From Saprospiraceae bacterium (GTDB taxonomy: Bacteria > Bacteroidota > Bacteroidia > Chitinophagales > Saprospiraceae), in the NCBI GenBank assembly GCA_013140975.1, contig JABFRV010000156.1, positions 1 to 54,693 on the forward strand: DNA of 54,693 bases. The letters are read 5' to 3'. The translations under genes and the position numbers were made by a program. Every line of letters starts with the position of its first letter. Position 1 is the stretch's first letter. Below the pieces are notes generated by a model, which worked only from the letters and a program-made list of their open reading frames with translations, had not been told where the DNA came from and searched no databases. Positions 1-54,693 of this stretch are shown here, piece by piece.

Positions 1-1
1 C

Positions 2-433
2 GCTGATGATGATTCACAAAAGGACATTGTTAAAATAGCAGTTGGCTCTAAGGATCACACAACACTGGTTACTGCATTACAAGCAGTAGAATATGTAAAT
101 GATCTTGCCAATGCAGGACCGTTTACTGTATTTGCACCGACAAATGCCGCTTTCGGGAAACTTCCTGCTGGCACTGTAGAAGGTTTATTAAAACCTGATC
201 AAAAAAGTGCATTGAAAAATATTCTTGAGTACCATGTAGCTGTCGGCGGTTATAAACAAGAATACCTTCAAGATGGTCAGAATATTGGAATGGCGAATGG
301 TGATAATATTCAAGTTCAGATTAAGGATGGAAAGATGACAGTCAATGGCAAAGCAAATGTTGTTGCTGCAGTTCCAGCTTCGAACGGACTGGTTTATATT
401 ATAGATGAAGTTCTCCTTCCTCGTGCAAAATAA
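2..433 (+). CDS. Fasciclin (FAS1) domain protein, 5' end cut off
   Basis: The reading frame is open from base 2 to the stop at 431-433, so the gene starts before the window. The visible 143 residues form almost one complete FAS1 domain: the 'GPFTVFAPTNAAF' box lies near residue 40 and the closing box ('GLVYIIDEVLLP') lies at the C-terminus. FAS1 domains are usually secreted or surface modules involved in adhesion or ligand binding. The gene lies on the same strand directly upstream of nosL-nosD-nosF-nosY, so it probably belongs to the nos neighbourhood, but the 183-bp gap leaves room for a separate promoter. Any signal peptide or lipobox lies upstream and cannot be seen. The family call is secure; its role in N2O reduction is inference. 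Confidence 0.88.
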   Translation, partial: ADDDSQKDIVKIAVGSKDHTTLVTALQAVEYVNDLANAGPFTVFAPTNAAFGKLPAGTVEGLLKPDQKSALKNILEYHVAVGGYKQEYLQDGQNIGMANGDNIQVQIKDGKMTVNGKANVVAAVPASNGLVYIIDEVLLPRAK

Positions 434-616
434 AACAGTAAACATCTTAATAACACTATTTTTTCATTTCATAGAAATACTTTTCTCTATTTGTTTATAC
501 AAGAAGTCTTGAGTCATTAATTTGTTTAGAATAATATGACTTTCGTACGTAAGCTTTATAAAATGAGAATTGAAGAGTATTTCTATTCATTTTACAATGA
601 TATTTAAAATAATTAC

Positions 617-1201
617 ATGACAAAACTGAATAATCAGTCTAGAATTCTTATTGCTATTGCGTCATTAAGCTTAATTATTACATATTTTGTTCCTGTTTGG
701 GCTATATACTTATTTGCACCACAATATCCAGAGGGCTTAATGATGAATATTTGGTTAAGCAAGATTACAGGTGATGTAGAAATAATCAATGGGCTTAATC
801 ATTACATAGGAATGAAGCATATTAACGCTGAAATGTTTCCTGAATTTAAAGTACTTAATTATATCGTAGCATTCTATTTAGTTCTTGGCTTGATAACAGC
901 ATGGAATGGAAGTTCAAAATGGCTATTCTGGTATCTTGTTTTTACTGCATTTGGTGGTGTAGTTGCCCTAGTAGATTTTTATAAATGGGGATATGAGTAT
1001 GGTCATAATCTTGATCCTAATGCTGCAATTAAAGTTCCGGGTCTTTCCTATCAACCTCCTGTATTAGGGCATAAACGCTTACTTAATTTTGATGCGTACT
1101 CTTATCCTGATATTGGTGGATGGATTGTTATTGGTGCTGCTAGCGTAATGATCTTAATTTATTTATATCCAATTTTGAAACCTAAATTTTTCAAAAGATG
1201 A
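617..1201 (+). CDS. Four-helix membrane protein of the nos cluster
   Basis: This 194-residue protein has about four hydrophobic segments, near residues 9-30, 80-96, 102-122 and 168-188. A long, Tyr/Pro/His-rich loop lies between the third and fourth ('NLDPNAAIKVPGLSYQPPVLGHK'-like region, residues ~130-155). I do not recognise a named domain. Its stop overlaps the nosL start by four bases (ATGA, 1198-1201), which strongly suggests co-transcription and possibly translational coupling. Its position in front of nosL suggests a part in copper delivery, assembly or electron supply to nitrous oxide reductase, but no metal-binding motif of the CxxC type is present. Function is inferred from context only. 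Confidence 0.85.
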   Translation: MTKLNNQSRILIAIASLSLIITYFVPVWAIYLFAPQYPEGLMMNIWLSKITGDVEIINGLNHYIGMKHINAEMFPEFKVLNYIVAFYLVLGLITAWNGSSKWLFWYLVFTAFGGVVALVDFYKWGYEYGHNLDPNAAIKVPGLSYQPPVLGHKRLLNFDAYSYPDIGGWIVIGAASVMILIYLYPILKPKFFKR

Positions 1202-1641
1202 GATCAATAATAGTTGCTTTATGGTCTATTGTAGTGCTTACGATTTCATGCACCAACTCTGTTCCTTCACCAATCATAGCAGGCAAAGATAGTTGTACCG
1301 AATGCAAAATGGGAATAATCGATACTCGATATGCCGGTGAAGTAATTACAAATAAAGGAAAGATTTATAAATTTGATGACATAGGCTGTATGTTATCTTT
1401 TCTACAGTCAAAAAACCAACCAGAAAATAAATATCAAAAAATCCTTATTTCAGAATATCTTAATCCTAAAAACTGGCTTGAAGTTAAAGATGCAATTTTT
1501 GTTCAATCAAATGAAATTCATAGTCCAATGAACTTTAACTTTGCTGCATTCGCAGATATGACTTCATTGAATACGTTTTTTGATACAAAAGAAAAACAAA
1601 CCTACAACTGGAGTCAGGTAAAAGAGTTAATCAAATTATAG
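1198..1641 (+). CDS. nosL: NosL, copper chaperone lipoprotein for nitrous oxide reductase
   Basis: NosL binds Cu(I) and supplies copper to the CuZ/CuA centres of NosZ in the periplasm. The 147-residue product begins with a lipoprotein-type signal (hydrophobic stretch 4-16, then L-T-I-S-Cys18). It carries the family's metal site Cys33-x-x-Cys36-Lys-Met38, followed by the 'TRYAGE' and 'KFDDIGCM' motifs typical of NosL. Its start overlaps the upstream membrane protein by ATGA, and nosD begins one base after its stop, so the three sit in one operon with nosF and nosY. Length is normal for a NosL. I am confident of the family. Confidence 0.93.
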   Translation: MRSIIVALWSIVVLTISCTNSVPSPIIAGKDSCTECKMGIIDTRYAGEVITNKGKIYKFDDIGCMLSFLQSKNQPENKYQKILISEYLNPKNWLEVKDAIFVQSNEIHSPMNFNFAAFADMTSLNTFFDTKEKQTYNWSQVKELIKL

Positions 1642-1642
1642 T

Positions 1643-2878
1643 ATGAAAAAAACAAAAGCAACTATTATACTATTCTTGCTTTTTTATTACGGATTTGCAA
1701 ATATTATTAACATACACCCTGAATCTATTTCTAATAATATTCAAAAATACATTGACAAGGCAAGTTATGGAGATACTATAGTTATTCATCCCGGCATTTA
1801 TACTTCTGTGTCTCTTGTTCTCCAAAAAAGTCTTCATTTAATAGGGATTAATAAGCCTATTCTTGATGGAGATTTTAAGAATGAGTTATTGAGAATCAAT
1901 GCCGATAATGTTACCATCGAAGGATTTATTTTTCGAAACAGTGGCAAATCAGGGATGAACGAAATTGCAGGAATACGGTGCATTGATGCAAACAAAATCA
2001 TTATTATTAATAACGAAATAATCAATTGCCACTTCGGAATACACATCTCCAATAGCAGCACACTTACAATTCAAAATAATATAATTAAAGGAACACCTTT
2101 TGAAGAACAGAATACCGGAAATGGAATTCATTTATGGAAATGCAATTATGCCAACATTTTTACTAATAATATTTCAGGTCACAGAGATGGCATCTACTTT
2201 GAGTTTGTAACCAATTCTACTATTCAAGACAATATCAGCACTTTCAATATTCGATATGGTCTTCATTTTATGTTTTCTCATAGCAATCTATATTTATGTA
2301 ATGAATTCATTCAAAATGGTGCCGGCGTAGCTGTTATGTATTCAAAGAATGTCCGTATGGAAGAAAATACCTTTATCAAAAATTGGGGAGCATCTTCTTA
2401 TGGAATTCTACTAAAAGACATATCCGATTCATGGATTTATAATAACAAATTTCTGTACAACACAATTGGAATTCATTTTGAAGGTACTAGCAGAATTGAA
2501 GTAGTACGAAATGAATTTCAAAATAATGGCTGGGCCATAAAAGTACTGGCAAGTTGCATGGACAATCGATTCGAACATAATAATTTTATTTCTAACAGCT
2601 TTGATGTTGCTACAAATGGAAGTCTATCTCTAAATACTTTTTCACACAATTACTGGGATAAGTATGAAGGATATGACCTTAATCATGATGGCTTAGGCGA
2701 CGTTCCCTTTTACCCTGTTAATCTATATTCTATGATCGTTGAGCAAAACCCAAATACCATTATCCTGCTACGAAGTACATTAATTGGATTTCTGGATAAA
2801 GCGGAAAAAGCAATCCCAAGTCTGACACCCGAAAATTTAAAAGACTCTTCACCTTTCTTAAAGTTAAATTCTTTATGA
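1643..2878 (+). CDS. nosD: NosD, periplasmic beta-helix copper-site maturation protein
   Basis: NosD is the periplasmic partner of the NosF-NosY ABC complex and is needed to build the CuZ site of nitrous oxide reductase. The 411 residues start with a signal peptide (about 1-19). They continue as a right-handed parallel beta-helix with repeated 'N-x-I-x-x-N' rungs (for example 'NNEIINCHFGIHISNSSTLTIQNNIIKG'-type repeats from residue ~90 to ~300). The C-terminal 'NYWDKYEGYDLNHDGLGDVPF' region is characteristic of NosD. The last four bases (ATGA) overlap the nosF start. Family, length and order (nosL-nosD-nosF-nosY) all agree. Confidence 0.94.
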   Translation: MKKTKATIILFLLFYYGFANIINIHPESISNNIQKYIDKASYGDTIVIHPGIYTSVSLVLQKSLHLIGINKPILDGDFKNELLRINADNVTIEGFIFRNSGKSGMNEIAGIRCIDANKIIIINNEIINCHFGIHISNSSTLTIQNNIIKGTPFEEQNTGNGIHLWKCNYANIFTNNISGHRDGIYFEFVTNSTIQDNISTFNIRYGLHFMFSHSNLYLCNEFIQNGAGVAVMYSKNVRMEENTFIKNWGASSYGILLKDISDSWIYNNKFLYNTIGIHFEGTSRIEVVRNEFQNNGWAIKVLASCMDNRFEHNNFISNSFDVATNGSLSLNTFSHNYWDKYEGYDLNHDGLGDVPFYPVNLYSMIVEQNPNTIILLRSTLIGFLDKAEKAIPSLTPENLKDSSPFLKLNSL

Positions 2879-3600
2879 TTCAAATTGATAGTTTAACTAA
2901 AAGGTTTGGTAAACTTAAAGCACTTGATAACATAAGTTTATTTATGAACGAAGGGCAATTACTGTCTTTAATTGGACCTAATGGCTCAGGAAAAACAACA
3001 TTAATAAAATCTATTTTAGGACTTATAAAACCCGAAAAGGGTAATATTCTTGTTGATAACAAAAATATTAATACAACCGATAGCTACAGAAATCTTATCG
3101 GCTATATGCCTCAAATGGGAAAGTTTCCGGAAAACATTAAAGTTGGTCAACTTTTTACTTTATGGAACAAAATCAGAAATAAACAGGAAGGCCCATTAGA
3201 CAATGATCTATTTGAGTCGTTTGATATCAGATCAATGGAGAACAAACCATTGCGAACTTTATCCGGTGGAATGCGGCAAAAAGTCAGCGCATCGCTTGCA
3301 TTTTTATTTAATCCGAAAATATTGATCTTGGATGAACCTACTTCAGGTCTGGATCCCATATCTTCCGAAATATTAAAAGAAAAAATAAACCAATCACATC
3401 AAGAAGGCAAGTTGATTATTATTACTTCACACATTCTTAGCGACATTGAAGAAGTAACTACGCATGTCGCTTATATGCAAGATGGAAGCCTACTCTATTA
3501 CGGCCCATTTGAAGAATTAAAAACTCAAAGTGGTGAAAAGAATTTAAGCAAATCGATTGCTTTCCTTATGAAAAAAAATAATTACTCAGTCAGGCATTAA
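2875..3600 (+). CDS. nosF: NosF, ABC transporter ATP-binding protein
   Basis: This is the cytoplasmic ATPase that pairs with NosY and works with NosD in maturing the copper site of N2O reductase. The 241 residues contain all ABC motifs: Walker A GPNGSGKT (34-41), Q-loop near Gln80, signature LSGGMRQ (129-135), Walker B ILILDEP (149-155) and the switch His near 'ITSHILSD' (~184-191). It overlaps nosD by four bases, and nosY begins ten bases after its stop. Out of context it would be just a CcmA-type ABC ATPase; the nosL/nosD/nosY neighbours fix the assignment. Confidence 0.93.
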   Translation: MIQIDSLTKRFGKLKALDNISLFMNEGQLLSLIGPNGSGKTTLIKSILGLIKPEKGNILVDNKNINTTDSYRNLIGYMPQMGKFPENIKVGQLFTLWNKIRNKQEGPLDNDLFESFDIRSMENKPLRTLSGGMRQKVSASLAFLFNPKILILDEPTSGLDPISSEILKEKINQSHQEGKLIIITSHILSDIEEVTTHVAYMQDGSLLYYGPFEELKTQSGEKNLSKSIAFLMKKNNYSVRH

Positions 3601-3610
3601 TAAACAGGAA

Positions 3611-4378
3611 TTGAAGGAATTAATACTTTTTACAATAAAGGACATAATAAAGAATAAGGTAATAATTGCTTATACCCTATTTTTATTAGTAACAACTTTA
3701 GTACTTTTCAGCCTTGAAGATAACTCAGGTAAAGCGATATTAGGAATCCTTAATACCATTTTAATTGTAACACCAATCATTACTCTTATTTTTACAACGA
3801 TTCAATATTATAATTCTTACGAATTTATCGAACTTATCCTTTCTCAACCTATTAGTAGAATTAGCGTAATTATCAGTGAATATGTTGCCATAAACATCGC
3901 ATTAATAATGGCGGTTGCCGCAGGAATGGGCATCCCATTGTTAATATTTTCACCAGAAAAAGAAGCACTTTGGCTGCTCATGATAAGCGTCTTTTTAACT
4001 TTGAGTTGTTCAGCGATCGCATTATTAATATCTGTATATATCCGGGATAAAGCCAAAGGCATTGGAACTTCTCTATTAATTTGGTTTTACTTTAACTTTA
4101 TCTACGACGGCATAATTCTATTAATCTTATTTACATTTTCTGAGTATCCATTAGAAAAACCTACATTGGCTCTTATTGCATTAAACCCTATTGATCTTGC
4201 GCGAGTTACTGTTATGCTTCAATTAGATATTAGTGCGTTGATGGGTTATACTGGGGCATTGTATAAGGATTTCTTCGGCTCAATGACAGGTATCTTTTTT
4301 TCAATGGGCTGCTTTGCATTATGGATTATTATACCTTTGTGGATTACAATTGTTCATTTTGGAAAAAAGGATTTGTAA
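3611..4378 (+). CDS. nosY: NosY, ABC transporter permease
   Basis: A 255-residue integral membrane protein with about six hydrophobic helices (near 17-35, 45-63, 85-115, 118-140, 160-185 and 230-250). It has the ABC-2 type layout expected for NosY, including the N-terminal 'LFTIKDIIKNKVIIAYTLF' segment and 'ELILSQPISR'. It forms the membrane part of the NosDFY complex. The first available start is TTG at 3611, ten bases after the nosF stop; I see no in-frame ATG before the first helix, so TTG is probably used. It is the last nos gene here: 165 bp without a gene follow. Confidence 0.9.
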   Translation: MKELILFTIKDIIKNKVIIAYTLFLLVTTLVLFSLEDNSGKAILGILNTILIVTPIITLIFTTIQYYNSYEFIELILSQPISRISVIISEYVAINIALIMAVAAGMGIPLLIFSPEKEALWLLMISVFLTLSCSAIALLISVYIRDKAKGIGTSLLIWFYFNFIYDGIILLILFTFSEYPLEKPTLALIALNPIDLARVTVMLQLDISALMGYTGALYKDFFGSMTGIFFSMGCFALWIIIPLWITIVHFGKKDL

Positions 4379-4543
4379 AAACCAAAATAAAGGAAGCAGA
4401 CAATGTTGATCAAAGGACTCTACATTAAAAAGTAAAAGTTTTATGAACGAGATAATTATAAATAAATTGTATTTGCTTGTAGAACATAAAGTGTCCATTT
4501 TATAGTATCAATATTGAGTTAAACTTAAAAAATCAAACTTCCA

Positions 4544-5356
4544 ATGAAAATATTATTACCATTTGACTTTTCAGACAATAGCGAAAACGCTTTGGCATAC
4601 GTGCTAAAAATGTCGAAAACTTACGACACAGAATTACATATTTTAAATGTAATGAAGCCATTCGAAAATGTTGATAATAATGTTTACAACGCCTTATATT
4701 TCACTGATTATGCTGAAAACAAAAAAGAATTATTGGATAAATCGACGAATAAATACCTAAATCGCTATCCTTCAATAAAAGAGAAAACGAAAAGGAAAGT
4801 TGTTTCCGGATTTATTGTGTCTGAAATATTAGCTTATTCCTTAAAAGAAAATATAGATCTGATTGTTATTGGATCTTCAGGAATCAAACCTTCCGAAGAT
4901 TTCTTTTTAGGCAGCACAACTGCTACCCTTGCCTCCAAAACCCAAATTCCACTTCTCTTAATCCCTCCTACTGTGCATGCTCCAAAATATAAAAACGTTT
5001 CTTTTGCTTCCGATCTTAAACCTGAAATGAATCCCCAATCATTAACTCTCTTAACAAAATTTTTAGCTCCATTAAAAAGTAAAATACATTTACTTCATGT
5101 AGAGAAAAAGCCTGATACTAAAAATGAAAATTGGGAAAAAATCGAAAAAATATTTGTCAATCACAAGACAGAAAGACATTCTCTTTATTTTAGCGATGTC
5201 ACAGAAGGAATTTCATGGTTTTTAAAAACTATGAATGTTGACTTGCTAATCGCAGTCCGGCAAAAGCATTTTCTATTACACAAGCTGCTCTTCACAAGAC
5301 AAACTAAACAGATAATCAGAAGCTTAAAATCTCCGGTACTTTTACTAACAGATTAA
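4544..5356 (+). CDS. Universal stress protein, tandem UspA domains
   Basis: The 270-residue product carries two UspA folds. The first opens with 'MKILLPFDFSDNSENAL' and ends with the nucleotide-binding pattern G-S-S-G-x(9)-G-S (around 'VIGSSGIKPSEDFFLGSTT', residues ~107-127), the form that binds ATP. The second half (about 145-270) keeps the fold outline but lacks a clean glycine loop, so it is probably a non-binding domain. The protein should be cytoplasmic and help stress or anaerobic survival. Tandem Usp proteins often sit beside low-oxygen respiratory genes in Bacteroidota, as here between nosY and a formate/nitrite channel. The physiological role is inference. Confidence 0.9.
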   Translation: MKILLPFDFSDNSENALAYVLKMSKTYDTELHILNVMKPFENVDNNVYNALYFTDYAENKKELLDKSTNKYLNRYPSIKEKTKRKVVSGFIVSEILAYSLKENIDLIVIGSSGIKPSEDFFLGSTTATLASKTQIPLLLIPPTVHAPKYKNVSFASDLKPEMNPQSLTLLTKFLAPLKSKIHLLHVEKKPDTKNENWEKIEKIFVNHKTERHSLYFSDVTEGISWFLKTMNVDLLIAVRQKHFLLHKLLFTRQTKQIIRSLKSPVLLLTD

Positions 5357-5479
5357 TTCGAAGCCATTTCCTTGAGCATTTCAAAGGCCTTTATAAATAC
5401 TAAAATCTTATGCTAAACTTTATGCATTGTCAACCTACATTATAATTCTCCACTATTGCAAATAAACACCATGTAGTAT

Positions 5480-6295
5480 ATGAACGAAATTTATGGATTT
5501 GATAGTTACTCTCCGACTGAGATTGCCAAAAAAATAGAAGAAATAGGAGTAAAGAAAGTAAGGTTACCATTATTATCTATGGTCATGCTTGGCATTCTTG
5601 CAGGCGCATTCATTAGTCTTGGAGCTATGTATTATACAATGATTGCCTCAGATCCCGAGTTAAGTATAGCAACACGAAGAATTTTGGGTGGCCTGGCTTT
5701 TTCAACAGGTTTAATATTGGTAGTCATTGCTGGTGCAGAATTATTTACCGGAAATAATCTTATCGCTATGGCCTGGGCTGATAATAAAATTTCAACAGCT
5801 GAAGTTCTTCAAAATTGGTTGGTCGTATGCTTGTCAAATTTAGCAGGGGCAATGATAATGGCTTTTTTAATTTACAACTCAGGGCATTTAGAACTTGAAG
5901 GAGGGATCATTAAAGAACAGTATTTAAAAATCGCAACTTTAAAGTGCGAGTTACCAATGATAAATGCATTTTTTGCCGGTATTCTTTGTAATATTTTTGT
6001 TTGCCTGGCTATTTGGATGTCTTTTTCAGGACGCAGTGTTATAGATAAAATAATAGCAATTATATTTCCTATTTCTGCTTTCGTCGCACTCGGTTTTGAG
6101 CATAGTATTGCAAACTTTTATTTTATTATCCTTGGAATGCTAATTCAAACACAAGATGGTTTATCTATTGATGAAAGCTCTATTGGTATTGTTGGATTTT
6201 TCCATAATACGATTCCGGTTATTCTGGGAAATTTAATTGGAGGCAGTGTTTTGGTTGCACTCGTTTATTATGTAATTTATAAGAAAAACAATTAA
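5480..6295 (+). CDS. Formate/nitrite transporter (FocA/NirC) family channel
   Basis: The 271 residues fit the FNT family: six membrane helices, the N-terminal cytoplasmic helix, and family signatures such as 'FSTGLILVVIAGAELFTGNNLIAMAW' (about 75-100) and 'GILCNIFVCLAIWM' (about 167-180). A 'GFEHSIANFYF' segment (about 202-212) holds the conserved pore-region His. FNT channels form pentamers that pass formate, nitrite, hydrosulfide or acetate. Substrate cannot be read from the sequence. The nos cluster upstream favours nitrite, but hydrosulfide is also plausible given the sulfur genes downstream. The gene stands alone, with more than 100 bp on the 5' side. Confidence 0.9.
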   Translation: MNEIYGFDSYSPTEIAKKIEEIGVKKVRLPLLSMVMLGILAGAFISLGAMYYTMIASDPELSIATRRILGGLAFSTGLILVVIAGAELFTGNNLIAMAWADNKISTAEVLQNWLVVCLSNLAGAMIMAFLIYNSGHLELEGGIIKEQYLKIATLKCELPMINAFFAGILCNIFVCLAIWMSFSGRSVIDKIIAIIFPISAFVALGFEHSIANFYFIILGMLIQTQDGLSIDESSIGIVGFFHNTIPVILGNLIGGSVLVALVYYVIYKKNN

Positions 6296-6347
6296 AATCT
6301 CCTCCTCCAAATAACAAAAGAATTTAAACACAAACGAATATTATATA

Positions 6348-7448
6348 ATGAATAAGATTTCATCCATTCAATTTTTTAATAGTGAGAGAGGCACTTTGCT
6401 CAATTACCTAATAACAATCATCTTATTATTTGTTGTTCTTCAGTACGGAAAAATATTATTTATTCCGCTTAGCTGCGCCCTTCTAATTGGTTTCCTTCTT
6501 TATCCACCGGTCAAAAAGATGGAAGAGAAAGGATTGAATTCAATCTTGGCAATCTTTATTTGTTTGCTTGGAATTATGGTCATTTTTGTGGCGGTACTAT
6601 TTCTAATCTTTACTCAAATTTATATGTTAAAGGAAGAATGGCCGGGGTTTATGTCCGGAATCAATAGCCTAATAGAGAACATTAGCCTATTTCTTTCAAG
6701 CTCTTTCAATATAACGGATGCAAAACAAACACAATGGCTTAATACTTTTTTCGAAAATTCAGGAGCTCATGTATTTAACTTCATTCAAAACCTTTATCAT
6801 TCCATTTCAAATATTCTTATTTTACTTATTCTAATTCCAATTTTTAGCGGGTTAGTATTATATTATAGAAGACTTCTGACAACTGTCCTTTTCAATTTTT
6901 TTGAGGGCGAGCTAAAGGAGCAAATAAAAAGTATATTAACTGATTCAATTCACGTGTACTATAAATTTATCAAAGGAGTACTTTTTGTATACTTTATCGT
7001 AGGCTGCCTAAATAGCATTGGTCTAGCCATTTTCAATATTCCGAATGCTATTTTATTCGGATTTACCGCAGCTGTACTCACTTTTATACCTTATATCGGA
7101 ATTACATTAGCCTCACTATTGCCCTTGTACCTTGCATGGTCAACGCATCAAACTGTCTGGCAACCTCTTAGTGTTCTTCTTGTGTTTGCCATTGTTCAGT
7201 TTTTAGAAGGCTATGTTATTTTTCCACTTGCAGTAAGTAATCGGTTACGGATTAACCCCCTCATCACGATAATATCCGCAATTGTTGGCGGCTTACTTTG
7301 GGGTGCAATTGGCATGATTATCTTTATACCCATGGTCGGAATTTTAAAACTCATATCCGAAAGATTTAAGAAACTAAATAATCTTTCTTTATTAATGGGC
7401 ACAGATATTCCTTCATCAGAAAGCACAGCAAAAACTGACACTCTTTAA
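6348..7448 (+). CDS. AI-2E family permease (PerM/TqsA-like)
   Basis: The 366-residue protein has about seven or eight membrane helices with the family's layout: two short N-terminal helices, a soluble region around residues 100-145, and a C-terminal bundle. It includes 'GFTAAVLTFIPYIGITLASLLPLYLAW' (about 245-271) and 'FLEGYVIFPLAVSNRLRINPL' (about 285-305), both typical of AI-2E transporters. Members export signalling molecules, Na+/H+ or other small solutes; the substrate cannot be deduced. It follows the FNT gene by 52 bp on the same strand and might be co-transcribed with it. The last ~20 residues are hydrophilic and Ser/Thr-rich. Confidence 0.88.
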   Translation: MNKISSIQFFNSERGTLLNYLITIILLFVVLQYGKILFIPLSCALLIGFLLYPPVKKMEEKGLNSILAIFICLLGIMVIFVAVLFLIFTQIYMLKEEWPGFMSGINSLIENISLFLSSSFNITDAKQTQWLNTFFENSGAHVFNFIQNLYHSISNILILLILIPIFSGLVLYYRRLLTTVLFNFFEGELKEQIKSILTDSIHVYYKFIKGVLFVYFIVGCLNSIGLAIFNIPNAILFGFTAAVLTFIPYIGITLASLLPLYLAWSTHQTVWQPLSVLLVFAIVQFLEGYVIFPLAVSNRLRINPLITIISAIVGGLLWGAIGMIIFIPMVGILKLISERFKKLNNLSLLMGTDIPSSESTAKTDTL

Positions 7449-7795
7449 TACTATTACGAAATCATTAAGTCCTATTTTGAAAATCTTTATTCGCTTTGGG
7501 ACAAACCCAACATAGCGTAATGGATATAAACAAGAATTTTAATGAAGGGAAATGGAAACGATTGTTTTAGAATATATACGCAGCAAAACATTACGATATA
7601 GGAATTGAACAAGTCAATTGCGGTAATTTTTGAAACACCGCTTAGCATTCAATTCAAAACCTCTAATAGAGAACTAATAATTATCATCAATTAGAATGAT
7701 ATTAATTTAAAATTTCAATGAAACTCATATTACATTTACGTCACAAATAAATTTAGTTCATATTACTATTCAGTATTCGTTATAATTACAAACTC
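7449..7795. other. 347-bp intergenic region, no gene recognised
   Basis: No ORF longer than about 16 codons with a plausible start was found on the plus strand. The stretch is AT-rich and contains TATCAT (7682-7687) and ATGATA (7696-7701) facing each other across eight bases. These may be part of the promoter of the DUF2231-like gene at 7796, but the arms are only six bases. No terminator-like hairpin with a T-run was seen after the AI-2E gene. Confidence 0.5.
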
Positions 7796-8290
7796 ATGAA
7801 TGAAGCACATATTCACTTAATAATTAATCATCTACCTATAATTTTTCCAATTGCCGGAATTATTGCAATAATTACAGGATTAATTTCTAAATCAGAATCC
7901 GTTAAGAGAACCTCCTTTCTTATTTTCATTCTTGGAGCTCTAGCCACAATCGCCGCAATGAAAAGTGGGGAAGGTGCTGAAGATGTAGTTGAAAAAATAA
8001 GTGGTGTTTCTGAAGTCTATATTGAGAAACATGAAGAGCTCGCAGAGCGATTTGCAATTTTTTCTTATTTATTAGGAGGAATCTCGTTGCTTGGACTTTG
8101 GATAAGTTTCAAGAAAAATGCCAATTCCAATATATTCAATGTGGTTATTCTATCAATTGCACTTAGCACATTATTTCTAGCACAAAAAACCGGAACATCT
8201 GGTGGCGAAATAAGACATACAGAAATTAGGAATGATAGCACAGTTCCTCCAGCGGAAAATAATAGTTCTGGAGAAGATAACGATGAGTAA
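7796..8290 (+). CDS. DUF2231-like four-helix membrane protein
   Basis: The 164 residues form about four membrane helices (near 8-28, 38-55, 85-102 and 112-126). The opening 'HIHLIINHLPI' motif, with conserved His residues at the membrane edge, and 'TGTSGGEIRHTEIR' after the last helix match the DUF2231-type pattern; such histidines could bind haem or metal. The last 20 residues are acidic and disordered. The gene is flanked by intergenic stretches and followed by the divergently unrelated but co-oriented Fnr gene. Domain resemblance is by motif only; function is unknown. Confidence 0.8.
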   Translation: MNEAHIHLIINHLPIIFPIAGIIAIITGLISKSESVKRTSFLIFILGALATIAAMKSGEGAEDVVEKISGVSEVYIEKHEELAERFAIFSYLLGGISLLGLWISFKKNANSNIFNVVILSIALSTLFLAQKTGTSGGEIRHTEIRNDSTVPPAENNSSGEDNDE

Positions 8291-8461
8291 AATACTGAAA
8301 AACCAAAATCCTTCTAAATTCGTTTGCCTTTGCTTACTAAATTGTGCTTGTCAATAATAGGATAGACATTACTTATTTTTGCTCATCTTTTTCTACTTTT
8401 AAAACTAAATTGAAGCTTTTTTGGGCTCTGGAAGATCCTATACTATTTCTGAAACAATTTG

Positions 8462-8469
8462 TTACTTTG
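8462..8469 (+). promoter_or_regulatory. -7-like promoter element of the Crp/Fnr gene
   Basis: TTACTTTG differs from the Bacteroidota -7 consensus TAnnTTTG at one base (or is TA-n-TTTG, one base short). It ends only four bases before the ATG at 8474, which would make the transcript leaderless or nearly so. The araC gene at 51093 has the same geometry. Confidence 0.5.
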
Positions 8470-8473
8470 CAGA

Positions 8474-9094
8474 ATGGAATTAAGCGAAATTAATGAGTTC
8501 AAGTCTTCAAGCCAAATGAGAGAGCAATTATTGGCATTTGGCTTTTCTAAATCCTTTGCAGATGGCGACACCATCCTCAATGAAAATTCTTACATTAAAG
8601 CGATTCCTATAGTCACGAAAGGAAATATTAGAGTCATGCGGACTGATGACAATGGGAAAGAGATACTGCTCTACTACATAAAACCCGGTGAAAGCTGTAT
8701 TATGTCATTCCTTGGCGGTATTCATCAAGACACAAGTAAAGTAAAAGCTATTGCAGAAGAAGAAACTGAGATACTTTTTATTCCGATTGATAAAGTAAAT
8801 TTATTAATACGCGAATATCCACAGTGGCTTGACTATATTTTTCGGCTCTACCATAAAAGATTTGAAGAATTATTAGATGTTGTTAATGCCATAGCATTTA
8901 AGAAGCTAGATGAAAGGCTCCTCGATTTTATTCATACAAAATGTAAATTAACCAAAAGCCAAACCTTAAATATCACTCACGAACAATTGGCAAATGAATT
9001 GGGAACTGCTCGAGTCGTAGTCTCCCGCTTACTAAAACAATTAGAAGACGAAGGTACTGTCAAACTTGGCAGAAATAAAATTATGCTTGTGTAA
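8474..9094 (+). CDS. Crp/Fnr-family transcriptional regulator
   Basis: A cyclic-nucleotide-binding-like beta-barrel domain (about 20-120 of the 206 residues from ATG 8474) is followed by a winged helix domain (about 140-206). The recognition helix reads 'ELGTARVVVSRLLKQLE'. The barrel has 'YYIKPGESCIMSFLGG' where true CRP proteins bind cAMP. The N-terminal cysteine cluster of classical FNR is absent, and the only other Cys is in 'HTKCKL'. So if it senses O2, NO or redox, the cofactor is not the FNR-type Fe-S cluster. I chose ATG 8474 over the TTG at 8459 because a -7-like promoter box covers the TTG. Two copies of a likely binding site lie just downstream (9090 and 9836), suggesting it controls the DUF2892 gene and the rhodanese/OsmC/thioredoxin operon. 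Confidence 0.92.
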   Translation: MELSEINEFKSSSQMREQLLAFGFSKSFADGDTILNENSYIKAIPIVTKGNIRVMRTDDNGKEILLYYIKPGESCIMSFLGGIHQDTSKVKAIAEEETEILFIPIDKVNLLIREYPQWLDYIFRLYHKRFEELLDVVNAIAFKKLDERLLDFIHTKCKLTKSQTLNITHEQLANELGTARVVVSRLLKQLEDEGTVKLGRNKIMLV

Positions 9095-9105
9095 CAAAAG
9101 TAGCA
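9090..9105 (+). promoter_or_regulatory. Putative Crp/Fnr-type binding site, copy 1
   Basis: TGTAACAAAAGTAGCA, with half-sites TGTAAC and (reverse) TGCTAC around AAAA, overlaps the stop of the Fnr gene. Its TGTAACAAAAGTAGC core is repeated exactly at 9836. In both places it starts 37 bases before a -7 box, which puts its centre near -41, the classic position for a class II activator of the Crp/Fnr family. No TTG -33 box is seen between. Confidence 0.65.
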
Positions 9106-9126
9106 GAACAAATCGTACTCTACATT

Positions 9127-9134
9127 TATTTTTG
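9127..9134 (+). promoter_or_regulatory. -7 element (TATTTTTG) of the DUF2892 gene
   Basis: Exact match to TAnnTTTG, 35 bases before the ATG at 9170 and 36 bases from base G9091 of the upstream Fnr-type box. Confidence 0.6.
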
Positions 9135-9169
9135 TAGCATATTTATTCATTTAAACAAAATCTAACCAC

Positions 9170-9376
9170 ATGCAAAAAAATATGGGATCAGCTGACAGAA
9201 TTATAAGAGTAATCGTCGCTATTGTTATCGCAGGTTTATATTTCGGAGGGCAAATTTCCGGCACTACAGGAATCGTTTTATTGGTACTTGCAGTAGTTTT
9301 TGTCCTTACTAGCTTTATAAGCTTCTGTCCATTATACTTACCTTTCGGATTTTCGACAAGAGGTAAAGGAGAATAA
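9170..9376 (+). CDS. DUF2892 family small membrane protein
   Basis: The 68-residue protein starts 'MQKNMGSADRIIRVIVA' and has two closely spaced membrane helices (about 14-30 and 35-52), ending 'SFCPLYLPFGFSTRGK'. This matches the DUF2892/YgaP-type membrane module, which is often fused to or next to rhodanese domains. Such proteins are thought to take part in moving or handling sulfur or thiol species at the membrane. It has its own promoter with an Fnr-type box immediately after the regulator gene. A single Cys (in SFCPLY) is conserved in this subfamily as far as I recall. Exact function unknown. Confidence 0.87.
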   Translation: MQKNMGSADRIIRVIVAIVIAGLYFGGQISGTTGIVLLVLAVVFVLTSFISFCPLYLPFGFSTRGKGE

Positions 9377-9590
9377 AGTATATTTTACTTATTTCTGAAC
9401 TCACTTTATTATCGATTCAGGTATCGATCTAAACTGCTATTTACTTTCAGGCTTACAAGAATAATGTAAAGTTACATTCTTCTCTTAGAGATTCTGAAAT
9501 GCAAACTAGTCGGTTAATTCTTTTGAAGCAATAAAGCTTTAATATTAGAAATAGTCCGTTAATTAAGGGGAGGATATATTATCTTTAATT

Positions 9591-9767
9591 ATGATTGGCT
9601 TGCCAAAACCAATTGAATTTCTAAATCTTGAAGCCTTTGACGCTTTTCAATTTAGCAAATATAGCGAAGGCCCAACAGAAATTTTCTTGCTTTTCACAAG
9701 AAAATTTCTGTTGAAGTATTGTGGTGAATTGGAAACCCTTCAATATCATTATGAACCTATCTATTAG
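9591..9767 (+). CDS. Possible short ORF, 58 codons, unrecognised
   Basis: ATG at 9591, preceded by the purine-rich run GGGGAGG at 9567-9573 (too far upstream to be a strong ribosome site), is followed by 58 sense codons to TAG at 9765-9767. The product starts MIGLPKPIEFLNLEAFDAF and ends YHYEPIY. It shows no signal peptide, membrane helix or known motif. A perfect 17-bp inverted repeat lies inside it, which is unusual for coding sequence. It may be a gene remnant rather than a working gene. Confidence 0.2.
   Translation: MIGLPKPIEFLNLEAFDAFQFSKYSEGPTEIFLLFTRKFLLKYCGELETLQYHYEPIY
9673..9713. repeat. Perfect inverted repeat, 17-bp arms, 7-nt loop
   Basis: CAACAGAAATTTTCTTG (9673-9689), loop CTTTTCA, CAAGAAAATTTCTGTTG (9697-9713). 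No T-run follows on either strand, so it does not look like an ordinary intrinsic terminator. Confidence 0.8.
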
Positions 9768-9835
9768 GTTATGACAATGACCCCTTTGACAAAGCTGTTG
9801 ATATAAACTTTTGAGGCAATAAATATTTTACTCTC

Positions 9836-9850
9836 TGTAACAAAAGTAGC
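9836..9850 (+). promoter_or_regulatory. Putative Crp/Fnr-type binding site, copy 2
   Basis: TGTAACAAAAGTAGC, identical over 15 bases to the copy at 9090, at the same distance from its -7 box (37 bases from first base to first base). The two flanks differ, so the match is not simply a recent duplication of the whole promoter. Confidence 0.65.
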
Positions 9851-9872
9851 TGTATATAGTGACAATTCACTG

Positions 9873-9880
9873 CATCTTTG
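9873..9880 (+). promoter_or_regulatory. -7-like element (CATCTTTG) of the sulfur/thiol operon
   Basis: One mismatch to TAnnTTTG, which would suit a weak promoter that depends on an activator. It lies about 40 bases before the TTG start of the first gene. Confidence 0.5.
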
Positions 9881-9919
9881 CAGCAGTAAAGGAAAATAAC
9901 TGAAAAATCTATTCTTAAA

Positions 9920-10108
9920 TTGAAATACATTTTAAATCATAAACCGACTCTGTTTGGCGCTATTATTGGCGCAATAGGTGGCTATTTATACTACCATTAT
10001 GTTGGTTGTATAAGCGGTACATGTTTAATCACATCTAAACCTTTGAATAGCACTTTATATGGCTCTCTTATTGGAGGCTTAGTGCTAAACATGTTCGAAA
10101 AAAAATAA
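9920..10108 (+). CDS. DUF6132-like small membrane protein
   Basis: This 62-residue product has glycine-rich membrane segments ('LFGAIIGAIGGYLYYHYVGC' at about 11-30; 'GSLIGGLVL' near 48-57) around 'GCISGTCLITSKPLNSTLYG'. The two cysteines (near 30 and 35) and following 'ITSxP' pattern match a small-protein family commonly seen with rhodanese/thioredoxin genes in Bacteroidota (DUF6132-like). The only start available is TTG at 9920. It leads a six-gene operon, separated by 18 bp from the rhodanese gene. The paired Cys suggest thiol chemistry or sulfur passage at the membrane, which is inference. Confidence 0.78.
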   Translation: MKYILNHKPTLFGAIIGAIGGYLYYHYVGCISGTCLITSKPLNSTLYGSLIGGLVLNMFEKK

Positions 10109-10126
10109 ATCTATAAATTAATAAAA

Positions 10127-10411
10127 ATGAACATAGCAAGAATTATTAAAGAAAATCAAGGAACAATCGTTGATGTTCGATCTCTTGAAGAATTTAAAGG
10201 CGGAAATGCCAAAGGTTCTATAAATATTCCATTACAGGAATTTTCTCAAAGAATTGCAGACCTTAAAAAATTAAAACAACCTTTGGTATTGTGTTGCGCA
10301 TCAGGAATGAGAAGCGCGCAGGCAACTCAAATGTTATCACAACTTGGCATTAAGTGTTGCAATGGGGGTTCATGGCTAGATGTAAATGATCTTCAATTAC
10401 AAACCAAATAA
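10127..10411 (+). CDS. Rhodanese-like sulfurtransferase
   Basis: A single rhodanese domain of 94 residues. It has the 'IVDVRSLEEFKGGNAKGSINIPL' start motif (about 14-36) and the active loop C-A-S-G-M-R beginning at Cys57, which would carry the persulfide; Cys56 next to it is an extra thiol. There is no signal peptide, so it should act in the cytoplasm, passing sulfane sulfur to acceptors such as thioredoxin. It is second in an operon with OsmC and two thioredoxin-domain genes, ten bases before the OsmC start. Family call is firm; the natural acceptor is inferred. Confidence 0.92.
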   Translation: MNIARIIKENQGTIVDVRSLEEFKGGNAKGSINIPLQEFSQRIADLKKLKQPLVLCCASGMRSAQATQMLSQLGIKCCNGGSWLDVNDLQLQTK

Positions 10412-10420
10412 ACAATAAAA

Positions 10421-10867
10421 ATGCAATCACATTCTTATAATGTAGATGTTCGATGGAAGGAAGACAGAAAAGGAGAGCTCTGCTCTCCTGAACTCAATCT
10501 TAATACAAATAATTGTATTGAAGTAGCAACTCCACCGGAATTCCCGAAAGGAATGCCAGGCATCTGGTCGCCAGAGCATTTGTTCACTGCTGCAATTAGC
10601 AGTTGTTTAATGACAACTTTTCTTGCAATAGCCGAAAATTCAAAATTGTCGTTTACGAATTTCAGTTGCAAATCAACAGGAATTTTGGATACAATCGATG
10701 GCAAATACTTAATGACTGAAGTAATACTCGAACCGTTAGTTACTATTAATGAAGAAAAAGACATGGAAAAAGCTGAACGAATTTTACATAAATCAGAAGC
10801 CGCATGCTTAATCTCGAACTCTGTAAAGTCGAAAATTACTATGCATCCTAAAGTAATACTTAATTAA
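10421..10867 (+). CDS. OsmC/Ohr family protein
   Basis: The 148 residues show the OsmC fold signatures. Cys62 lies in 'ISSCLMTTFLAIAE', the redox-active peroxidatic position, and Cys129 lies in 'SEAACLISNSVKSKI', the resolving position, both expected for a working thiol peroxidase. The N-terminal 'SPELNL...PPEFPKGMPGIWSPEHLF' region is typical of the YhfA-like branch. It would reduce organic hydroperoxides or deal with persulfides in the cytoplasm. It sits ten bases after the rhodanese gene and 15 bases before the DUF2892-like gene, in one operon with thioredoxin, a likely reductant. Confidence 0.92.
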   Translation: MQSHSYNVDVRWKEDRKGELCSPELNLNTNNCIEVATPPEFPKGMPGIWSPEHLFTAAISSCLMTTFLAIAENSKLSFTNFSCKSTGILDTIDGKYLMTEVILEPLVTINEEKDMEKAERILHKSEAACLISNSVKSKITMHPKVILN

Positions 10868-10882
10868 TTTAATAAAATTATT

Positions 10883-11134
10883 ATGCTGGAAAGAATTACA
10901 AGCAATTGGACTTATATAAGAGTCTTTTACCTGATTATGGGTTTAATCGTTATTATTCAGTCCGTAATGTATCAACAATGGTTTGGAGTCGCCTTTGGAT
11001 CATACTTTGCTTCTATGGGTTTGTTTGCATTTGGTTGCGCTTCAGGAAGCTGTTTCGGCAACAATACTAAAAATGAAGCTACCTCGCAAACAATAACTCA
11101 AGAGGTAGAATATGAAGAAATAAAAATGAAGTAA
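10883..11134 (+). CDS. DUF2892-like small membrane protein
   Basis: An 83-residue protein with two membrane segments (about 15-32 and 36-55) and a short cytoplasmic tail rich in Thr and Glu. The second helix ends in 'GCASGSCFG', two Cys five residues apart. Its outline resembles the DUF2892 protein at 9170 but it is longer and has the added Cys pair. It lies between OsmC and thioredoxin in the operon, and its stop is one base before the thioredoxin ATG. A role in membrane handling of sulfur species is plausible but unproven. Confidence 0.8.
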
Positions 11135-11135
11135 A

Positions 11136-11441
11136 ATGAAAAAAACATATCAAGATATAATCAATAGTGACAAACCTACATTAGTAGATTTTTTTGCAGA
11201 ATGGTGCGGACCCTGCAAAATGATGAAGCCGATCCTAGAAGAACTGAAATCGAAAGTTGGTGATCAGGCCACTATTCTTAAGATTGATGTTGATAAGAAC
11301 CCCCATGTTTCAGGTTCGTATCAAATAAATGGTGTCCCTACCCTCATATTATTTAAAAATGGTAAAATTAAATGGAGGCAATCAGGTGTAGTTTCTGCTC
11401 ATAATTTACAACAAGTTATTAATCAACATATCAATTCATGA
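11136..11441 (+). CDS. Thioredoxin
   Basis: A normal-length thioredoxin of 101 residues with the active site Trp23-Cys24-Gly-Pro-Cys27, the cis-Pro in 'NGVPTLILF' (near residue 70), and no signal peptide. It would reduce disulfides and persulfides in the cytoplasm. It overlaps the next gene (rhodanese-thioredoxin fusion) by four bases (ATGA, 11438-11441) and lies one base after the DUF2892-like gene, so it is clearly operonic. It is probably a dedicated thioredoxin for this operon rather than the housekeeping TrxA, which I infer from context. Confidence 0.94.
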
Positions 11442-12160
11442 AATATCTGAAATCAATATTAATTCTAAATTTACTAGTTTTGGTCGACATTAAAGGACAA
11501 TCGAAAAGTATCAAAACGAATTTATCTGCCATTGAATTTTCTAATAAAATAAAAGAAATAAAATCTAATCAGATTATTGATGTTCGAACTCCTGAGGAAT
11601 TCTCAAATGGCCACATTTCCGGTGCTATCAATTATGACTGGAATGGAAATTCTTTTGACAAGCAGATTGCTTTACTCAATAAATCAAAACCAGTTTTTGT
11701 TTATTGTCTTAGCGGTGGCCGAAGCTCATCCGCCGCTCAAAAGATGAGATCGGTCGGTTTTAAAATTGTATACGAACTAAGTGATGGAATAATGAGTTGG
11801 AGAGCTGCCAATCTTCCGGAAACAACGAACAAGTCATCCAATGTTAATGAATTGACAAAGAGTAAATTTGATAAATTACTCGAATCAAAAAAATTAGTAT
11901 TGATTGATTTTTATGCTGAATGGTGCGCTCCTTGTAAAAAAATGAAACCCTATCTTGATGAAATATCAAAGGAAATGTCAAGTTCTGTAGAAGTTATTCG
12001 AATCAATGCTGACGAAAATAAAACTTTATGCAAAACACTTGGTGTTGCAACCCTACCTTTTCTACTACTTTACAAGAACAAAAGTCTGGTCTGGAAAAAC
12101 AAAGGATATATAGACAAAACAAAAGTAGTAAATCAAATTCATAAAGCGACTACTAAATAA
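11438..12160 (+). CDS. Exported rhodanese-thioredoxin fusion protein
   Basis: The 240-residue product starts with a signal-like hydrophobic segment (about 5-17). It continues with a rhodanese domain (about 30-130; catalytic Cys90 in 'YCLSGGRSS') and a thioredoxin domain (about 138-240; Trp162-Cys-Ala-Pro-Cys166). Joining a persulfide carrier to a dithiol reductant in one chain suggests direct sulfur transfer or reductive release of sulfide in the periplasm. It overlaps the stand-alone thioredoxin gene by ATGA and closes the operon. Some relatives are annotated simply as thioredoxin-fold proteins; both domains here keep all catalytic Cys. Confidence 0.92.
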
Positions 12161-12320
12161 TAAATTACAAAGAAACAAAGTAATCGCTAATCATATTCAG
12201 CCCACGGTAAATTATCATCCTTTTATTTAATATTTTTAGTAAGATCCAAACATCTTATAATTTTAATACCCATTAATGTTCAGGTCATTTTTATTAAAAA
12301 ATATACATAATATCATAAAA

Positions 12321-12338
12321 TAATGATAATTATCATTA
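12321..12338. promoter_or_regulatory. 18-bp perfect palindrome, putative operator
   Basis: TAATGATAATTATCATTA reads the same on both strands. It lies 43 bases before the -7 box at 12381. Its 14-base core ATGATAATTATCAT differs by a single base from the core of the palindrome at 16519 in front of the tryptophanase gene. It resembles Fur-type boxes in composition but not in the usual 7-1-7 spacing; the regulator is unknown. Confidence 0.6.
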
Positions 12339-12380
12339 CCATGTGCAAGAGTAGTCATTCATCCAGGAATTGAAATAATT

Positions 12381-12388
12381 TAAATTTG
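12381..12388 (+). promoter_or_regulatory. -7 element (TAAATTTG)
   Basis: Exact TAnnTTTG match 34 bases before the ATG at 12423; likely promoter of the five-gene operon 12423-16303. Confidence 0.6.
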
Positions 12389-12422
12389 TAAGTAAATACT
12401 AACTAATAAAAAATAATCTAAA

Positions 12423-12842
12423 ATGAACGGTAAAAATAACATAGCCATCGGTTTCCTTACCATGGGGTTTTTTATGGCTTATGGATTTCTTTTAATTTAT
12501 TTACGCGATTTTGCACCAGGCAAAGTAGAATGGGCAAATTCATACAGTGTTGGAAAACACTTTGAAAGCAGGCTTGCTCACGTTCATGGCAATTTATTTG
12601 CTTTTCTCAATATACTGATTGGCTATCTACTTATACATTTTAGAGACAAAATTCAAAGCACAAAAATAATTTCATGGTTGGCATTATTAGGTTTATTAAT
12701 GCCTATAGGCATATTGACTGAAGTGTACTTTGGACTGCCTCCATTTCTGGTATTATTCGGTGCAATTACAATGACAACTTCGGTTATCTGGCTGGGAATT
12801 TCATTTTTTAAACTACGCGAACAGAGTTTTATTAATATATAA
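12423..12842 (+). CDS. Small four-helix membrane protein with His motif
   Basis: The 139 residues form four membrane helices (about 7-27, 55-72, 80-100 and 108-127). Between the first two lies a charged loop followed by 'ESRLAHVHGNLFAFLNILIG', with His residues at the membrane edge suitable for haem or metal binding. The size, four-helix plan and A-x-x-H-x-x-x-N pattern remind me of the styrene-oxide-isomerase type of small haem membrane proteins, but this is a tentative likeness. It is first in an operon behind a palindromic operator, and its stop is two bases before the next ATG. Function unknown. Confidence 0.82.
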   Translation: MNGKNNIAIGFLTMGFFMAYGFLLIYLRDFAPGKVEWANSYSVGKHFESRLAHVHGNLFAFLNILIGYLLIHFRDKIQSTKIISWLALLGLLMPIGILTEVYFGLPPFLVLFGAITMTTSVIWLGISFFKLREQSFINI

Positions 12843-12844
12843 AT

Positions 12845-14497
12845 ATGACACCAAATATTTTAGAAATGCAAATCGAAACCTTGAAAAGAATTAGATTATT
12901 AGCGATTCTTTTATTTACATTCGTTGCAAAAAGCTATTCTCAATCCGTGCCCTTCCAAATAGCCATTGAGCCAATTTCTATAAACGGTCTTGTTGGAATA
13001 CAAGCCTTTGCCTGGGGACAACATAATCAGAAATGGCTAATTATTGGGGGGCGATTAGATGGTCTCCATCGCAGACAACCTTTCGCAGCGTTCGATGAAG
13101 CCGGACATAACAATCGATTACTCGTAATAGATCCAGTTGCGCAACAAAAATGGTCAGCATCAATATCTTCTCTTCCAGTAAGCATACAAGAACAATTAAG
13201 TTCTACAAACATGGAATTTTATCAAGAAGGAGATTTTCTTTATCTGATAGGCGGATATGGATTCAGCAATACAGAAGATGATCATATTACTTATCCCAAT
13301 CTGTGTGCTGTTAATGTTCCAAAAGTAATAGATGCAGTAATAAAAGGGACTTCAGCTACATCTTATTTTAGACAAATAAAAGATACAATGTTTGCTGTTA
13401 CCGGAGGTTATCTCAATAAAATATACGACACTTATTATTTGACCGGGGGTCAAAAATTTATCGGAAGATACAACCCTATGGGGCCAACACATGGGCCTGG
13501 ATTCATCCAGGAATACACGAATTCAATTAGAAAATTTTTGATTCATGATGATGGCACGAATCTTCCAATAATTCATTTACCATCAATGTATGATGAAGCC
13601 AATTTACACAGAAGAGATTACAATGCAGTTCCTCAGATAATGCCAAATGGCCAAGAAGGAATAACCGCATTCTCCGGAGTTTTTCAAGCGGATATTGATT
13701 TACCGTTTTTGAACAGTGTAAATATTGACAGTTCAGGTTATTCCGTTAATAATGACTTCTCGCAGTATTACAATCATTACCATTGCGCACATATTCCAAT
13801 CTACAGTTCCTCAAAAAACGAAATGCATACTGTGTTTTTCGGAGGAATTGCACAATACTATGATAATTCAGGAGTACTGGTACAAGATAATAATGTTCCT
13901 TTTGTAAAGACGATTGCCAGAGTTACAAGAGATGCCAATGGCAAAATGATAGAATACAAATTACCAATTGAGTTACCTTCATTATTAGGTGCCAGTTCAG
14001 AATTTATACCAGTCGAAACGGTTCCCCATTTTAATAATGGGGTATTGAATCTTGATGCCATAAATTCTGACACCACCTTGTTAGGTTACATATACGGAGG
14101 AATAAGCAGCACTGCTGCTAATATCTTTTTTACAAATACAGGAACTGAAAGTTCGGCGAGTAGCCAATTATTTAAAGTATCTCTTATAAAAAATTCAACA
14201 TCAGGAACACATAGATTAAATCATCAAAGCAATGGAACTCTGCAACTGCAAATATATCCGAATTCAAATTATGGCCACTTTATAATAAAATTTAATCTAA
14301 GCGAAATTAAGGAAGTGAAACTAACAATAAGTGACTCCAATGGAAAAATAGTTGAAAATGAGAAGCTTAAAAACTTGCTTCCCGGTGAAAATAATTATGC
14401 TATAAAAATAAAGAATTTATCCAAAGGTGGGAATTACTTTGTAACTCTTGCCACTAAAGATGAAAAAATAACTCAAAAAATAATTATTGAACGCTAA
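12845..14497 (+). CDS. Secreted kelch/beta-propeller-like protein with T9SS sorting domain
   Basis: 550 residues: a signal peptide (about 15-33, ending 'KSYSQS'), a long body with propeller-like strands ('WLIIGGRLDGLHRR', 'YLIGGYGFSNTEDD', 'YYLTGGQKFIGRYNP', 'TVFFGGIAQYYDNS', 'LLGYIYGGISST'), and a C-terminal type IX sorting domain from about residue 470 ('LQIYPNSNYGHFIIKF' to the end). The repeated G-G patterns fit kelch-like blades. The protein should be exported across the outer membrane by T9SS and anchored or released at the surface. An alternative start at 12869 would shorten the N-region. Its placement in an operon with a cytochrome and a cupin is unusual for a T9SS cargo; what it binds is unknown. 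Confidence 0.85.
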   Translation: MTPNILEMQIETLKRIRLLAILLFTFVAKSYSQSVPFQIAIEPISINGLVGIQAFAWGQHNQKWLIIGGRLDGLHRRQPFAAFDEAGHNNRLLVIDPVAQQKWSASISSLPVSIQEQLSSTNMEFYQEGDFLYLIGGYGFSNTEDDHITYPNLCAVNVPKVIDAVIKGTSATSYFRQIKDTMFAVTGGYLNKIYDTYYLTGGQKFIGRYNPMGPTHGPGFIQEYTNSIRKFLIHDDGTNLPIIHLPSMYDEANLHRRDYNAVPQIMPNGQEGITAFSGVFQADIDLPFLNSVNIDSSGYSVNNDFSQYYNHYHCAHIPIYSSSKNEMHTVFFGGIAQYYDNSGVLVQDNNVPFVKTIARVTRDANGKMIEYKLPIELPSLLGASSEFIPVETVPHFNNGVLNLDAINSDTTLLGYIYGGISSTAANIFFTNTGTESSASSQLFKVSLIKNSTSGTHRLNHQSNGTLQLQIYPNSNYGHFIIKFNLSEIKEVKLTISDSNGKIVENEKLKNLLPGENNYAIKIKNLSKGGNYFVTLATKDEKITQKIIIER

Positions 14498-14587
14498 ATC
14501 AGGAATTAGAAAAACAATAAGTGAATGAAAATATAGAAAATCAATAACTATTATCTTATAAGCTTTTCACAATTACAAATAATAACA

Positions 14588-15046
14588 ATGAGCAATAAAC
14601 ATATTTTGATATTAGGCATGAGTTTGATTCTCTATCGTTGTGACAATATGTCCAATGTTAAAGACCAAGCTAAACAATCTTCTACACAACAAGAAACAAT
14701 ACATGAAGAGGAATCACATACTTTAGAATTTGACAATGGAAAAAAATGGAAAGTTGATGAGAATATGCTTATTCATATTCGTAACATGGAAAATTACATC
14801 AATGAATTTGCATCATCTAAATCGTTGGATTATCACACCTTGTCAACTACATTGCAAGACAATATAGAACTTCTTACCTCAAATTGCACAATGAAAGGCA
14901 AAGCACACGATGAACTCCATAAATGGCTATTGCCTTATATAGAGCTGGTGGATGAATTACATGAAACTGAAGATGCTGGTGAATCAGAAAAATGTTTTGA
15001 GAATATCCAGTCTTTATTTAAAACATTTAATCAATATTTCGAATGA
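14588..15046 (+). CDS. Small envelope protein of unknown function
   Basis: A 152-residue protein with a hydrophobic N-terminus (4-16) followed by 'LYRC', an imperfect lipobox, so it may be a lipoprotein anchored at Cys18. The mature part is helical and acidic and contains 'TLEFDNGKKWKVDENMLIHIRNMENYI' and 'NCTMKGKAHDELHKWLLPYIELVDEL'. The conserved C-T-M-K-G-x-x-H-x-x-L-H segment could bind metal or haem; I recall similar hypothetical proteins in Bacteroidota but no function. The last four bases overlap the start of the cytochrome gene (ATGA), which points to a joint role. Confidence 0.8.
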   Translation: MSNKHILILGMSLILYRCDNMSNVKDQAKQSSTQQETIHEEESHTLEFDNGKKWKVDENMLIHIRNMENYINEFASSKSLDYHTLSTTLQDNIELLTSNCTMKGKAHDELHKWLLPYIELVDELHETEDAGESEKCFENIQSLFKTFNQYFE

Positions 15047-16008
15047 AAGGAATAACATTCTACGCTCTTTGCGCTACAATATTAATCACATTAAGTATTG
15101 GGTGTCAAAAGAATTCAAAGCATACCAAATATCTAGATACTGCATTAACCGGGCAGGATGTTACATCCATGGGGCTATTAAAAAATAATTGTTTTAATTG
15201 TCACAATCCTGAATTGAATACAGTTACACAAATTGCCCCTTCAATGGATAAAATCAGGGAACAATACTTTAATAATAATAACAGTAAAGATCAGTTCGTA
15301 AACAAAATTATCAATTTCACCAACAACCCTACGATTGAAAATTCCATCATGCCGGATGCAGTTTCAAACTTTGGCTTAATGCCAAAGCAAATGTATAAAC
15401 AAGAAGAACTCAAAATTATTGCAGAGTATATCTATGAAAATGACCTGAAGTCAAGTGAATGGCTTGCTAAATGGAATTTATTTAGTAAAACTCCTGTAAT
15501 AGATACAAATACATTGAGCCCACAGGATCTAGGCTTAAAATATGTCACTTCGACAAAAGGTGAACTGGGTAAAAATTTATTGACGGCAATAAAAGAAAAA
15601 GGCAGTGCTGGAGCTGTTACATTTTGCAATACAAGAGCTTTTACTGTGACTGATAGTATGGCCAAGCTATATAACATAGGAATAAAACGAGTAAGTGACA
15701 AGCCAAGAAATGAAAAGAACAAGGCCAACCCTGAAGAATTGGCGAGCATTGAGAAATTCAAATCGTCAATACAATTGGGTGAAAAGCTAACTCCAATAAT
15801 GTCTGAAAAAAATGAAAAAGTAATAGGACACTACCCTATTGAAACGAATAAAATGTGCCTACAATGTCATGGTAAGCCAAATAAAGATATAGTTATTAAT
15901 ACCAAAAAAATAATTGACAAACTATATCCCAAAGATCGCGCAGTGAATTATGGTGAAAATCAAATTCGTGGTATTTGGGTAGTAGAGATGGATAAGAAAG
16001 CTAAATAA
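15043..16008 (+). CDS. DUF3365-type c-type cytochrome lipoprotein, two CxxCH motifs
   Basis: 321 residues. A lipoprotein-like signal ends at Cys21 ('LSIGC'). A first haem c motif, Cys-Phe-Asn-Cys-His (about residues 49-53), sits in a small cytochrome domain. From about residue 170 the protein follows the DUF3365/Tll0287-like pattern ('GSAGAVTFCNTRAF', 'IGIKRVSDKPRNEKNKANPEEL'). A second motif, Cys-Leu-Gln-Cys-His, lies near residue 276. DUF3365 modules occur in periplasmic haem sensors and electron carriers. The protein should be attached to a membrane on the periplasmic side. It overlaps the upstream small envelope protein and is followed after seven bases by a cupin gene. Redox partner unknown. 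Confidence 0.88.
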   Translation: MKGITFYALCATILITLSIGCQKNSKHTKYLDTALTGQDVTSMGLLKNNCFNCHNPELNTVTQIAPSMDKIREQYFNNNNSKDQFVNKIINFTNNPTIENSIMPDAVSNFGLMPKQMYKQEELKIIAEYIYENDLKSSEWLAKWNLFSKTPVIDTNTLSPQDLGLKYVTSTKGELGKNLLTAIKEKGSAGAVTFCNTRAFTVTDSMAKLYNIGIKRVSDKPRNEKNKANPEELASIEKFKSSIQLGEKLTPIMSEKNEKVIGHYPIETNKMCLQCHGKPNKDIVINTKKIIDKLYPKDRAVNYGENQIRGIWVVEMDKKAK

Positions 16009-16015
16009 AATCAAT

Positions 16016-16303
16016 ATGAATATCAAAGAATTACATACCCAAACTAAGCCTGTTTCGTCAACTCCTCTATTTATAAGCGATCGTGGAAATGCAAGCTCTA
16101 TACTCATAATGCAGGGAGAAAAATTAAGAGAGCACATTACAAAAATTCCAGCACTTTTAATTTGTGTAATTGGAGAAGCGTTGTTTGAAAATGAAAAAGA
16201 TATTAAAGAAACACTTTTACCTGGCGATTATGTAAATATTGAACCAATGGTAACACATTGGGTTACTGGCATGCAAACAAGTCAATTAATCTTAATAAAA
16301 TAA
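16016..16303 (+). CDS. Small cupin-domain protein
   Basis: A 95-residue single-domain cupin with no signal peptide. The barrel strands are visible ('SSILIMQGEKLREHITKIPALLICVIGEALFE' at about 27-60, then 'LLPGDYVNIEPMVTHWVTGMQTSQLILIK'). The first cupin motif keeps one His ('REH') and the second ends in 'THWV', so a metal site with fewer than four ligands is possible. Small cupins of this type often sit with NO- or low-oxygen-responsive genes in Bacteroidota, but here the function is open. It is the last gene of the operon that starts at 12423, seven bases after the cytochrome. Confidence 0.85.
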   Translation: MNIKELHTQTKPVSSTPLFISDRGNASSILIMQGEKLREHITKIPALLICVIGEALFENEKDIKETLLPGDYVNIEPMVTHWVTGMQTSQLILIK

Positions 16304-16358
16304 GTGAACAAGGTTAAAGTTAGTGACTCCACAAATTCTAATTTGGAATAAAATAATC

Positions 16359-16409
16359 CAATAGAACAACCCTATTGAGCAAAAAATATTTCAAAGTTCA
16401 ATAGAACAA
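16359..16409. repeat. Direct repeats CAATAGAACAA, 40 bases apart
   Basis: CAATAGAACAA occurs at 16359-16369 and 16399-16409. The first copy is also the left arm of CAATAG-n7-CTATTG (16359-16377). The 40-base period is close to four helical turns, as in paired protein sites. Confidence 0.45.
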
Positions 16410-16518
16410 TAATAGATTTCATTCCTTTTGAAATTATTGTATAAGCATTGCAATTTTTCAACAATACAGCAAAGCTTTGAATCTTATCCAATTGACAGAA
16501 TACATATCTGGCATGAAC

Positions 16519-16534
16519 TATGATAACTATCATA
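16519..16534. promoter_or_regulatory. Palindromic operator candidate before the tryptophanase gene
   Basis: TATGATAACTATCATA: seven-base arms around AC. The core ATGATAACTATCAT differs by one base from the core at 12321-12338. It lies just upstream of the -7-like box at 16548, where a bound repressor would cover the -33 region. Confidence 0.55.
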
Positions 16535-16665
16535 ATATAGGATGATTTACATTTTGCATTTCAAGTATAGTTAAAATTAATTTCGGTTCTATTTTAATAG
16601 CACTTCACTAATGATAGTGTAATAGATTATTAGGATATTAATTTTATTTAAATCTTACCAAAACA

Positions 16666-18042
16666 ATGAAAGTACTTACTGAACCATTTAGAATTAAAAT
16701 GGTAGAACCTATAAAAATGACTGACGAACCATATCGCAAAATGGCTCTTCAAAATGCCGGCTTTAATCCTTTTTTACTTTCTTCGGATGATGTGTTTATT
16801 GATCTTATGACAGATTCAGGAACTTCTGCAATGAGTCAGAATCAATGGGCAGCGATAATGATAGCTGATGAAAGTTATGCGGGTGCAAAAAGCTGGACAC
16901 GCCTTGAAAAGGTTGTGAAGGATTTAACATCAATGCCCTTTATTTTACCTACACATCAAGGTCGTGCTGCCGAGAGAATAATTTATGGGTTGTTAGGTGG
17001 AAAAGGTAAAGTTTTTCTTGCGAATTCTCACTTCGACACGACACGAGCTAATATTGAATTTACAGGCGCACGCGCTATTGATCTTATGCCGGAAGAATCT
17101 TTAGATTCCTTTAAATATTTACCCTTCAAAGGGAATATAGATCTTGACAAGCTGGAAATTGCAATTTTAGAAATTGGAGCTCCCAACATTGGAGCCATTA
17201 TTATTACTGTTACCAATAATTCCTCTGGTGGGCAACCTGTTAGCATGGCCAATGTAAAGGCTGTTCGTGCACTTTGTTCTAAACATGGAATCTTACTGAT
17301 TCTTGATGGATGCAGAATCGCTGAAAATTCTTATTTTATAAAACAAAGAGAAGCTGAATATTCACAATGGAGCTACAAGGACATTGCAAAGGAAATGCTT
17401 TCATTGGCTGATATCTTTGTAATGAGCGCTAAAAAAGACGGCTTGGTAAATATGGGTGGCTTGTTATGTCTTAGAAATGAAGAACTAAATCAAAAATGTG
17501 TCAACCAATTAATAATCTCTGAAGGCTTTACAACATACGGGGGCCTTTCAGGACGAGATATGGAAGCTATTGCAGTAGGATTAGAAGAAGTTTTTGAATC
17601 CGATTATTTGGAATACAGAATCAGAAGCACTGCATATCTGGGTGAAAAACTAAAAGAAATAGGAATTCCCGTAATTTGGCCAATTGGTGGTCATGCTGTT
17701 TATATTGATGCTAAAAAATTATTTCCAAAAATCCCGATAGAACAATTTCCTGGACAAAGATTAGTTTGTGAATTATATACAGTAGGTGGCGTTCGATCTG
17801 TTGAGTTAGGCAGTGTAATGTTTGGAAAAAATGATTCTTCTGGATCTCTTATCCCTGCCTCTCAGGAGTTAGTTCGTTTAGCAATTCCTCGAAGAGTATA
17901 TACACAAAGCCATATTGATTATGTTGTAGAAGTATTTGAGAATATTAAAGAACTTACTACTGCAGAGAAAGGATTTAAAATAATTTACGAACCTCCTTTC
18001 CTAAGACATTTTACAGCTCGTTTTGAAAAATTATATTCATAA
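16666..18042 (+). CDS. tnaA: Tryptophanase-type beta-eliminating lyase (PLP)
   Basis: The 458-residue product belongs to the tryptophanase/tyrosine phenol-lyase family, which splits the aromatic amino acid into the aromatic ring product, pyruvate and ammonia. Visible marks: 'LMTDSGTSAMS' (48-57), 'PTHQGRAAE' (95-103), the PLP lysine Lys257 in 'MSAKKDGLVNMGG', and 'RLAIPRRVYTQSH' near 405-417. Two positions separate the subfamilies in my recollection: tyrosine phenol-lyase has Thr124 and Arg381, while this protein has Asp124 ('HFDTTR') and Leu381 ('SVELGS'), as in tryptophanase. So tryptophan to indole is the better guess. The gene is monocistronic, has an operator-like palindrome upstream, and converges on the oxidase operon. 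Confidence 0.9.
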   Translation: MKVLTEPFRIKMVEPIKMTDEPYRKMALQNAGFNPFLLSSDDVFIDLMTDSGTSAMSQNQWAAIMIADESYAGAKSWTRLEKVVKDLTSMPFILPTHQGRAAERIIYGLLGGKGKVFLANSHFDTTRANIEFTGARAIDLMPEESLDSFKYLPFKGNIDLDKLEIAILEIGAPNIGAIIITVTNNSSGGQPVSMANVKAVRALCSKHGILLILDGCRIAENSYFIKQREAEYSQWSYKDIAKEMLSLADIFVMSAKKDGLVNMGGLLCLRNEELNQKCVNQLIISEGFTTYGGLSGRDMEAIAVGLEEVFESDYLEYRIRSTAYLGEKLKEIGIPVIWPIGGHAVYIDAKKLFPKIPIEQFPGQRLVCELYTVGGVRSVELGSVMFGKNDSSGSLIPASQELVRLAIPRRVYTQSHIDYVVEVFENIKELTTAEKGFKIIYEPPFLRHFTARFEKLYS

Positions 18043-18130
18043 ATAATTGTAAACGAAATTGAAAAAATAAGTGTAGTGCGTAAATTGATATCCAAATAGT
18101 GCCAGTTAGCCTACAATTTAATACTTACAT

Positions 18131-18844
18131 TTATTTTCCTTTATTACAACATTCCATTTTATTATTCTCTAACTTAGGAGAAATATATGGGATCCCTAAA
18201 TTCATGCCTCTCAACAACAACAAAACTGCAACGCTAAATATCATAATCGGGCTCAACTTACTAAACAATGATTTATGTTGAAAGCTAAATTTTCGCCCCA
18301 TAATCATAATACCAAGCATCACTGGAAACGTCGCCATTCCAAAACCCAACATTAGAACTGAACCAGTAAGGTAACTTCCGGAAGCAGCTGCAGTAATACC
18401 TGCTATATACACAAGTCCGCATGGCAACAACCCATTTAAAAAACCTAGCTGCATAATTCGCCAATACGAATCCGGAGAATACAGAAGTTCACTGATTTTA
18501 GTTTTAAGAATTTGAATCCATTGAAGTTTATCAATTCTGGAATTTACAGTTGAATAATAAATAAACAAATATGCAAATATTAATAGCGCAGCTACAATTG
18601 AAATCCATTGTTGGAATACTACCAAAGAAATTGTCTGACCTATGTATCCAAAAGCTAGCCCTAAAAAGATATATGCAATGATTCTGGCTTTATGATATAA
18701 CAAAGATGAAAGAACACTATTCTTACCTGACATGGATGATGCTCCAGCTATGACAAGTGGCCCACACATTCCAACGCAATGCAAGTTACCGGCAAAACCA
18801 ATACCAAGTCCGGATAGAAAAACATAAATAAGGCCTTCCTCCAT
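18131..18844 (-). CDS. SafE/TauE-like membrane protein at the end of the cco operon
   Basis: A 237-residue protein with about six membrane helices, opening with 'FLSGLGIGFAGNLHCVGMCGPLVIAGA' (about 10-36), the mark of the cytochrome-biogenesis/UreH-like branch of the sulfite exporter TauE/SafE superfamily. The His-Cys-x-x-x-Cys pattern (His22, Cys23, Cys27) may handle copper. Proteins of this branch usually follow ccoG-ccoH in Bacteroidota and are thought to help assemble the cbb3 oxidase (copper supply). It lies seven bases after ccoH and is the last gene of the operon. The last ten residues include a Cys-Cys pair ('MECCNKGK'). Confidence 0.87.
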   Translation of the reverse strand: MEEGLIYVFLSGLGIGFAGNLHCVGMCGPLVIAGASSMSGKNSVLSSLLYHKARIIAYIFLGLAFGYIGQTISLVVFQQWISIVAALLIFAYLFIYYSTVNSRIDKLQWIQILKTKISELLYSPDSYWRIMQLGFLNGLLPCGLVYIAGITAAASGSYLTGSVLMLGFGMATFPVMLGIMIMGRKFSFQHKSLFSKLSPIMIFSVAVLLLLRGMNLGIPYISPKLENNKMECCNKGK

Positions 18845-18851
18845 ATAAATA

Positions 18852-19286
18852 TTACAACAGAATAGTACCTTCAGTATAGTAATTTATACTTTCCTTTACA
18901 AAATTAGATTTGAAAATATATTTCCCTGAATTAAGCGTTGCTGTCGGAACCTTAATAACACCTTCCTGAGCATCTTTCAATGAAATTTCAAAATCGAATG
19001 CCGGGTTTTGAACATGAATAAATTTCACAGATCCATCTTGAATAAACCCCAATTCGGAAGAAGCAAGCTTTATTACTAAATCATTGCCCTCTTTTTCTAC
19101 AGATAATTTACCTGAAAGTGTTGCTGCTGCATTCGATGCATCAATTTTCTTTTGAAATTTTAATTCTTGCTCATAATAATTTTCCTCAATCATCGGATTC
19201 GTTTGATTCATAGAAACAAAAACAAATCCTATCATCATTACCATGAATCCAATAATAACAATCATTATTTTATATGCCCAACTCAT
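18852..19286 (-). CDS. ccoH: CcoH/FixH-like cbb3 oxidase assembly protein
   Basis: 144 residues: one N-terminal membrane helix (about 6-26) and a periplasmic FixH-type domain with 'MNQTNPMIEENYYEQELKFQKKIDAS' (about 27-52), the most conserved part of the family. FixH/CcoH remains attached to the cbb3 oxidase and stabilises assembly intermediates. It starts two bases after the ccoG stop and ends seven bases before the TauE/SafE-like gene. Sequence identity to proteobacterial FixH would be low; the assignment rests on the membrane-anchored outline, the NYYE motif and its place after ccoG. Confidence 0.88.
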   Translation of the reverse strand: MSWAYKIMIVIIGFMVMMIGFVFVSMNQTNPMIEENYYEQELKFQKKIDASNAAATLSGKLSVEKEGNDLVIKLASSELGFIQDGSVKFIHVQNPAFDFEISLKDAQEGVIKVPTATLNSGKYIFKSNFVKESINYYTEGTILL

Positions 19287-19288
19287 AA

Positions 19289-20695
19289 TTATTTAAATGG
19301 TCCTAAAAATTTTGTATCTAAAGTTCTAATCTTCTTATCGTCAAGATATATTCCTAATCTCAGATTATTGGACCGTGAAATAATCTGATCTTTTGGTATC
19401 TTGATAAAAAGTTTATAATCAATCATTTGCTCACCTTTAACTACCAATTGGTCAGTTCCAATTCCTTGAATTGAAGCATTGGCATAATTTTCGGGGACAA
19501 GCTTAATTGTGGCATCTCTTTTCGTTTTATTAAATATCTTAACATCATACAAATTGCTCAATGTACCATCAGGATTCTCTTGATATAATTGTCCCTTAAC
19601 TTTAGAAATAAAAACATCTACATCGTCCCTGCTAAATACTAAAAATCCAATGATTAATACAAGAATAGATAACACCACTGTATAGGCTTTCATTCTTGTG
19701 TTGAATGTAAGTTTCTTGCCGGATTCTAACTCATTTTCTGAAGCATATCTGATCAAACCTTTAGGTAAATTAACAGCGTCCATCACTTCGTTGCAGGCAT
19801 CAATACATGCTGTGCATGCTACACATTCCATCTGATTGCCATTCCTTATATCGATTCCTGTCGGACATACAACAACACATTTCATGCAATCAATACAATC
19901 ACCTTCCGTGCGAACTTCAGCTTTCTTTATTTTATGCCTTGGCTCTCCCCTCTTATAATCATATGCGATCTGCATTGTGTCTTTATCAATCATTACAGAC
20001 TGAAGTCTGCCATAAGGACAAATTGTTGTACATACAATATCTCTTACAAAAGCGAATACAACATAAAATAACAATGAGAATATAATCAAACTTGTTAACA
20101 AAACAGTATGCTCAGATATAGGCTCACTAATTATTAAAAGCAATTTATCAATTCCGATTATGTATGATAAAAATGCATTCGCTATAAGAAAAGAGATTAA
20201 GAAAAAAACGATATGCTTGCCCGATTTTCTGAGAATCTTATTTGCATCCCATTCTCCCTGATCAAGTTTTTTCTGTTGTGTTGGAGAACCTTCGAATAAC
20301 CATTCGATTGGTCTAAATATAAATTCCATAAACACAGTCTGTGGACAAGCCCAACCACAAAGAAGTCTTCCAAATGCAATAGTAAATAATACAATAAAGA
20401 TAATAAATGCTACCATTGATATGGCAAAGATGAACATATCATGCGGCCAAAACATTTTTCCAAATATTGAAAACTTTGACTCAACAATATTAATCATCAA
20501 CAAGGGATGGTCTCCAATCTTTATAAATGGGATAACCAAAAAGATAAACAGATATAAATAAGAAACAATCGTTCTGGCATTATACCATTTCCCTGATGGC
20601 TTTATCGCATAAATCCATTTACGGTGACCTTCCTTATCTACCGTACTAACTCTATCTCTAAAATTACTTGCCTTGACTAAGTCTTCTTCTCTCAA
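19289..20695 (-). CDS. ccoG: CcoG/FixG, membrane polyferredoxin for cbb3 oxidase copper supply
   Basis: The 468-residue protein has about five membrane helices and two ferredoxin-type clusters, 'CIDCMKCVVVCP' and 'CVACTACIDAC' (about 255-295). A C-terminal periplasmic IG-like domain follows the last helix (about 330-350). Additional Cys motifs lie in the membrane part ('LLCGWACPQTVFMEF', 'CTTICPYGRLQS'). CcoG reduces Cu(II) to Cu(I) for cbb3 oxidase assembly in studied bacteria. It begins six bases after the ccoP stop and two bases before ccoH. Confidence 0.93.
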   Translation of the reverse strand: MREEDLVKASNFRDRVSTVDKEGHRKWIYAIKPSGKWYNARTIVSYLYLFIFLVIPFIKIGDHPLLMINIVESKFSIFGKMFWPHDMFIFAISMVAFIIFIVLFTIAFGRLLCGWACPQTVFMEFIFRPIEWLFEGSPTQQKKLDQGEWDANKILRKSGKHIVFFLISFLIANAFLSYIIGIDKLLLIISEPISEHTVLLTSLIIFSLLFYVVFAFVRDIVCTTICPYGRLQSVMIDKDTMQIAYDYKRGEPRHKIKKAEVRTEGDCIDCMKCVVVCPTGIDIRNGNQMECVACTACIDACNEVMDAVNLPKGLIRYASENELESGKKLTFNTRMKAYTVVLSILVLIIGFLVFSRDDVDVFISKVKGQLYQENPDGTLSNLYDVKIFNKTKRDATIKLVPENYANASIQGIGTDQLVVKGEQMIDYKLFIKIPKDQIISRSNNLRLGIYLDDKKIRTLDTKFLGPFK

Positions 20696-20701
20696 TTCTA
20701 A

Positions 20702-21835
20702 TTATTTTTTTTGAATCGTATCTTTAGATACTGATTCAGTCGATGTATTCGTAACAGCCTCAACAAATTCGTCACCCTGTGGCTCTTTTGCACCTGCAGG
20801 ATTTGTGCCTTGCATTGCTTTAATATAACTTGAAACTTGCGCCATCTCTTTTGGAGACATTTGATCCGCCCATGCAATCATTCCCTTTTCAGGCCAACCG
20901 TATTTTATTGTATAAAAAATATCTTTAAGTGATCCACCATGCAACCAATATTTATCGGTTAAGTTAGGACCCACTCCACCTGCTTTAGAACCACCATGCT
21001 TCTCATGACACACTGCACATTTCAGTTCAAAAATTACTTGACCTTCCAATCTGTTCGCTTCATCAAGATATGTAACATTGTTTTCGTCAACACTGCTTTC
21101 TTGTGTCAACATATATTCTGCTTTTTCTTTTAATGCCAGATCCATTTCTATTTTCAACTCAGCAAGTTGCAGAGGAGCAGATTTCGCTATATGATATCTA
21201 TACATATAAACTCCTGCAATAATTATTGTACCAATAAACGCAGCAGTAAACCATGGTGGAGTAATATTATCCAATTCTCTAATACCATCATAATTATGCC
21301 CGGTGTCAATTCTTCCTTCTTCATGTAAAGGTTTAAAACTATTGATTCTATCCCACCAGTCAGATAACCATGATTGTGGTTCTTCAGCCTCTCCGACGTA
21401 AGAAGAAGCCTTTTCCAGATCAATTATCTTCTGTGTCTGTAAATTAAAGAAAATAATGAGAAATATTTCCACAACAGCTACAAGAAGCATCACCCAAAGG
21501 CCCCAATCAATATTTGACCAATTAATCGAATCCGCTACCGCAGTTGTTGCGGCATTTTCTGTTGCTGCGACTAAAAATAATCCGGACAATTTATGGGTTG
21601 ATGATTTTCCAAGTTTGTCAGCATATGATTTTTTAACAAGCTTCATAAAAGTAGAAGCCGAGATTATAATCGGTATCAATAACAATATAAGTAATATGGC
21701 TAACAAAGAATGTAGCCCCCCAAATTGTATTGCATTAGATTTAGTTTCAGCACTACTTCCTGCATAAGAAACTGATGTAAGCACGGAAAGTCCGGCTACT
21801 AAATAATATTTATAATTCTTGATCATAATTTTCAT
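20702..21835 (-). CDS. ccoP: CcoP, cbb3 oxidase subunit III with a single haem c
   Basis: 377 residues. A signal-like N-terminus (about 8-25) precedes membrane helices at about 42-63, 110-132 and 195-212. The CcoP mark 'ELDNITPPWF' (187-196) precedes the third of these. A cytochrome c domain carries Cys273-Ala-Val-Cys276-His277, with a likely axial Met in 'GMIAWADQM' (about 318-326). Most proteobacterial CcoP proteins have two haems; this one has one, as is usual in Bacteroidota. The ATG overlaps the ccoQ stop by ATGA. It passes electrons from soluble cytochrome c to CcoO. Confidence 0.92.
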   Translation of the reverse strand: MKIMIKNYKYYLVAGLSVLTSVSYAGSSAETKSNAIQFGGLHSLLAILLILLLIPIIISASTFMKLVKKSYADKLGKSSTHKLSGLFLVAATENAATTAVADSINWSNIDWGLWVMLLVAVVEIFLIIFFNLQTQKIIDLEKASSYVGEAEEPQSWLSDWWDRINSFKPLHEEGRIDTGHNYDGIRELDNITPPWFTAAFIGTIIIAGVYMYRYHIAKSAPLQLAELKIEMDLALKEKAEYMLTQESSVDENNVTYLDEANRLEGQVIFELKCAVCHEKHGGSKAGGVGPNLTDKYWLHGGSLKDIFYTIKYGWPEKGMIAWADQMSPKEMAQVSSYIKAMQGTNPAGAKEPQGDEFVEAVTNTSTESVSKDTIQKK

Positions 21836-21993
21836 TTTTCTAATGGTATATTTTCGTATTTTTCAATATCATTCTTATTAATCTTAAATGCCCAGTATGT
21901 AACTGCCACAAAGAATACTATAAAAAGCAGAAGTGAAATCATTGGATAAATCTGCACTCCTGAAATCGTTTCCAAATAAGTTTTAAATTTCAT
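21832..21993 (-). CDS. ccoQ: CcoQ-like small subunit of cbb3 oxidase (53 residues)
   Basis: Translation of the gap between ccoNO and ccoP gives a 53-residue protein, beginning MKFKTYLETISGVQIYPMIS and ending YENIPLEK. It has one membrane helix ('SLLLFIVFFVAVTYWAF', about 20-36) and a charged tail, the plan of CcoQ/FixQ. Its stop overlaps the ccoP ATG by four bases (21832-21835) and its start is four bases after the ccoNO stop. Size, position and topology support CcoQ; sequence conservation in this family is too low for motif proof. Confidence 0.85.
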   Translation of the reverse strand: MKFKTYLETISGVQIYPMISLLLFIVFFVAVTYWAFKINKNDIEKYENIPLEK

Positions 21994-21997
21994 AATT

Positions 21998-24124
21998 CTA
22001 TTTCTTTAATTTAGTATCAGTTCCTAATCTTTGTAAATACGCAATAAGTGCAATTATTTCCCGATCACTCGGAATATCAATTTTATTCTCAGTGCGAAGT
22101 TTGTCAGTAATACCTTTAGCCTGCTTTTCCAAATCACTAACACACTGAGATTCATAATTCTCAGGATAAGGAACACCTAGCTTTCTCATGGCATGAATTT
22201 TTGACATCGTACTAGCCTTGTCTATTTCATCTTCAAACATATGTGGATAAGAAGGCATAATACTTCCTGGAGCCATCGATCGTGGATCTAACATGTGATT
22301 GAAATGCCAACTATCGTTATACTTTCCACCGATTCTCGCCAAATCCGGACCTGTTCGTTTACTTCCCCATTGGAATGGATGATCATAAACAAATTCTCCC
22401 GCTTTAGAATATTCTCCATATCTGGTTATTTCATAACGGAATGGACGAATCATTTGAGAGTGACAGGTATAACAACCTTCTTTTATGTAAAGGTCTCTAC
22501 CATGTAGTTCCAATGGTGTATATGGTTTTACACTTGCCAAATGAGGTATATTTTCTTTAACCAAGAAAGTAGGAACCAATTCGATTAATCCTCCAATAGC
22601 GACCACGATAAGACTCAAAACAAGAAGAAGCAATGGCTTACGCTCTATAACACTATGCCATATACTATTAGATGGAGCTACGTATTGTTTTGCCAATGGT
22701 GGAGCTTCAGCTCTTTCTGATTCAATAAAATTTCCTTGTTTGGCGGTTTTTATTAAATTGTAAACCATAACAATAACTCCAATTAAGAAAATAGTACCTC
22801 CAATTGCTCTAATGAGATAAAATGGAACGATTGTCTGGACAATATCCATAAACTGGTATTCCAATTGTCCGGAAGGAGTAAATGCCTTCATCATGAAATA
22901 AGATCTGAATGCGCTCCAATACATTGGAATCGCATAAAGAATAATTCCCAATGTTCCAATCCAAAAATGCATGGAAGCTAACTTTTTTGAATACAAAGTT
23001 GTATTGAACATTCTAGGGAACAACCAATACAACATACCAAAAGTCAAAAACCCATTCCAACCTAATGCTCCAATATGAACGTGTGCAACAGTCCAATCAC
23101 TGTAATGCGAGATTGCATTTACATTCTTTAATGATAACATTGGACCTTCAAAAGTTGCCATACCATAACAAGTAACAGCAACAACCATAAATTTTAACAC
23201 AGGATCTTCTCTAACCTTATCCCATGCACCACGCAATGTAAATAAACCATTTAGCATACCTCCCCAGCTTGGAAGTATAAGCATAATTGAAAATGCAGCT
23301 CCTAATGATTGAGCCCATTCCGGCAATGCAGTATATAATAAATGGTGAGGTCCCGCCCAGATATAAATAAATATTAAACTCCAAAAATGCACAATACTTA
23401 GTCGATAGGAATAAACAGGTCTATCTGCTGCTTTGGGAAGGAAATAATACATCAATCCCAAATAAGGAGTAGTCAAGAAAAACGCTACCGCATTATGCCC
23501 ATACCACCATTGCACCAATGCATCCTGAACTCCGGCAAAAACCGAATAAGATTTAAATAAAGAAATCGGAAGTTCCATTGAATTGGTGATGTGCAACATT
23601 GCAACAGTAACCCACGACGCTATGAAAAACCAAATTGCTACATATAAATGTCGCTCTCTTCGTGTTAGAATTGTTCCGAACATATTAATTCCAAATACCA
23701 CCCAGATAAGTGTAATTAGAATATCAATCGGCCATTCCAATTCTGCATATTCCTTTCCGGTGGTAAAACCCATTAGCAAGGTAACAGCTGCTAATACAAT
23801 TATCAATTGCCAACCCCAGAAATGAATCGCACTAAATTTTTTGCTCCACATTTCTGTTTTCAACAATCTGGGCAGTGAATAGTAAATTGCGGTAAATATT
23901 CCATTACCAACAAAAGCGAAGATCACTGCATTTGTATGTACAGGTCGCAACCTACCAAAAGACAGATAAGGCATCCAGTCACTGAAATTCAGGATCGGAA
24001 AAACCATCTGAAATGCTGCAATAACTCCTAATAGCATACCAACCACTCCCCAGAGCGTTGTAGCTATCGCAAAGTACTTAGGGTACTTATTGTCATAGTA
24101 AAAAACTTCATTCTGCATACTCAT
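21998..24124 (-). CDS. ccoNO: CcoN-CcoO fusion, cbb3 cytochrome oxidase catalytic subunit
   Basis: The 708-residue protein joins subunits I and II. The CcoN part (to about 465) has the metal ligands: His63 ('RPVHTNAV') and His350 ('VAHVHIG') for the low-spin haem, His348 for the high-spin haem, and His210 plus His260-His261 for CuB. The CcoO part (about 490-708) has a membrane anchor (497-515) and haem c at Cys551-Tyr-Thr-Cys554-His555, followed by 'SQMIRPF'. It reduces O2 with high affinity and pumps protons. Its start overlaps the ccoS stop (ATGA). The fusion is normal in Bacteroidota. Confidence 0.95.
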   Translation of the reverse strand: MSMQNEVFYYDNKYPKYFAIATTLWGVVGMLLGVIAAFQMVFPILNFSDWMPYLSFGRLRPVHTNAVIFAFVGNGIFTAIYYSLPRLLKTEMWSKKFSAIHFWGWQLIIVLAAVTLLMGFTTGKEYAELEWPIDILITLIWVVFGINMFGTILTRRERHLYVAIWFFIASWVTVAMLHITNSMELPISLFKSYSVFAGVQDALVQWWYGHNAVAFFLTTPYLGLMYYFLPKAADRPVYSYRLSIVHFWSLIFIYIWAGPHHLLYTALPEWAQSLGAAFSIMLILPSWGGMLNGLFTLRGAWDKVREDPVLKFMVVAVTCYGMATFEGPMLSLKNVNAISHYSDWTVAHVHIGALGWNGFLTFGMLYWLFPRMFNTTLYSKKLASMHFWIGTLGIILYAIPMYWSAFRSYFMMKAFTPSGQLEYQFMDIVQTIVPFYLIRAIGGTIFLIGVIVMVYNLIKTAKQGNFIESERAEAPPLAKQYVAPSNSIWHSVIERKPLLLLVLSLIVVAIGGLIELVPTFLVKENIPHLASVKPYTPLELHGRDLYIKEGCYTCHSQMIRPFRYEITRYGEYSKAGEFVYDHPFQWGSKRTGPDLARIGGKYNDSWHFNHMLDPRSMAPGSIMPSYPHMFEDEIDKASTMSKIHAMRKLGVPYPENYESQCVSDLEKQAKGITDKLRTENKIDIPSDREIIALIAYLQRLGTDTKLKK

Positions 24125-24270
24125 TTTTTAATATTCTTATCAAATAAAATTCTTCGTGGAGGGCCCTCTATATCCTCATATTGTCCTGACTTAACACTCC
24201 ATATAAAAGCTATTAAAAATGAAATAGCTATTATTAAGCTCAGGATAACGAGAAGTATAATTATTTTCAT
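24121..24270 (-). CDS. ccoS: CcoS, cbb3 oxidase maturation protein (49 residues)
   Basis: Translating the gap between ccoI and ccoNO gives a 49-residue product: one membrane helix (about 3-24), then the diagnostic CcoS motif GQYEDIEGPPRRIL (about 29-42) and a charged end. CcoS is needed to insert haem and copper into the catalytic subunit. Its ATG overlaps the ccoI stop by ATGA (24267-24270) and its stop overlaps the ccoNO ATG by ATGA (24121-24124), so three genes are chained by four-base overlaps. The motif makes the identification firm despite the small size. Confidence 0.93.
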   Translation of the reverse strand: MKIIILLVILSLIIAISFLIAFIWSVKSGQYEDIEGPPRRILFDKNIKK

Positions 24271-26669
24271 AATGTTGTAGTTTTTAAAAGTAATTTACTG
24301 GCACTTCTTAAACTCCATAAATAGCTTAACCCTATAATTGTTACACTACTTAATGGCATTAGAATAGCTGCTACTAAAGGAGTCAGAATTCCTTGTAACG
24401 CAAAATATAAACCAATCAAATTATATACTGCTGAAATTCCAAAAATGACCTTAATTGTAATCTTACCGGATTGAAGGAAACGAACAATCTCAGGAATTAG
24501 ATGTAGGTTTCTTCCTTCAATAATTGCATCACACGCTGGTGTAAATCCCTTGTCATCATCTGCAACACAAATCGCAATATCACTTTGTTGAAAAGCACCA
24601 GAATCATTTAATCCATCACCTACCATCACTACATTTTCTTTCTGGTCTTGTAATTCTTTGATAGAATGTAGTTTATCTTGTGGTGATTGATTAAATTTTA
24701 GTACTGCATCCTGGCCAATAAATTTCTTAATATTTTCAGTTTCGTTCGCATTATCGCCAGATAAAAGCAATATCTTAAAATTATTCTTTAGTTTAGCAAA
24801 CATCTTGTCGATTCCATCTCTATATGAATTATGAATTATAAACTTTCCAATAAGCTTAGAATCACACATAACAAATATTACTGAACCTACCTGACCTGAA
24901 TCGCTAATTTTTACAAAGTCTGCAGATCCGATCTTAATATGCCGATCTTCTATCCACCCTTCTATTCCTTTTCCACTATACTCTTTAAAAGAATCAACGC
25001 TTACATGTTCTTTTACAAGCAGAAATCGCTGAATAGACTTTCCAAGCGGATGTGTACTTTGATTAAGCAATGATGAAATGGCTCGTTTCATTGAATCCTC
25101 CAATCGATTACCAAAATAATTTACATTCTCATAATAAGGCTGTGTAAGTGTCCCGGTTTTATCAAATACAAAAGTACTTACTTTATTAAATCGTGATATT
25201 AACTCCGTTGATCTTAAGAAAAAACCATTATATGATAGTATTCGAGCTATGTTTCCATAAGTAAAATTCTTTGACAGCAACAATGCACATGGACACGCAA
25301 CAATTAAAACCGTAACAATTGCATTCCACATATATGTGTATTCTTTTTGCAACATCCAATACATTCCTGCAATACCGCCAAGCATGATAACGCCTAATGT
25401 AAAGTAATTGGCTATTTTATCATATTCATCGTGATTTAACTCATGCTTCGTTCTGAATATTGAATTGTTCCACAAGCTAATGAGTTTGCTTTTTGAGAAT
25501 TCTTTAGCAACAACAATTTCTAGATTACTTCCCAATTGCCTTCCTCCGGAATAAACCAATTCACCTTTCTCAACAACTACAGGATTACTTTCACCACTAA
25601 CAAAACTATAATCAATCTGGGCTGATCCTTTTGATAAAATACCATCTACAGGTATTATTTCATTAGAATGAATTCTCAAAATATCATGTGCCTTTACAGT
25701 TGTTAGTTCAACATATTCGGAAATGCCATTCACAATTTTACATGCATAAACCGGGAAAAAGCTTTTATAATCTTTATCAAAAAATATTTTCTTATACGTA
25801 CGTGATTGCAGCCATCGGCTAATAAGCATAAAGAAAATAATGCCTGTCATGCTATCCAGATAACCTATTCCTGTACCGGAAGCAATTTCATACAAGCTTC
25901 TTCCAAAAGTAATAAACAACGCCAATACTATAGGAAAATCGATGTTCAAAATACCTTTACGCAATCCTTTCCAGGCGGACATATAAAAATGCCGCGCAGA
26001 ATAAAGTAAGGATGGTAAAGAAATTACAATACTTGCTATTGATATAAATGTATGTATGGAATACTCCATGGTTCCTGCTGAAAAGTATTCTGCAAGACTC
26101 ATCAACATAACATTGCCAAAACAGAATCCAGCTATTCCCAAGCTTAATCCATATTGATCATCATACTCGGTAGCCGTATTTTTCTTGCCGTCTAAACTTA
26201 TATGTGGCTCATATGCAAGGCTTGCCAACAACTCTACAACCTCTTTTAAATTTGTTCCCGTAGAGTCATAAGTGATGTAGATTTTTTTATTGTAAAAATT
26301 AACCCTGGAACTAATAATTGCAGGGTTTATTTGATATAGTCTTTCCAATAACCACAAGCAACTACTGCAATGAATCTGAGGTAAATAAAATTCAACATGC
26401 TCCTCTTCACCATTACGAAAAGAAATTAACTGATTCACAATTTCTTTATTACTCAGATAGTCAAACTTCTGTGAACTCCATTTATATATTGTTTTAATTC
26501 CTGGTGTATCATGAATGTTATAATACTCACATAAATTATTGTTTTGAATGATATCATATACCATTTTACAACCTGAACAACAGAAATTTGTTTCTGCTAC
26601 CGTTAATGCATCATGACCGCATTCTGAGCCACAATGAACACAATAAGTTTGTGAAGTAAAAGAAGACAT
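24267..26669 (-). CDS. ccoI: CcoI, copper-exporting P1B-type ATPase for cbb3 oxidase
   Basis: An 800-residue heavy-metal P-type ATPase. The N-terminal Cys cluster has Cys10-x-x-Cys13 and Cys30-Cys31-x-x-Cys34 ('CCSGCKMVYDI'), and a heavy-metal domain has Cys101-Ser-Ser-Cys104. About eight helices follow, with the ion-pathway Cys459-Pro-Cys461, the phosphorylation site Asp503 in DKTGT, and 'VGDGLNDSGAF' (about 700-711). This layout is that of FixI/CcoI, which moves Cu(I) toward the periplasm for the oxidase. The ATG overlaps by one base the stop of the His/Cys-rich small protein upstream. Confidence 0.95.
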   Translation of the reverse strand: MSSFTSQTYCVHCGSECGHDALTVAETNFCCSGCKMVYDIIQNNNLCEYYNIHDTPGIKTIYKWSSQKFDYLSNKEIVNQLISFRNGEEEHVEFYLPQIHCSSCLWLLERLYQINPAIISSRVNFYNKKIYITYDSTGTNLKEVVELLASLAYEPHISLDGKKNTATEYDDQYGLSLGIAGFCFGNVMLMSLAEYFSAGTMEYSIHTFISIASIVISLPSLLYSARHFYMSAWKGLRKGILNIDFPIVLALFITFGRSLYEIASGTGIGYLDSMTGIIFFMLISRWLQSRTYKKIFFDKDYKSFFPVYACKIVNGISEYVELTTVKAHDILRIHSNEIIPVDGILSKGSAQIDYSFVSGESNPVVVEKGELVYSGGRQLGSNLEIVVAKEFSKSKLISLWNNSIFRTKHELNHDEYDKIANYFTLGVIMLGGIAGMYWMLQKEYTYMWNAIVTVLIVACPCALLLSKNFTYGNIARILSYNGFFLRSTELISRFNKVSTFVFDKTGTLTQPYYENVNYFGNRLEDSMKRAISSLLNQSTHPLGKSIQRFLLVKEHVSVDSFKEYSGKGIEGWIEDRHIKIGSADFVKISDSGQVGSVIFVMCDSKLIGKFIIHNSYRDGIDKMFAKLKNNFKILLLSGDNANETENIKKFIGQDAVLKFNQSPQDKLHSIKELQDQKENVVMVGDGLNDSGAFQQSDIAICVADDDKGFTPACDAIIEGRNLHLIPEIVRFLQSGKITIKVIFGISAVYNLIGLYFALQGILTPLVAAILMPLSSVTIIGLSYLWSLRSASKLLLKTTTL

Positions 26670-26881
26670 TAATCTAATTTATCAATAAGATTTTCAAGAT
26701 CAACACCTCCATTGGTTTTAGATTCTCCTTTTCCTGAACACTTTCCTAAATTTTTACATGAGCCACAGCAATTATCATCATCATGGCCATGCGGCGGATG
26801 ATGATCAGAATGATCTAACAAATCCAATTTATAAATTAACTGCGATGGGCTTTTTTCCAATTGTTGAACCTTTTTATCCAT
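26669..26881 (-). CDS. His/Cys-rich small protein, possible metal carrier
   Basis: A 70-residue soluble protein without signal peptide or membrane helix. It has a central His cluster (His24, 27, 28, 31, 33, with Asp34-36) and a Cys cluster (Cys38, 39, 42, 48; 'CCGSCKNLGKC'), followed by a charged helical tail 'DLENLIDKLD'. The stop shares one base with the ccoI ATG, so translation is probably coupled to the copper ATPase. The cluster makes metal binding likely, and copper handling for CcoI is the obvious guess. I know of no named family; an alternative is an Fe-S or Zn binding role. Functional assignment is inference. Confidence 0.8.
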   Translation of the reverse strand: MDKKVQQLEKSPSQLIYKLDLLDHSDHHPPHGHDDDNCCGSCKNLGKCSGKGESKTNGGVDLENLIDKLD

Positions 26882-26915
26882 AATGGCTTTTAATTTTGTT
26901 TATTAATTAAGTGTA

Positions 26916-28067
26916 CTATAAAGTTCCTCTTCTTGCTTGTTCTGCTTCTATGCTTTCGAACAATGCTTTAAAATTTCCTTTTCCAAATGATTTGGCTCCC
27001 TTTCTTTGAATGATTTCAAAAAATAATGTCGGCCTATCTTCAACAGGTTTTGTGAAAATTTGAAGTAAATATCCTTCATCATCTCTGTCAACCATAATAC
27101 CTAAAGATTTAAGGATTGCCAGATCTTCTGAAATATCACCTACTCTATCAGGAACTGAATCATAATATGTACCAGGTACATGTAAGAACTCAACACCTCT
27201 TTTTCTCATTTCAGAAATCGTAAATACGATATCATTGGTAGCTACAGCGATATGTTGACAACCGGCTCCTTTATAAAATTCTAAATACTCTTCTATCTGC
27301 GACTTTTTCAAACCCGCTGCAGGTTCGTTGATTGGAAACTTTATACGTCCGTTTCCATTTGTCATAACCTTACTCATTAATGCAGTATACTGTGTACTAA
27401 TATCCTTATCATCAAAACTAATAAGGTTTGCAAATCCAAGGCATTGAGAATAATACTTCGCCCAGTAATTCATCTGTCCCAATTCTACATTACCAACCAT
27501 ATGATCTATATACATCAGTCCGGTTGATTCAGGATTATACTCTGAATTCCATTCAATAAATCCAGGCATGAATACACCTTTGTAATTTTTTCTTTCTACA
27601 AAGACATGTATCGTATCTCCATAAGTTCTAATAGCAGATCTTTTTACCTCTCCAAAGCTATCTTTTTCAGTAATCGTTTCAAAATAAGAAAGCGCTCCCC
27701 TATTGACAGATTCTTTATAGGAGTGATCAGCATCGTCAACTGACAAAGCAATGACTTTAACACCATCGCCATGTTTTTTTATATGTTCGGCAATTTCAGA
27801 GTTACCGGAGTAAGGCGTTGTAAGGACAAGTCTGATTTTGTCCTGAACAAGAACATATGAGCAATACTCTTTATTTCCCGTTTCCAATCCACAATACGCT
27901 AAGGATTTAAAACCGAATGCTGTTTTATAAAAATGCGCTGATTGCTTGGCATTTCCTACATACAATTCAACATAGTCTGTGCCTAGTATTGGTAAAAAGT
28001 CTTGTGCTTCCGGAAACACTTTTGAACCATCGTATTTATAATTTTTAACGTCAGATAGATTTTGCAT
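26916..28067 (-). CDS. hppD: 4-hydroxyphenylpyruvate dioxygenase
   Basis: 383 residues with the two-domain vicinal-oxygen-chelate fold of HPPD. The Fe(II) ligands are in place: His189 ('IDHMVGNV'), His272 ('GCQHIAVAT') and Glu351 ('LFFEIIQR'). The conserved C-terminal gate helix 'GKGNFKALFESIEAEQARRG' (362-381) is also present. The enzyme turns 4-hydroxyphenylpyruvate, from tyrosine, into homogentisate with O2. It lies ten bases after the homogentisate dioxygenase gene, so the two steps are co-expressed, and 34 bases before the His/Cys-rich protein of the cco genes. Confidence 0.96.
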   Translation of the reverse strand: MQNLSDVKNYKYDGSKVFPEAQDFLPILGTDYVELYVGNAKQSAHFYKTAFGFKSLAYCGLETGNKEYCSYVLVQDKIRLVLTTPYSGNSEIAEHIKKHGDGVKVIALSVDDADHSYKESVNRGALSYFETITEKDSFGEVKRSAIRTYGDTIHVFVERKNYKGVFMPGFIEWNSEYNPESTGLMYIDHMVGNVELGQMNYWAKYYSQCLGFANLISFDDKDISTQYTALMSKVMTNGNGRIKFPINEPAAGLKKSQIEEYLEFYKGAGCQHIAVATNDIVFTISEMRKRGVEFLHVPGTYYDSVPDRVGDISEDLAILKSLGIMVDRDDEGYLLQIFTKPVEDRPTLFFEIIQRKGAKSFGKGNFKALFESIEAEQARRGTL

Positions 28068-28077
28068 AAGAATGAAT

Positions 28078-29247
28078 TTAATTTGCTGTAATATTATTTA
28101 ACCAGGAAGAATAATAATCTTTAACTTCAATTTGAATTGCTTCTTCGGTAATCATGACAGGTTGAAAAGGATCAATCATTACTGCCAATTCTTTGGTTTC
28201 TTTTTGACCAATACTTCTTTCAATTGCTCCAGGATGAGGTCCATGTGGAATACCTCCCGGGTGTAAGGTGATCTGACCCTTATGAATATTATTCCGACTC
28301 ATAAAATCTCCATCAACGTAATAAAGAAGTTCGTCACTATCTATATTGCTATGATGATAAGGCGCTGGAATTGCCTGCGGATGATAATCATATAACCTTG
28401 GAACAAAAGAACAGATTACGAAATTTGAAGATTCAAAAGTCTGATGCACCGGAGGCGGCATATGAATTCTTCCAGTTATGGGTTCGAAATTAAAAATAGA
28501 GAATACATATGGATAAACATAACCGTCCCAGCCCACTGCATCAAATGGATGATGATTATAAATATAAGGGTAAATAAAATTTTTCTTTTTTATAAAAATA
28601 TCAAATTCTCCAGTCTCATCAATCGTTTTTAAATTTTGAGGAAGAACATAATCTCTTTCGCAGAATGGGGAATGTTCAAGAAATTGACCAAAATCATTTC
28701 TATATCTTTGCGGTGAAAAGACCGGATTAAAGGACTCTACAAGAAGGATTAAATTGTCTTTTGTTTTGAATTCAATTTTATAAACCGTTCCTCGGGGAAT
28801 TACAATGTAATCACCGTATTTGAAATTCAATTCACCATAAATTGAAAATAAAGTTCCTTCTCCTTTGTGGACAAAATGAATCTCATCTGCGTCAGCATTC
28901 TTAAAGAAATATTCCATGGAATTAATGGGAGCCATTAATCCTATCTGAAGTGCTGAATTAACAAAAAGAATTTTGCGGGATTTTATATAATCGCTCTCTG
29001 CTTGTATATTAAATCCATTAAAACTCATTGCGTCTAAACTATCCTTCTTTGCAATTTTTGGCGCCACTGAATAAGAATCACCCTTCCTAAGTACTTCAGT
29101 AGGAGGATACAAATGATAAACAAGTGAAGATAGCCCGGAAAAACCCTGAGTGCCTACAAGCTCTTCTTGCAATAATAAGCCATTTTGCATTCTCGAAACT
29201 ACATGTCTCTTGTCTGGTACAAATCCTATTTTTTGATAGATGGGCAT
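28078..29247 (-). CDS. hmgA: Homogentisate 1,2-dioxygenase
   Basis: The 389-residue protein matches the homogentisate dioxygenase family in its prokaryotic short form. Likely iron ligands are His298 or His299 ('PYHHSNIDSDE'), Glu306 and His335 ('GGIPHGPHPG'). It opens the ring of homogentisate to maleylacetoacetate using O2. The genes for the later steps (maleylacetoacetate isomerase, fumarylacetoacetase) are not in the window. It is flanked within ten bases by the PaaD-like gene and hppD, forming one transcription unit. Confidence 0.95.
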   Translation of the reverse strand: MPIYQKIGFVPDKRHVVSRMQNGLLLQEELVGTQGFSGLSSLVYHLYPPTEVLRKGDSYSVAPKIAKKDSLDAMSFNGFNIQAESDYIKSRKILFVNSALQIGLMAPINSMEYFFKNADADEIHFVHKGEGTLFSIYGELNFKYGDYIVIPRGTVYKIEFKTKDNLILLVESFNPVFSPQRYRNDFGQFLEHSPFCERDYVLPQNLKTIDETGEFDIFIKKKNFIYPYIYNHHPFDAVGWDGYVYPYVFSIFNFEPITGRIHMPPPVHQTFESSNFVICSFVPRLYDYHPQAIPAPYHHSNIDSDELLYYVDGDFMSRNNIHKGQITLHPGGIPHGPHPGAIERSIGQKETKELAVMIDPFQPVMITEEAIQIEVKDYYSSWLNNITAN

Positions 29248-29256
29248 ATATAATAT

Positions 29257-29781
29257 TTAATGACTTTTAAAAGAGTCGAATACTTCTTTACAATGATTGC
29301 ATTTATACAAAGCTTTCAACTGCGTAGATCCGAATTGAGAAATCAAAACCGTTTCGTAAGTACCGCATCTTGGGCAATGCACTTTAATAAATGAATCATC
29401 AGAACAATGCTTACCATTTACAGAAGGTGTAATTCCAAATGTTTTCAGTTTTTTTAAAGTTTCATCACTTAAAGAATCTGTTGACCACGCAGGTGCATAA
29501 TCAACAATGATTTCAAAATTAATAATTTGGTTTTCTTTTAAAATAAATCGAATGTCCTGTACAATAATTTCCATTGCAGGACATGAATTATATGTAGGAG
29601 TTACATGAATATTCACTCTGTCATCTACAATAGAAACATCCCTCAGAAGCCCTATTTCATAGATACTTACAACAGGGATTTCAGGATCCCTAATGACGCT
29701 TAAAAGATCCAGAATACTTTGGCGGGTAATAGTCGCTTTATTTACCATTGAGAATCCAGGTAAGATCTTTGTAAAAGTCAC
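29257..29781 (-). CDS. paaD: PaaD-like (MIP18 family) protein
   Basis: 174 residues: an N-terminal MIP18/DUF59 domain ('LLSVIRDPEIPVVSIYEIGLLRDV', about 24-48; 'TPTYNSCPAMEII', about 63-75) and a C-terminal zinc-ribbon with two Cys pairs ('CPRCG' and 'CNHC'). PaaD (PaaJ) matures the iron site of phenylacetyl-CoA epoxygenase, but paaABC are not here; the gene instead precedes the two Fe(II) dioxygenases. The longest frame begins with GTG at 29781; an ATG at 29748 ('MVNKATIT') is an equally good start. It lies nine bases before homogentisate dioxygenase. Confidence 0.9.
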   Translation of the reverse strand: MTFTKILPGFSMVNKATITRQSILDLLSVIRDPEIPVVSIYEIGLLRDVSIVDDRVNIHVTPTYNSCPAMEIIVQDIRFILKENQIINFEIIVDYAPAWSTDSLSDETLKKLKTFGITPSVNGKHCSDDSFIKVHCPRCGTYETVLISQFGSTQLKALYKCNHCKEVFDSFKSH

Positions 29782-29815
29782 TTTCTGCCTTTAAATAGTG
29801 CATAACTTAACTTAC

Positions 29816-30103
29816 TTATAAATACTGTTGAGTCATGTTAGAGTTATCATTAAATTCATACATCTCCTTTTTACGAGGTGCGGCTTGAGCCTTTTTCTTA
29901 AAACTCCATCCTGCCAGTGCACTTAATAATACCGGAACTGAGAGAATTGACAACCAAGGAATCCCTAAATAAAATGCTGCAATAACAATACCCATCATAA
30001 GGTAAAACCTCCACATTAATTTGTCTAAAGATAAATTATACATATTATTAGATTTTCCACAAAACTGAGGAATAGGATAGAATACGGTGCTAATAGAAAT
30101 CAT
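29816..30103 (-). CDS. Small membrane protein, unknown function
   Basis: From ATG at 30103 the product has 95 residues; a TTG three codons upstream and an ATG at 30043 ('MYNLSLDKLMWRFYLMM') are other possible starts. Two hydrophobic segments (about 34-48 and 50-65) are followed by a basic stretch 'FKKKAQAAPRKK' and a hydrophilic tail. I recognise no domain. It is the first gene of the minus-strand run that continues through PaaD-like, hmgA and hppD to the cco genes; the next start is 34 bp downstream of its stop. A near-palindrome AATGATT-AC-AATCATT (30111-30126) lies just before its start. Confidence 0.72.
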   Translation of the reverse strand: MISISTVFYPIPQFCGKSNNMYNLSLDKLMWRFYLMMGIVIAAFYLGIPWLSILSVPVLLSALAGWSFKKKAQAAPRKKEMYEFNDNSNMTQQYL

Positions 30104-30112
30104 GCTTAACAA

Positions 30113-30411
30113 TGATTACAATCATTCACTAAAAAAGAATAGATAAACCTTCCAAATACGAGATTGCAGAATAGAGGAATTTTATTATTTCTATCTATAC
30201 TGGGTCTTGAAACATTATATTATTGCCCTATTAAGAAGCCAACAGGAACCTGAACGATGCTTTATTATCGATTACTCTAGTCTATTCATAATTCCTAAAA
30301 AACATACATGTAAAATGAATACAATCATAAAAATTCCAGCTTAGACAAGCCTGATTTTCCCGGGCCCATACAGAGTTTTTTACAAAAATATTTGCATTTG
30401 AAAACTAACCC
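30113..30411. other. Intergenic region between two minus-strand genes
   Basis: About 300 AT-rich bases with no ORF of note. It should contain the promoter of the aromatic/oxidase run (reading left) and the end of the HEAT-like gene transcript. AATGATTACAATCATT (30111-30126) is the only inverted repeat that stands out. No exact TAnnTTTG was seen on the minus strand. Confidence 0.45.
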
Positions 30412-30927
30412 TTACTTATTTTTTTTTAGTGCCTCAATATACTTTTTCTTCACAGCATTATCCTCAATTGACTTACTTAAAGCCTCCAAAATTGGAATCA
30501 AATCTTTGTTGTACTTTGTCTTTAACTTCAGGATCTCCCCTAACGCACTGGCAGTTGCCCACCGGACTACCGCCCCTTTATCTTCAGCATTTATCAATAA
30601 TTGCTTGATAGTAGCTCCTAATGCAGTTGAATATAGTTTAGCAGCATTAACTACTACTTTGGCAGATTCCCATTTAATCCTGGGTGCTTCATTTTTTAGC
30701 ATCTTATTAATATACTTCCAAGTTGCTTCATCAATGATATCAGGTTTTGACTTAGAAGCAAGCTCCAAGCTCTCAATACAACTCGCTTGTTCAACCTCCT
30801 TTGCATTTTCTGAATATTTTATAAGTTCATCAGTTTTAATTTTTTTACTTAACAATAGTTGACTAATAAAAGCAGTTTTTGCTTTTTGTTTCATGCTTTT
30901 GTCGGAGAAGATTTCTTGTAAGTTCAT
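30412..30927 (-). CDS. HEAT-repeat-like protein
   Basis: The 171-residue protein is almost entirely alpha-helical and contains helix pairs of HEAT/armadillo type, clearest in 'APRIKWESAKVVVNAAKLY' and 'GAVVRWATASALGEILKLK' (about 84-135). It has no signal peptide, membrane segment or catalytic motif, so it is probably a cytoplasmic scaffold or binding protein. It stands alone, 65 bp downstream of the GNAT gene on the same strand. Conserved hypothetical proteins of this kind are common in Bacteroidota. Function unknown. Confidence 0.82.
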   Translation of the reverse strand: MNLQEIFSDKSMKQKAKTAFISQLLLSKKIKTDELIKYSENAKEVEQASCIESLELASKSKPDIIDEATWKYINKMLKNEAPRIKWESAKVVVNAAKLYSTALGATIKQLLINAEDKGAVVRWATASALGEILKLKTKYNKDLIPILEALSKSIEDNAVKKKYIEALKKNK

Positions 30928-30991
30928 TTATTAATATAGAGTTTAGAAACCAGAGCTTAGATATTAGAGTTTTGTGTTCAATCCGTTAAGC

Positions 30992-31531
30992 TTAATTCAA
31001 ATTCTTGTATTCTAGCGAACTAATACTAAACCAATTGTGATTGACTCCTTCATAGTCAAAAGTATTTTTATACTTCATCCCAATTTTAAGTAACAACTTA
31101 TTGGATGCTGCATTTTCCAACTCTACCATGCTATAAACATCATCTAATTTCATATTTTGAAAGGCATGGCTGATTATCGCTAATGCAGATTCAGTTGCAA
31201 TTCCCTGGCCCCAGTATTTTCTGATAAAGCGATAACCAAGATCATAATAATTACTATAGCCATTGATCTCAGTTGTAACATATTTTAATCCTGACCAACC
31301 TAGAAAATCACCGGTTTCTTTATCGAGAACTGCCCATCGACCAATTCCAAAATCTTTATACTGTTGTTGAATAAAACGCACAACATCTTCCAATTCCTTT
31401 TTATCTGTAACAGGATTATTTCCCAAATATCGATGAACTTCTGGATCAGAATCCAAGGCATATAAGCCATCCAGATCCTCCAGGGATATTTCTCTAATTC
31501 TTAATCTTTGTGTTTCAAGGATTATACTCAT
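30992..31531 (-). CDS. GNAT family N-acetyltransferase (RimJ/RimL type)
   Basis: 179 residues from ATG at 31531 (the frame also allows a TTG one codon earlier). The fold marks are 'ETQRLRIREISLEDLDGLYAL' at the N-terminus, 'YDLGYRFIRKYWGQGIATESALAII' (about 97-121), with the acetyl-CoA loop R/Q-x-x-G-x-G/A inside it, and 'VELENAASNKLLLKIGMKY' (about 137-155). It resembles enzymes that acetylate ribosomal protein N-termini or small amines. Its substrate is unknown. It follows the DUF1801 gene by 22 bp and may be co-transcribed. Confidence 0.9.
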   Translation of the reverse strand: MSIILETQRLRIREISLEDLDGLYALDSDPEVHRYLGNNPVTDKKELEDVVRFIQQQYKDFGIGRWAVLDKETGDFLGWSGLKYVTTEINGYSNYYDLGYRFIRKYWGQGIATESALAIISHAFQNMKLDDVYSMVELENAASNKLLLKIGMKYKNTFDYEGVNHNWFSISSLEYKNLN

Positions 31532-31553
31532 CAATTCTTAAATCATGGCAAAT

Positions 31554-31964
31554 TTACTTTCCAATGCTTGCCTTAATTATTTCTTCCAATACTTTAATAT
31601 TGACGTCTTCCAGTTTATTAATATACAGACAACCTACGCTTGTTTTATGCTTGCCAAGTTTGGGGAAAAGTGAAGTTGCGTTTGACATGTGCATGCCCAG
31701 GTGAAATGAGATATTTGCTTTTCTTGGTGAAAATCCAATCTTAAACCAATCAACTTCTCTGCCCGTTGCAGGACTTTTATATCTCATATTTCCAAATCCA
31801 ATCATAGACGAACCCCATAATTTTGGAATTTCTTTAGTATGTTTTTTCATGAATTCCAGGATTACAAAACTATCTTTTCGTTTTGTTTCATCAGCAACTT
31901 TGTTAAGAAAGCTTTCAACACTTGCATCAGTTTGCTTTGTCTTAATTTCAACTAATTTACCCAT
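31554..31964 (-). CDS. DUF1801 family protein
   Basis: A 136-residue cytoplasmic protein matching DUF1801 (YdhG-like). The central 'GFGNMRYKSPATGREVDWFKIGFSPRKANISFHLG' region (about 56-90) and the C-terminal 'LGKHKTSVGCLYINKLEDVNIKVLEEII' (about 102-130) follow the family pattern of a small alpha/beta fold. No catalytic role is established. The gene lies 22 bp upstream of the GNAT gene and 42 bp downstream from the RCC1-type gene start on the same strand. Confidence 0.87.
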   Translation of the reverse strand: MGKLVEIKTKQTDASVESFLNKVADETKRKDSFVILEFMKKHTKEIPKLWGSSMIGFGNMRYKSPATGREVDWFKIGFSPRKANISFHLGMHMSNATSLFPKLGKHKTSVGCLYINKLEDVNIKVLEEIIKASIGK

Positions 31965-32006
31965 AAGAATTCTATTTTTAAAACCGTAATGAACTATTTT
32001 TATATA

Positions 32007-33413
32007 CTATTGAACAATGAACTTCACTGTTCCGATATGTTTTTCATTCTGAATGAATTGAATCCAATATATTCCAGCAAATAATTCATTTATCATACAA
32101 TCATAACGAGTTCCATAAAAGCCTGTGAATTCATTCACATTCCTTCCTAGATGATCGAAAATTCTTAGAGTAGCGTTTTGCAAGATCAAGTCTGAATCAA
32201 TCGTAATTTTCTCTGATGATGGATTAGGATATACTTTAATTCTACTTTCATTATTCGAAAAATCATTTTCATTTGAAATAATCTGACAATTCGGCATCGA
32301 CCTAACGGGTGTCAAAAAATTTGCGATAGTAGATTTTCCTGTTCCTATCTGCCCATAATTATTTCTGCCGCAGCCCCAGATTGTTCCATCTTCCAATTCA
32401 AAAAGCGTATGCTCTCTGGTTGACTCAGCATATTTAACTTTTAAATTTCCCCAGGAATTAATGACCTGCACAGGAGAGTGTTTATCAACCTTCGTTCCGT
32501 CACCTAATTGACCATCATTATTTCCATTGCTGTTTAATCCACACGTCCAGGCTGTTCCGTCTCGTTTCACAAAAACAGAATGTATGCCACCAGCATCCGC
32601 TTGAATTATATCCGTCAAGCCTATTATAAGTGTTACTTTGTTATTATCAGTTGTATTACCAATTCCTAGTTGTCCATAATTATTTCTGCCGGCTGAATAA
32701 ACGGTTCCATCATTTTTAACAAATATTGAATGCCATTCACCACAAGATATCTGAACTATATTTTCTAGACCGGGGATTTTAACAGGCACCTTACTGCTAG
32801 TATTCGTAGCATTGCCAAATTGCCCATATCCATTGTGTCCACAAGCCCAGACCGTTCCATCAGATTTTAACAACAATGAATATTCTGCACCTGCAGCAAC
32901 TTGAATTATATCCGTAATCCCATTTACTAAAACCGGAACATTTCTGTTGGCATTAAAACCGTCTCCTAACTGTCCTGATGAATTTAACCCACAACTATAT
33001 ACTCTTCCATTATTTTTTAGAAACAGTGAATGCTCACCTCCCCCGGAACAACTTTTTATACTATCAATTCCCTGAACCTTAACTGGTGATCTTTTTTCTA
33101 CATTTGATCCATCACCAAGAGACCCATTCACATTTCTTCCGACTGACCATACTGTTCCTTCACTCGTTACATACAGTGCATGGAACAATCCTCCTGCCAT
33201 TCCAGCAACTTTATGAAGGCCATTTATCTGCATACCGGAACTTTGTTCCATGTCATGCCCCAGTCCCAATACACCAAAGCCATTAAAACCCCATACTCTG
33301 ATAGTACTATCCTTACATAGTGCTATAGAATATCGCCCTCCAAGAGTAAATCCTTGTCCAAAGGACATTCCCTGAAATAAAAGAAATATAGCAAACAAAC
33401 TCTTATTACGCAT
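32007..33413 (-). CDS. Secreted RCC1-repeat protein with T9SS sorting domain
   Basis: 468 residues: a signal peptide (about 1-19), then seven or so RCC1-type repeats of about 50 residues. Each holds the 'VWACGHNGYGQFGNATNTSSKVPVKI' pattern: W-[AS]-x-G-x-N-x-x-G-Q-[LF]-G. A type IX sorting domain starts near residue 393 ('IKVYPNPSSEKITID'). The repeats would form a seven-bladed propeller for binding a partner at the cell surface. A TATATTTG -7 box precedes the start. What the propeller binds is unknown. Confidence 0.92.
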   Translation of the reverse strand: MRNKSLFAIFLLFQGMSFGQGFTLGGRYSIALCKDSTIRVWGFNGFGVLGLGHDMEQSSGMQINGLHKVAGMAGGLFHALYVTSEGTVWSVGRNVNGSLGDGSNVEKRSPVKVQGIDSIKSCSGGGEHSLFLKNNGRVYSCGLNSSGQLGDGFNANRNVPVLVNGITDIIQVAAGAEYSLLLKSDGTVWACGHNGYGQFGNATNTSSKVPVKIPGLENIVQISCGEWHSIFVKNDGTVYSAGRNNYGQLGIGNTTDNNKVTLIIGLTDIIQADAGGIHSVFVKRDGTAWTCGLNSNGNNDGQLGDGTKVDKHSPVQVINSWGNLKVKYAESTREHTLFELEDGTIWGCGRNNYGQIGTGKSTIANFLTPVRSMPNCQIISNENDFSNNESRIKVYPNPSSEKITIDSDLILQNATLRIFDHLGRNVNEFTGFYGTRYDCMINELFAGIYWIQFIQNEKHIGTVKFIVQ

Positions 33414-33429
33414 AACTGAAAACTTAAAA

Positions 33430-33437
33430 CAAATATA
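33430..33437 (-). promoter_or_regulatory. -7 element (TATATTTG, minus strand) of the RCC1 gene
   Basis: Exact TAnnTTTG on the minus strand, 16 bases before the ATG at 33413. Confidence 0.55.
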
Positions 33438-33611
33438 GTAAACTTCTCAATGTATCTAGAGCGAATAAGCTTCAGCTTTGTTGTATGAAAAGATTATTGG
33501 CTCCAAAAGCTATGTATAAAAATATCAATTTAATATAAATTAATTACACGAGAAATACAGGCAAAAAAAATATTCGTTCACAATAAATCTACGATAAATC
33601 AAAAAAGTAAA

Positions 33612-33642
33612 ATTTTATTAGCTTCAGAGAAGCTAATAAAAT
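33612..33642 (-). terminator. Intrinsic terminator of the dodecin gene
   Basis: Perfect 14-bp inverted repeat (ATTTTATTAGCTTC / GAAGCTAATAAAAT) with a three-base loop, 18 bases beyond the dodecin stop. On the minus strand it is followed by a T-rich run ending in six T (33606-33601), as expected for Rho-independent termination. Confidence 0.85.
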
Positions 33643-33660
33643 CAATTACAATATCGATAC

Positions 33661-33861
33661 TTACTTTAATTCAAAACTAATTTTCAAAGTTACTCTAAAC
33701 TCAGTAATCTTGCCTTTATCGACTTTAATGCTTTGATCCTGAACCCAGGCAGAACGAATATTATTTAAGGTTTTAGAAGCTTTGGAAATTGCGCTTGATG
33801 CTGCATCCTCCCAGCTTTTCTTTGATGAAGCCATAACTTCAATAACTTTTACTACAGACAT
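33661..33861 (-). CDS. Dodecin, flavin-binding storage protein
   Basis: The 66-residue protein matches dodecin throughout: 'MSVVKVIEVMASSKKSWEDAA' at the start, the ligand-stacking Trp39 in 'IRSAWVQDQSIKV', and 'GKITEFRVTLKISFEL' at the end. Dodecins form hollow dodecamers that bind flavin or coenzyme A and buffer free flavin. It is monocistronic, with an exact -7 box (33894-33901) and its own terminator (33612-33642). Confidence 0.95.
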   Translation of the reverse strand: MSVVKVIEVMASSKKSWEDAASSAISKASKTLNNIRSAWVQDQSIKVDKGKITEFRVTLKISFELK

Positions 33862-33893
33862 ACTAATAATTTTTTATATTTAAGAAATAATTG

Positions 33894-33901
33894 CAAATCT
33901 A
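33894..33901 (-). promoter_or_regulatory. -7 element (TAGATTTG, minus strand) of dodecin
   Basis: Exact TAnnTTTG on the minus strand, 32 bases before the dodecin ATG. Confidence 0.6.
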
Positions 33902-34004
33902 ATTAAATTAATATCAAAAGAATTATATTTTTAATTTCATCGACATAAAAAATATCAGAGCTCAACCCTTGGTTTTGTCATATATTAGAACACTATACAC
34001 AAAT

Positions 34005-35945
34005 CTAATGTTTAATTATTTTAGCAATCTCGCTATGCGTTCCTTTAACTAATATTAAATAAACTCCGCTACTTAGTTCAGCCGCTGGAATTTTTATTTC
34101 TGAAATCGCTTCAGCCTCTTTAAATCTATAAACTTCATGACCCTCAATCGTGAAAATGCTAATTTCTGAAAATCTATGATTCAGAGAATTAATATAAAAC
34201 CATTGGCCTAGTCTATTATAGCTTACACTAATGCCTGAACTATTATTCTGATCTATTTTATTAATAACGTTTATCTCAACGATTCCAATATCTGGCTTTT
34301 CTCCATAATACAACTGAGATATATAACTCCCTTTTTTAACACTAAGAGGTTTATTTATTGTCAATTTCCTTTGAACATAATCAACTGATTTAATTGTAAA
34401 ATAATCAGTTGAATTTTCAAGTTTTATTGAATCTCCATTTAATCCATCAATTCCAAATCCATCATAAAAATATGCAGCATCCTCAACTGTTATTACTGTA
34501 TCATTCACTGCATCTACCGACAAAGTAGTCATATAAGCACCCTGATCAATCATCTTGCTGGAGGGCTGAATGGTAAAATTATAATTTTCAGCATTTACAA
34601 ATTCGGGATCGCTCTCTATATTATTATGAATATAAGAACCATAATATGCTTCCCACCAACTAAAATTCTGTGGAGATGAATTTGTTCCAGAAAACCGATC
34701 GCCATATACCACAGTATATAATTCATCCTTCATTGAATTAAAAATCCCATTATTATAAACAGTTGAAGTATAGGTTTTCAAAGGTGAAGCAGATCCGGAA
34801 AACATAACCTGAACCGGCTTTTCATCCAACTCTTTATACCATTGCCATCTTGTATCATATTGCTGAAAATCATTCTTGAAAAAAATATTATTAAATATTT
34901 CATTTCCAAAACATAAATACGATCCTTCTTGTGCAGGAATTCTGATTCCTCCAAAATGATTTTTATACATTACATTATGATAAATCTTATTGTCATAATT
35001 GTTTTCTGCTTCGCCGCCATACAATGTCAAATCAATTGGCGGTCCTATGCAATCATAAAATACATTCCTTCTTATAATGCTACTTTGTGCTGCGAGCTGA
35101 ATTCCGGCATAAGGAGACGCATTGACAGGTGTAGAAGTTAGAGCAAATATGTTCTTTTCAATCAAATTACATTTGGTGTTATTTTTCTTTGAAATTTTAG
35201 GAAAATTTGCTGAACCAAAACCTACTTCATCACAATCGTATATCTCGCCAATCTTCTGTAAAGAATTTGCAAAATAATTATTTTTAAAAACATTAAATGA
35301 ACCACACTTAATCGCCCATAATGCATGCGCAGCTCTTGTGATAGTATTGTTTTGAATCAGATTATGACTGGACTGGATTAATCCAATATTGTCTTGTGTA
35401 GAGCTATCTATTGTACAATTTAAAATCTTGTTGTAATCCGAATCCTGAAAAAAAAGTCCCGTTTTAGAACTGCCATTACTATCCATTGCATTTCTAAATA
35501 TACAATTTTTAAATTCTATTCTTTTACATCCTAATACGTTAACCCATCGATTTACATTCCGTACCTGTATATTCTCAAAAATAATGTCATTCCTGGATTC
35601 AAGATAAATGGCCGGACTTAGATTTAATCCAGACAAAACTACATTTTCGCTAGGCATCCCTCTTATAAAAATTTTTCTTTCTTTAGATCCCGAAACTTTG
35701 GGTATTACTGACTCATTGTATACACCTGCACGAATCAGAATCATATCCCCGATAGCAACAACAGTCATTGCATCTGCAATACTCCTGTAAGCATCACCAT
35801 CATTACCATTACAATCTCTGTTGACAATTGAATATTTTCCCTTGCAGAATTGCGTTCCAATGCGTTGATCAACATAAATTGTACGCGCATTCAGCGAAAT
35901 ACAATTTAGAAGTGCAAGAACAACAAAAAAATATTTAACATGCAT
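34005..35945 (-). CDS. Secreted parallel beta-helix protein with T9SS sorting domain
   Basis: From ATG at 35945 (a TTG five codons upstream is possible) the product has 646 residues. A signal peptide ends near 'LNARTIYVD'. 'DGDAYRSIADAMTVVAIGDMILIRAGVYNESV' opens a right-handed beta-helix as in DUF1565 and polysaccharide-lyase-like proteins. Helix rungs ('NDIIFENIQVRNV', 'SSHNLIQNNTITRA', 'FNVFKNNYFANS') run to about residue 430, and a type IX sorting domain fills the last 75 residues. Beta-helix proteins of this kind bind or cut acidic polysaccharides; no catalytic residues can be named here. It is monocistronic. Confidence 0.9.
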   Translation of the reverse strand: MHVKYFFVVLALLNCISLNARTIYVDQRIGTQFCKGKYSIVNRDCNGNDGDAYRSIADAMTVVAIGDMILIRAGVYNESVIPKVSGSKERKIFIRGMPSENVVLSGLNLSPAIYLESRNDIIFENIQVRNVNRWVNVLGCKRIEFKNCIFRNAMDSNGSSKTGLFFQDSDYNKILNCTIDSSTQDNIGLIQSSHNLIQNNTITRAAHALWAIKCGSFNVFKNNYFANSLQKIGEIYDCDEVGFGSANFPKISKKNNTKCNLIEKNIFALTSTPVNASPYAGIQLAAQSSIIRRNVFYDCIGPPIDLTLYGGEAENNYDNKIYHNVMYKNHFGGIRIPAQEGSYLCFGNEIFNNIFFKNDFQQYDTRWQWYKELDEKPVQVMFSGSASPLKTYTSTVYNNGIFNSMKDELYTVVYGDRFSGTNSSPQNFSWWEAYYGSYIHNNIESDPEFVNAENYNFTIQPSSKMIDQGAYMTTLSVDAVNDTVITVEDAAYFYDGFGIDGLNGDSIKLENSTDYFTIKSVDYVQRKLTINKPLSVKKGSYISQLYYGEKPDIGIVEINVINKIDQNNSSGISVSYNRLGQWFYINSLNHRFSEISIFTIEGHEVYRFKEAEAISEIKIPAAELSSGVYLILVKGTHSEIAKIIKH

Positions 35946-36184
35946 ATAGCCTTGTTTCAATGGTAAATATAAGGAAATAACGCCTTATTCGCTCATTCAT
36001 TATTAAACTTTCGTCTGACTTTACCATTTGATACTATAAAGACTCCTTTATCCAAATTCCATAAAATCACTATCTTTCACCCTTCAACTATTAAATATTA
36101 AAAAATAAATAATAATTGACTATCAACATTATACATTCATCAACCATTCATAATTCATCTTTCATAATTTATAATTCATAATTC

Positions 36185-36805
36185 TTGTTCTACCTCATCC
36201 TTAAAGCTTTCCTCTTCGGCATCAGCATAAGTGCATTAGTCGGGCCACTTCTATTTACTATGATTCATAGCGGAATGAGGTTTGGTTATAAAAAAGCAAT
36301 TTGGCTGGCAATTGGAACCTGGGCAAGTGACTTGTTTCTACTACTCATTTCATATTATCTAATTAGTCGGATTTCACTACCTAACAGTCTGGAAGAACTG
36401 GATTATAGAATTGTTTGGGCTTCATCTATCCTTCTTATACTTTTAGGTCTGGCCATAATAATCCGCAAAACAAAGCTTCAGGAAAATCACGAATATACGT
36501 TAAAGAAAAAATCTCCTTCCTACCTTGCAATTAAGGGATTTATTATCAATACTGTAAATCCTGCTGCATTTTTTATTTGGTTGGGACTGGCAGCATTTAT
36601 CAGAAATACAACTTCTGCTATGACCGAAGTAATTCTGTTTTACACTATCGTAGTTCTTGTAATTGGCAGCATGGATATTTGCAAATTGGTGTTAGGACAA
36701 TTCCTTTCTAACAAATTAACGGATCAGACTATTGAGAAATTTAAATGGATCAGTGGATCTGCATTTGTAGCAACGGGAATACTTTTATTAATACGTTATT
36801 TATAA
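36185..36805 (+). CDS. LysE family exporter
   Basis: The 206 residues contain six membrane helices and the LysE/RhtB mark 'GISISALVGPLLFTMIHSGMRFGYKKAIWLAIGTWASD' near the N-terminus (about 13-50), with 'IKGFIINTVNPAAFFIWLG' in the middle (about 119-137). These proteins export amino acids or related solutes by proton exchange; the substrate cannot be told from sequence. The only start before the first helix is TTG at 36185: a stop lies two codons upstream. The AT-rich leader has three TTCATAATT repeats between 36150 and 36184. Confidence 0.88.
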   Translation: MFYLILKAFLFGISISALVGPLLFTMIHSGMRFGYKKAIWLAIGTWASDLFLLLISYYLISRISLPNSLEELDYRIVWASSILLILLGLAIIIRKTKLQENHEYTLKKKSPSYLAIKGFIINTVNPAAFFIWLGLAAFIRNTTSAMTEVILFYTIVVLVIGSMDICKLVLGQFLSNKLTDQTIEKFKWISGSAFVATGILLLIRYL

Positions 36806-36944
36806 TACTATTCTTAACATTTATTGGCTACCTTAATAGCTTAATAATGAACACTTTCATATTGAATTAAAAACGAAACTGAGAATTCAATACTTGGCAT
36901 AATTTTTGAAATTCTTCTGTTTCTAGTTTACCATTGTTTGTAAT

Positions 36945-36974
36945 TGCAGTATAAACAGACTAAATTATACTGCA
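36945..36974. promoter_or_regulatory. Inverted repeat before the giant secreted protein gene
   Basis: TGCAGTATAA (36945-36954) and TTATACTGCA (36965-36974) form perfect 10-bp arms around ten bases, 45 bases before the ATG at 37020. It may be an operator or a leader hairpin; only a weak T-rich stretch follows, so a terminator is less likely. Confidence 0.5.
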
Positions 36975-37019
36975 CAAGATTTATTTATTGGCAAAAAAGA
37001 CCGAAGTAATCGGAAACTT

Positions 37020-40000
37020 ATGTATTACAAACGTTGGAAATTGTGTATTTATACACTTCAGATCACTGTTTTTTCACTATTATCAAGTGCATTAACCGGA
37101 CAAATAACCGGTATTGTTTTCAAAGATTATAATCACAACGGGATTAGAGATTCGAGTATTATTTACGAAGAAGCTTTAGTTTCAAATGCCATTTTGAAAT
37201 TATTTGGAAGCCAAGGATTCATAGCACAAACACAGACGAATTCGAATGGAAAGTATATATTCAACACCAATTCAAACCCACCTTTTCGAATAGAACTTGT
37301 TTTGGATAACCCGGAAGATTATGAAACAAGTATTAACAGTGATTCCGGAGGCTCACAAACAGCTGTACGCTTTGAGACCAACAATAATTCAATTATAAAT
37401 TTTGGAATACAATATCCAAAGGATTATTCTAAAGATCCTTTTCTGATTACTCCTTGTTATGTTTTTGGAGATCCTTTGCCAGCGAATTCGTTATATAAAG
37501 ACTCTGAAAGTCTTGTGAAATGGAATTTAAGTAGTGGCGGAACCACGGCTAATGATGCTAAACTTATTAATAACGGAGGAACTTCTCCAAATGTTGAAGT
37601 TATATCTACTGCTTCTGAGATCGGATCTTGCTGGGGTTTAACAATTCAAAAAAACACACAAACACTCTTTACATCTGGTACACTAAGACGACATTCCGGA
37701 TTAGGACCTGCGGGCTTAGGAGGAATATATCATATTGACATTTCCTCACACTCGGTACTACATACAATCAATGTATCGCAACTCGGAATTCCAATTGGCA
37801 CATCACGCAGCAATAATGAACGTGGTATAATTGTAAATTTCCCTCCAAATAGCAAAGATTCACTTTCCTTTTCAGAAATAGGAAAAGTTGGAATTGGTGC
37901 AATTGATCTGAGCGAAGATGAACGAACACTTTATATAACAAACTTATTTACTCGAAAAATTTATTCCATACCTGTTCAAATTCCATTTGTAATGCCTACT
38001 GCGTCACAGGTGGATTCATTTGCAATTCCGGATCCTGGCTGTACTGGCGGAAACTATAGACCCTGGGCCTTAAAATCTTATAGAGGAAAACTTTATGTAG
38101 GAGTAATCTGTGATGGAAGTATTTCTAAAAATACAGGAAATTTATCTGCTTTTATTTACGAACTCAATCCCATTACAAAATCATTCACCCAAATACTTGA
38201 ATTTCCACTGAATTATTCTGGATTCAATTCCACTTCCAGATTTTTGCCATGGCTGGATGAATGGGATATATTCTGCCAGGAATCGAATAATATTTATTGC
38301 ACTTATACGCAACCTATTCTTATGAGCATTGATTTTGAATCTGAAAATGAAATGTTTATTGGAATTGCAGATCGCTACGGTCTTCAGACAGGATATCATC
38401 AACCCAACACAAGTGGTAATGGTTCGTACTCAACAGTTGGATATGGAGATGTTCTTAAAGCGCGCAGATTAAATAACAATTCCGTTTTTACTCTGGAAAG
38501 TAACGGCAATGATGGTGTTCAGACCACTGCCGGGAAAAACACAGGGATTGGCCCTGCAAATGGTGAGTATTTTTTTGGAGACCATTCTATACTCAAAGAC
38601 GGAAACTTAAATGAAGCAGAAAGTGCATTAGGTCCACTTATTAATTGCCCCGGAAACAAGAGTATAATTATTACTTCACAAGACCCTTTTGATGTACGCT
38701 CTAACGGTATTATACATCTTGATAAAAAAAGTGGAAACTGGTCTAAACGATTAGAAATTATAGGTCCAACTTTTAATAATTTTAGTGGAAAGGCTTTAGG
38801 ACTGGGAGACCTTAGAATTCAATCCGCGGCTCCTCCAATTCAAATTGGAAATTATATATGGAAAGATTTAAATGGCAATGGCATTCAGGATCCAATCGAG
38901 CAGGGTTTGGAGGGTGTAGTTGTAAATCTCTTAAAAAACGGAAATACCATTGCAACAGCCACTACAAATGAAAAAGGTCAATATGTTTTTTCAAGTGAAA
39001 AATATTCCGGGACAAATTCAATGCCTGAATCTTTTATCTATGAAATTGAAGAATTAACAACTGAATCAACATATTCCTTACAAATAAATACATTACAATC
39101 CGCTTTATCCCAATTTAATATAAGTCCATTTAAGAACAATTTTCCAGTCAATACACTAATTGACAATGATGGAAATTTACTTGCGGCGAATACAGTTGGA
39201 ACAATTTTTTCTACCAAACTCAGTGGTCAGAATGATTTTTCATTTGATTTTGGTTTTATACCAACAAGCTCTTGTGAAATTAAATTTAATAAAGCAATCG
39301 CTAGTGAATGTAATGCATTAACAAATTCGTTCAATCTTGAATTAAATATCGACCTGATTAATGTACCCATAGGAAATGTAACAGTAAAATTAAGTTCGGG
39401 TCAATCATGGACGACCTATGTAGTAAAAGATGGCAACTATGATTTTGTAATAAAAAATATTGAAACAAAGGGCCAATCCGACATAGATATTCAAGTCACT
39501 TTAAGCAATAATCCTTTGTGTGAATTATTCATTGCTGATGCTTTTGATCAACCAATACCATGTTGTGATTTACAACACCAAATTTGCACCAACAGAAGCA
39601 CCCAAGTTAGGCTACTTGCAGCACCCGGCATGGCTCAATACAGATGGTATAAAAAATCTGATCAATCTATAATTGGATTCACGGATATTTTAACAATCAA
39701 TAATCAATTTAGTGGCCTTGAAGATAAATATGAAGAATATTATTTCGAAGCTATTGATTCTACCGGCGACACAATAAGACAATTCTGTTCCTACAAAATC
39801 AACTTAATTGAATGCTGCACACTTCAGGTAAATACTTTTCTTCAGACTGATTGCAACAACAATGGAACGCGAAATTTTATTAATGATGATTGGTTTTCTA
39901 TTCTAGTTGGCACTGAAAATACTTCACCCGGAAATTCAAGTGCATTTGAAATATTAAAAGATAATATTATTTTAGGCTCGGCACCTTATGGGACTCCATT

Positions 40001-43000
40001 GTTAGTCGGAAGCCCTACCATTCCAGATTTTAAGGCCGATGGAATATCCATTTATAAAATAGTTATACGTGATATTGATAACCACTCTTGCCAGGATTCT
40101 GTATTCACACAAATTTCATTTTGCCCAACACCCAAAGTAGTTGTCAGTAAAACTTTTATCTCAACCAACATACTTTCTGACGCGAGCCACAATGCAGTTT
40201 ATAGAATTGATGTTGAAAACATTGGTGATGAAACAGGCGCTTATTCTCTAATGGATGATCAGGGCTTCGATGATGATATCAGTATAAAAACAGCATATTA
40301 TACAACTACTGTTCCTTTTAAAACCGGTGCTGCATTGTTTGGAACAGGCCCTTGGAATCTTTTAAACAATGTATCCATACCTGCCGGAGCAAAACATAGT
40401 TATAATGTAGTTATCAATTTCAATATTAACTTAAACGCCAATTCTTCCGGAGACAACCAATACACTGCTTGCAATATCTCTCCATCAAGAGGGCAAGCAT
40501 TATTTAATAGAGCATTACTGGATGGAGATAATGATGGTTTCTTTGAGTCAATTGATACAGCCTGTGCAGATATTCCCGTACTAGATGTAGTTAAAGAATT
40601 ATTGGAAGTTGTAACCTTAGATCAATCTCATTCATTATTGAAATATCGGATTAAAGTCACTAATTCAGGAGGTGCTTCTTCAAAATATAATCTACTTGAA
40701 GATCCTCAATTTGATGATGACATTTCAATTCTCTCAGCAAGCTTGATTATAAATCATGAACAACCCGTTTCACTTTTAATTCCCGAACCCAATAATGGCT
40801 GGATCATTTCGAACCAAAGGACAATCGCCAATGGATCTACTGATAGTTTTCATGTAAATTTCTTGGTCAATCTCGATCTTAGAGAAGGCTCGATTGGTGA
40901 CAATATGTATAGACTTTGCATTTCAAATATTCCATTACAACAAAGACAGGAAAAAGGACTGCACAACATAACCGGACTAGACCTCAACAATGATTTTAGG
41001 CCTGAAATAAGAGATACAACATGCGGAGATTTGCCAAGCTTGAGTCATAATAAATTTCTATTGGAACAAATCAGGACTGGCGCCCACACGAATACATTGA
41101 TTTATTTATTTACAATTCAGAACAAAGGAGGCAAGGAAGGCATATACAACTTACAAGATCAATTAGCATTTGATGATGATGTAATCATTAATAATGCATA
41201 TTACAAAATAAATTCAGGCCCCTCAATAATCCTGAATAATATAACCGGTTCATCATTCATTAAAATCTTAGATCAGAAATCCATTTTTCCCGGCACAACA
41301 GATTCGATATTCTTAACTTTAGATCTTGAACTTGATTTGGATAATGCTGGAGGAGGAAATAATCTTTATGTTGGCTGCATTAAAAATTCTTCCCAACAAT
41401 TTATTCCATATCATGGCTTATTTAATGAATCAGGGCTAGATGTAAACAACGACAACATTGTAGATGAATATGATACTGTGTGTACCAATTTTCAATATTT
41501 TGATCTGGCTCTTCGAAAGATTTGCCTTAACACAAATCCTGTAAAATATGATGAAAATGTTTTCTTTAGAAACACAATTATAAATCAAGGTACAGCTATA
41601 GCTTATAATATTAATATAGTCGATTATATACCCAGGGCTTATTCGTTTTCTAATAATCTAAATCCAGGATGGAATTATATTAATGACAGTACTTATGCGT
41701 ACACCATAGCTTCATTGGCTCCGGGGGACAGCATAAATATAGATCTAGTTTTAATACTGAATTATTTTTCACAACTTCAAAAAGTTATAAATACTGCAGA
41801 AATATCTTCTTTAGTGGACAGTGATGGACTGCCAGCAATTGATATCGATTCTGAGGCAGACATGATAATAAACAATGACAATAATGTCTATCCTAACAGC
41901 GAGTTTGACAACAAGATAGATGGAAGAAGATTATTAAATGCTGGTGATGATGAAGATGATCATGATGTTGCACAGGCTCCCATATTTGATATTGCTCTTG
42001 TTAAAACATTATCCACTCCTCCACCCTATAACCACAATGATACATTAGACTTTAAAATTACACTTTATAATCAAGGAAACGTAGTCATATATTCGAGCAG
42101 CATAGTCGATTACATTCCGGCCGGTTATCTTTTTATTCCGAACTTGAATCCATTCTGGAATCTTGTGAACAATACAGCAATCACATTTATTAGAGATTCA
42201 ATTAAAATTGGTGATTCGCTTTCAAGTAATATAAAACTAAAATTACTTTCAAATACTACACCTCAAGACTGGGTAAATATTTCTGAAGTATTAAATGCTT
42301 CAATTAACAGACGATTAGGTGTTCATGCTTCCATTAATGATGTTGATAGTGACTTTGACATCAATCCTCTTAATGACAAAGGAGGGAAAATAAATGATAT
42401 CACCAATGACAATATATCTGAAGATGGATTAGATCGCAATAAAAACGGAATTTTAGACGAAGATGATCATGATCCGGCAGTACCCTTCCTATGGGATCTT
42501 GCTTTGAAAAAAATATTAATAACTTCGACACCTCATTTTCCCGGAAAGCAGTTAGACTATCTGATTCGAATTTACAATCAAGGCACTGACACTTTAGGTG
42601 AAATCACTGTCCGGGATTACATTCCAGATGGATTACTCATTATACCATCTGAAAATCCGAATTGGAATATCAATAGTTCTTCCGCTACCATTACAATTCA
42701 AAAAAATATTTCTCCCGGCGATAGTTTGGACATTCACATCTACTTGTATTTAAAAGAAGGTCTGAAAAATTTCAAATCTTACATTAACTACAGTGAAATT
42801 ATTTCTTCCAAAAATAAACATGGTGAAGATCGTACAGGATTCGATCTTGACAGCAGAGAAGCGAGTAATTCTGTCGAAGAAAATTCTGTTCTTCCCAACT
42901 CCATTTATGATAATAATATTTCCGTTTCAATAAAAGACATGGAAGAAGATGATCATGATCCAGCCTCCCCTTCGATTCTTGATCTTGCCTTGATGAAAAG

Positions 43001-45062
43001 TCACAATTTGAATCGCTATGTAAATTATTCAGATACTTTAACTTTTGAAATTGAAATCATTAATCAAGGGTATTGCAGAGTTGATAAAGTTGAAATTGTA
43101 GATTATATCCCTATAGGATTACAATGGATAAATAATCCCGGTTGGGTCTTTTCACCAAATACTCGCTCAGCGAGTTTGAAAATTAATTCAATATTAGTAC
43201 CCGGACAAAGAATAAAATTACCCATTAAATTCATCATAAGTGACCTATTTTCAATATCACAAGACCTGGTCAACAGAGCAGAAATCACAAGCGCAACAGA
43301 CTCCTTAGGTGCCATTTATAATCGAGACATTGACGCCAAATTTGATTTTGACAGATTTAACGATGAAGGAGGAATTCCTAATTCTTTAAGTGATAATTTT
43401 ATAGATGATGATGGCTTCGATACAGATGGCGATGGAATAAAAGATGAAGATGATGAAGATCCTGCATTTGTTGCTTTAGTAGACTTTGCTTTGAAAAAAG
43501 AAATAAATACATCCAAGCGAACGAGTATTGGCGATACTGCAGAATTTACAATCCATGTTTATAATCAGGGAAGTGTCGTTGCGACAGAATTCAGTATAGT
43601 AGATTATCTGAGTCCTGGATATAAATTTCTACCGAATATCAATCCGGGATGGAATCCCATTGCCGGAAATATCAGCAGTAACAAAAAGATTCGAATATTA
43701 CCCGGTGATTACATAAGCTTTCTTCTAAAACTTGAGATATTAAATACTCTTAATCCAAATGATCATTGTAACTACTCTGAAATAACAAGTGCGAAAGACG
43801 AATTAGGAAATGAAATTGCACATCATGACGCAGATAGTAAACCTTCTTCCAATACACAGGAAGAAAGAAATGTAAAACCTGGTTCAATTTGGGATAACAA
43901 TATCAAAGGGAAAGGTCAGAAATTTAATGATGACGAAGACGATCACGACGTTGCCGGAATTGGAGGTCCTTCCAAACTAGGCGACATGGTATGGTATGAC
44001 ATAAATGCCAATGGAATAATGGAAACCGGAGAACCTGGCATTAGAAATGTACAAGTTCAATTATTCGATTTCAATTCAAAGGCTTTCTTGAATTCAACAT
44101 TAACAAATACAAGTGGTAAATACGTATTTGATAATTTGAACTCTGGAAAATACTTTATTAAAGTGATTCCTCCTATTACTTACTCTTTCAGCCCTGCGGA
44201 TATAGGTTTGGATACCTTAGATTCAGATATTACAAATACATTTGGAAAAGGAACTTCCGGAATGATAACACTTCCGCCGTCAACAAATGATAAAAGCTGG
44301 GATATTGGATTGTATAATTGCTCAGGCATTGAAGGCTTTATATTCTTTGATACAAATCAAAACGGCATTTTAGACCCAAAAGAAAATGGAATCAATGGTA
44401 TTTCAGTAAGCTTATACTCCTATCCAGGAAAAATACTTCAGGCAAGGACATTAACAAAAACAATCACGACTAGCTTTATTCACGATGGGTTTTACAAATT
44501 CTGTGTAAAACCTGGCAGTTATTATATTAAAGTTGAAGAATTACAAGACTTCAGTGCTTCACCATATTTACAAGGCTCTGATACCAGATATGATTCAGAT
44601 CTAAACAATAAAAATGGAAGATTTACTAGCCCGGCTTACTATATGCTTGCAGGTAATAAGTTAGAATTTATTAATGGTGGAATTTATAATCCAAATTTTA
44701 CCCTGACTCGTGCAAATACCTTAGAACCAATGCAAAATATCAATTCGATTGATTCTTTCTTTTCGATTCATTATTATAACTCCAATATTGAACAGGAAAA
44801 CAGCTACATCCTAAATGAAGATTTTATAATTTATCCTAATCCGGCCCATGATAAATTAACGGTTGCCTGGACCACTCAGTCACTTTTTGAAAATACATTG
44901 GTAGAATTAAAAAGTATGGATGGAAAAATTATTTTTTCCGAGAAAGTAAAATATTCGAATAAAACATCAATTCAATGCAGTCATATACCCGATGGAATTT
45001 ATCAGGTATCTGTTAACAATAATTCTTTATCAAAAAATAAATTGGTTTCGATTTGCAAATAA
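37020..45062 (+). CDS. Giant T9SS surface protein (2680 residues) with SdrD-like and DUF11-like repeats
   Basis: Order of parts, by residue: signal peptide (about 10-27); an SdrD/Cna-B-like domain (28-110); a propeller-like region (about 140-600); a second SdrD-like domain ('IGNYIWKDLNGNGIQD', 609-760); an Ig-like part (about 860-1030); three DUF11-like repeats of one kind (1035, 1185, 1338); five of another kind (1494, 1656, 1825, 1987, 2154), each ending in an acidic 'DEDDHDPA'-type linker; two more SdrD-like domains (2321-2430, 2437-2530); and a type IX sorting domain (about 2600-2680). It should be a long, calcium-stabilised adhesin or stalk on the cell surface. The acidic D-x-N-x-D-G loops are likely Ca sites. 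It is monocistronic and converges on the next gene. Confidence 0.93.
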   Translation: MYYKRWKLCIYTLQITVFSLLSSALTGQITGIVFKDYNHNGIRDSSIIYEEALVSNAILKLFGSQGFIAQTQTNSNGKYIFNTNSNPPFRIELVLDNPEDYETSINSDSGGSQTAVRFETNNNSIINFGIQYPKDYSKDPFLITPCYVFGDPLPANSLYKDSESLVKWNLSSGGTTANDAKLINNGGTSPNVEVISTASEIGSCWGLTIQKNTQTLFTSGTLRRHSGLGPAGLGGIYHIDISSHSVLHTINVSQLGIPIGTSRSNNERGIIVNFPPNSKDSLSFSEIGKVGIGAIDLSEDERTLYITNLFTRKIYSIPVQIPFVMPTASQVDSFAIPDPGCTGGNYRPWALKSYRGKLYVGVICDGSISKNTGNLSAFIYELNPITKSFTQILEFPLNYSGFNSTSRFLPWLDEWDIFCQESNNIYCTYTQPILMSIDFESENEMFIGIADRYGLQTGYHQPNTSGNGSYSTVGYGDVLKARRLNNNSVFTLESNGNDGVQTTAGKNTGIGPANGEYFFGDHSILKDGNLNEAESALGPLINCPGNKSIIITSQDPFDVRSNGIIHLDKKSGNWSKRLEIIGPTFNNFSGKALGLGDLRIQSAAPPIQIGNYIWKDLNGNGIQDPIEQGLEGVVVNLLKNGNTIATATTNEKGQYVFSSEKYSGTNSMPESFIYEIEELTTESTYSLQINTLQSALSQFNISPFKNNFPVNTLIDNDGNLLAANTVGTIFSTKLSGQNDFSFDFGFIPTSSCEIKFNKAIASECNALTNSFNLELNIDLINVPIGNVTVKLSSGQSWTTYVVKDGNYDFVIKNIETKGQSDIDIQVTLSNNPLCELFIADAFDQPIPCCDLQHQICTNRSTQVRLLAAPGMAQYRWYKKSDQSIIGFTDILTINNQFSGLEDKYEEYYFEAIDSTGDTIRQFCSYKINLIECCTLQVNTFLQTDCNNNGTRNFINDDWFSILVGTENTSPGNSSAFEILKDNIILGSAPYGTPLLVGSPTIPDFKADGISIYKIVIRDIDNHSCQDSVFTQISFCPTPKVVVSKTFISTNILSDASHNAVYRIDVENIGDETGAYSLMDDQGFDDDISIKTAYYTTTVPFKTGAALFGTGPWNLLNNVSIPAGAKHSYNVVINFNINLNANSSGDNQYTACNISPSRGQALFNRALLDGDNDGFFESIDTACADIPVLDVVKELLEVVTLDQSHSLLKYRIKVTNSGGASSKYNLLEDPQFDDDISILSASLIINHEQPVSLLIPEPNNGWIISNQRTIANGSTDSFHVNFLVNLDLREGSIGDNMYRLCISNIPLQQRQEKGLHNITGLDLNNDFRPEIRDTTCGDLPSLSHNKFLLEQIRTGAHTNTLIYLFTIQNKGGKEGIYNLQDQLAFDDDVIINNAYYKINSGPSIILNNITGSSFIKILDQKSIFPGTTDSIFLTLDLELDLDNAGGGNNLYVGCIKNSSQQFIPYHGLFNESGLDVNNDNIVDEYDTVCTNFQYFDLALRKICLNTNPVKYDENVFFRNTIINQGTAIAYNINIVDYIPRAYSFSNNLNPGWNYINDSTYAYTIASLAPGDSINIDLVLILNYFSQLQKVINTAEISSLVDSDGLPAIDIDSEADMIINNDNNVYPNSEFDNKIDGRRLLNAGDDEDDHDVAQAPIFDIALVKTLSTPPPYNHNDTLDFKITLYNQGNVVIYSSSIVDYIPAGYLFIPNLNPFWNLVNNTAITFIRDSIKIGDSLSSNIKLKLLSNTTPQDWVNISEVLNASINRRLGVHASINDVDSDFDINPLNDKGGKINDITNDNISEDGLDRNKNGILDEDDHDPAVPFLWDLALKKILITSTPHFPGKQLDYLIRIYNQGTDTLGEITVRDYIPDGLLIIPSENPNWNINSSSATITIQKNISPGDSLDIHIYLYLKEGLKNFKSYINYSEIISSKNKHGEDRTGFDLDSREASNSVEENSVLPNSIYDNNISVSIKDMEEDDHDPASPSILDLALMKSHNLNRYVNYSDTLTFEIEIINQGYCRVDKVEIVDYIPIGLQWINNPGWVFSPNTRSASLKINSILVPGQRIKLPIKFIISDLFSISQDLVNRAEITSATDSLGAIYNRDIDAKFDFDRFNDEGGIPNSLSDNFIDDDGFDTDGDGIKDEDDEDPAFVALVDFALKKEINTSKRTSIGDTAEFTIHVYNQGSVVATEFSIVDYLSPGYKFLPNINPGWNPIAGNISSNKKIRILPGDYISFLLKLEILNTLNPNDHCNYSEITSAKDELGNEIAHHDADSKPSSNTQEERNVKPGSIWDNNIKGKGQKFNDDEDDHDVAGIGGPSKLGDMVWYDINANGIMETGEPGIRNVQVQLFDFNSKAFLNSTLTNTSGKYVFDNLNSGKYFIKVIPPITYSFSPADIGLDTLDSDITNTFGKGTSGMITLPPSTNDKSWDIGLYNCSGIEGFIFFDTNQNGILDPKENGINGISVSLYSYPGKILQARTLTKTITTSFIHDGFYKFCVKPGSYYIKVEELQDFSASPYLQGSDTRYDSDLNNKNGRFTSPAYYMLAGNKLEFINGGIYNPNFTLTRANTLEPMQNINSIDSFFSIHYYNSNIEQENSYILNEDFIIYPNPAHDKLTVAWTTQSLFENTLVELKSMDGKIIFSEKVKYSNKTSIQCSHIPDGIYQVSVNNNSLSKNKLVSICK
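40122..41498 (+). repeat. Three tandem DUF11-like repeats, type 1 (~153 residues each)
   Basis: Units start at 40122, 40572 and 41031 (residues 1035, 1185, 1338). Each has a beta-sandwich segment with 'FDDDISI' or 'FDDDVII', then a Gly-Asn turn ('GDNQY', 'GDNMY', 'GGNNLY') and an end of the form 'DxDNDGxxExxDTxC'. Protein identity between units is moderate, so the duplication is old. Confidence 0.75.
41499..43973 (+). repeat. Five tandem DUF11-like repeats, type 2 (162-169 residues each)
   Basis: Units start at 41499, 41985, 42492, 42978 and 43479. Each begins [FL]-D-[LI]-A-L-x-K, continues with 'YNQG' and 'IVDYIP' strands and 'NPxWN', and ends in an acidic linker such as DEDDHDVA or DEDDHDPA. 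The linker DNA (GAAGATGATCATGATC) is nearly identical in several units, which could allow recombination between repeats. Confidence 0.8.
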
Positions 45063-45086
45063 ATTGACTGAGATAAAAAGATCAAA

Positions 45087-46700
45087 CTATAGTTTAATAA
45101 ACTTTCCAAGCAATTTGTTACCCTGAATAAGAAAGTAAATACCGGGATGCAATTTACGAATGTCTAAACTCAAGTTATCAGTATCACTTGCAAGAATTGG
45201 AGTATCTATTAATTTTCCATCAGATGAGGAAACTGAAATAAAAGCCTTATTGATCTCATTTTTTATTTCAACATAAGTAGAAAAATCGGATGAAATTATT
45301 GAAGGAGAATCCGCATTTGGCTTTGTTGTATTAAGATTAAAGCAGAAAACATATGAAGCAACATCGATTTCTCTTAAAGACAGATTTAAGAGATCATTAC
45401 CTATAGTAGGGCTTACAATATTCGAAACAATTAACTGGTCCTCGTTCAATTGCAAACCATCCTTAGTAACTAAAAATGTAAATTCCGGATTACATGGGCC
45501 CGTCGCTCCGGCATAAGTTCGTGCAACAGAAATAAACTGTTCTGACGACTTACCGGCTTTTGCGACCAAGACCAGATTTCTTGAACCCGATGTACCTATG
45601 TATGAATGCGAAGCAATACTCGAATTATAAAATCCTTCCAGGAAAGTATGAGTTACTTCAGGTATTGCATTCAGATTATTAATTGCAGCAATTGCATAAC
45701 CTTCTTTGCCATCATTGACAGGTCTTTGGCCTGATAATAAAAATCTACCCGGACTCATATTGAAATCTTCTAAAATAAGTTCTCCGCTATAATTTCTCCA
45801 GGTTCTTAATGTCAGGCTCGTATCAATCATTGTAATTGTTATCTTCCCAAAACCATCCCTGCCTACAATTTCCTGAACCGCGACATGCAAATTATTTCCA
45901 TTGGCTTCCAAAAAAACATCTCCAAATCTATTAATAGACCCTCCAGTCTGATTTAAGAAAGAAAAAACAGAAGACTTGACCGGCACACCTGTTGCATTCA
46001 ATTTATGGATACGAATTCTTGAAGCACTAGCATTCACAGAATCCAACTGCTTAGTAACAAGATAAATATCTCCGGATAAATGAACAATTAAATCATTGAA
46101 ATACTCTTCTTTTCCTTCAATGCCAATATAATTTCTGGACCAATTGAATGAGCCTTTTAAATCAAAATTTTGAATAGCAGTTACTTCATTACCATTATCT
46201 GTAATCTGATACCCAACATAGATAGAATTTCTAAATCCTATTATTTTAAATCTAGTGGCATAATCAATCTGATCAATTTTTTTCTCCCAAAACACCTGCG
46301 CTTTAGCATAATCAATAGCAACTAAATATAATGATAAGTCCTTATTTGAACTATTATCAGCTACTAAGCAGTACAATACATTATTAAACAATAACGATCT
46401 TTCGATATTAAATTTTTTATTACCGCTACTTACTGCTTCATATGATTTTGCCAAACTGCCGTCTGGCATCATACCGACAATAAAGTTTTTGAAAATTGGT
46501 TCTATAGCTCCAGACGAATATGCCATTATTAAACTTGCCGAAGAGTTTGATGATAAAGAATTAGGAATAAGGTGATCTGTAATTATTAAATGCTTTACAT
46601 CAGACACTTGAGGAGTTAATGAAAACGATATTTGGGCATTTACATTCACCACACATAAAAAGCTTAATAATATTGATAATTTTATAATAATTTCCTTCAT
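45087..46700 (-). CDS. Secreted protein with T9SS sorting domain, propeller-like
   Basis: 537 residues with a clear signal peptide (about 1-22, ending 'VNVNAQ'). A body of repeated beta-strands without a named domain runs to about residue 450 ('LYCLVADNSSNKDLSLYLVAIDY', 'FNDLIVHLSGDIYLVTKQLDS', 'PGRFLLSGQRPVNDGKEGYAIAAI'). The C-terminal sorting domain (about 462-537) ends 'HPGIYFLIQGNKLLGKFIKL'. The strand pattern suggests a beta-propeller. It lies 33 bp downstream of the FG-GAP gene on the same strand and may be co-transcribed with it. Function unknown. Confidence 0.86.
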   Translation of the reverse strand: MKEIIIKLSILLSFLCVVNVNAQISFSLTPQVSDVKHLIITDHLIPNSLSSNSSASLIMAYSSGAIEPIFKNFIVGMMPDGSLAKSYEAVSSGNKKFNIERSLLFNNVLYCLVADNSSNKDLSLYLVAIDYAKAQVFWEKKIDQIDYATRFKIIGFRNSIYVGYQITDNGNEVTAIQNFDLKGSFNWSRNYIGIEGKEEYFNDLIVHLSGDIYLVTKQLDSVNASASRIRIHKLNATGVPVKSSVFSFLNQTGGSINRFGDVFLEANGNNLHVAVQEIVGRDGFGKITITMIDTSLTLRTWRNYSGELILEDFNMSPGRFLLSGQRPVNDGKEGYAIAAINNLNAIPEVTHTFLEGFYNSSIASHSYIGTSGSRNLVLVAKAGKSSEQFISVARTYAGATGPCNPEFTFLVTKDGLQLNEDQLIVSNIVSPTIGNDLLNLSLREIDVASYVFCFNLNTTKPNADSPSIISSDFSTYVEIKNEINKAFISVSSSDGKLIDTPILASDTDNLSLDIRKLHPGIYFLIQGNKLLGKFIKL

Positions 46701-46733
46701 ACCTTACAGAATTTAAAAATTTAAAAAAAAAAA

Positions 46734-49019
46734 TCATTTCGAAAATTTTACAATTTTCTCATAAACAGAATTATTATTTAGATTGCATCTAATAACATAG
46801 ATGCCATTTGAAAGATCCTGAAGGCTTATTGGCTGATCTGTGGTAGTAATTCCAGAATATCGAATTACTCCTTGCATATCAACAATCGTTATTTCAGCTT
46901 TGTAAATATCATCTGACGAAATATATAAGAAATCATCAACCGGATTAGGATAAAAGGAAATAGTCTTAGGCTCAATTTTCTGCGTACCAACTATGCTTCC
47001 ATCAGTCCTATAATTCGTGTTAAAAATACTTATACCACCTCGATAATTTCCAACAGCCATATCGATAATTCCATCATCATCTATATCGGCCAAAGAAATA
47101 TGAGACAATCTTCCTTCCTTCATTTTACCATAGTCTCCGGTAATCGTTGTAAATTCTTTTGTAAGATTATTTTCTATATTATTAAAGACAGTTATTTTTC
47201 CGGATTCAGCTCCTGAAAATAAAAAATATTTACCATTAAAGTCAATAACAAATGGTGTTGAAGACACAGAATAAATAGCCTCTACAATCGCCTTCCCAAT
47301 ACATTTATTATTGGGAGCAACATTTGCATCTGAATTAAAAAATGGAGATGTTTTAGTGCCTTGATTTTGAAAATATGTAAAACTTGAACAAAGATCAAGA
47401 TTACTATCATTATTACTCAACCTGGCTCCAATAATTATATCATTTAAACCATCACGATTTAAATCTACAATAAAAGGAACACTATAAGAAAAAACATCAA
47501 TATTTTGAAATAAATAAACAGGACTATTGAATGCAAACTTTTTACCCGGACCTGCAATATTCTCACAATAAAAAAGCCTGCCATTTCTTTCGCCGCAAAG
47601 CATATCTAAATCTAAATCACCATCAAGATCTCCAAATGTTGGCGCAAAACTGGTTACACCTAAGGAAGACATGCTAAATTTTCTGAAATTCAAATAATTG
47701 CTATCTACGAGTTCATATACAGGCTTTGATTTTGTTCCTTTATTTTCAAATAATACCAGGCTTCCCATTCTTGTGTTATTCGTAATAAACTCTCCTTCAG
47801 TACCAATTACCATATCCTTTAATCCATCCTGATTATAATCCACAAAACATGGATGTATCCCTGCTCCTAAATCAATCATTTCATCAACTAAAAATTCTTT
47901 GGTTTTTAGGGAATATTTTTTCTTTCCGTTCACTATTTCAGCTTTGTATAAATGAACATTCTGAACATTGTGAGAACTTAATACTGCATTAGGGCATGCA
48001 ATCACATCTTTTACACCATCTTTATCCGCATCTACTTCAAACGCTCCTACAAAAACCTGAATATTTACAGAGCCGGCGGAAGTGTCCCATTTAGGATCTA
48101 AAGAATTCATCCATGCATTACTCTTTGTACCTCCATTGATTAATCCTGCCAGACGGTTACTCGAAAGATCTCCAATTAAAAGATCCTTAAGCTCATCATT
48201 GTTAAGATCTGTACTTAATAATGTTGAACCTGAATGTCGACTGGAGTTTGATAATAAATTATTACAACCTCCGAGTGATTGAGAAAGAAATATATCACTG
48301 TTTAAACCTCCTTCCCTAATACCGCCATAACAATTTGTCTGTTGTAAAAAAATTAATGAATCTTTTGACCATGCCCTTTCGCTCGAAACATTCTTATACC
48401 ATTCCAGGTGTACATCTCCATTACCAAACGTAATTATATCAAGGTCTCCATCATAATCGACATCGTCAATAGCAGGAATATCCTGTGGTGTTACATAAAT
48501 CTGTGTGCTGGAACTACCAATGTCCCATTTTAAGAGTGTATTGCCTTTACCATTAGTGGCTAATTTAAATTGTAGTTTCCCATTCACTACAATGCCTTTA
48601 TAAACTTCAATTCCAAAAACTGCTTGGGTATTACCACTACTAGCAAAAATATCAATAACACCATCCTGATTATAATCTTTAAGAGTTACCCAGTCCTTAA
48701 GAATCGGAAAAATATTCTTGTACTCATGTTTGTATTCAAATTTTCCGGTTCCGGAATTATAAATCATTGGTATAATTACATCTCCCTCTTTATCAAAAAT
48801 TACCAAATCCGTAAGCCCATCAAGATTTATATCACCTTCATTTACCTGAGCATTATTAATACCTCCGGTTTGTGCATTTTGAACGGGTTTTCCTTTCGCA
48901 TAAAACTCAATGTTCTTCAGAGTGAGATTCTGTGAATGTAAGATCAGATTCATTGCAGCTGCAAGAAGAAATAAAGGCAAACGCATAACAATTTGTAAAT
49001 TCATTTGTAAATATAGCAT
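46734..49019 (-). CDS. Secreted FG-GAP/VCBS repeat protein with T9SS sorting domain
   Basis: Up to 761 residues. About nine FG-GAP-type calcium loops of the form D-x-[DN]-x-D-G-x-x-D are spread from residue ~60 to ~680 (for example 'DYNQDGVIDIFASSG', 'DVDYDGDLDIITFG', 'DLNRDGLNDIIIGA', 'DIDDDGIIDMAVGN'), giving an integrin-like propeller. A type IX sorting domain ('ISFYPNPVDDFLYISSDD') takes the last 75 residues. Starts at 49019, 49004 or 48986 are all in frame; 48986 ('MRLPLFLLAAAMNLILHSQ') gives the cleanest signal peptide, and the TATATTTA after 49019 could be a promoter box. The protein should be surface-exposed and bind Ca. Confidence 0.9.
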   Translation of the reverse strand: MLYLQMNLQIVMRLPLFLLAAAMNLILHSQNLTLKNIEFYAKGKPVQNAQTGGINNAQVNEGDINLDGLTDLVIFDKEGDVIIPMIYNSGTGKFEYKHEYKNIFPILKDWVTLKDYNQDGVIDIFASSGNTQAVFGIEVYKGIVVNGKLQFKLATNGKGNTLLKWDIGSSSTQIYVTPQDIPAIDDVDYDGDLDIITFGNGDVHLEWYKNVSSERAWSKDSLIFLQQTNCYGGIREGGLNSDIFLSQSLGGCNNLLSNSSRHSGSTLLSTDLNNDELKDLLIGDLSSNRLAGLINGGTKSNAWMNSLDPKWDTSAGSVNIQVFVGAFEVDADKDGVKDVIACPNAVLSSHNVQNVHLYKAEIVNGKKKYSLKTKEFLVDEMIDLGAGIHPCFVDYNQDGLKDMVIGTEGEFITNNTRMGSLVLFENKGTKSKPVYELVDSNYLNFRKFSMSSLGVTSFAPTFGDLDGDLDLDMLCGERNGRLFYCENIAGPGKKFAFNSPVYLFQNIDVFSYSVPFIVDLNRDGLNDIIIGARLSNNDSNLDLCSSFTYFQNQGTKTSPFFNSDANVAPNNKCIGKAIVEAIYSVSSTPFVIDFNGKYFLFSGAESGKITVFNNIENNLTKEFTTITGDYGKMKEGRLSHISLADIDDDGIIDMAVGNYRGGISIFNTNYRTDGSIVGTQKIEPKTISFYPNPVDDFLYISSDDIYKAEITIVDMQGVIRYSGITTTDQPISLQDLSNGIYVIRCNLNNNSVYEKIVKFSK

Positions 49020-49165
49020 CAGTTCAGTGATTTTTACCTAAGTAATTGATAATCAATATATTAAAAATAACCAATGTTTTGAAAATCAATTGCTTAAAAA
49101 GAAGAACAAAAAATCATCGAACTGTTCAATAATATTCTTCAATAAATAACGAAATATCCATAAAT

Positions 49166-49735
49166 ATGTCATCCTTTGGTATTCATAAATCCTGGATCAT
49201 CCTTAGCCTTGTAATCGCCTCCATGACGATGTTATTCCTGGCCTCTTGTGTGGCTATGGTATACCTCCAGATACACAAGGATTTAAAATCTGTTCCTTTA
49301 CCATGGTTGTTTTATTTCAACACTGCAATACTATTAGCAAGCAGTTATATCTTACATAAAGTCAATGTAAATACTGTCAGCTTAATTTCATTAAGAAACA
49401 ATTGCAAACAAGTATTATTGTTGAGTATCTTATTTTTAATTCTACAATCCCTAGCCTGGTATTCTCTTTTATCCGCAGCAGTTACAATTCAATCGGATCG
49501 AATGAGTGCTTTTCTTTATTTTATTTCCGGTTTGCATTTTATTCATGTTTTAGGAGGAATACCATTTTTATTCTTTTTTTATTTGAAAATTAAAAAAGAA
49601 TATAATCATGGCCATTATAAAGTTGATGAATCAAATAAACTTCAATTTAAAATTCTTAGAACCTATTGGCACTTTCTGGATGCTCTTTGGATTTTTCTAA
49701 TCGCTTTCCTTACATTGCTTATTATGGTTTTTTAA
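49166..49735 (+). CDS. Haem-copper oxidase subunit III-like membrane protein
   Basis: The 189 residues form five membrane helices (about 11-33, 47-63, 80-102, 115-140 and 165-187) and end with 'TYWHFLDALWIFLIAFLTLL', the hallmark of cytochrome oxidase subunit III; 'GLHFIHVLGGIPFLF' (about 131-145) also matches. No subunit I or II gene is nearby, so it is a lone paralogue that may join an oxidase encoded elsewhere or have another role. The MFS gene follows after four bases, so the two are probably co-transcribed. The family is clear; why it sits with an iron-type module is not. Confidence 0.88.
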   Translation: MSSFGIHKSWIILSLVIASMTMLFLASCVAMVYLQIHKDLKSVPLPWLFYFNTAILLASSYILHKVNVNTVSLISLRNNCKQVLLLSILFLILQSLAWYSLLSAAVTIQSDRMSAFLYFISGLHFIHVLGGIPFLFFFYLKIKKEYNHGHYKVDESNKLQFKILRTYWHFLDALWIFLIAFLTLLIMVF

Positions 49736-49739
49736 TAAC

Positions 49740-50963
49740 ATGAAAAAACTCCTTGGATATTCTGATTTTAGAAAGTTATTAGGAATTAATTTCTTTTTAA
49801 CACTTTCAATAATGATGCAGGAACTACTTGTGTCTTATGAAATGTATAAATTAACCAAAAACCCATTGACTCTTGGATTGATTGGACTTTCAATTGCAAT
49901 TCCATATATAGGCTTAAGTGTTTTTGGTGGCTACTTAGCTGACAATAAGAATAAAAAGTCAATCATAATATTGAGCATGATAGTACTTTTTGCATGTGGA
50001 TTGTCTTTCTATTTATTATACTCTGAATTCTTTCAACTCTCCCAAGATAAAGTAATAAAGATTTCCTATTTGCTCTTCGGCATTTCCGGTCTCGCAAGAG
50101 GATTCTATCAACCTGCAATAAGTGCTATAAGACCCTTTTTAATTCCCAGAGAATTATACAGTCGGGGATCCAGTCTGAATAGTTCATCATGGCAGATGGG
50201 AACAATTCTTGGATCAATTGTTTCAGGTATTTTATACTCTCAGTTTGGACTCGACGTAAGTTTAATTGCTTCAACTTTCGTTATTACAATTGCTATTTTT
50301 CTGGCAAGTGCAATAAAAACTTCCTTGCCAATTTTAATAAGCTCTAATGACAGTAGCGGATTATGGAAAAGCATTCTTGAAGGAATTCATTTTGTTCTTA
50401 AAAACAAGATTTTACTTTACTCAATCTCGTTGGATCTTGTAACGGTTCTTTTTGCAGGAGTTGTAGCTATACTTCCGGTATTTGCAGAAGACATCCTTAA
50501 CGTTGGCCCTACAGGGCTTGGATATTTGAGAGCTGCTCCTGCAATTGGAACGACACTGGGATTATTTTTTATGAGCCTTTATTCTCCAATGAACAAAGCC
50601 TGGAGAAATATGATAATTGCAGTAGCCGGCTTTGGAATTGCAACCTTAATTTTTGCCATTAGCAAAGATTTTTATCTTTCCTTAATTATGTTATTTTTTA
50701 CAGGAATATTTGACAGTATCAGTATTGTTATAAGAGGATCATTGCTTCAACTGATTCCTCCTGATCATCTTCGCGGACGCGTTCAAAGTGTTAATAATAT
50801 TTTTATCTCTTCATCCAATGAACTTGGAGCTTTCGAATCAGGAGTAGCAGCAAAGTTAATGGGAACTATTCCTTCCGTAATTGCAGGCGCAGGACTAACG
50901 CTAGTAATAATTACAATCGTCTATTACAAAACGAAAGACCTATTAAACCATCGCTTCCAATAA
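49740..50963 (+). CDS. MFS transporter, EntS-like exporter family
   Basis: A 407-residue protein with about twelve helices. It has the MFS loop 'GGYLADNKNKKSIIILSM' (about 61-79), a mid-protein 'GPTGLGYLRAAPAIGTTLGL' (about 259-278), and 'DHLRGRVQSVNNIFISSSNELGAFESG' (about 342-368), features of the MFS_3 branch that includes enterobactin exporter EntS. The next genes encode a PchR-like regulator and a FecA-like receptor, which makes siderophore or iron-chelate export plausible. It follows the oxidase-III-like gene by four bases. Substrate is inference. Confidence 0.88.
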   Translation: MKKLLGYSDFRKLLGINFFLTLSIMMQELLVSYEMYKLTKNPLTLGLIGLSIAIPYIGLSVFGGYLADNKNKKSIIILSMIVLFACGLSFYLLYSEFFQLSQDKVIKISYLLFGISGLARGFYQPAISAIRPFLIPRELYSRGSSLNSSSWQMGTILGSIVSGILYSQFGLDVSLIASTFVITIAIFLASAIKTSLPILISSNDSSGLWKSILEGIHFVLKNKILLYSISLDLVTVLFAGVVAILPVFAEDILNVGPTGLGYLRAAPAIGTTLGLFFMSLYSPMNKAWRNMIIAVAGFGIATLIFAISKDFYLSLIMLFFTGIFDSISIVIRGSLLQLIPPDHLRGRVQSVNNIFISSSNELGAFESGVAAKLMGTIPSVIAGAGLTLVIITIVYYKTKDLLNHRFQ

Positions 50964-51055
50964 AAGTGATTCATAAAGCTTGTCAATTAGATAATTAGCA
51001 AGTTAAAATTATCTCATTATTGAATTAATTCATTAGATATAATTTTCAAATTAAA

Positions 51056-51070
51056 CCTTGCATAACAAGG
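51056..51070. promoter_or_regulatory. Inverted repeat CCTTGCATAACAAGG, possible operator of the araC gene
   Basis: Five-base arms around CATAA. Its TTG (51058-51060) is at the right distance (20 bases) to serve as the -33 box for the -7 element at 51081, so a protein bound here would control the promoter directly. Confidence 0.4.
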
Positions 51071-51080
51071 CAAATTATCT

Positions 51081-51088
51081 TACATTTG
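51081..51088 (+). promoter_or_regulatory. -7 element (TACATTTG) of the AraC-family gene
   Basis: Exact TAnnTTTG match that ends four bases before the ATG at 51093, implying a leaderless or nearly leaderless transcript. Confidence 0.65.
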
Positions 51089-51092
51089 CGCG

Positions 51093-51830
51093 ATGGAACT
51101 CATAAACGAATTTATTTATATTAACTATTCCAAAAATGAAAACGTTTCTGAGACGAGTTCTATAGCAAAAGAAGATCAAGATTATTTATACTTAATCTAT
51201 TCTCTATTTGATAACGATTGTTTATTTGATTTTTCAAGCACCAGCAATCAAATAGAAATAAGAATATCTAAAACTTATTTTGAAAAATACGAACAATCAT
51301 TTGACCTTGTAATTGAAAAACAAAATATTTGTTGCAATACACAATCCAAATTGTTTGAATTATTAGACTGTAAATTGCATGGCATTTCCAGAAAGGTGTA
51401 CATGGAAAGCATTGTTCTTTATTTGTTATTTCAAATTCAAAAAAACAATCTGGTATTTCAGTTACAATGTGATACATGCACAATAGTCAACAGACCTGTT
51501 GAGTCAGAAAAGATTAAAAAAGCCAAAGACTTTATCGTTAGCAATCTTGACCAGAATATAACAATACCGGTTGTAGCAAATTTTGTTGGGACCAACCAGT
51601 GTTACTTGAAAAAAGGATTTAAGGAAGTAACCGGCCAGACAATTTTTGAATTTTTACAGGAAAACAGAATGGTTAAAGCCAGATTTTTACTTAGAACGAC
51701 CAGCACTTCAATCCAGGACATTGCTTCAATCGTAGGTTACGCATCATTAAGTAGTTTTAGCCAGACCTACAAAAACTATTTTGGACTTACACCCAGTATG
51801 GAAAAGAACCAAATTATTCTCAATAACTAA
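51093..51830 (+). CDS. AraC-family regulator, PchR-like
   Basis: 245 residues. The first 130 form an unnamed sensing domain with several Cys (80, 81, 93) and a Cys126-x-x-Cys129 pair just before the DNA-binding part. The AraC double helix-turn-helix fills about 138-240: 'TIPVVANFVGTNQCYLKKGFKEVTGQTIFEFLQE' and 'SIQDIASIVGYASLSSFSQTYKNYFGLTPS'. The 'NQCYLKKGFK' form is typical of the PchR-like branch that controls siderophore receptors. It lies 80 bp before a FecA-like receptor, its likely target. The CxxC pair may sense metal or redox, which is inference. Confidence 0.9.
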   Translation: MELINEFIYINYSKNENVSETSSIAKEDQDYLYLIYSLFDNDCLFDFSSTSNQIEIRISKTYFEKYEQSFDLVIEKQNICCNTQSKLFELLDCKLHGISRKVYMESIVLYLLFQIQKNNLVFQLQCDTCTIVNRPVESEKIKKAKDFIVSNLDQNITIPVVANFVGTNQCYLKKGFKEVTGQTIFEFLQENRMVKARFLLRTTSTSIQDIASIVGYASLSSFSQTYKNYFGLTPSMEKNQIILNN

Positions 51831-51873
51831 AATACATTTACCATTTCCTAAACCCTTTTCCTCTGCTGACAGT

Positions 51874-51881
51874 TAACTTTG
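51874..51881 (+). promoter_or_regulatory. -7 element (TAACTTTG) of the TonB receptor gene
   Basis: Exact TAnnTTTG match, 29 bases before the ATG at 51911. No good -33 TTG is seen, consistent with dependence on an activator such as the AraC-type protein next door. Confidence 0.55.
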
Positions 51882-51910
51882 CGCCCTAAATCACCAGTTT
51901 ACTGATCATT

Positions 51911-54157
51911 ATGAACCAAAGCTTAGCATTTCTCTTCTTTTTTATCGGAATGCAGCTACATTCTCAAGATCTGGTAAGCGATACAACAAAAACTTCAGAA
52001 CTTTCCTCAGTAACTATTTACGCAGATAAATCCAAATCGATTCCCGGATCAGGGCAATATATAAGCCCAAAGATTTTACAGCAGTTAAATCAAATTAATG
52101 TTAACAATGTAGTAAGGCTAATTCCGGGTGTTTCTGTTCGGGATGAAGAAGGTTTTGGCCTGAGACCCAATATTGGCTTAAGAGGAACGCCCGTAAACAG
52201 AAGCGCGAGAATAACCTTAATGGAGGACGGAATATTGATCGCACCTGCTCCATATTCAGATCCATCTGCTTATTATTTTCCAAGTTTCACAAGAATGGCC
52301 GGGATAGAAATTTTAAAAGGAAGTAGTCAGATTAAATATGGACCCTATACAATTGGTGGAGCACTTAATTTATTATCTGTAACTATTCCGGAATCATTCA
52401 AAGCGAATGCACAGATTTCCTATGGAAGCTTCGGCACAAATCTTCAAAGAATCTGGGTCGGTGACAGTCACAAGAATTTTGATTATGTATTTGATGTAAA
52501 CAGATTAGCAAGCAAGGGTTTTAAGGAATTAGATAATGGAGGTAATACGGGATTTGACAGAAGAGACATCATGGGAAAAGTTCGCTGGCATTCAAGCCAA
52601 TACTCAACTTTGCAACAATCTTTAACACTTAAATTTGTAAATTCAACCGAGAACGGAAACGAAACATATCTTGGCTTAAGTTATGAAGATTTCAAAAACA
52701 ATCATGTTAGAAGATATTCTGCAACACAAAAGGATCATTTAGATTTATCTCACAATCATGTAAGTTTATTACATACAATTGCACCAATAAACAGATTAGA
52801 CATTAACACTTCGGTTTACTTTTGCAATACATATAGAGACTGGGCCAGAGTTAATACTATCGGAGGTCAAAGTCTTATGTCTATTTTAACTGACCCAACA
52901 ACACATCTCACTGCATATCAAATCATGATTGGCAAAGCCAATGGTGACATTGATTACCAAAGTGCTGCAAGAACATATTTCTCGAAAGGCATTCAATCCA
53001 ATGCTCATTACAATTTTAAAACAGGCATTGTTAACCACAATTTACAATTGGGTATACGTTATCACATGGATCAGGCGGATCGATATGCAACACGTTCTCA
53101 ATATGTAATGACAGAGGGTAAAATGATTTTAAGTTCTGTTGGAGTAAAAGGAAATCAAGAAAATCAAATCAGAAATGGAAAAAGTCTATCATCGTTCTTG
53201 AGTTATGACTTGCGGGTAAATAAATTAAAAATCAGTCCGGGACTTCGATTTGAAAACATAATTCTCGACTTGCAAAATTATGGCCTTAGCGATGTTGAAA
53301 GAACTGGAACGAATTTAAAATCTGCTTCCAATGAGTTATCAATACTGGTTCCAGGAATTGGAATAAATTATGAGATCAATTCAATAATGAATGTATTTAT
53401 TGGATCACACAAAGGATTTTCTCCACCGGGAATGCCTTCTGTAAGCTCTACTCTTGGTCAGGCAAAAGCGGAAACTTCTGTTAATTACGAACTTGGCTAC
53501 AGATATGATAACAATCGATTCAAAGCTCAGGTGGTTGGTTTTATAAATCATTACAACAATATACTGGGTTCAGATAATTTATCCGGAGGAGGTGCAGGAA
53601 CCGGAGACATGTTCAACGCCGGCATTGCAATGATTCAAGGTATCGAACTGAATTGCAATTTCGACTTAATTCAAAGTCAAAAAATCAGTGCAATAAATTT
53701 TAATGTACCAGTCAGCTTTAGTTTCACTTACACAGATGCAAGATTTCATGAATCATTTAAGAATGCAGGTGGCGATTGGGGAACGGAGATAATAACAGAT
53801 GGTGACAGAATTCCTTTTACTACCCCACTCTTACTGAATTCCAGCATTGCTTTTGAAAATTCCAGAACTTCGATATCACTATTGGGTCACTACAACGGAA
53901 CTACCCGAGTAAAGCCTAGTCATGGAGATATTATTGTTCCTGATGAAAATGTTAAATACAGCGAAGTAAATGCCATTGAAGCTTATCTTATTCTGGATCT
54001 ATCAGCAAATTATAAGCTGAACAAAAATTTTGCAATCTTTGGAACCGTCAATAACATAACGAATAACAAAGCTATTGTGGCGAATCTTCCGCAAGGATAC
54101 AGACCCAACATGCCTATTGCATTTACTGTTGGAATGAAATTTGAGATGCCAGACTAG
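51911..54157 (+). CDS. TonB-dependent outer membrane receptor, FecA-like
   Basis: 748 residues: signal peptide (1-19), a short TonB-box region ('TKTSELSSVTIYADKSK'), a plug domain (about 45-165) with 'NNVVRLIPGVSVRDEEGFGLRPNIGLRG', 'LMEDGILIAPAPYSDPSAYYFPSFTRM' and 'EILKGSSQIKYGPYTIGGALNL', then a beta-barrel to the C-terminus. The plug motifs are those of Fe(III)-dicitrate-type receptors. There is no N-terminal carboxypeptidase-like or FecR-signalling domain, so it is not a SusC-type protein and does not signal through an anti-sigma factor. It would import a ferric chelate. It follows the PchR-like regulator. Confidence 0.93.
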   Translation: MNQSLAFLFFFIGMQLHSQDLVSDTTKTSELSSVTIYADKSKSIPGSGQYISPKILQQLNQINVNNVVRLIPGVSVRDEEGFGLRPNIGLRGTPVNRSARITLMEDGILIAPAPYSDPSAYYFPSFTRMAGIEILKGSSQIKYGPYTIGGALNLLSVTIPESFKANAQISYGSFGTNLQRIWVGDSHKNFDYVFDVNRLASKGFKELDNGGNTGFDRRDIMGKVRWHSSQYSTLQQSLTLKFVNSTENGNETYLGLSYEDFKNNHVRRYSATQKDHLDLSHNHVSLLHTIAPINRLDINTSVYFCNTYRDWARVNTIGGQSLMSILTDPTTHLTAYQIMIGKANGDIDYQSAARTYFSKGIQSNAHYNFKTGIVNHNLQLGIRYHMDQADRYATRSQYVMTEGKMILSSVGVKGNQENQIRNGKSLSSFLSYDLRVNKLKISPGLRFENIILDLQNYGLSDVERTGTNLKSASNELSILVPGIGINYEINSIMNVFIGSHKGFSPPGMPSVSSTLGQAKAETSVNYELGYRYDNNRFKAQVVGFINHYNNILGSDNLSGGGAGTGDMFNAGIAMIQGIELNCNFDLIQSQKISAINFNVPVSFSFTYTDARFHESFKNAGGDWGTEIITDGDRIPFTTPLLLNSSIAFENSRTSISLLGHYNGTTRVKPSHGDIIVPDENVKYSEVNAIEAYLILDLSANYKLNKNFAIFGTVNNITNNKAIVANLPQGYRPNMPIAFTVGMKFEMPD

Positions 54158-54627
54158 TACTTTACAAATTCCCTTATTTCATTCTTGTTACTTATTAATA
54201 CTGCGTATCCCTCTGCTACACAATGGAGTACAAATCAGCCAGTTAGAATCAAGTTCGTATTTACTTTTTTGAAACTTAGAATCTACACAATCTAATTGCT
54301 GCTAAGTTCATTAGAACGATTCAATAAGCAGATGCAATAGTTGGAATTACTCTTGTATCAAGCAAAAAACTAAAGAATAATTGATTTTATTGGTTTGAAG
54401 ATTTAAATATATTACCAAGTTTTCTATTTTTTAATCAAAAAATCCACTAAAAATTTCTTTTAAAATATTTTATTATTAATAAAATATACTTACATTTGTA
54501 AGTATATCAGATGACAAATCAAGCTTGTTGATTCAGGCCTGTTAATTGTTTGATTTTTCAATGATCATTTGTTTTTAAGCTTAAGTTAAAGCAACAAAAA
54601 TATTAATTCAAATTCAAATCAAACTTT
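54158..54627. other. 470-bp intergenic region with two adjacent palindromes
   Basis: No gene was recognised. Near the right end, two perfect inverted repeats abut: ATATTTTATT-ATT-AATAAAATAT (54465-54487) and an 11-bp-arm palindrome (54484-54507) that contains a -7 box. A six-codon frame (ATG 54511, MTNQAC) follows and is probably chance. Confidence 0.5.
54484..54507. promoter_or_regulatory. Palindromic operator covering a -7 box
   Basis: Perfect 11-base arms (ATATACTTACA / TGTAAGTATAT) around TT. The element TACATTTG (54491-54498), an exact TAnnTTTG match, lies across its centre, so a protein bound to the palindrome would block this promoter. Transcription would start near 54505 and reach the partial gene at 54628 after a leader of about 120 bases. 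Confidence 0.6.
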
Positions 54628-54693
54628 ATGAACCATTCATTTGACGTCAATTTAATAACAATTTCACTAGCTATTATTCCAGCTATTGTATCA
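54628..54693 (+). CDS. Start of an unidentified membrane protein gene (cut by window end)
   Basis: ATG at 54628 begins 22 codons that stay open to the last base. The start reads MNHSFDVNLITISLAIIPAI, polar for about eight residues and then hydrophobic, consistent with a first membrane helix. Too short to assign. It lies behind the palindrome-covered promoter at 54484. Confidence 0.5.
   Translation, partial: MNHSFDVNLITISLAIIPAIVS

Follow-up and report, generated by a model that had tools for sequence, protein, structure and literature searches.

A putative Crp/Fnr-family activator of sulfane-sulfur genes in Bacteroidota, with a predicted operator lying across its own stop codon

An uncharacterised protein of the Crp/Fnr superfamily is likely to serve as a class II activator of a sulfane-sulfur or sulfide regulon in Bacteroidota. 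A probability of about 0.85 is assigned to this reading, for which there are no expression or binding data. It is proposed that a dimer of the protein would bind the sequence TGTAACnnnnGTnnC, and that two identical 15-mers close to its gene in a Saprospiraceae bacterium would both be its operators. The centre of the operator would lie about 41 bases upstream of the expected transcript start, in the place of the -33 box, and the bound dimer would recruit RNA polymerase to a promoter having only a -7 box. The genes switched on in this way would export, transfer and oxidise sulfane sulfur.

The window, that is, the whole stretch of 54,693 nucleotides that was analysed, contains two exact copies of TGTAACAAAAGTAGC on the forward strand, at 9090-9104 and 9836-9850. 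The first base of each copy stands 37 bases before a -7 box, TATTTTTG at 9127-9134 in promoter 1 and CATCTTTG at 9873-9880 in promoter 2; the -7 consensus of Bacteroidota is TAnnTTTG. No -33 box is visible by eye at these promoters. Predicted operator 1 (9090-9105, TGTAACAAAAGTAGCA) spans the last codon and the stop codon of the regulator gene (GTG-TAA-C), and predicted operator 2 (9836-9851, TGTAACAAAAGTAGCT) is likewise followed by its box at 37 bases, forming an exact match to the composite element described below. The two copies share the pattern of operator and box, and differ in the 22 bases between. A shuffled window gives 2.36 matches to the 15-mer at up to three mismatches, so that inside the window only the exactness of the copies counts. 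The whole 3.97 Mb genome holds the two exact copies, none at one mismatch and 17 at two; as the reversed pattern is just as frequent (17 matches at up to two mismatches), it is only the exact pair that stands out genome-wide.

All of the genes concerned lie on the forward strand. The regulator, of 206 amino acids, is encoded at 8474-9094, with its ATG at 8474 and its TAA, at 9092-9094, inside operator 1. Target 1 (9170-9376) encodes a 68-residue membrane protein of the YgaP-like_TM family (PF11127, 9.1e-22). The second target is an operon, opened by a gene for a 62-residue DUF6132 protein with a TTG start (9920-10108; PF19628, 2.2e-06) and continued by genes for a single-domain rhodanese (10127-10411; PF00581, 2.8e-12), an OsmC-like protein (10421-10867; PF02566, 3.8e-16), what appears by eye to be a small membrane protein of 83 residues without a Pfam match (10883-11134), a thioredoxin (11136-11441; TIGR01068, 1.8e-33, over the cut-off) and a rhodanese-thioredoxin fusion (11438-12160; PF00581, 4.1e-20, and PF00085, 2.1e-25) whose N-terminus resembles a signal peptide by eye. 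Further downstream, at 12845-14497, is a gene for a protein with a type 9 sorting tail. Over 520 residues this protein is 67% identical to one encoded immediately after an exact match to that composite element in a further genome of the family (locus L238), and it may thus be a member of the regulon. A preliminary description of the window, made from its sequence alone, had claimed two exact 15-mers, each 37 bases before a -7 box, with the end of the regulator gene inside the first copy; both claims held exactly. It had reported no visible TTG -33 box, and none was seen by eye. Its DUF2892 target also held, this being the YgaP-like_TM protein, and its rhodanese/OsmC/thioredoxin operon held in part, since the first gene is that for the DUF6132 protein and the rhodanese comes second.

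Several other features of the window may be recorded here. The sequence TTACTTTG at 8462-8469 closely precedes the likely start codon of the regulator, and the regulator transcript might therefore be nearly leaderless. Between target 1 and operator 2 there is a perfect 17-base inverted repeat with a 7-base loop (9673-9713). A second copy of it was not found elsewhere in the genome, and so it is probably a terminator-like hairpin and not a mobile repeat; an RNA family search of 7500-13000 gave no match. A very weak third candidate operator (12344-12388, forward strand) is degenerate, with six of the nine fixed bases, and stands 37 bases before a perfect TAAATTTG, upstream of the genes for a 139-residue protein and the type 9-secreted protein. 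Among the 72 TAnnTTTG boxes in the window three, including the true one, score at least 6, against about 0.7 expected, and this candidate, while possible, may well be due to chance. The 83-residue protein resembles, by eye only, proteins of 79-80 residues behind the sites at L206 and L208. A cytochrome c-like plus Tll0287-like protein is encoded at 15043-16008, and Tll0287-like proteins are found behind 3 of 110 sites elsewhere. Near the cluster, at 5480-6295, is a gene for a protein of the formate/nitrite-transporter family, some relatives of which carry hydrosulfide.

The operator and the box at its 37-base offset can be combined in a composite element, TGTAACnnnnGTnnC-N22-NAnnTTTG. This composite has four exact matches in the genome of the window, at 9090 and 9836 and, elsewhere, at C70:19867 and C70:20739. 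At up to two mismatches the composite and its control are alike (44 and 46 matches), and thus only exact matches are informative. Three other candidates were set aside. The plain palindrome TGTAACnnnnGTTACA proved too strict as a motif, as the downstream half in close relatives is mostly GTArC; a perfect TGTAACnnnnGTTACT at C132:49476 lies inside an open reading frame on the opposite strand and was dropped as chance; and a one-mismatch composite at C133:15921 is followed for about 900 bases by no open reading frame of at least 80 residues starting on its strand.

A survey of 149 genomes of the order returned 116 matches to the composite, in 65 genomes, compared with 10 for the reversed control. 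A search of 60 genomes with the spacing left free between 27 and 47 bases gave 111 matches, of which 60 fell at 37, whereas the other 20 offsets averaged 2.55 and reached at most 7. The reversed control gave 103 matches over the same 21 offsets, about 4.9 at each, so that what is raised is not the total but only the peak at 37. The site, its spacing and its conservation are in this sense shown. The composite also follows the regulator from genome to genome. A homologue of the regulator (E<=1e-20) is encoded in 101 genomes, 64 of which have the composite, against 1 of the 48 that lack such a homologue (Fisher p 2e-14); the 10 control matches split evenly, five and five. An exact match is lacking in 37 of the 101 genomes with a homologue. 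Most of the 101 carry only a distant relative of the regulator, about 30-47% identical, and the occurrence of sites in such genomes implies that the operator is common to a wider branch. A link between site and regulator is thus shown by co-occurrence, as it is by position and by covariation, both described below.

The position of the operator was followed in 110 loci around regulator genes. Thirty of them, the window's own included, belong to the same order as the window; the other 80 are in named genomes and contain the best of the 164 relatives found there. An operator was called where TGTAACnnnnGTnnC was matched with at most one mismatch in its nine fixed bases. In 69 of the 102 distinct loci, among them that of the window, the operator lies exactly on the stop codon of the regulator gene; in the other 33 it does not. 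A TAnnTTTG box with no more than one mismatch follows at exactly 37 bases in 61 of the 69, which include loci of Pedobacter, Sphingobacterium, Chitinophagaceae, Emticicia, Fluviicola, Flavobacterium and Elizabethkingia. Among the 69, 67 have xTG as the last codon (for Val in 32, Met in 26 and Leu in 9), and all terminate with TAA (63) or TGA (6); in the remaining 33 loci, xTG is the last codon in four and TAG the stop codon in ten. The xTG count is partly a consequence of how the motif was defined. Nevertheless, the codons for Val, Met and Leu share the same bases TG, as would be expected if it is the DNA that is conserved. Under the main reading, the end of the regulator gene would in many Bacteroidota also serve to control the gene that follows, with binding itself inferred.

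Six loci with relatives of about 42-48% identity (L030, L033, L034, L035, L037 and L038) carry the same operator on their own stop codon, and in three of these (L030, L035 and L038) the protein has ESCAM or ETCAM, then CC. The six are likely to form a second branch, probably also linked to sulfur. In three loci a composite site precedes the gene for the regulator (L107 at 4872, L103 at 4323 and L118 at 1838), which suggests autoregulation in some genomes.

The content of the regulon is also shown. Within the genome of the window, the four composites precede the gene for the YgaP-type membrane protein, the DUF6132-rhodanese-OsmC-thioredoxin operon, a gene for a TauE/SafE-type protein (C70:19867) and a gene for a 470-residue MBL-rhodanese protein resembling persulfide dioxygenases (C70:20739), which is followed by genes for a rhodanese and a TPMT-like methyltransferase. 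The MBL part of the 470-residue protein was assigned by homology to proteins found downstream of sites across the order. In total, rhodanese domains are matched 12 times in this genome and TauE domains 7 times. Across the order, with the genome of the window excluded, 111 distinct sites are followed by 110 open reading frames, one site having none. Rhodanese domains are found in 48 of the products, Lactamase_B in 22 and TauE in 18, with Sulf_transp, Pyr_redox_2 and Thioredoxin in four each and TPMT, Tll0287-like and DUF983 in three each; these families may overlap within one protein. Clustering by similarity sets the TauE-like (18) and YeeE/YedE-like (4) proteins apart from a cluster of 54 that opens with MBL-rhodanese proteins, and Rhodanese, TauE and Sulf_transp (YeeE/YedE) were accordingly taken as disjoint, which was not checked member by member. 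On this assumption, about 70 of the 110 carry one of the three. A further 19 are singletons, many of them seemingly spurious or unrelated.

The sites near the regulators number 124, of which 109 are distinct. In 100 of these 109 a homologue (E<=1e-3) of a reference protein is encoded within 700 bases downstream, the reference proteins being drawn from the two gene clusters with the regulator excluded. Three of the 109 precede the regulator itself and six could not be assigned, three of them cut by the end of the locus. A first classification had left 43 of the 124 sites unassigned, largely owing to its start-codon rule and to locus ends, and was replaced. The near-regulator set is biased by gene neighbourhood, a bias from which the order-wide set is free. 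Taken together, these surveys support the overall interpretation of the preliminary description. The distribution of the element is not random, each of its four exact composites standing before a sulfur-type gene; it is conserved before related genes, in the near-regulator and order-wide sets alike; and its fixed spacing held. The regulon had been guessed to serve sulfane-sulfur or peroxide handling. The first half of this guess is well supported and the second is weak, as OsmC is the best match behind only 2 of the 109 sites and a single open reading frame (L071) appears peroxiredoxin-like by eye. The class II activator position that it proposed remains inferred, from geometry only.

The regulator meets the definition of the Crp/Fnr superfamily, with an N-terminal cNMP-binding-like domain (PF00027, 2.3e-12) and a C-terminal Crp-type helix-turn-helix (HTH_Crp_2, PF13545, 2.6e-11), both over the cut-off. 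At least 50 fold matches of its structure model (pLDDT 75, pTM 0.55) are CRP-family structures by title. Of its two cysteines, Cys75 is shared by every relative compared, 85 close ones (at least 60% identity) and 13 more distant ones, whereas Cys157 is found in only 9 of the 85; an extra cysteine at position 81 is present in 9 of the 13 distant relatives. The model is weak at residues 77-85, and no geometry is therefore claimed around Cys75.

Like Escherichia coli CRP at class II promoters, the protein has the two-domain CRP fold and a predicted operator centred near -41, and two arginines of its recognition helix, Arg180 and Arg185, are invariant among its relatives. The CRP site is a 16-base dyad, with a geometry as in this operator. 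The two differ in that the operator reads TGTAAC where the CRP half-site is TGTGA, in the Bacteroidota -7 box, and in the residue aligned with CRP Glu181, which is Val in most relatives. CRP Glu181 contacts DNA (PMC4868304, PMC3265434). At base 4 the operator has G instead of A in 7 of the 8 loci where this residue is Ala, Thr or Ser but in 1 of the 61 with Val (p 6e-8). This grouping was picked after the data had been seen; with all non-Val loci pooled, Lys and Glu added, G is found in 7 of 11 (p 1.7e-6). The exceptions are L040 (Val), which has G, L071 (Thr), which has A, and L106 (Thr), which has both, in addition to the Lys and Glu loci, which have A. On the best tree each trait changes seven times, with only two independent pairs on well supported branches. 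A tree-based test of covariation on those branches was not significant, and with two pairs a phylogenetically corrected test is without power. Classical Glu181 mutants of CRP are reported to show a similar shift in specificity.

As for the signal, the cAMP contacts of CRP, Gly71, Glu72 and Arg82 (PMC4868304) together with Ser83, are not met; the Gly71-Glu72 and Arg82-Ser83 positions hold other residues in a profile alignment with 4bh9, which is gapped in the loop. FNR iron-sulfur regulators have four cluster-ligating cysteines, and these are lacking also, Cys75 alone being conserved. Without aligned cAMP contacts or a four-cysteine motif, and with Cys75 invariant, a persulfide or polysulfide is inferred to be the most likely signal. 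Persulfide, polysulfide or sulfide would probably be perceived through Cys75 in what was formerly the cyclic-nucleotide pocket. The regulators SqrR/BigR (ArsR family), CstR (CsoR family) and FisR have an output of a similar kind, namely rhodanese, a persulfide dioxygenase-like MBL protein and an exporter, but belong to other protein families. Known persulfide sensors use two or three cysteines (PMC9774590, section 6), and the criterion drawn from CstR, SqrR, BigR and FisR, at least two conserved cysteines forming di- to tetrasulfide bonds, is not met by a protein with one invariant cysteine. The best match by sequence among solved structures (2.1e-28) is a Crp/Fnr protein of Eubacterium rectale, 3dv8, in which a cysteine is aligned with Cys75. 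It is only 27% identical and has a second cysteine six residues on, where 83 of the 85 close relatives have Gly.

The inference of activation rests on geometry alone. The fixed spacing between operator and -7 box is seen; the position near -41 depends on the expected start, placed using the usual distance from a -7 box. An operator centred there would cover the place of the -33 box, and it is from this that activation is inferred. A bolder reading holds that this Crp/Fnr-family protein is the main reactive-sulfur sensor of Bacteroidota, its single Cys75 reading persulfide in a converted cyclic-nucleotide pocket, with an operator that, in much of the phylum, has become fused over the stop codon of the regulator gene. 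The balance of the evidence leaves this slightly on the doubtful side.

Among the alternatives, the one that survives best, though unlikely, is that operator and regulon are as described while the regulator represses or responds to another signal, such as nitric oxide, oxygen or redox state, sulfite or thiosulfate, the sulfur genes being one output among others. Crp/Fnr proteins sense many signals, one invariant cysteine is not in itself specific for persulfide, and the targets include OsmC, the peroxiredoxin-like frame at L071, Tll0287-like, DUF983 and TPMT proteins. Against another signal, rhodanese, MBL-rhodanese, TauE and YeeE/YedE proteins dominate the targets, and the protein, with its two cysteines, lacks the four-cysteine cluster motif of Fnr. 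Against repression, the operator is at the class II position and no -33 box is seen by eye, which argues for activation. It is very unlikely that a different Crp/Fnr protein of the genome binds the sites in place of the neighbour. The genome does have six cNMP_binding matches in all, and the operator is common to distant relatives in other genomes; however, no protein of the genome but the neighbour reaches E<=1e-20 against the neighbour's family, the stop codon of neighbour-type genes carries the operator in many genomes, and both the covariation of residue 181 with base 4 and the correlation in presence and absence tie the site to this protein. That the repeat arose by chance, or when part of a promoter was recently duplicated, might find support in the mere two occurrences of the exact 15-mer in the genome, but is all but excluded by conservation and fixed spacing across many genomes and by the 22 bases between operator and box, which the two copies do not share.

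The control of sulfide and persulfide has been studied in depth in Pseudomonadota and Bacillota. A 2022 review names CstR, SqrR/BigR, PigS and FisR, with Crp appearing only twice, both times in its reference list (PMC9774590). No description of the present regulon was found in the literature searched, most subscription journals and the databases of predicted regulons being outside the scope of the search. What appears to be new here is the regulon of a Crp/Fnr activator and the placement of its operator, and probably the signal, activation and signal both being inferred.

Within the literature searched, no named regulator of sulfide or persulfide was found for Bacteroidota. The protein described here is a candidate for that role, supplied with an operator, a spacing rule and a gene list, and is thus open to test. 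The covariation of residue 181 with base 4 offers a natural example of altered CRP-type DNA specificity, and the regulon points to uncharacterised genes, those for the DUF6132, DUF983, Tll0287-like and type 9-secreted proteins, as related to sulfur. Should the bolder reading prove true, the classic CRP switch would have been rewired in these bacteria to respond to sulfur instead of a nucleotide.
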